Origin: a virus
Reading direction: 5' to 3' (one strand)
Length of the DNA stretch: 25,628 nucleotides
IMG/VR virus record: IMGVR_UViG_3300032156_000070
Location: 1-25,628 of that record
In this document: positions 1 through 25,628 of the stretch, one piece after another
Layout: each line of letters starts with the position of its first letter
How positions within the stretch are numbered: the stretch's first letter is position 1
Notes under the pieces: model-generated
Told to the model about the DNA's origin: nothing
The model's input: only the letters and a program-made list of their open reading frames with translations
The model's database searches: none
Translations under genes and position numbers: made by a program

Positions 1-2131
1 AATCCAATTCTCCTGTTGAAAGTGATCTTCTCTCGATGACCGAAGACCAATCTGCCCGCTTCGTCATTCCAATGTAAAAATGACCTTTTTCTGCAACCCC
101 CTCAACCAAAGCCCAATAAACCGTATCATCCGCAACACCCACCTGTCTCCATATCAAACTTCCACTGGCTCCTAACTTAACTATAGTTGGGATAGTATAA
201 TTCACAGTCAATCCAGCAGCGACAATGTTTCCCTCTGAATCCTTAAAACAATTTTTGAAAATATTACCGTCTCCCAATTCCTCATAAGTCCACGTCACCG
301 TATAGGGACCAATAGCAACCTTTTGAACCGAACCCCCTGCAACCCCTCCATATGATAAAGCTCGTTGACCACCCAGAAATAAACTTCCCTCATCTATAAA
401 TCCTCGATGATATGCCCCAAGAAGAAGACTTTCCCCATATGAGATGCTGGAGCCATCGGATTTTTGAACCGTTTCAATTACCCTAAATCCACCCGTATGT
501 TTTAATATATAAACTTCATCTGTATCACAGATCATCCCATACGGAGAATGGTAAGTATTTTGAAATCTCCATTGCTCCATCCCCGTAGCCTTGTCAACCT
601 TAATCCTTCCAACAACTAACCCATTATTATACGTAGCACAGGCATAAATGTAATTTGAGTCGTGATCTACGTCTTGAATTTGAAATACATTGGATTGGGC
701 AGGATACTTATACTCCCAAACAAGACCAAAATCTGATTTATTTCGCTTTTGCAATACCGCTCTATTGTAACCTCCACCAAAATTAACTGATCCTCCTAAG
801 TAAATGAAATCGCCATCGATCAGACAACAATTCCACCAGTCATTACCACTGGCAGTCGGATGGTATTCTAAAGTTTGCATCACTATTCCATCAGTTATCC
901 GTATTCTCGAAACGGCAGCTGAACAGATCGGATTAACAGGCCCAATGAACCTGCTTCCACAAACATAAAGATAAACCCCATCGGAAGCCATATCATTAGC
1001 ACTGTGAGAAAGGATGGGGTTCCCTGATTTCCATGAATCTCTCTCACCAATTATCTGTGAATATTGCACCTTCACCTCGTTGATTGTGTCAATCCAACTT
1101 TTACGAGAAAAGGTCGGCTCTTCGAGTAATATTGATTCATCTATAACAGGCAGATCAATCGGATCAACATACCTAATTAATTTCGGATGAAACTTGCCAT
1201 CTGAACCAAATCGCAGGATCATATCCACATGGGAATTTATAGCTTCCAAATAATTCTGGGTTGATTGATAGGCATCAAAAAGAACACTTACTCCTCTATA
1301 TTCTAAAAAGAGACTTGCGGCAACCTCAATAAAATCTCCCGAATGAACCCATTCCTCTGGCAAACCTGCCTTTTGAACCAACGTAAACCAGAGAGCATGA
1401 GCAGGATTTACGTCATAGGTTTGAATCTGACTCGTCTCTTCTGAAAATAAAGGAGGTATCTTTTTGACAATAAATGACATCGAGGGCATGCGATTATATT
1501 CGTTCATAAAACAATTATCAAAAAAAGCCCAACAAAGGTGGCGGTGTCCTGTGTTTAAAGTTGGATCGAAAAGAGGATCTCCTGTATATATACTCCCCGC
1601 ACGAAGAGTCCCAGCATTGGTATTTGGCATCTGATCGTCGGTGCCAAAATAAAAGACCATTGTTCCTACGCCTTCGATCTGAATTGTTGCTTCCCCGCCA
1701 GACTCAGGACGGGTCAACTCTCCTGACCAAATAGGGTCTTGATCCCTGAAAACAGTGTATAGAGCGTCTACCGGCCCCATGCAGATACCCAATGCCCATG
1801 AAGCAAAGTATCGCCAGCCACTGATTCCATATTTCCCCTTCGCTATACGATAATAGACAGCATCACTATACTCACTCCCATAAAACATCAACTGACCCGT
1901 GACCTTTGCCGTCCCCAGAACATCATAGATTGGAAGACCAATTTGGTTGGTCATAACCTGAAGCTGCTGTTGAGCAGGTGCTCCGGGTTGTTTGACATCA
2001 GGCTTCACAGGATCAATGTAGCCACCTATGTTGTAACCGAGGATGGCACCATAGATAGCACCATACCAACCACCAATGAGAAATCCTACAACTGCACCAA
2101 GTATTGCGCCAACCCACTGTCCCGTGCTCAT
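1..2131 (-). CDS. J-like tail tip / central hub protein with C-terminal beta-propeller-like region (3' end cut off)
   Basis: An uninterrupted minus-strand frame starts at ATG 2131-2129, overlapping the NlpC gene stop as ATGA, and runs 710 codons to the window edge. Residues 8-38 form a glycine-zipper hydrophobic segment, as in many tail-hub proteins. Residues about 60-160 contain a GLPIYDVLGTAKVTG-type segment seen at the start of J/megatron-like proteins. Residues about 238-360 (NPAHALWFTLVQKAG, then a QSTQNYLEAI stretch and a GKFHPKLIR strand) resemble the gp27-like hub domain. From about residue 376 onward there are at least six units of roughly 45-50 aa, each with a [D/E]xxxIYxxG-like strand and often a terminal tryptophan strand (VWEYKY, EQWRFQ, VTWTYE, LIWRQV), suggesting a beta-propeller. 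Position after hub and peptidase matches lambda J or GTA gene 15. It probably forms the tail tip and contacts the receptor. Hub role is fairly secure; the propeller is inferred from pattern. Confidence 0.85.
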   Translation of the reverse strand, partial: MSTGQWVGAILGAVVGFLIGGWYGAIYGAILGYNIGGYIDPVKPDVKQPGAPAQQQLQVMTNQIGLPIYDVLGTAKVTGQLMFYGSEYSDAVYYRIAKGKYGISGWRYFASWALGICMGPVDALYTVFRDQDPIWSGELTRPESGGEATIQIEGVGTMVFYFGTDDQMPNTNAGTLRAGSIYTGDPLFDPTLNTGHRHLCWAFFDNCFMNEYNRMPSMSFIVKKIPPLFSEETSQIQTYDVNPAHALWFTLVQKAGLPEEWVHSGDFIEVAASLFLEYRGVSVLFDAYQSTQNYLEAINSHVDMILRFGSDGKFHPKLIRYVDPIDLPVIDESILLEEPTFSRKSWIDTINEVKVQYSQIIGERDSWKSGNPILSHSANDMASDGVYLYVCGSRFIGPVNPICSAAVSRIRITDGIVMQTLEYHPTASGNDWWNCCLIDGDFIYLGGSVNFGGGYNRAVLQKRNKSDFGLVWEYKYPAQSNVFQIQDVDHDSNYIYACATYNNGLVVGRIKVDKATGMEQWRFQNTYHSPYGMICDTDEVYILKHTGGFRVIETVQKSDGSSISYGESLLLGAYHRGFIDEGSLFLGGQRALSYGGVAGGSVQKVAIGPYTVTWTYEELGDGNIFKNCFKDSEGNIVAAGLTVNYTIPTIVKLGASGSLIWRQVGVADDTVYWALVEGVAEKGHFYIGMTKRADWSSVIERRSLSTGELD

Positions 2132-2583
2132 TTAAATATCCTATAAGCAAATCGCATTCGTTTTTTTAGACTTTTTTCATGTGCAGAAGTTCTACATACT
2201 CCAACCCCTTCAAGGGAACGATAGATATATCCATCAAAGAATATCCCCATATGTGAAGAGGCTTTCCCGAAGTGCAACAGGATGATATCGCCATTAAAGA
2301 AATGATCCAATCCTATCCTCTCGCACCGAAGTTCCTTTTCCACCTGCTCCTTTACCAGCTCCCTCGTAGTATGAAAATGCCAATCCTTGGGATAATCCGG
2401 CATCAAATTCTTTCTCCATTGTATAATCCCAAGTTCCTCAAGCACCCTTGCAACAAAATAAGAACAATCACATCCCATGCCCTTAACTCCGCACTGATGG
2501 CGAAACGGAGTTCCCATCCACTCATTAAGAATACGTTTGAGCTCTATCTGTTTCTCTTCATCCTCAAAAAAATATTCCATCAT
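2128..2583 (-). CDS. NlpC/P60-family tail-tip peptidase
   Basis: This 151-aa protein is a compact NlpC/P60 cysteine peptidase. The catalytic cysteine is Cys40 in the GCDCSYFV motif, preceded by GTPFRHQC. The catalytic histidine is His111 in SSHMGIF, and NGDIILLHFG at 97-106 is the usual strand before it. These enzymes cleave peptide crosslinks in murein, and the tail-tip version helps DNA pass through the cell wall. It corresponds to the peptidase part of lambda K and to GTA gene 14. It lies between hub and J-like genes, and both junctions are ATGA overlaps (2580-2583 and 2128-2131). Two ATG codons are tandem at the start; the first overlaps the upstream stop and was chosen. The JAB/MPN domain found in lambda K is absent. 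Confidence 0.92.
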   Translation of the reverse strand: MMEYFFEDEEKQIELKRILNEWMGTPFRHQCGVKGMGCDCSYFVARVLEELGIIQWRKNLMPDYPKDWHFHTTRELVKEQVEKELRCERIGLDHFFNGDIILLHFGKASSHMGIFFDGYIYRSLEGVGVCRTSAHEKSLKKRMRFAYRIFK

Positions 2584-3428
2584 GTCCTCAATGCAGGGTT
2601 TTCTATCGGGATATATGGGAACCCCAGAAAGTTAAGGATATTATCAAACGTACCCCTACATGTTTCCTTTCTTCCATCACAGCCAGGATAAGCGTTCACG
2701 GTATCGCCATCTTCTAAATATATCATTCGATAGGACATGGTTATTGTGTTGCCCGAATGAGCCACGATAGTTCGTTTTTCATTTTTAAATGGAAATTCAA
2801 CCACCCCCCCGATGAAATAACCATCCGATTTAGTTGCAAAGATTGCGGCGGTCAGTATAGTTTTTGTGGCGTTCAATGTTATATCAAGGGCTTCAGTCTT
2901 ATAATCCTCTTTGCTGCAAGCGCCCACGGGGTTATCACATTTTGAGTCAAACACCTGCCAGTTGCAGGTGATCTGGTATCTCTCCTTCGGGATAGGCATC
3001 TTCAGAAAATGCTCAAATCCCACACACTCCACATCGGCCTGAATCCCCTTGAATGCCACACCTTTAATCTGGCCAAGAAAAACTACATCAGCTTCGAGGG
3101 GAGATTGATCCCTGTGAAGTTTCATGATCTTGACCCAATATATTTCCACTGGATTCATGGCGATAAATTCCATAACGGGGTCTTCCACGAAGGCTGCCTG
3201 GATGGTGCATTTGGTAACGTCAAGTTGTGAATCATAACGAATCAACGATCGTTTTAAAGTTGCAGGAAGATATTTATCATTAACAGGCCCAGGGAAAATC
3301 ACGGCCACATCCCCGCTCGTATAAAATCTCTCATTGCTCCCATCTGGCCGCCAGATATGATAAAGCTCTACGGGTTTACGCTTCGTGGCTTCTTCTTGAG
3401 CTACATAGTCAGAGGAAACATCTTTCAT
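2580..3428 (-). CDS. Tail hub protein, DUF2163/phage BR0599 family (lambda gpL / GTA gp13-like)
   Basis: A 282-aa protein. The N-terminal half (about 18-145) has the beta-rich pattern of DUF2163, including VELYHIWRPDG and YLPATLKRSLIRYDS. The C-terminal part is BR0599-like and ends with GCDGRKETCRGTF (249-261) and NFLGFPYIPIENPALR (266-281), the family's signature. Cysteines at 155, 164, 171, 250 and 257 are candidates for metal binding. Lambda gpL, in the equivalent place, binds an iron-sulfur cluster through C-terminal cysteines; that this protein does so is inference. It likely caps the tail tube and joins the distal tail protein to the J-like protein. Its start overlaps the previous stop as TAATG at 3428, so translation is probably coupled. 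Confidence 0.92.
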   Translation of the reverse strand: MKDVSSDYVAQEEATKRKPVELYHIWRPDGSNERFYTSGDVAVIFPGPVNDKYLPATLKRSLIRYDSQLDVTKCTIQAAFVEDPVMEFIAMNPVEIYWVKIMKLHRDQSPLEADVVFLGQIKGVAFKGIQADVECVGFEHFLKMPIPKERYQITCNWQVFDSKCDNPVGACSKEDYKTEALDITLNATKTILTAAIFATKSDGYFIGGVVEFPFKNEKRTIVAHSGNTITMSYRMIYLEDGDTVNAYPGCDGRKETCRGTFDNILNFLGFPYIPIENPALRT

Positions 3429-4633
3429 TAGGTACTTTCCTCTTCAATTGGCATTGGCTCTTGTAGAAGAGAAAGGAAACGAAGAGTTGTAAAACCCATC
3501 TCGATTAAAGAATAATTCATCTTCATCTCAATCTCATCCATATCAAATCGCCCCAACAACAAAAACGATACTATAATTTTATTTGGACTATTTGAAGCTA
3601 TTCCAAGAGCACTATCAATTGTTATTGTATTTCCACTGGCCCCAACTATTTCACGACATATCAATGTATCATCTGGCCATTGAAACACAACATAATGAGA
3701 AGCTTTTTTCCCACTCCAATAGGTTGGATATTCAATAGGTTCAACAGTAAACGTTACATCATCAGAGTCAAATGGCTCAGAAATAACAATATCCCTTTGA
3801 TGGGTTGGAAGCCAAAACTCACCCCATCTACCTTTATGATAATCAAAAAAATCAAGACATTGATTAACCATCTCTCTACCAATTATAACATATTCCCCTT
3901 CTAATGGGAGAATCGTCTCATCATAATGAGTAAACTTATAAGATTTTCCCAAAAAACTAAGATGGGAATATGGATGATAAAGAATCTGTTTTAATTGATT
4001 GTGTCTTGGTTTAAAATGAAATATTGGTAAACCCAAATAAACATCAAAATCATCTATATTTGGAACATGTCGTTCAATATCCTCATCAAACTCCTCATAA
4101 GAGGTTATTGCAATTCCACCACGAGCAGGATCAAGCAAATCTATCTCTTGTTGTGGTTCTATTCTTGATTTTAATAGAGGGTAAACCTTAGTTCCAACGG
4201 GCCAAGTGGAGCTCAAATTGGTAACAAGTGTTATTTGAGTTTCTGTAAAACTGTCAATCTCCCCAACCTCAAATGAGGTTATTGATTGAAATAATATACA
4301 TAATGATCCAACCTCAAAATTTCTATACAACGTTGATCCAACATTGAGAATCTTTAGCCCACTGGACGCTTGGGATATCAATGTGGTTTTATCTTGCCAA
4401 AAAGGAATGCCCCATGTCAAATGGAGACTTTTAAAAAGAATTCGTTTTAGATAATTCAATTCATCATAGGTTTTTGCAAAATATTTAGCAGTGATAGACC
4501 TTCGAGGCCAAGTGATAAGAGATGATCTCTGTTCTGTTCCATCCAAACCAGTTTGGATAGAAGTCCACCAACGCTTTTTGAATTGGAATGAGTTTTTCGT
4601 TGGCTCAAGTAAAAAATATTCATCTACCGTCAT
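3428..4633 (-). CDS. Distal-tail-like protein (401 aa)
   Basis: This protein occupies the distal-tail slot between tape measure and hub. The N-terminal region has a TEQRSSLITWPRR motif (33-45) and WGIPFW (74-79), a pattern I associate with tail proteins of siphophages. A second similar element, GRWGEFWLP (268-276), lies in the C-terminal half, so the protein may be an internal duplication of a distal-tail beta-sandwich. The C-terminal GRFDMDEIEM segment (about 363-372) resembles the 'R(F)xxDEIxL' ending of GTA gp12-like distal tail proteins. It is larger than the roughly 200-aa GTA gp12. The start overlaps the tape-measure stop as ATGA (4630-4633). The role in linking tail tube and hub is inferred mainly from position. 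Confidence 0.8.
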   Translation of the reverse strand: MTVDEYFLLEPTKNSFQFKKRWWTSIQTGLDGTEQRSSLITWPRRSITAKYFAKTYDELNYLKRILFKSLHLTWGIPFWQDKTTLISQASSGLKILNVGSTLYRNFEVGSLCILFQSITSFEVGEIDSFTETQITLVTNLSSTWPVGTKVYPLLKSRIEPQQEIDLLDPARGGIAITSYEEFDEDIERHVPNIDDFDVYLGLPIFHFKPRHNQLKQILYHPYSHLSFLGKSYKFTHYDETILPLEGEYVIIGREMVNQCLDFFDYHKGRWGEFWLPTHQRDIVISEPFDSDDVTFTVEPIEYPTYWSGKKASHYVVFQWPDDTLICREIVGASGNTITIDSALGIASNSPNKIIVSFLLLGRFDMDEIEMKMNYSLIEMGFTTLRFLSLLQEPMPIEEEST

Positions 4634-7600
4634 TTTAACATTCTCGAAACTTTTCCAGCATTAGACCCTATCACATTGATAATTGAATTTTGGCCCGCAG
4701 CCGAAGCTGCCCATTGGTCCATCTGACTTGGGTCAATGACATTAATTATGTTAATAGGTGTGCTTTCTTTTTCGGATTTTTCTCCAAGTTTAGATTGGGG
4801 AGTAACAAGTTCAGGTTCTGTTTCCCCAAATGAATATCTCTTCCCACTCTTACCAACCCCCCAAATAGGCTCAGTAATCATTCCACCGTGTTGATATCTA
4901 CCCATAGTCCCACCAAGTGAAAATCCATAATCCCCCGCAGTTGAAGGCCCGGCAGCATAGTCAATGCCGGTTGCAACCGTCCCTGCCCCACCAAAAAGAC
5001 CTCCGGCTAAACCAAGGACATTCATAACTATGCCACCCCAGTTCGTCTTTTGCTTTTGTTGGCCTCCTCCTTCTCCATACCCCAAGGCTTTAAGAATTTC
5101 CATTTTAATAATAAGCAAACCAATATCCGTAATCATGTCCATGATACTGGCTCCAAAATCATCAGCCAGTTGCTTAAACGCATCTCCTATAGACATTGTA
5201 TGATTCCTTACATTATCTAAAAATTTATTAATTTCACTTCCTGCCGCATTCACCGCACCAGGAAGTATATTTTCATATGAATCGGCCAATTGGTTGGTTA
5301 AATCAATAACACCCCTTTGTGCACCTATGTCCACAAGTTCACCAACGTCTAAGTTTTTCCTTGCCTCAGCTATACGAACCAATTGATCATAATAAGTATT
5401 TATAGCTGATAGGGCTTCTTTATTTAGAGCATTATTGGCTTGTAATACACTCCTTTCGTTTTCTAATAATTCAATTTCTTTATTTTTCATCTCAACATAA
5501 CTGCCCTGTAATGTAATTGATTCTTTTTGCCACCCCAACACTTCCTTTTGTTTACCCAATCCCCGTAACTGGTCTTGCAACTCTTTATTTTTCTTCAGAT
5601 ATTCTGCAAGCCGATTAAATTCATCATCTGACAACTTACCAATATCTTTCTCCACTCTGTAGCGCATTAATTGGATGTTTAAAATCTCTTGCAAAGCCTT
5701 ATTCTGTCCCTCTATGTTTCCAGTCATTTCTGCATATTGGGAGGCAGCTTGGGCAAGCAGATTAGAGCCATATGTCTCCATTTCTATCTTCTTTATAGCT
5801 GAATCAATTTCCCATTGTTTGGTTTTAAGGTCAATAATTCCTTGTAAATAAGGGTTCTTCTCTTGGGCAACTCTCAAAGAGGCAATCTCATCTTCTAAAA
5901 TTAATTTAGAAATTCGTTGGTATTCCTTGGCACTACCAGTGGCTTCAGCTACCCCCAATCCGGCTGTATAAAGAGGTTGACGTTGCTGGATTGCGGAGGT
6001 GATTTTAAATTGTTCCTGCTCCTTATTAGATAGACGAATTATTGCAAATATTTTCTGCCAAAGGTCTTGTTGTTTTGATAAATCTTTTGTTCTTTCAATT
6101 TGGATTTTTAAGCTGTCCACTTCAATATTAGTAAGACCTTGCATGGCTTGGACTTGACCTTCTATATCACCTGTAATCTTAGCATAAGTCTGTCCAATTC
6201 CAATTATGTCTTTTTTCCTTTCCAATTCTGCCAACTTTTTAGCCCTATCAATCTCAACTGTAGAAAGGGCAGTTTGGGCATCCATTTGTCTTTTCAATTC
6301 TGGAGTCAATTGTTGAGTAAGATGTAATTTCTCTTGGGACAAACGATTGGATTCAACAATAGTCTTTTTTTGTAACTCATATTGATCGGTGGCTTGGGCT
6401 ATTTGTTGAACTATTTTTAGTGGTGCTTCTGTCTCTTCAATCTGAGCAACCCGAAGCCGGACAGCTAAAAGTTTTGTAAATGCTTCCAATGTTTCTTGAC
6501 CTGAATCGCTTAACTTATTATATTCCACAACTGTTTTGATTGCTGCTTGTAATTGTTTCCCTGATAAAGTCTCCAAATCAATGTTGATGCCCTTAATTTT
6601 AGCATCCTCTGTAAGACGTTCCTTTAACTTATCATTAATATAACCAATCTCAGACGCAGTTTTAAATAGATATTCATATTCATCTGAGGTTAATTCCCTT
6701 GCCCTCACAACATAATTTTGATACTCTTTAAGATGACCCTTCATGGCCTCATCGAAAGAATCTAATGATTGTTTAGCCTTATTACTTCCAGAAACAAATT
6801 CATTAAACTCTTTCAAAACATTAGCCCCAATCGTAAACCAACTTTTACCACTAACCTTCTCTTCTATCCACTTTGGAGCAGTTCCAGGAGCCATTGTAGG
6901 TGCTCTCCATGGAGCTATTGATGGCGTAGCCGTGGTTGTCCCCTCTTTTGGTAATAGGCTTTTTACCGCTTGGGCTGAGATAGAGATTGACCGCCAAGCC
7001 TCCACCAAAAGATCAACAGGCCCACGAAGTTGATCAATAATAACTAATATGTCTTTGAATGTTTCGTAAAGACTTTGGATTACATATCCAACCCTTTTTA
7101 ATGAATCAACAAACTCTGGATTAAGCTCAGCCTCTCCAGTCTCTTCATTGAATTTAATCATTGTATTCATCAGTGCTTGGGCTTCCCGTTTGGCAAATTT
7201 AAACAAATCTTCAAAACCCGCTCCTAATACAATTTTTGATGCGTCTTTAAGATTGGACATCACTCCAGCCCAAGTCTTTTGACTTTCCACACCAGCTACA
7301 GTGAAGGATTTTAACCTCCCCATAATATATTCAAACAAAGCCCCCGCATTACCTTGGAATCGCCTAATATCTTCATTAGTGATTCCCAAAGCCGTAGCAA
7401 TTAATGTCTGTCTTGGGCTGATAGTCCCTCTCAGCATACTTCTGGTCTCTTCAGCCAACATATCCAGATTAAGACCTAATGCTCCAGCTGCTTGAACCAT
7501 CGCCGTAGTAAACTGGCGAACTTGTCCAACATCAAACCCCTTAGCCAAGGCTGGGGCAAGGGTTTGCTGGAAGGCTTTAACCAACTGGTCAAACGTGGCA

Positions 7601-8040
7601 ATAGTTTTTAAATTATCCAACTGTAACTGTTTAACAAGTTTGCCCGACATGTGTTGAGCAACTATCAATTTGTCATATCCCTCAACAGAACCCCCTATGG
7701 AATTGGTAAATTCCCCTTGAGCCATAAGAATAGAAGCAATACCAATTCTGGAAGTTTCAATCTGGGAATTAAATTCCATAGCAGAGGAAATGGCTGCCGA
7801 AGGAATTTGCATAGCCTTGGTTAAAACCCACATACCAAGAAAAGCAGCAGTCGTTCGTTGTAAACGCTCAACGGTTCGTTCAAATTGGGTTAATTCATGC
7901 TTGGCCTGTCTCGCTCCCTGAGCAACTTTCTCCCCCATTTGGGTTCCAGCTTGCCCAACACCTTGAACCGCTGCAGCAACTTTCTTAACAACAGCGGTTC
8001 CATCATCACGAACAACGAGAGTATAAGTTAGGTCTGCCAT
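4630..8040 (-). CDS. Tape measure protein
   Basis: This 1136-aa protein has the composition and position of a tape measure, directly after the tail chaperone. The N-terminus (about 45-115) is helical and crosses into a hydrophobic region. Residues 363-395 are a low-complexity Thr/Pro/Ala linker. Residues about 540-890 are long charged helices forming roughly five copies of a 73-79-residue unit; the clearest pair is TGDIEGQVQAMQ (623-634) and TGNIEGQNKALQ (773-784). Residues 905-985 resemble the C-terminal domain of lambda-family tape measures. The end has GGMITEPIW and GETEPELVTP (1052-1081), matching the usual GG-I-P...GE-GPE-V-P signature. It sets tail length and is released during DNA entry. 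At 0.15 nm per helical residue the upper limit is about 170 nm. ATG 8040 follows a GAGG and lies two bases after the -1 frame stop of the chaperone fusion. Confidence 0.95.
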   Translation of the reverse strand: MADLTYTLVVRDDGTAVVKKVAAAVQGVGQAGTQMGEKVAQGARQAKHELTQFERTVERLQRTTAAFLGMWVLTKAMQIPSAAISSAMEFNSQIETSRIGIASILMAQGEFTNSIGGSVEGYDKLIVAQHMSGKLVKQLQLDNLKTIATFDQLVKAFQQTLAPALAKGFDVGQVRQFTTAMVQAAGALGLNLDMLAEETRSMLRGTISPRQTLIATALGITNEDIRRFQGNAGALFEYIMGRLKSFTVAGVESQKTWAGVMSNLKDASKIVLGAGFEDLFKFAKREAQALMNTMIKFNEETGEAELNPEFVDSLKRVGYVIQSLYETFKDILVIIDQLRGPVDLLVEAWRSISISAQAVKSLLPKEGTTTATPSIAPWRAPTMAPGTAPKWIEEKVSGKSWFTIGANVLKEFNEFVSGSNKAKQSLDSFDEAMKGHLKEYQNYVVRARELTSDEYEYLFKTASEIGYINDKLKERLTEDAKIKGINIDLETLSGKQLQAAIKTVVEYNKLSDSGQETLEAFTKLLAVRLRVAQIEETEAPLKIVQQIAQATDQYELQKKTIVESNRLSQEKLHLTQQLTPELKRQMDAQTALSTVEIDRAKKLAELERKKDIIGIGQTYAKITGDIEGQVQAMQGLTNIEVDSLKIQIERTKDLSKQQDLWQKIFAIIRLSNKEQEQFKITSAIQQRQPLYTAGLGVAEATGSAKEYQRISKLILEDEIASLRVAQEKNPYLQGIIDLKTKQWEIDSAIKKIEMETYGSNLLAQAASQYAEMTGNIEGQNKALQEILNIQLMRYRVEKDIGKLSDDEFNRLAEYLKKNKELQDQLRGLGKQKEVLGWQKESITLQGSYVEMKNKEIELLENERSVLQANNALNKEALSAINTYYDQLVRIAEARKNLDVGELVDIGAQRGVIDLTNQLADSYENILPGAVNAAGSEINKFLDNVRNHTMSIGDAFKQLADDFGASIMDMITDIGLLIIKMEILKALGYGEGGGQQKQKTNWGGIVMNVLGLAGGLFGGAGTVATGIDYAAGPSTAGDYGFSLGGTMGRYQHGGMITEPIWGVGKSGKRYSFGETEPELVTPQSKLGEKSEKESTPINIINVIDPSQMDQWAASAAGQNSIINVIGSNAGKVSRMLK

Positions 8041-8042
8041 TG

Positions 8043-8752
8043 CTATTTTGCCTCTATTTCCCCTAACAAAGTTAAAACTTTTTCCAATGTTCTCAAAGAA
8101 TCACTAACCCTCATCGTTCTACATAAACTCAAAATGATCCCAGAATCTATTCCAAGCGGGCTGGAATATCTTTGAAAAACTTCCCAGGCATCCATATTTC
8201 CCAAAGACACGCCTGGGAAGCATTGACTACATTTAGGACCCTTATCTTTGAGTTTGGGATTTTCCTCAAAAATCTTTCTACATTCCCCGCAAAACCGTTT
8301 GAGCTTGCGGCGTTCTTTAATCCATGCCGCAAGCTCTACAAGTTTTTTCTTTCGCCCTCATCTTGTTTGGCTTCAGCTTCAATAAACTCACGGGCAGTTT
8401 TGAAGACAAATTCTCGCAATGGGTCATTATCGAACAACGCCCGTCTTATCTCTTTGGGCCCAGGAGCAGGTTCACCTTCCTCCACATCCAGTTCGATACC
8501 TTCCCATGCCTCCAAAGCTCGATCAAAAGATTCTTGTAAAAAAGCCCCATCATTATAGTCATCAACAATATGATTACCTAACTTTGACGGGTCTTTCGGA
8601 TCAATAGGAAAATCCTTAACAATTTTCTTTTCCTTAATCCCAGACAAAATACCCAAAGACTCAGAAAACGAAACTGGGCGAATCTTCAGACGAACTCCTG
8701 CGGCGTTTGGGTAGTCTACCCAAATACCCTTCCTCGATTTCAACTTTAACAT
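8043..8752 (-). CDS. Tail assembly chaperone, -1 frameshift fusion (lambda gpGT equivalent) with CxxC pairs
   Basis: A 236-aa product is predicted if ribosomes slip back one base at the A AAA AAC heptamer 8348-8342. Residues 1-137 are shared with the short chaperone. The next codon becomes CTT at 8342-8340, and the -1 frame stays open for 99 codons to a TAG at 8045-8043, two bases before the tape-measure ATG. The extension has FCGEC (Cys155, Cys158) and KCSQC (Cys175, Cys178), giving CxxC-x16-CxxC, a zinc-ribbon-like spacing. The rest is helical. In lambda, the rarer GT form binds both tape measure and tube subunits while the tail assembles. The -1 frame has no start codon of its own that would make it an independent gene. 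Slip site, spacer, hairpin and reading frame all agree. Confidence 0.85.
8301..8336 (-). promoter_or_regulatory. Frameshift-stimulating stem-loop
   Basis: On the minus strand GAGCTTGCGGC (8336-8326) pairs perfectly with GCCGCAAGCTC (8311-8301), an 11-bp stem with a 14-nt loop. It begins 5 nt after the slippery heptamer, the usual distance for stimulatory structures. No T-tract follows it, so it is not a terminator. The TAG of the zero frame (8338-8336) overlaps the first base of the stem. Confidence 0.85.
8336..8752 (-). CDS. Tail assembly chaperone, unshifted form (lambda gpG equivalent)
   Basis: A 138-aa protein between tail tube and tape measure, the standard place for a tail assembly chaperone. 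The N-terminus is short and beta-rich (KGIWVDYP..VRLKIRPVS). The C-terminal half is acidic and helical (EAWEGIELDVEEGEPAPGPKEIRRALFDNDPLREFVFKTAREFI), ending with a Lys/Glu-rich tail that contains the slippery site. ATG 8752 has a consensus SD (AAAGGAGG) 8 nt upstream. The family is recognised by location and general pattern, not by a strict motif; the frameshift cassette at its 3' end strongly supports it. Confidence 0.9.
   Translation of the reverse strand: MLKLKSRKGIWVDYPNAAGVRLKIRPVSFSESLGILSGIKEKKIVKDFPIDPKDPSKLGNHIVDDYNDGAFLQESFDRALEAWEGIELDVEEGEPAPGPKEIRRALFDNDPLREFVFKTAREFIEAEAKQDEGERKNL
8342..8348 (-). promoter_or_regulatory. Programmed -1 frameshift slippery site A AAA AAC
   Basis: The zero frame reads AGA AAA AAC TTG TAG, so the heptamer A AAA AAC is in the X XXY YYZ phase needed for simultaneous slippage of two tRNAs. 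It is two codons before the chaperone stop. A AAA AAG is the most efficient heptamer in E. coli; AAC in the A site is usually less slippery there, so the strong downstream hairpin may be important. Confidence 0.85.
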
Positions 8753-8789
8753 AAAACGTCCCTCCTTTAGTTTAATTCAGTTTAGCTAA

Positions 8790-9218
8790 TTAAAAACTCT
8801 CAGCCCCAGCCAGTCTAAGAGCACCAAAGCCCAGCACCCCGATACTGACCGTTGCCACCCCAGCCTTGTCTTGGGTGATATCCACGTTCCGAATGTAACA
8901 CCCATTGATAGGATTTTCGTCCGTATCAATCTCCCAATAAGTGTCATCATCCAGATACAACCGCAACGTGGTGAGTTTGGTTGCTTCGAGTTTGGCTTGG
9001 ACTAAAGCCTTTTGTCCAGTGGTATCTGCTGGATCATAATTACCTTCCAAAGTGGCGTTCCATCCTTGCATACCAGGCACTTTCCTCTCCCACTCAGTTC
9101 CGAAGGCAGACACGTCAATTTCAGTCCCAGTCAGGTTCAAAGTCCACCTGCCCATGTTCTCAACCAACACATCTTCAATCTTAATACTTGCAAATCGCCC
9201 CATCATCGGATCGCCCAT
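8790..9218 (-). CDS. Major tail tube protein
   Basis: This 142-aa beta-rich protein has the signature of siphovirus tail tube subunits: a core such as TLNLTGTEIDVSAFGTEW (26-43), a PGMQGWNATLEGNYD stretch, and a final strand containing VSIGVLGFGAL. It probably polymerises as stacked hexameric rings around the tape measure. It sits upstream of the chaperone, as usual. ATG 9218 has a GAGGAG SD 7 nt upstream and is preferred to the two nearby methionines at residues 5-6. No extra Ig-like domain is present. Confidence 0.9.
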   Translation of the reverse strand: MGDPMMGRFASIKIEDVLVENMGRWTLNLTGTEIDVSAFGTEWERKVPGMQGWNATLEGNYDPADTTGQKALVQAKLEATKLTTLRLYLDDDTYWEIDTDENPINGCYIRNVDITQDKAGVATVSIGVLGFGALRLAGAESF

Positions 9219-9256
9219 CTTAGTTCTCCTCTCTTAAAATAGATTTGTTAAATTGT

Positions 9257-9709
9257 TTATGGATCACTTCTGCTGAACCTATAAAGAATCTCAATAATAA
9301 GTTCAAACAGCCCCAGCCCATTCATTTCCGTTGAAAGCCAACCTTCATCTGTATCAAGAGAAACTGGTTTGTAAGATTTATAATAAGGGTTATATTCCTT
9401 GCTTTCCAAAACCTGTATAACATCCTTTATCAAACTATTTAATGTGGTTTCTGGATTGCTTTCATCTTTCGTATAACCCCGAATTTTCACTCTTAATTTA
9501 CTTATAGTTTTAGGATCAAATTGATCCTCGAAAACCTCTCCACCCCCTAATACCATCAAGACAGGAAATGTTATTGAAGGATCATCATATGTAACCATTT
9601 TTCTAAATACTTGAGTAACAGTGTTGTTAAAACCATTACTACCTTCTATAATGTTTTCACAAGTGGATTTGATAGATTGAAGAATTAATTCCCTGTTAGA
9701 ATCACTCAT
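9257..9709 (-). CDS. Tail terminator-like protein
   Basis: A 150-aa protein in the slot between gp10-like protein and tail tube. It has the alpha/beta order of tail terminators: an N-terminal helix, a strand with FPVLMVLGGGE (48-58), a central KLRVKIRGYTKDE, a helix LIKDVIQVLES, and a final TDEGWLSTE...LFELIIEILYRF. Tail terminators cap the growing tube and join it to the head. The start overlaps the previous stop (TAATG at 9707-9711). Function is from fold pattern and position. Confidence 0.8.
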   Translation of the reverse strand: MSDSNRELILQSIKSTCENIIEGSNGFNNTVTQVFRKMVTYDDPSITFPVLMVLGGGEVFEDQFDPKTISKLRVKIRGYTKDESNPETTLNSLIKDVIQVLESKEYNPYYKSYKPVSLDTDEGWLSTEMNGLGLFELIIEILYRFSRSDP

Positions 9710-10251
9710 TATGGATTTCCCTTCCCACCCACCTGCTTATATGCTTGGCGAATCATACGATTTAACAAAATTCTAATCCTCTCTAAATTATCCAACACGG
9801 CTGGATACAAAAACGGACGTGCTGGAATATTTACCAATTCGGCCCTTCTCACCCAAACATTTCTCCGCTTCCAAAAGAAAGTCATCCCCATAACAGTTTT
9901 GGGGAAGATAGTAAATGGGGTAGTGAGAGGAACCCCGCCTGGCCCTTTTTGCTCATGAACCTTACCATACCATTGCTGAGAATGGGCTACAATACGACCA
10001 AACTCATTAATAGTCTGAGCAGTTGTCCCCACTGCCCCTTTACGTGCCTCAGCCCAAACCCCTTGTCGCAACATTCCTGAATCCACGCCCAACTTATTAG
10101 GATAAGGACCAGAGAGATATTTGGTTTTAGAAGTTTGTTCAATTAACAAAGCTCCATCTTGCATCCCCTTGAACAATTGGTTCTTCAATTCTTCTGGTAA
10201 AAGCGTAAGAGATTGAAGATTTTGTGGCCCTTTGAGTTGAATTGATATCAT
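9709..10251 (-). CDS. HK97 gp10-like head-tail joining / tail completion protein
   Basis: A 180-aa protein. It has a helical N-terminal half, then WYGKVHEQKGPGG (113-125) and ARPFLYPAV (163-171), the 'Y-x-x-x-HE-x-G ... ipARPFL-P' pattern of HK97 gp10 and Mu gpG-type virion morphogenesis proteins. The insert between these motifs (about 126-150) is rich in aromatic and basic residues. It lies between connector and terminator, as expected for a protein needed to complete the neck or tail. The SD is weak and at long range (AAGG about 11 nt upstream). Confidence 0.82.
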   Translation of the reverse strand: MISIQLKGPQNLQSLTLLPEELKNQLFKGMQDGALLIEQTSKTKYLSGPYPNKLGVDSGMLRQGVWAEARKGAVGTTAQTINEFGRIVAHSQQWYGKVHEQKGPGGVPLTTPFTIFPKTVMGMTFFWKRRNVWVRRAELVNIPARPFLYPAVLDNLERIRILLNRMIRQAYKQVGGKGNP

Positions 10252-10259
10252 TTAGATAG

Positions 10260-10838
10260 TTACCTTTTAAAAGATTCCAAAATCAATTTATGTTCTGGAA
10301 GCAAATCCGCTTGACTAAAAACAATACTAATGCCCCCAGGTGTGCCTTTACTAATTAATCCTACATCCCCTGTAGTCCCAATTTTTAGCTTTCTGGCGAC
10401 CATTTCAATACAAACTTGTTTAAGAGCAACTGGTATTGCTTCAACATTTTCACCATAGCCTGCTGCATATACAACTTTGAGACTGCCATAAGTTTTTCCT
10501 AATTCATAATCAAAATAAATAATTCCGCAATCCGTATCAAGAAAATAATCACTTGAGTCAACCAAAGTTTCATCCCCAAATTCTCTGTTCGTATCCAAAT
10601 ATACGGAAAGAGGATCATAATACTCGTTGTCCATAATTATGGGGTATTGCTTGAGAATAAACCGATCTGTTCCCCCATGAAAATATTCAATTACTTCACT
10701 AATACCCGTAAAATTTTGTCCGCAAAATGTTTCAATGAAAGCTTGGGCTGGTGGAATAAGGGTCTCAATTAAATCATCCTTATCCTCATCCGAAATTCTT
10801 AGAAAAACCTTAACATCCCCAACTTCACAAAGAGCCAT
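10260..10838 (-). CDS. Head-tail connector protein (HK97 gp6-like)
   Basis: This 192-aa protein starts with a helical domain (EVGDVKVFLRISDEDKDDLIETLIPPAQAFIETFCG) typical of gp6/DnaT-like connector proteins, which form a ring below the portal. A beta-rich insertion (about 48-130) is larger than in HK97 gp6, and the C-terminal helix (VALKQVCIEMVARKL) completes the fold. ATG 10838 has GAGAGG 5-8 nt upstream. It starts 17 bases after the zinc-ribbon gene ends. Confidence 0.85.
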   Translation of the reverse strand: MALCEVGDVKVFLRISDEDKDDLIETLIPPAQAFIETFCGQNFTGISEVIEYFHGGTDRFILKQYPIIMDNEYYDPLSVYLDTNREFGDETLVDSSDYFLDTDCGIIYFDYELGKTYGSLKVVYAAGYGENVEAIPVALKQVCIEMVARKLKIGTTGDVGLISKGTPGGISIVFSQADLLPEHKLILESFKR

Positions 10839-10854
10839 GGTATCCTCTCTTTAC

Positions 10855-11193
10855 TCATTTACTAATAGGGTTTTTCAATTTGCGAACAGCCTTCACCAAT
10901 CCAGCCTTTTCTTTAGGTTTATCTTCAACGCTTGGGACATCTTCTTTAGAATCAGCATCTAAATCCTTCCGATCTTTGATTTTCCAAACACATCCTTGTG
11001 AATGTTGACCAAAAAACGACTCCTCTCTTTTAACTATCGTCTCTTTGCCTAATTCATTTCCCACCAATATAGGAAAAGCGGAAACGGACGTGTCAAATCT
11101 TATATCCATCCCCCCACAATTTTGGCAAACCAAGTTGATAGCTAATTTTCCTACTCTGGTTTCTTTACCACAATTATCACATTTGAATTTCAT
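10855..11193 (-). CDS. Zinc-ribbon protein, 112 aa
   Basis: Two CxxC knuckles at the N-terminus (Cys5/Cys8 in CDNC and Cys23/Cys26 in CQNC) form a zinc-ribbon of about 30 residues. A linker (about 30-75) follows, then a highly charged tail that ends in basic KAVRKLKNPISK. The start ATG overlaps the stop of the preceding 52-aa zinc-ribbon gene as ATGA (11190-11193). It lies between the major capsid gene and the connector, where a head-decoration or neck gene is often found. No specific family recognised. It could bind DNA, RNA or protein, and a virion role is not established. Confidence 0.8.
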   Translation of the reverse strand: MKFKCDNCGKETRVGKLAINLVCQNCGGMDIRFDTSVSAFPILVGNELGKETIVKREESFFGQHSQGCVWKIKDRKDLDADSKEDVPSVEDKPKEKAGLVKAVRKLKNPISK

Positions 11194-11348
11194 TTCTTAA
11201 TCACCTCCTCTTCAGTCCTAATCAAATCAAACTGAGTCCCCCCACACTTTTCGCATGATGGTGTTTCAAAGACATACTCAGGGATCACCAAAACTTTTTT
11301 ACATCCCTTACATTTCAAATGTAAACACTTTTTTGAACCATTGATCAT
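11190..11348 (-). CDS. Small zinc-ribbon protein, 52 aa
   Basis: A short gene not obvious by length. The frame contains CxxLKCKGC followed by CEKC (knuckles KCKGC and CEKC about 19 residues apart), a zinc ribbon ending TQFDLI. Two in-frame starts exist. The upstream ATG (11363) lacks an SD, while ATG 11348 has GGAG 8 nt upstream (inside the first option), so 11348 was chosen. The stop overlaps the next start as ATGA. Similarity in layout to the 112-aa neighbour suggests the pair arose by duplication or works together. Function unknown. Confidence 0.7.
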   Translation of the reverse strand: MINGSKKCLHLKCKGCKKVLVIPEYVFETPSCEKCGGTQFDLIRTEEEVIKK

Positions 11349-11363
11349 AACTAATTCTCCCAT

Positions 11364-11490
11364 TTAAAAAATTGGGGAGGGGGCAGACGGGAAATCCAGG
11401 AGGGACGGCTGGATGTTTCCTTCTCCCACCACCCCCAACTCAGAGTAAGGAGGCTAAACCTCTGAGTCTACTCCCCAAATCCCTCTCTTG
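11364..11490 (-). other. Intergenic stretch after the capsid gene with two hairpins
   Basis: The gap between the major capsid gene and the zinc-ribbon pair contains two inverted repeats. ACTCAGAG (11438-11445) pairs with CTCTGAGT (11460-11467), 8 bp with a 14-nt loop. GGAAATCCAG (11390-11399) pairs with 11409-11420 with a two-base bulge. Neither is followed directly by a T-tract in the transcript direction, so a classic intrinsic terminator is not supported. RNA processing or partial attenuation that favours capsid expression is possible. Confidence 0.4.
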
Positions 11491-12888
11491 TTAAGTGCTT
11501 TCCTCTTCTGCAGTCAGCAGACGGGTAAATCCTTTTCTCAACCCAACCACCATGGCCCAACGTTGATACAGCTTGAAGGCTGTTCTGTTGGTAGTCCAAA
11601 GAAGATAGGGGTTGACTCCAAGGGTCGCCACATCCAGTCTACGGCCAAGACCAAAATACCTCAGATTTCCGAACACCATAAACGGGGCGTTTGCCGCTGG
11701 AGCAGAAGGCATTTTGATACACTCGGAGTATGGATAGCCCCAGATGGTTCCTGGAACAGCTGACCCAATCGTCTCCGTAAAAATTGGCCTCAGTTGTTCG
11801 TCTTTCAGAGTCCTGACGTAATGGAGAATCTGTCCGTTCATAAAGAACCTTGCCCCTTGTTTCTTGAGGCCGTCCAATTTCGCAATCAGATTAGACAGAT
11901 CATCCGCAGTCATGTCACTCACCGCAGGACCACTGAGAACAACGGGATAATAAGCTCCATAGGTTGCATTAAGTAACCCGTAGAAAGGTGAGCCAGCACC
12001 ATTAAAACCCTGGTTATCTAATTCCAAACCAGCTGCCTCAGACAACGCCGAATTGAGCCATCCCACAATATCGGACACGGAGTCCGCCAAGGTGGCATTC
12101 TTAACCACCGAATAAGCAGAAAGCTCTGAAGCAGAAAGCTCCACCTCAGTAGCTTCGGGTTCTCTTTCAGGGGTGGTATTCCCCCATCCTACGGTCACAG
12201 CCCCAGTCTCAGAGGGAATTCCCAGTTTGTCCGAAGCCATGGGCCAAATCCTTGCATACTGAAGAATGACAGAGACTTCACGGGCAAAGGCCAAAATCTC
12301 CGCTTCAATAGGCTTGGGAAGAGGGAAAACATTACCACCATCTCCAATGGGGGTATTAACTGCTTTCCCATAGGTGTCGATAAACTTAGCCATGCATCTG
12401 GGGTCTTGACCAGCCCTCAGTAAGAGGCAGTAAAACTTGGCCATCTCGATACGGGTGGACTCATCGATGATATGATTGGGATGGCGAAGTTTGTCCTGCA
12501 AATCTTTACCCTGAACCGCAAGGTCATACTCCCCAAAGAAATCCATGGCCTCTTTGGTTGACATTCCAGCCATTTTGGCATTCTGCTCATAGACACTCAA
12601 GAACTGCCCAAAAGCTGGAGAATCCTCTGCGGGCTTGGCTCCAGGAAGAATGAATCCTCTCTGAGCTGCTTTTTCATAAGCAGCCAACTGCTCCTTCTGT
12701 TTTTCCACAACAGCCTTCACATCTCCAGCCAAATCCCTGAAAATCCCTTCCAACTCCTTCATAGGATTGTCCTGATTCACGGATTCAGTCACCTCAACCT
12801 CAAACTTCTCCACTTTGGGATCAGCTGTCTGCTCAGCGGTGGCCAGAACAAGCGTTCCCTCTGGAGTTTTAATATATTTCTTTTTCAT
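11491..12888 (-). CDS. Major capsid protein, HK97 fold
   Basis: A 465-aa protein. Residues 1-180 are a helical charged region (about 44-76 is strongly coiled-coil-like), the kind of N-terminal delta/scaffold domain removed by the prohead protease. From about residue 183 the sequence is the HK97-like capsid core: GNVFPLPKPIEAEILAFAREVSVIL, then a glycine-rich and acidic E-loop region (about 225-255) and a core with GFNGAGSPFYGLLN. It follows the protease gene, whose last codons supply its SD (AAAGGAG about 9 nt from ATG 12888). Expected to be the most abundant virion protein. No separate scaffold gene is visible, so the N-terminal domain or the protease C-terminus may serve. Confidence 0.94.
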   Translation of the reverse strand: MKKKYIKTPEGTLVLATAEQTADPKVEKFEVEVTESVNQDNPMKELEGIFRDLAGDVKAVVEKQKEQLAAYEKAAQRGFILPGAKPAEDSPAFGQFLSVYEQNAKMAGMSTKEAMDFFGEYDLAVQGKDLQDKLRHPNHIIDESTRIEMAKFYCLLLRAGQDPRCMAKFIDTYGKAVNTPIGDGGNVFPLPKPIEAEILAFAREVSVILQYARIWPMASDKLGIPSETGAVTVGWGNTTPEREPEATEVELSASELSAYSVVKNATLADSVSDIVGWLNSALSEAAGLELDNQGFNGAGSPFYGLLNATYGAYYPVVLSGPAVSDMTADDLSNLIAKLDGLKKQGARFFMNGQILHYVRTLKDEQLRPIFTETIGSAVPGTIWGYPYSECIKMPSAPAANAPFMVFGNLRYFGLGRRLDVATLGVNPYLLWTTNRTAFKLYQRWAMVVGLRKGFTRLLTAEEEST

Positions 12889-12892
12889 AAAC

Positions 12893-14248
12893 TTATTCTC
12901 CTTTCAACGATTTTAGAGATTGTTGTAAGTTTCTAATTTCAGTTATCACCCCTTTAAAATCATATTGGGCAGGGATGGAAGCAGGTGGACTTACAACCTT
13001 ACTTCGCTCAAACGCTTCACCCAATATCGCCTCAGAAACACTCTTACCATCTACCTCCACCTTTGAGTCTTGGTCATCGGGCATAGCCAGACCGACTCCG
13101 ATAGATTTTTTGGATTTGAGAATTTCCAAGACTTCAGTAACAGCGGTTCGTATATATTTATCTAAATCCTCTAACTTCAAAGCCAAAAGATCAACTTTTT
13201 CCATTACAGGATTTTTAATTTCCTCTTCTATTTCTTTTGCAGCCTCAAAAGTTCCATCATGAGCACCACAATGACTTTTGGCTGCCCCAGCAGTCCAAAT
13301 CTCTTTATCATACCTCATAGATTGAGTTTCTGATTTGCCTTCTTTGATTCCGAAGATAAAATCAACGCATTTATTATCGTGTTTACGATAACAATTCTTG
13401 CGGGCAAAGCGATCATACTTCCCAGGGTCTTCCAATCGACAAGCATGCTCATTGGGATAAGGCTTTTCTACCAACTTCTTATCAATCTCTTCCTCTGTAG
13501 TAAAAGAGGGTTCTTCATCTTCTTCAATAGAACAAAGATTTTTTGGGACCTGAACCATAGGTGGCTTGGTTTCATCAATATAATCAGCATCTCTCAAACC
13601 CAATTCTCCCATAACATCATCTTCATTTTTGGGTCTTGGGGGTTGGGATTGGCCTTGTAGCCATTTCTGAACTTCTTCAAAAGGCATATCCAAAAAGGAT
13701 TTACCTTTCAAAGCATTCTGTAACGCATTGGGATTTGAAGGGACAGCACATCCAGAAAGTTCTAACAATTCCTGTTTCTTATATCGTCTGCCCCAAGTTC
13801 GCCGAGTGTTTTCTTGTCTTTCTCCTTCCTGTTCGATATTATCCCACTCAAATGGGATAAACCCCACAGAGGAAGCATTAATAATAAATTCCCCATAAAG
13901 CTCCAAGATCATATCGGCAAATGGATGAAGACCTTTGGTTGGGTAAAGTAAATGAAACTCCAATCTAACTGGGTCTTTTCTACGAATCACCTTTTCAGCA
14001 CGAGCCAATGGAACTGATCCATAATTATGAGCCCAAAGAAAAACAGGGTTCTTACGATAATTCTCCAATTGCCACCCTTTGGTCTCAATAATATCCCCAT
14101 CTCGATCCACCGTCTCATCCGTTCCAATCATAGTCATTTTGCGGGCAGCCACATCCACCTGTTTTACCACACCAGAGTAAACTGCCTCATAAACATCCTG
14201 ACCATTAACCTTGATTGGTAAGCCGTTGATCTCTAATATTTTAGCCAT
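12893..14248 (-). CDS. HK97-family prohead protease with C-terminal extension
   Basis: The best start is ATG 14248, with AAAGGAG 7 nt upstream, giving 451 aa; an upstream in-frame ATG at 14266 has no SD. The protease domain (about 25-185) contains NPVFLWAHNY with candidate catalytic His74, NASSVGF with Ser126 or Ser127, and ELLELSGCAVPSNPNA (about 161-175), as in S78 prohead proteases. Residues about 262-336 form a second domain beginning PYPNEHACRLEDP and ending near SHCGAHDGTF, which I recognise as a module fused to some phage head proteins, function unknown. The helical C-terminus (about 350-451) could act as a scaffold. The protease matures the capsid. Overlaps the preceding gene by 8 bases. 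Confidence 0.9.
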   Translation of the reverse strand: MAKILEINGLPIKVNGQDVYEAVYSGVVKQVDVAARKMTMIGTDETVDRDGDIIETKGWQLENYRKNPVFLWAHNYGSVPLARAEKVIRRKDPVRLEFHLLYPTKGLHPFADMILELYGEFIINASSVGFIPFEWDNIEQEGERQENTRRTWGRRYKKQELLELSGCAVPSNPNALQNALKGKSFLDMPFEEVQKWLQGQSQPPRPKNEDDVMGELGLRDADYIDETKPPMVQVPKNLCSIEEDEEPSFTTEEEIDKKLVEKPYPNEHACRLEDPGKYDRFARKNCYRKHDNKCVDFIFGIKEGKSETQSMRYDKEIWTAGAAKSHCGAHDGTFEAAKEIEEEIKNPVMEKVDLLALKLEDLDKYIRTAVTEVLEILKSKKSIGVGLAMPDDQDSKVEVDGKSVSEAILGEAFERSKVVSPPASIPAQYDFKGVITEIRNLQQSLKSLKGE

Positions 14249-14453
14249 GGCTTTTCTCCTTTTCAATTAAAAGATTGTCCATCATTTTATTACCATTCTC
14301 AAATTCCATGGCAATAAAATGACAATCAGACTTTTGATAAGACAAGGTTTCCTTCTCCTTCAAAGCTGCCCTTAATGCTGTTTCTGAATCGTCAGCATTA
14401 ATATTAATTTCAGCCTTCTTCTCAACCTGATAAATATGGATATGAAATCTCAT
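14241..14453 (-). CDS. Hypothetical protein, 70 aa
   Basis: A small protein with a beta-strand-rich N-terminus (FHIHIYQV...AEININADDSETALRAAL), like small alpha-beta phage proteins in which a short strand pair is followed by an ADSxxxA helix. No specific family recognised. The stop lies inside the first codons of the protease gene (8-base overlap), so it is probably translationally coupled to it. A weak AAGGA lies about 12 nt upstream of ATG 14453. Confidence 0.65.
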   Translation of the reverse strand: MRFHIHIYQVEKKAEININADDSETALRAALKEKETLSYQKSDCHFIAMEFENGNKMMDNLLIEKEKSHG

Positions 14454-14468
14454 ATTTAATCTTTTTCC

Positions 14469-14855
14469 TTACGCTGCTAACAGTAAGATAAGTTCTAACT
14501 CTTCCTCTATATTATAAATGAAACCCTCACAAATAGCTATTTGTTTTTTCTCCTCATTAAACCCAATCCCAACAAATCTAACTCTTCCTTCTCCATTAGT
14601 TTCCTGTCTCGCTTGAACAGTTAGTACTTCCCCACGCCTACCTAAATCAATAACAACCCTTGGATAAGTATAAGAAGTTCCAGGTTTTTTCTCTTTACTA
14701 ACTTTTCCAAGAGCAACTACAGTTTGAACAATCTGAAAAGATTCTACAACACCCGAAAAAACAACTTCAAGTCCAAACGGAGTCCCCAATCCATCCGCCA
14801 AAAGTGCGGAAGGTCTTCTTCCTAATCCTGCCCCTATTTTTCCTTTTCTTGGCAT
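14469..14855 (-). CDS. Hypothetical protein, 128 aa
   Basis: Basic, glycine-rich N-terminus (MPRKGKIGAGLGRRPSALLADGLG) followed by a beta-rich body (GLEVVFSGVVESFQIVQTVVALG; YPRVVIDLGRRGEVLTVQA) and an acidic helical end (IEEELELILLLAA). The start follows the 641-aa gene's stop closely (TAATATG), so it is likely coupled with that fiber-like gene. No family recognised. A small structural or assembly partner of the 641-aa protein is a position-based guess. Confidence 0.65.
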   Translation of the reverse strand: MPRKGKIGAGLGRRPSALLADGLGTPFGLEVVFSGVVESFQIVQTVVALGKVSKEKKPGTSYTYPRVVIDLGRRGEVLTVQARQETNGEGRVRFVGIGFNEEKKQIAICEGFIYNIEEELELILLLAA

Positions 14856-14856
14856 A

Positions 14857-16782
14857 TTAAACCGTTGACGCTAACTCCTGAGTCATTACTCCAACCTGAA
14901 TATCAGTGATATCATTTCCATCCTTATCCTTCAGTTTCTTGTCTACGATGATACTAACTCCAGTTTCATCATAAATCCGAAAATGCCATGTGTCACCAAC
15001 CTTAACCAAAACCTTCTTATTATGAACATAAGCTTCTTGGGTTGCAAGCCAATCATGTTCTTGTTGAGTAAGTCCTCCTCTCATATCAATCTCCTCCAAT
15101 AAAATCTGTTCATTAAGCATAATGATAGCCCTTGCTACTGATCCCGTGAGTCGATATTCGCCAGGTTCAGCATTAAGAAAATATTCAATAAGAATCTTCA
15201 AAAGTTCAGCATCAATCCCAGTCAAGACATACGTCCCAGGATCAGCTTTAAGAATTCGTTGTGCGAGAGTAACCACTTCTTTCCCCATAAGATTATAAAT
15301 TCCAGGACTTGCATCAAGTATCCGAACGGAAAGTAGCCCAGCGTTTGTTCCAAATACTAAATAACTGCCAGGGTCAACTACTAACACATATGCGGATGGG
15401 GTGGTATGAACTAAATCAACAACAACTCCGGTAAGTGTAAAAGTCCCTAATTCAGCATTTAACAATCTGGCAGCAAGAATTTGAGCAGATACACCGGTTA
15501 TAAGATAACTTCCTACATTTGCCGAAATGAACCTTTGCGCAAGAATTGTTGCATCGCTACCTGTAACCAGATATACGCCACCATCGGCTGAAATAAAATA
15601 ACCACGGGCAAGTGTTGCATTTATTCCCGAAATTACATAGTCACCCGGACTACCATTAAGCAAACGAGCACCCAAAACATTTGCTTGAACTCCCGTAATT
15701 GCATAATCCCCCGAACCTGCCGATATAAGTCTGTTAGCTAATGGACCAGCAGATATTCCCGATACATCATAAGAACCTAATGCTGCATTTATTGAATAAG
15801 CTACATACTCATCAAATCCAATGTCCCAACTTCCAGAACGAACACATTTATCAATATCGTCATTGAAGGGATAGATCGCATCCGCACTTAAATCCGTCCC
15901 TAAATCTATTGCACCCGCATCATTTGAAGCAAGATGGAAATCATCCCCACCAGAATTAACAAAGGTGAAGGTATGACTTATATGGTTCCCTGCCCCACCC
16001 CAATCATCTGCGGTGGTATCCTTTGAAGCACAGTAGGTAACGGTTCTTGTCGGACTACCAGTTGTTCCATCACTAAAATCAGCAGTAGTGTTATCAGAGG
16101 CAAGGCAATTAGTCCATATATGAACTCCAGTGGCTTGATTCCCCAACATCCTGAAACCATAAGTCCCATTATTGGTTGAAGTACAATTATAAAATCTTCC
16201 CCCTGAATTTGTTGTAAAAGAAGAAGTCCTAAATCCATCCCCTTCACAGTTATGTGCCAAACAATCTATTGCAAAACCGACATTTGAAGCTGTAGGTGCT
16301 ATTACAAATCCTTGACCGGTTCCAGTGCTACCAATCAAACAATCGTAAGCAATGCAACCCACAACAGCAGAAGAATTACACGATCCACTTTGTGTAAACG
16401 CATATCTGATGGCAGTTCCACTCGCAATACTTACTTTGGCAATTATATCTTGAATCTGAGAATAAATTTCCTGTAATGTAAATATATTCGTATCTGTTGT
16501 ACAAATAAATGTTACTCCATTATTCGGGGTTCCATCATGTCCCTGCCCTGCGGCTGGTCTGATAATCCTAAAGTAGGTGGCGTCGGTTGTGGCCCCTAAA
16601 ATCACCACATAATCATTAAAGCTGGCGGCATCGTCATAGCATTCAAGAACAGGAGAGGTCGTTCCAGTAACACAGTTTATGGTGTGGGCATCTTCCCAGG
16701 TCTGAAGGGCAGTGTAATTTCTTGTCCCATTTCCATAGGTGTGAATAGATTCGTTTGTTCCTACTTTTCTTGCAGAACCCAT
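14857..16782 (-). CDS. Beta-helix protein with ten GxYxxTG tandem repeats (fiber- or decoration-like)
   Basis: A 641-aa protein of three parts. Residues about 1-325 have the Asn/Thr/Ser/Gly-rich pattern of a right-handed parallel beta-helix, with repeated 'xxNCxAxxNxxxGF' turns and a closing DFHLASNDAGAIDLG...DIDKCVRSGSWDIGFDEY (281-326), a known ending of secreted beta-helix domains. Residues about 330-552 are ten tandem units of 20-26 aa with consensus L-x-A-x-x-G-x-Y-x-[IL]-T-G. Residues about 553-641 are a distinct C-terminal domain (LTQQEHDWLATQEAYVHNKKVLVK). It directly abuts the 160-aa gene. Location among head genes suggests a head fiber or decoration protein, possibly glycan binding, but a tail-fiber role cannot be excluded. 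Confidence 0.8.
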   Translation of the reverse strand: MGSARKVGTNESIHTYGNGTRNYTALQTWEDAHTINCVTGTTSPVLECYDDAASFNDYVVILGATTDATYFRIIRPAAGQGHDGTPNNGVTFICTTDTNIFTLQEIYSQIQDIIAKVSIASGTAIRYAFTQSGSCNSSAVVGCIAYDCLIGSTGTGQGFVIAPTASNVGFAIDCLAHNCEGDGFRTSSFTTNSGGRFYNCTSTNNGTYGFRMLGNQATGVHIWTNCLASDNTTADFSDGTTGSPTRTVTYCASKDTTADDWGGAGNHISHTFTFVNSGGDDFHLASNDAGAIDLGTDLSADAIYPFNDDIDKCVRSGSWDIGFDEYVAYSINAALGSYDVSGISAGPLANRLISAGSGDYAITGVQANVLGARLLNGSPGDYVISGINATLARGYFISADGGVYLVTGSDATILAQRFISANVGSYLITGVSAQILAARLLNAELGTFTLTGVVVDLVHTTPSAYVLVVDPGSYLVFGTNAGLLSVRILDASPGIYNLMGKEVVTLAQRILKADPGTYVLTGIDAELLKILIEYFLNAEPGEYRLTGSVARAIIMLNEQILLEEIDMRGGLTQQEHDWLATQEAYVHNKKVLVKVGDTWHFRIYDETGVSIIVDKKLKDKDGNDITDIQVGVMTQELASTV

Positions 16783-17265
16783 TTACTTGCCTGCAGCTTT
16801 AATCTTGACCAAATCAGTAGCGATAAGTTTTGCACCTTTCACCTTGTCTAAAATCATATTTGCAAACGGAATTGTTACCTTCTCAACCGGCTGGTACTCA
16901 ACCGTCATATCCTTAACTTTTGCCAAGTCAATGGTTTTCCCCAACACCTGAGCCCTTGCAATAAGATCTGCAAAAGGAATGCTGTATCTCCTCTTGGCTA
17001 AAACCTTTGGTGGTTCTATCGGATTTCCATCTTTGTCCTCACTGCTCGGCCACCACAATTCTCCTGTCTCAAAATGTGGAACGGTTAATTTCTGGGCATC
17101 CTCAATGGTGGTAATAGAAGTCCCAAGGTCAATTTCCAGAATCAGAAATTGCTTGACCTCTTCTGTTCCCCACTTCCAGCCGGCAGGTTTAACCGCAACG
17201 ATTCTCCCCTCATCCTTCCCAAACTCAGAAACACTGTCCACACCAATGGCGATTGAAACTTTCAT
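16783..17265 (-). CDS. Hypothetical protein, 160 aa
   Basis: An alpha/beta protein with a beta-rich N-terminal part (MKVSIAIGVDSVSEFG, GRIVAVKPAGWKWG, QFLILEIDLG), a PHFETGELWWPSSEDKDGNP loop, and a repeated motif, IPFADLIARAQ (95-105) and IPFANMILDKV (132-142), that suggests a small internal duplication of about 37 residues. The start overlaps the preceding helix-turn-helix gene as ATGA, and the stop directly abuts the beta-helix gene start, so the three are probably co-translated. No family recognised. Confidence 0.7.
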   Translation of the reverse strand: MKVSIAIGVDSVSEFGKDEGRIVAVKPAGWKWGTEEVKQFLILEIDLGTSITTIEDAQKLTVPHFETGELWWPSSEDKDGNPIEPPKVLAKRRYSIPFADLIARAQVLGKTIDLAKVKDMTVEYQPVEKVTIPFANMILDKVKGAKLIATDLVKIKAAGK

Positions 17266-17636
17266 GTCTCATTCTCTAACTGAAGAGGTTGTTTCGTAGA
17301 CCTACCCTCTTTATCTTTCAAGAAATTATAAAGCGTCTTGGGAGTCACTCCCTCATACTTTGCGGCAAGATACACATTTCCGCCAAACTTCTTAAGCATT
17401 GTTTGATGCACGAAATCAATCATTCCCTTCATTCTTGGTGGAGGGAGCATCGCAAAAAACTTCTCGAACTCCAAGTCAAAACAAAACATTCTTTCATCAA
17501 CCACACCACCACTCCCCTGATGAACACTCTGGATATTAATAACATTAATCTGGTTGCCCATCTGCGGAAGTGTAGAGAGCACCTGTTTAACCAGAACCTT
17601 CGTGTCCATTGTGAGATTGACGTCTTTTTCGCTCAT
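17262..17636 (-). CDS. Fis-type helix-turn-helix protein, 124 aa
   Basis: Residues about 80-108 (LKKFGGNVYLAAKYEGVTPK, then TLYNFLKD) match the Fis/HTH_8 pattern 'GGNxxxAAxxLGIxxxTLYxxL', the DNA-binding element of Fis and sigma-54 activators. The N-terminal 80 residues have no ATPase and no obvious receiver; FFAMLPPPRMKGMIDFVHQTM is helical. Unusual among structural genes. It may regulate late transcription or bind DNA during packaging, but neither is shown. The SD (AGGA) overlaps the previous gene's stop, 5 nt before ATG 17636. Confidence 0.72.
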   Translation of the reverse strand: MSEKDVNLTMDTKVLVKQVLSTLPQMGNQINVINIQSVHQGSGGVVDERMFCFDLEFEKFFAMLPPPRMKGMIDFVHQTMLKKFGGNVYLAAKYEGVTPKTLYNFLKDKEGRSTKQPLQLENET

Positions 17637-17643
17637 AGTAATC

Positions 17644-18072
17644 CTATGGGACTGGCGGTGGTTTTATTGTCGGTGGCACCGCCGGAATTATCCTCAAATC
17701 GAACGACTTAGGAAATAAATTACTCCTAACACTCTCCTGACCAAGTCTGTTTACTCCCGTTATAGCAAAATGAATTAAGTATTGAGCCCCATCTGCCAAG
17801 TCAATATTAAATTTAACCGGCCACCCCACTACCGGAGCAGGCAAGGGGAACCCAGACATAGGGAACTCTCCTGCCTTTATCCAAGTAACTCCCATATCGT
17901 TAGACTGATAGAGATTTAGTTTGTCTGTATTGCTATAGGCCTGATCTACCGTATATCCCACAGGCATCTTGGCAGTCTCATAAAGCCAGTTAAAGTTAAC
18001 AGAAACTTGACGTGCTTCTACACTAAAAGCAAATAACAAAATGGCCGATACGATAAGAATAATTCTTTTCAT
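17644..18072 (-). CDS. Secreted beta-sandwich (FN3-like) protein with proline tail
   Basis: A 142-aa protein with a clear signal peptide: MKR, then a hydrophobic core IILIVSAILLFAFSVEA and a probable cut near residue 20. No lipobox cysteine is visible. The mature part resembles a fibronectin type III fold (VSVNFNW..., KLNLYQSNDMGVTWIKAGEF, AQYLIHFAITGVNRLGQES). It ends in PPTIKPPPVP. A signal peptide is unexpected for a head structural protein, so a role in the envelope of the infected cell (lysis accessory or superinfection exclusion) is a possibility. The SD (AGGAGG) is 5 nt from ATG 18072. The proline tail is spanin-like in composition only. Confidence 0.75.
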   Translation of the reverse strand: MKRIILIVSAILLFAFSVEARQVSVNFNWLYETAKMPVGYTVDQAYSNTDKLNLYQSNDMGVTWIKAGEFPMSGFPLPAPVVGWPVKFNIDLADGAQYLIHFAITGVNRLGQESVRSNLFPKSFDLRIIPAVPPTIKPPPVP

Positions 18073-18084
18073 AAAAACCTCCTT

Positions 18085-18291
18085 TCAAAGTGATTTTACT
18101 GCTTTGTATGCAAACCATGATCCCAAAGTTAAGGGAAAAATTACCTGAACGTACGATCCCATAATTCCCCACGCCTCTCTTATTGATTGAACGAAGAAGC
18201 CAGCAGTCAGCAACCCAAATACCAATACCGTTTCACATAAAGCTATAAATGCACCATCAATACTACCTTCTTTTACTATCTCAATAGACAT
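18085..18291 (-). CDS. Small two-helix membrane protein (holin-like)
   Basis: A 68-aa protein with two predicted membrane segments, about 13-34 (GAFIALCETVLVFGLLTAGFFV) and about 45-66, separated by a short charged SIREA turn, with a Lys-containing C-terminus. Size and topology suit a class II holin, but no peptidoglycan hydrolase gene is adjacent and no specific holin family is recognised. The neighbouring secreted protein supports an envelope role for the pair. The SD (GGAGG) is 7 nt before ATG 18291. Confidence 0.7.
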   Translation of the reverse strand: MSIEIVKEGSIDGAFIALCETVLVFGLLTAGFFVQSIREAWGIMGSYVQVIFPLTLGSWFAYKAVKSL

Positions 18292-18314
18292 AATCTCTCC
18301 TCCTTTATAATCTC

Positions 18315-18488
18315 CTATAAAACTCTTTTCCCAACAAGCCCCAACCTTCCAGGGTCTAAAGTTACCTCAAAGTGACGACAACCACAGACCTTACATTTTT
18401 GAATAGTAAGATCTGGTTTATCGTTTTGTTCCAACTCAAGATTTTCTATCAATTTGCAACACTCTTTTCGTTTGTCCCCCGCTTCCAT
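18315..18488 (-). CDS. Small zinc-ribbon-like protein, 57 aa
   Basis: A short gene with a strong SD (AAGGAGG) 5 nt before ATG 18488. It has Cys10-Cys11 in KECCKLIE, then CKVCGCRHF (Cys32, Cys35, Cys37, His39) and a C-terminal GRLGLVGKRVL. The CxxCxCxH cluster suggests metal binding. The helical segment between the cysteine groups is acidic. Some phage zinc-finger proteins of this size (Mu Com) act on mRNA, but no sequence similarity to Com can be claimed. Stop TAG at 18317-18315. Confidence 0.72.
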   Translation of the reverse strand: MEAGDKRKECCKLIENLELEQNDKPDLTIQKCKVCGCRHFEVTLDPGRLGLVGKRVL

Positions 18489-18498
18489 GATTACCTCC

Positions 18499-18930
18499 TT
18501 ATGTAATGGTTAATATAGTCCCCGTTGTGTCTGAGTTGTTAAATTTTACCGAAAAGGTCTCCCCATTTGCGAGCACAAGGTCTGATCCATAATCCCACCA
18601 GCCAATTAACGCATCTGCGGGTGAAGTCGCATCATCATTATAAAGAACCACATACTCAAATGATTGCCAATCCGCACCAGTGGCATTAAAGACACACTTA
18701 GTTCCAGTTAAAGTTCCCGTCCCCGCTGGAGACTCAGCCCACGTATTTTGTGTATCTATGGGAGCATACCCAGTCCCAGTTGGCTGAGTAATGTTTGCCA
18801 ATATTGTATCCGTGTTTACTATAGGGTCTGTTGATCGAGCCAAGGCAACCTTTAATGTATGAGTGTTAAGGTTATGGATTGCCAATCCCAACTGTTCTAC
18901 AAAATCTAAAATCTTGTTGTAAGCTGCCAT
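18499..18930 (-). CDS. Phage structural-type protein, 143 aa (MAAYNK family)
   Basis: The N-terminus (MAAYNKILDFVEQLGLAIHNLNTHTLKVALA) and the DDATSPADALIGWWDYGSDLVLANGETFSVKF segment (about 103-134) are typical of a widespread phage protein family in which the protein is a small beta-rich subunit. I know the pattern but not a proven function. A head or tail decoration role is likely. GGAG lies 7 nt upstream of ATG 18930, and a good TATAAT box lies just upstream (18960-18965). Confidence 0.8.
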   Translation of the reverse strand: MAAYNKILDFVEQLGLAIHNLNTHTLKVALARSTDPIVNTDTILANITQPTGTGYAPIDTQNTWAESPAGTGTLTGTKCVFNATGADWQSFEYVVLYNDDATSPADALIGWWDYGSDLVLANGETFSVKFNNSDTTGTILTIT

Positions 18931-18959
18931 TTTGCATCTCCTTTCTCTATTTATCTATT

Positions 18960-18989
18960 ATTATATCACTTAATCACCGTATGTTTAAA
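18960..18989 (-). promoter_or_regulatory. Candidate sigma-70 promoter inside the structural operon
   Basis: On the minus strand, TATAAT (18965-18960) is a perfect -10 box. TTTAAA (18989-18984) lies 18 nt upstream and matches the -35 consensus in four of six positions. It overlaps the end of the 141-aa gene and would start transcription just before the 143-aa gene, boosting the accessory cassette and possibly the capsid genes. It is A+T-rich DNA, so a chance match is possible. Confidence 0.4.
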
Positions 18990-19391
18990 AGAAGTCACTT
19001 CCACCTCAGCATGCTCAACAATATCATTTGAAAGCATTTCCAAATCATAACGATCTCCTGGAAGAGGATCATCTTTTACCCCAATAGAACCATCCATTAT
19101 TGGGGTTGTTCCGTTTGATTTGTAACAACGATACCAAGTTGCCTTCCCAGTATCTTTAGCATCACTTTCTTTAGTTATAGAATTGGCTGTAATCACCCCA
19201 TTCACGGCTGAACCAAAAGCAGGATTCCCAAACCTCAATTCAGCTAAAAGAGCTTGTCCAGAAATAGAGGTGTTCCCAGTAACAGGCTGAATCCCATCAT
19301 ATTCTCGCAAATAACCACCATTTAGTTGTTCTGAAAGAGCATTGGCTTCGGCATTTACCGCAGCGTTGGCCATTTTTAAATTCTTTGCCAT
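18966..19391 (-). CDS. Phage structural-type protein, 141 aa (ANALSEQLNGGYLREYDG family)
   Basis: Residues 10-24 (AAVNAEANALSEQLN) and GGYLREYDGIQPVTG, LLAELRFGNPAFGSAVNGV, then GTTPIMDGSIGV form the recognisable pattern of a small protein often encoded near head genes of siphophages. It has no assigned reaction and is probably a beta-rich virion subunit. The 141-aa and 143-aa proteins frequently occur together, as here, just after the portal. The SD is weak (AGGGA about 10 nt upstream of ATG 19391). Confidence 0.78.
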   Translation of the reverse strand: MAKNLKMANAAVNAEANALSEQLNGGYLREYDGIQPVTGNTSISGQALLAELRFGNPAFGSAVNGVITANSITKESDAKDTGKATWYRCYKSNGTTPIMDGSIGVKDDPLPGDRYDLEMLSNDIVEHAEVEVTSFKHTVIK

Positions 19392-19407
19392 TTATTCTTT
19401 TTCCCTT

Positions 19408-22128
19408 CTATAAATCCTCTTCTACATTAGCGGATTCCAATCTTCCATCCTTACCACGATTGAGGACAATCTTTTTCTTACCTGTTTTCTTTTCTCCTAC
19501 AGGAGAGTTTAAATGATTCACACTCACCTTAGTTTCAATAGAAGGAAATTCCAAGTTTATTTCCTCAATCTTTATTTCTTTAGGAAAGGAGTTTACCAAA
19601 TTCGTCATTTCTTTCACATCTCTATTTCTCATCTCTTCTAAATGTAGAAGTTTCTGGTTTCTCTCGGATTCCAATTTTTCATAGAGATTGATTGTAGAAT
19701 GTATTTCATCTGACAATTGCTGAAACTCTTTCGTTTTCTGTTCTACAACTCCCTTCGTAGTAGAATTGGAATCAATTATAGTTCTACCCATTTCCGTAAG
19801 ACATAGATTCTTATTTTTTAATTCTTCTTGGAATACTTCCATATGGACTTTAAGGGATTGAATTTGTTCTTTCAACAATCGAATTTCTTCTTCCCTTAAA
19901 CCATTTTCCTTTTCTCTTAAACCATCTTCTTTTTCTTCTTTTTCAACTTTTTTTAATTCTATTTTAATTTTTTCCTGAAAATCCTCGCCCTCACCTACAG
20001 TAATCCCATGAAGGGAATAATGAGACCCAGGTACAACAACCTCAATACACCTACAATTAATTATTTGTGCGGCAGGTCCATTATAATCCCCAGGATGTCG
20101 TAAAGATGATCCATCTGGCATTATCCACATCGTCCCAACTTTGACCTTTTGACCATGCATTGGACGGTGTTGGTCTCTTACCCTCTCATCCAACGCCGTA
20201 AACCATTCTTTCTCTCCAAATCCGCTACGACTAATAGCTAACCAACGGCCTTCAGCACTTGAACTTCCAACTTCTGTTCTGGCGATAGTTCGGGCACGGC
20301 TTTTTGCTATATCAAATACATTGCGTATCCGATCAGCCATTTGATCAACGCTTTCACCCGCTTGGTAGCCTTCAATAAGCTGCTGATGGATTTGATTTTT
20401 GACTGTTTGAATAACACCAGTAATTTTTAACTTCTTATTCATAAGAAAATGAATTGCCTCTGGGTCTGACATGCTAAAAGACACCGCCATCCCAGTTTCC
20501 TCGACTATCAATTGAACCCCCAACTCCAAAGCGGAAATATAAAGAGGAGTTGTAATTTTATCTAACACCTTATATTCTTCAAAATAAAGTTCTTTGTCTA
20601 CATCGTCCATGTCCTTTTCCAATTCATCCAACGACTTCTTACGATACAACAAGTCCAAAGTCCGCTTACGCATATCATAAAATACACGTGACATCTTTTT
20701 AGTATAAGATTCTTCCAATGGGACTATCCTTCTAATAAACCCATTCCAAATAGTTTCGTTTCTGGATTCATCTTTGGATTCACTCTTGTTTTTAGTATAA
20801 GGTAATAATTGGCGGTCTTTGGACTCAATTGGAAGAAAAGTTTCTACTTGTGGTTCTGTTGGAGATAAATCAGTAACAGGCATTAAATTCACGGGCATAT
20901 ACCAAACATCGCCCCAAGGTTGCTTCTTAAACCCTAAATCCAACCTCCGATTAATCTCATTGAACGATGCCCCCATCTGCCAAAGTTTATATCCCGTTTC
21001 CGTTTTGTCTTTCAACGCTTCACGCAATGCCTCTATTTTGTTTGTATTGAATGCACACAACAATTTAGAATTAGAACTACGAAATAGAGCAAAATTCAAA
21101 GCCGAGGCACTCATCCTCATAAGGGGTAAATTAGTGCTCTCCCACCACTCTTTACGTTGTTCCTTGGATGTGGCGTAGTTAACATCCGCAGTTTCAGAGA
21201 TAACTGCCTTCTTCATTCCATAAATCTGAAACACCCTATCAGCTGATAAGTCCCGCAATTTAGGGAATTCCATATCTTTTTGGGACAGTCCTGTCTGAGT
21301 ATATTTTAAACCATTCTCCAGCACCGCCACACGATGACTACGACGGTAAGAACCATGCTTGGATTCAAATTGAGCTAAAACCCTATTAAATTGTTTATCA
21401 GTCAAAGTTTTATCCGTATAAAGCATCCCACCTGGAACTGCCCCTTCATCAAAGAAGTTTCCAGTATAACGGGATGCTTTAAAATCAACCAAAATGTTCA
21501 TCTTACCCGCCTCATGGGGAGCTTGTCCCATGATAGGATTATCTGGGTTCCAGAAATAAACATGACAAACCTCTTCTACGCCTAAAATAATTGAACTTTC
21601 AGTTGGAACAGACCCACCCGTTCCAGTATAATTTACCCCCCCTGGATTGTAATTCCAACCTATCAACTGATTCGTTACTCGTTTACCATTCGTTGGTTGG
21701 GTATCCAAAATTGGTCCCATACATCGCTTTGGAACTATCCAAAGCGATGATACCTTCGGAGCACCAGGAGGAAATGGGACAATAAACACATCCCCATCTA
21801 ACATCAAATGCCCAATCTCAGCCTCCACAAATGAATACCTATCCATTAAATAATTAGGGTATTCAAATAGTCTTTGCCAAGGATCAGTCTTGGGCAATGG
21901 TTTATACTCATCCTCTTTTACCTGAGTATAGACTTCAATTGGGACTTGGCTAATGGCTCTGGCTGTTGTAGAGATACAAATATACACCAAGTCAGACTTC
22001 TTGTATGGAGACGACATTACATCGTCAACCCCATAACCAGCTTGTCTGTTATACAAAAATTCCTGGTCATTAAATTGCTTATTAACTGGGTTGAAACTTT
22101 TCCGTAGTAAATCCCATCGTGTGGCCAA
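19408..22128 (-). CDS. Portal protein fused to a MuF-type head morphogenesis domain
   Basis: A 906-aa protein. Residues about 20-430 are an HK97-type portal: AISQVPIEVYTQV at 59-71, a DGDVFIVPFPPG stretch (111-122), GKMNILVDFKASRYTGNFFDEGAVPGG (208-234), and YGMKKAVISETADVNYATSKEQRKEWWE (303-330). Residues about 570-700 match MuF: ARTIARTEVGSSSAEGRWLA, then a DERVRDQHRPMHGQ stretch (648-660) and NCRCIEVVVPG (691-701). Residues about 715-835 are a long Glu/Lys coiled coil, and the protein ends KKIVLNRGKDGRLESANVEE. The portal forms the dodecameric DNA entry ring; MuF proteins are minor head proteins for assembly. Joining them fixes the MuF stoichiometry to the portal. The SD (AAAGGAG) is 7 nt upstream of ATG 22128. 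No frameshift or stop is seen. Confidence 0.93.
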   Translation of the reverse strand: MATRWDLLRKSFNPVNKQFNDQEFLYNRQAGYGVDDVMSSPYKKSDLVYICISTTARAISQVPIEVYTQVKEDEYKPLPKTDPWQRLFEYPNYLMDRYSFVEAEIGHLMLDGDVFIVPFPPGAPKVSSLWIVPKRCMGPILDTQPTNGKRVTNQLIGWNYNPGGVNYTGTGGSVPTESSIILGVEEVCHVYFWNPDNPIMGQAPHEAGKMNILVDFKASRYTGNFFDEGAVPGGMLYTDKTLTDKQFNRVLAQFESKHGSYRRSHRVAVLENGLKYTQTGLSQKDMEFPKLRDLSADRVFQIYGMKKAVISETADVNYATSKEQRKEWWESTNLPLMRMSASALNFALFRSSNSKLLCAFNTNKIEALREALKDKTETGYKLWQMGASFNEINRRLDLGFKKQPWGDVWYMPVNLMPVTDLSPTEPQVETFLPIESKDRQLLPYTKNKSESKDESRNETIWNGFIRRIVPLEESYTKKMSRVFYDMRKRTLDLLYRKKSLDELEKDMDDVDKELYFEEYKVLDKITTPLYISALELGVQLIVEETGMAVSFSMSDPEAIHFLMNKKLKITGVIQTVKNQIHQQLIEGYQAGESVDQMADRIRNVFDIAKSRARTIARTEVGSSSAEGRWLAISRSGFGEKEWFTALDERVRDQHRPMHGQKVKVGTMWIMPDGSSLRHPGDYNGPAAQIINCRCIEVVVPGSHYSLHGITVGEGEDFQEKIKIELKKVEKEEKEDGLREKENGLREEEIRLLKEQIQSLKVHMEVFQEELKNKNLCLTEMGRTIIDSNSTTKGVVEQKTKEFQQLSDEIHSTINLYEKLESERNQKLLHLEEMRNRDVKEMTNLVNSFPKEIKIEEINLEFPSIETKVSVNHLNSPVGEKKTGKKKIVLNRGKDGRLESANVEEDL

Positions 22129-22141
22129 TGGTCAATCTCCT

Positions 22142-22318
22142 TTATTCTTCTTCATCTTTGGGGGGTTGAGATTTAGGTTTAATATCCTCTACAAACAAAT
22201 AATTTACCACATTCTTGAACACCCAAATTATCGCCCCAGCGATAGAAAAAATGATTAACATCCAAAACAATGCTTCTAATACAACATCCCCAAATTTCCC
22301 TATCAACGATATAATCAT
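22142..22318 (-). CDS. Small single-span membrane protein, 58 aa
   Basis: Starts ATG 22318 with AGGAG 5 nt upstream and ends TAA 22144-22142. The protein has one hydrophobic segment (about 12-35, LEALFWMLIIFSIAGAIIWVF) and an acidic, proline-containing tail (KPKSQPPKDEEE). It sits between terL and the portal with tight spacing, so it belongs to the operon. No family recognised. A holin-like or envelope role is possible but unsupported. Confidence 0.72.
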   Translation of the reverse strand: MIISLIGKFGDVVLEALFWMLIIFSIAGAIIWVFKNVVNYLFVEDIKPKSQPPKDEEE

Positions 22319-22329
22319 TCCCTCTCCTA

Positions 22330-24105
22330 TTATAAGATAAGACGAACCAAATCCTGATTAGACTCTGCCTCACCTTTGGCAAAAGCCAACATACAACTCT
22401 CTGCCCTGTCAGGGCTTCGTTTGATTTCGGCTTTGATTTTATCTTTGTCAATGATCTTGATTTTTCCACTTCTAAGATATTCAACTTTTATCTTTGACAA
22501 CTCAAAAGCCAATTCCTCATCCTCAATAGCTACTTTCTCATCAGTAAACACTTTTCGCAGTTTCCAATAGTATTGAGCACGCTTATTGAGAAAGAGTTCT
22601 GGATGATCAGATTCTGAATCATTCAAATCTGGAGATTCCCCAACATTAATACCATTCACAGGGTATTCATCCTCACTTAATATATCAACCACCCCACCTC
22701 CCACTCCAATATCATCTACATTAATAGGAGGGATAGGTATTTCTTCAGCAATCTTATTCTCTTTATCCCTTTGATTTTCAGGGGAGGGAGGATTAACAAC
22801 TGGTTTAGGCACCATTTCATCATACAACAGCTTCATTCGCCCAGCTATCTCAGTCTCTCTCTTTTTAGTCATCTCCTCCACGATACGGAACAACCCACTC
22901 TCATACCTTACACCAAAAATTGAGCTATCCGTTCCTTGACGTGCCACGTCCAGACCGAAACTCTTGATCCTATCAGGGAGTAAGTCACTATTCTGCCCCT
23001 TCATCAAAGCCAATTCAATATACCGTAAGGAAATTAGAGAATCTTTGGTTTCTTCAGGGAATTCCCCCAACACACGGGTCTTAAAAAGATTGGAATTGGT
23101 TCCCCATTTAATTTCCTTGTCTTTGACCCATGTATATGAGGTGAGTTTGGGATAGATATTAGTAGCATATCGAACATTGGGGATATCATAACAACTAATG
23201 GTAGTCTTGTAGAATTTGGAATTGGGTTTGAATGCATCCGCAAATGCCCCTTGCCCATCGATGGGGTTGCCAATATAGAGAACAAAACTATTTTCAGAGG
23301 TTAACAACCCCTCCACAGCTTCAAATGACAAATCAGGAACGCCACCAGCCTCATCAATAATTACAAACACATTCTCTTCATGAATACCCGTAATGTTTTC
23401 CATAGGTTTATCGGTAGCAAACCCTTCAACAAACCATTTATCTCCTAAATCCAAGGACACCTGATTCAATTTACCACCTAAAGGTGTTCGAGCATTGTTA
23501 TAAAGCCAATGGATTTCTCCCCACAATGCTCTCCTCACCTGACGAAACGTGGGAGCGGTGGTCAATCCCAAACAATGCCAAACATAAGCGAAATACAACG
23601 CCATCCCACCAGCCACAAACGTCTTCCCTGTTCCATGGCCTGATTTCACGGCAACCTTACGGTAGTCAACCATGGCTTGAATGATTTCCCGTTGTTTAGA
23701 CCAAAGTGGTAACGGGTCACCATGACGCCAGGTCTTGGGTGGTCGGTCGTCTTTCCAAGCATCAATCGGCACGCCCAATTCATCCCGCCAAAAAAACAAT
23801 GGTCTGCGACGATAACGCTTCATCGCATTGATATCTTTGGCTATGGGTTCAAGTTGGGCTTTAAACGCTTTTTCGTATTGTTCCAAAATCGGAACCAACA
23901 ATGGAGCAGTTAGTAAACCATCCAATTCAGGATCAAAACTCATCATCCCATCGGCAATCGAGGACTGGGGATTAGTGGGGAATTTGGATAATATAAAGGG
24001 GGCAGAAAGGGGTTGCCTTCGTCTCAATAGTCGAGGGCGACGTGGAGATGGGGGTGGTGAGGTTTGAGATTGAAAATCGCTAAAATCGACAGCTATTCCA
24101 CTCAT
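22330..24105 (-). CDS. terL: Terminase large subunit
   Basis: This 591-aa protein has the ATPase-nuclease architecture of a terminase. Walker A is KSGHGTGKT (154-162), Walker B is VFVIIDEA (246-253) with Asp251/Glu252, and the coupling motif is LYIGNP (276-281). The RNase H-like nuclease has SFGLDVARQGTDSSIFGV (382-399; Asp386), NVDDIGVGGGVVD (462-474; Asp464/Asp465), and a late RSPDRAESC (563-571; Asp566). A proline/glutamate-rich insert (about 433-460) separates the first nuclease strands from VDDIG. The N-terminal 60 residues are Pro/Arg-rich and poorly conserved; the SD at ATG 24105 is distant (GGAG 14 nt away), so the true start could be the MM pair at 54-55. It packages DNA through the portal and cuts it. 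Confidence 0.95.
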   Translation of the reverse strand: MSGIAVDFSDFQSQTSPPPSPRRPRLLRRRQPLSAPFILSKFPTNPQSSIADGMMSFDPELDGLLTAPLLVPILEQYEKAFKAQLEPIAKDINAMKRYRRRPLFFWRDELGVPIDAWKDDRPPKTWRHGDPLPLWSKQREIIQAMVDYRKVAVKSGHGTGKTFVAGGMALYFAYVWHCLGLTTAPTFRQVRRALWGEIHWLYNNARTPLGGKLNQVSLDLGDKWFVEGFATDKPMENITGIHEENVFVIIDEAGGVPDLSFEAVEGLLTSENSFVLYIGNPIDGQGAFADAFKPNSKFYKTTISCYDIPNVRYATNIYPKLTSYTWVKDKEIKWGTNSNLFKTRVLGEFPEETKDSLISLRYIELALMKGQNSDLLPDRIKSFGLDVARQGTDSSIFGVRYESGLFRIVEEMTKKRETEIAGRMKLLYDEMVPKPVVNPPSPENQRDKENKIAEEIPIPPINVDDIGVGGGVVDILSEDEYPVNGINVGESPDLNDSESDHPELFLNKRAQYYWKLRKVFTDEKVAIEDEELAFELSKIKVEYLRSGKIKIIDKDKIKAEIKRSPDRAESCMLAFAKGEAESNQDLVRLIL

Positions 24106-24140
24106 TAGATTTCTTCACTCCATATTTAGTAAACTATTTT

Positions 24141-24632
24141 TTACATTTTTATCTCATCATCATTCTCCAATGAGGCTGGAAGAGAGAGTTGGTCCCCACC
24201 GGAACGTAAAGCATGATGGGCACGATCAAAACGATCCCGCAATGAATGAGTAACATCCAAAGTATCACGCCATCGTTTGGGATCACGATTCTTGAGCCAG
24301 AAGATAGCTGCAATGACATCAGGAGCCATGTCCTTGATCGTGACTCGAATGGGTTTACCTTCAGCCTTTACCACCTCACGGGTCTGGTAACCTAATGCTC
24401 GGCGATAGAGAGAGGCTTCAACTCGGCGATTGGGTTGCTCTTTAGCATCTTGAAGCAGATCATAGAGAGCAGGATTATCATTCAGGAAGGTGGAGAAGAG
24501 GGATGGAGAGAGGCCAAACACCCCAGCCATCTCCTCATTGGTCAGACCCAAAGACCCTAATGCCTGTAAAACACTCTCAATGCGAAGCTCAGGGGAGAGC
24601 GACTTGATCTTTTTACCACTCGTTCGTTTCAT
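24141..24632 (-). CDS. terS: Terminase small subunit
   Basis: With ATG 24632 the product has 163 aa; the alternative upstream ATG 24638 lies directly on the AAGGA, whereas 24632 has it 6 nt upstream and is preferred. Residues about 15-55 are helix-turn-helix-like (LGLTNEEMAGVFGLSPSLFSTFLND), which would bind DNA at the packaging site. The next region (SLYRRALGYQTREV) and IAAIFWLKNRDPKRWRD (about 107-123) are a common pattern of phage small terminases. It forms a ring that selects phage DNA and hands it to TerL. It is the first gene of the minus-strand operon, preceded by about 0.9 kb of non-coding DNA. Confidence 0.9.
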   Translation of the reverse strand: MKRTSGKKIKSLSPELRIESVLQALGSLGLTNEEMAGVFGLSPSLFSTFLNDNPALYDLLQDAKEQPNRRVEASLYRRALGYQTREVVKAEGKPIRVTIKDMAPDVIAAIFWLKNRDPKRWRDTLDVTHSLRDRFDRAHHALRSGGDQLSLPASLENDDEIKM

Positions 24633-25522
24633 TAACATTCCTTATACTATATCTTTCGGTAAAAGTAAAGGGAAATCTTTCACCCAAAACCGAATTCCGA
24701 AAATCCCCTATATAATAAATAAGAGAAATGGGTATAAACATCCCAATTTTCAAATAAAAATGGGGGTATAGGTGTAAAAACACTCTTAAACTGTTAACCT
24801 AAGCCCTTTGAAACAATTTGATAGGATAAATACATTTTTCCCTGTGGGTGTATATAAGGTATTAAGACGAAGAAGAGAAGGAGAGGAAATGAGAATTGAA
24901 AATTTGGGTGCGTTGTGTATGACACCAACAGTAGCATAACACCCACCATCATGGAGAATTTATGCACCCATACCATACCCCCATCCCTCCCCTGAAGAGA
25001 GAGGGAATGGTTGGTGGATGGTTGTTGATTATGATTGTTAGCCGATTGCTTAAACATCCTCTTTTTATCAGGCTCAACCTCAACCCATATCCTCTGCCTG
25101 TTGTCTATATAGTTGATGGGCAGAGAGAGAGAGAGAGGATTGTTGTATAAATTCTAACCTCTTTTTAGGTGAATCAATTACATATGGTTGCAATCAACCG
25201 CAACTCCTCTCTCTTTTATCCTCTCTCAATTTAATCCTCTATCCTCTTTTACTCTTCACCAATCCCTCCCTAACTAACCTCAAAAGGATATAACCTTCAA
25301 TTCTCTATCCTCTTTTTTCCTGCCTCTCTTTTATCCTCTTTTCTTTTTTGAGTTAGGATTGGATTTGGGTTAACATTTTTATTTTTGTTTTTCCTGTAAT
25401 GGGTGTGTATTAATATACAGGCCTTCTTTTATCTCTGTTGTAGAGACAATCCTCTGCTCTCTGTTACTTATCATTATTGTTCAATAGGGAATGGTGGTTG
25501 GGCATAGTTCAAGAGGATAACA
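24633..25522. other. Long non-coding region upstream of terS
   Basis: About 890 bases without a convincing gene on either strand. The terS-proximal part is A+T-rich and has two short palindromic sites sharing the arms GTGT/ACAC, at 24772-24783 (4-nt loop AAAA) and 24915-24925 (3-nt loop ATG), which could be operators. The distal part (25056-25455) is strongly pyrimidine-rich on the plus strand and carries the ATCCTCT repeats; an (AG)8 tract lies at 25122-25137. A terS-proximal non-coding region is where cos or pac sites usually lie, but no cut site can be defined from one sequence. Confidence 0.6.
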
Positions 25523-25625
25523 ATGAATGAAAACAATGAGTTTAGCTGTTATCCTATCGGATTGTTTAGGATTGATTCTATGGTGTTTCATTTACAGGCT
25601 ATGAATTCCTTTATTTTCAGAGGAT
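25056..25625. repeat. Cluster of ATCCTCT / AGAGGAT heptamers
   Basis: Eight direct copies on the plus strand start at 25056, 25089, 25218, 25234, 25241, 25307, 25333 and 25449, and three inverted copies (AGAGGAT) at 25134, 25512 and 25619. Several are extended to TATCCTCTTTT. Chance would give far fewer than one in about 570 bases. The heptamer also occurs occasionally in genes, so it is the clustering that is notable. It could be binding sites for TerS or a replication or regulatory protein. Confidence 0.65.
25385..25419 (+). promoter_or_regulatory. Possible plus-strand promoter overlapping a palindrome
   Basis: TTGTTT (25385-25390) and TATTAA (25408-25413) are 17 bases apart and fit a sigma-70 promoter loosely. 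The -10 lies within the inverted repeat TGTAT-TAAT-ATACA (25406-25419), an arrangement seen at repressible promoters. It would transcribe toward the partial gene at 25523. Weak matches in A+T-rich DNA, so this is tentative. Confidence 0.25.
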
Positions 25626-25628
25626 TCA
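25523..25628 (+). CDS. Start of a possible divergent gene (5' end only)
   Basis: ATG 25523 is preceded by AGAGGA, an SD-like site with about 5 bases spacing, and the frame stays open for 35 codons to the window end (MNENNEFSCYPIGLFRIDSM...). No family can be recognised from so little. If real, it marks the first gene of a divergently transcribed module, so the phage's other functional region lies beyond this edge. The open length could arise by chance in A+T-rich DNA. Confidence 0.4.
   Translation, partial: MNENNEFSCYPIGLFRIDSMVFHLQAMNSFIFRGF

Follow-up and report, generated by a model that had tools for sequence, protein, structure and literature searches.

Probable -1 programmed ribosomal frameshifting in the tail assembly chaperone gene of an uncultivated phage

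Comparative sequence analysis indicates, with a probability that we put at about 0.94, that a single gene of an uncultivated phage gives rise to two tail assembly chaperones (TACs). The mechanism would be the standard one, -1 programmed ribosomal frameshifting as in lambda G/GT. The phage is represented by a stretch of 25,628 nucleotides (IMG/VR record IMGVR_UViG_3300032156_000070), hereafter the window, and the elements of the cassette and its neighbouring genes are listed in Table 1. Most ribosomes would stop at the TAG at 8338-8336 and release a short chaperone of 138 amino acids. A minority, slowed by a stem whose 5' arm begins 5 nt past the slippery heptamer, would see both tRNAs slip from AAA/AAC to AAA/AAA and then translate about 98 more codons, giving a long chaperone of about 236 amino acids with a C-terminal CxxC...CxxC domain resembling a zinc ribbon. 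If lambda is a guide, the short chaperone would coat the tape measure protein, which a TAC is expected to serve, and the long one would bring in the major tail protein. The slippage itself, its efficiency and the stimulatory effect of the helix are inferred. The window resembles lambda G/GT in its gene order, in a -1 shift placed shortly ahead of the zero-frame stop and in the C-terminal extension of the long form; unlike lambda, whose heptamer is G GGA AAG, it has A AAA AAC, a zinc-ribbon-like extension and a strong downstream hairpin. The cassette is thus an unexceptional example of a frameshift already known from tailed phages, described for lambda gpG/gpGT and for conserved equivalents of it in dsDNA tailed phages (Xu, Hendrix and Duda 2004, cited in PMC5009743).

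Table 1. Coordinates in the window of the putative frameshift cassette and the adjacent tail genes.
Feature	Position	Strand	Evidence
Short TAC, zero-frame ORF	8336..8752	-	PHROG_313, E 9e-4; flanked by major tail protein and tape measure
Slippery heptamer A AAA AAC	8342..8348	-	Read directly; in phase in all protein-retrieved family homologues
Spacer TTGTA, 5 nt	8337..8341	-	Read directly
Stem 5' arm GAGCTTGCGGC	8326..8336	-	CTTGC core is the counterpart of the CTCGC core in relatives
Stem 3' arm GCCGCAAGCTC	8301..8311	-	Perfect 11 bp, 14-nt loop
-1 frame extension, KKLVELAAW...CxxC...CxxC	8043..8348	-	Stop TAG 8045-8043; conserved in relatives
Tape measure protein	4630..8040	-	PHROG_3336, E 2e-4; homologues in the L002, L003 and L004 records
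Major tail protein, upstream neighbour of TAC	8790..9218	-	PHROG_1407, E 3e-9

An earlier note on this DNA had described the anatomy of the cassette, and its account of the ORF, in-phase heptamer, spacer, perfect stem and open -1 frame proved exact to the base. The zero-frame ORF ends in GAA AGA AAA AAC TTG TAG, where the codons AAA/AAC have the phase needed for tandem slippage and a single sense codon (TTG) separates the heptamer from the stop. The -1 frame does end, as the note had it, two bases before the tape measure ATG, which is at 8040. The chaperone family (Tail assembly chaperone, PHROG_313) was matched by five of five family members, with a best E of 5e-8, and the gene order (major tail protein, TAC, tape measure) is that expected of a TAC. 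The AAAAAAC string itself is not enriched in the window (9 found and 12 expected).

Protein-similarity searches retrieved homologues with 97% (L002), 48% (L003), 36-37% (L004 and L005), 37% (L013 and L014) and 32% (L015) identity to the zero-frame protein, and later searches with profiles of other subgroups added L089 and L092-L096. All these protein-retrieved homologues, down to 32% identity, have A AAA AAC in the same phase followed by an open -1 frame, so the conservation among homologous chaperones that the earlier note had proposed as a check holds for the heptamer. The -1 extension is 26-82% identical among relatives, and 14 sequences show no variation in its KKL, in L6-A7 or in the four cysteines of CxxC...CxxC. 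Of the 47 differences between the window and L002 beyond the stem, 30 are at third positions of -1-frame codons. Scanning DNA for a pattern (heptamer plus CTC NNN GAN CTC GC) added numerous other divergent TACs arranged in two frames in the same way; these loci were selected for the heptamer and are therefore not counted as evidence of its conservation. Searches of named phages with the window's two proteins (tblastn) gave no matches, a protein-profile search of genome contigs gave no prophage relatives, and five DNA-pattern matches in genome contigs were not TAC-like when read.

Two frames in one gene might in general be caused by an assembly or sequencing error, but the arrangement recurs in independently assembled contigs (32-97% identity) and in named phages, which refutes this explanation and leaves it a negligible probability. 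The two frames might also encode separate proteins, the downstream one starting on its own and making a frameshift unnecessary, since the -1 frame has a GTG-started ORF of 55 amino acids at 8210-8043. Yet this GTG is the first possible start of that frame in the window and comes after KKL..ELA..W and CxxC..CxxC, so that the most conserved part would be left untranslated. The cysteine-containing extension is encoded in the -1 frame only, and a frame change is thus the only way to express it; we regard separate proteins as extremely improbable.

The claim of a -1 programmed frameshift in the tail chaperone is therefore strongly supported, by the in-phase heptamer and open -1 frame, the PHROG_313 match and gene order, homologues that share the in-phase heptamer and a homologous extension, and, in the window, the lack of an independent start before the zinc-ribbon part of the extension. 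Further support comes from the joined long TAC annotated in the phages TLS and RcSimone-Hastad, and from two-sided changes in a helix built on the same 5' arm. Taken with its homologues, the cassette as a whole is far more than chance would give. Against frameshifting count that AAC is less shift-prone in E. coli, that the 11-bp stem recurs only in L002, and that no Shine-Dalgarno stimulator is detectable, internal sites upstream of the heptamer being no more common across 38 TACs than under synonymous nulls.

How common is this heptamer? The C-terminal domains of two loci, used as tblastn queries, retrieved 119 and 830 named phage records, and 13 of the 14 regions that were fetched have a heptamer at the junction. 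It is A AAA AAC in HK639, TLS, A143 (recorded host Campylobacter, yet classed as Hanrivervirus), Dhillonvirus JLBYU27, Susuwatari (Serratia), pAEv1818 (Aeromonas) and PaMx25 (Pseudomonas), and G GGA AAC in RcSimone-Hastad, 20Sep420, PseuP_222, CUB19, Silvergun and Aval. Hosts of phages with either form belong to Escherichia, Serratia, Aeromonas, Pseudomonas, Stenotrophomonas, Acinetobacter, Acidovorax and Rhodobacter. The fourteenth region, from Klebsiella phage TSK1 (L086, Webervirus), lacks a canonical heptamer at about 695-712, and its junction, GCA AAA GTT TAA, suggests slippage on A AAA G only.

The replacement of A AAA AAC by G GGA AAC in other phages fits tandem tRNA slippage. It also bears on whether the frame is changed before translation, by RNA polymerase slipping on the six A to produce transcripts with extra A, an explanation with which the presence of six A in every homologue of the window's family would agree. 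Six A is, however, a short run for polymerase slippage, and other TACs have at the same site G GGA AAC, which contains no long homopolymer and keeps the X XXY YYZ layout. In addition, a downstream RNA helix is conserved at ribosomal spacing. The exchange between AAAAAAC and GGGAAAC at one site thus argues for ribosomal slippage, and we consider polymerase slippage very unlikely.

Published accounts place the heptamer of the window at the same position of the same kind of gene in phiCbK-like phages (AAAAAAC; PMC3556154), in Loki and IME_AB3 (AAAAAAC; PMC5313236) and in the haloarchaeal virus HCTV-2 (A AAA AAC; PMC5009743). Colossus has GGGAAAC at its TAC site instead (PMC3556154), as does KL1, with a predicted stem-loop (PMC3483164), and the haloarchaeal virus HCTV-1 has G GGA AAC (PMC5009743). 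The phiCbK-like phages and Colossus, Loki and IME_AB3, and HCTV-2 are different phages from ours, and the available parts of these accounts mention no downstream helix (PMC3556154, PMC5313236, PMC5009743). A AAA AAC is thus a common tail-chaperone heptamer rather than an exotic one, and the idea that AAC would be unusual here found no support, given the many phages and publications with A AAA AAC or G GGA AAC. Among the named phages, Escherichia phage TLS (tfmA/tfmS, AY308796) and HK639 have the heptamer of the window, and the hairpin of TLS resembles that of the window, with an 8-bp stem (GGCGGTTT/AAACCGCC), a 14-nt loop and a 5' arm from +8. The C-terminal domain of TLS and HK639 is related to DUF1799, according to the annotation of a co-retrieved hit, and is not a zinc ribbon. 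The earlier note had also seen in the heptamer and hairpin a distinct design that may inform on the tRNA set of the host. The first part fails, because several phages, E. coli phages included, combine the heptamer with comparable hairpins, and the second is not supported, because E. coli phages use AAC, which is thus no pointer to a special tRNA set of the host. The window contains no tRNA genes, and its IMG/VR record gives no host. According to a review, ribosomes in E. coli shift far less readily on A AAA AAC than on A AAA AAG, and lambda has a 30:1 dose of short to long product, with the long form low (PMC5009743); a weak AAC site fits a long form that is needed at a low ratio.

The stem itself is stronger than the coded protein would lead one to expect. 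Its predicted energy is -21.6 kcal/mol (z of -4.3 relative to dinucleotide shuffles), its spacer falls in the range of 5-9 nt expected of a stimulator, and when the -1 frame was recoded synonymously 5000 times, no perfect stem of at least 11 bp arose at the same spacing. This strong local hairpin was found only in the window and L002. L002 has no changes in the stem, but we rejected this identity as evidence of conservation, because up to +91 the two sequences differ by only about 2% in any case. At about that distance from the heptamer, the divergence between the window (8043-8752) and L002 climbs to about 21%, a pattern that a recombination boundary inside the -1 extension would produce.

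The nearest diverged relatives have the same 5' arm and a partner about 100 nt away, not the perfect hairpin of the window. In stretches of up to 50-90 nt, about half of the 38 TACs fold better than their synonymous recodings, and L003, L004, L020 and L025 have z near 0 within 50 nt. The view that relatives lack the stem, drawn from these short folds, was overturned by folding longer stretches. In 20 of 22 loci, a set of related members chosen for the 5' core and not for the partner, positions +9 to +13 (the core, CTCGC or, in the window, CTTGC) are predicted with high probability to pair with a complement downstream, at arm-partner distances of 20-104 nt. In the other two (L060 and L036) the tested partner has low probability and the same arm pairs otherwise. 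Partners of at least 6 bp occur in 21 of the 22 CTCGC-core loci, where synonymous recoding of the codons downstream would give 12 (P 1e-5), and those of at least 7 bp in 16, where it would give 6.7 (P 4e-6). Flanking positions also covary: the outer flank is paired in 17 of 22 loci and in 8.9 after permutation (P 5e-5), and the inner flanks give P 0.001 and 0.008.

For the group to which the window belongs (L003, L004, L005, L013, L015, L020, L025 and L034), RNAalifold predicts a single helix between +8 to +19 and sites about 100 nt downstream, on the second CxxC codons, so that the structure spans about +8 to +130 after the heptamer. A 13-pair version has 88.5% of its cells paired, versus 31-46% when the partner is slid, and four of the 13 pairs have two-sided changes. 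The minimum free energy is below the mean of the synonymous null in 21 of 21 relatives (mean z -2.3), with stretch lengths that were fixed when the location of the partner was already known. Compensatory changes, proposed by the earlier note as a check on the stem, are seen in the family helix on the same 5' arm and not in the local stem of the window, which only L002 shares, without changes.

Might the stem be incidental, a terminator or a coincidence of codons, with the heptamer alone causing slippage? The weak immediate local folds of L003, L004, L020 and L025 would agree with this, as would the protein-found loci L092-L096, which lack the CTCGC core. A search for a terminator-like site found none, leading us to reject the terminator reading, and the synonymous recodings, together with the downstream pairing of the same arm and its two-sided changes in longer stretches, argue against coincidence. 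We therefore think an incidental stem unlikely and prefer a helix that takes part in frameshifting.

The window and L002 retain the docking arm and pair it with a local partner. Across a broad group of siphophage TACs, we propose that CTC GC at +9 to +13, on E/D-L-A codons, is a fixed arm whose partner has moved, lying about 100 nt away on the second CxxC codons in relatives of the window, 20-50 nt away elsewhere, and in a local perfect hairpin in the window. Selection would then act on where the helix sits relative to the ribosome and leave the partner free, resulting in long branched stimulators in phage tail genes. We hold this proposal to be an even bet. In L004 a second, weak partner (GTGAG) lies at the arm-partner distance of the window, which may hint at how a switch of partner could arise. 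RNA pairing over tens of nucleotides also occurs in the stimulators of IS3411-type elements, with a partner distance of 44-104 nt depending on the element, and of IS911, with a branched structure (PMC5009743). Those are transposase genes, and the IS3411-type stimulator is described there as an apical loop - internal loop pseudoknot, whereas the 5' arm here is predicted to close a long branched stem. The fixed arm with a wandering partner is a by-product of this analysis and the part most worth following: some 22 divergent loci, in which a single fixed arm meets partners 20-104 nt away, offer a natural series on how distance and branching relate to frameshift efficiency in bacteria.

The extension encoded by the -1 frame had no match in Pfam, PHROG or fold searches. 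The C-terminal domain is modelled, at moderate confidence (pLDDT 80, pTM 0.70), as largely helical, and the four invariant cysteines suggest a zinc-ribbon-like domain that may bind zinc. Three more small ORFs with CxxC pairs, also zinc-ribbon-like, are found in the structural region, at 10855-11193, 11190-11363 and 18315-18488, all on the minus strand.

L003 (723-1481) and L004 (2870-3586) have, just before the major tail gene, a gene of about 240-250 amino acids that looks like a glycosyltransferase by eye, placed in L004 between a tail terminator homologue and the major tail gene, whereas the window has no gene in 9218-9257. The gene order differs in L015, where, from about 2806, the TAC is followed by an ORF that by eye resembles a neck or tail-completion gene, not a tape measure. 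Elsewhere in the window, about 2.1 kb at the record end (1-2127), downstream of a tail gene named by eye as NlpC/P60-like, contains short ORFs only, and a 641-aa protein at 14857-16782 on the minus strand has, in its C-terminal half, repeats of the type ISAxxGDYxITGxxAxxLxxRLL.
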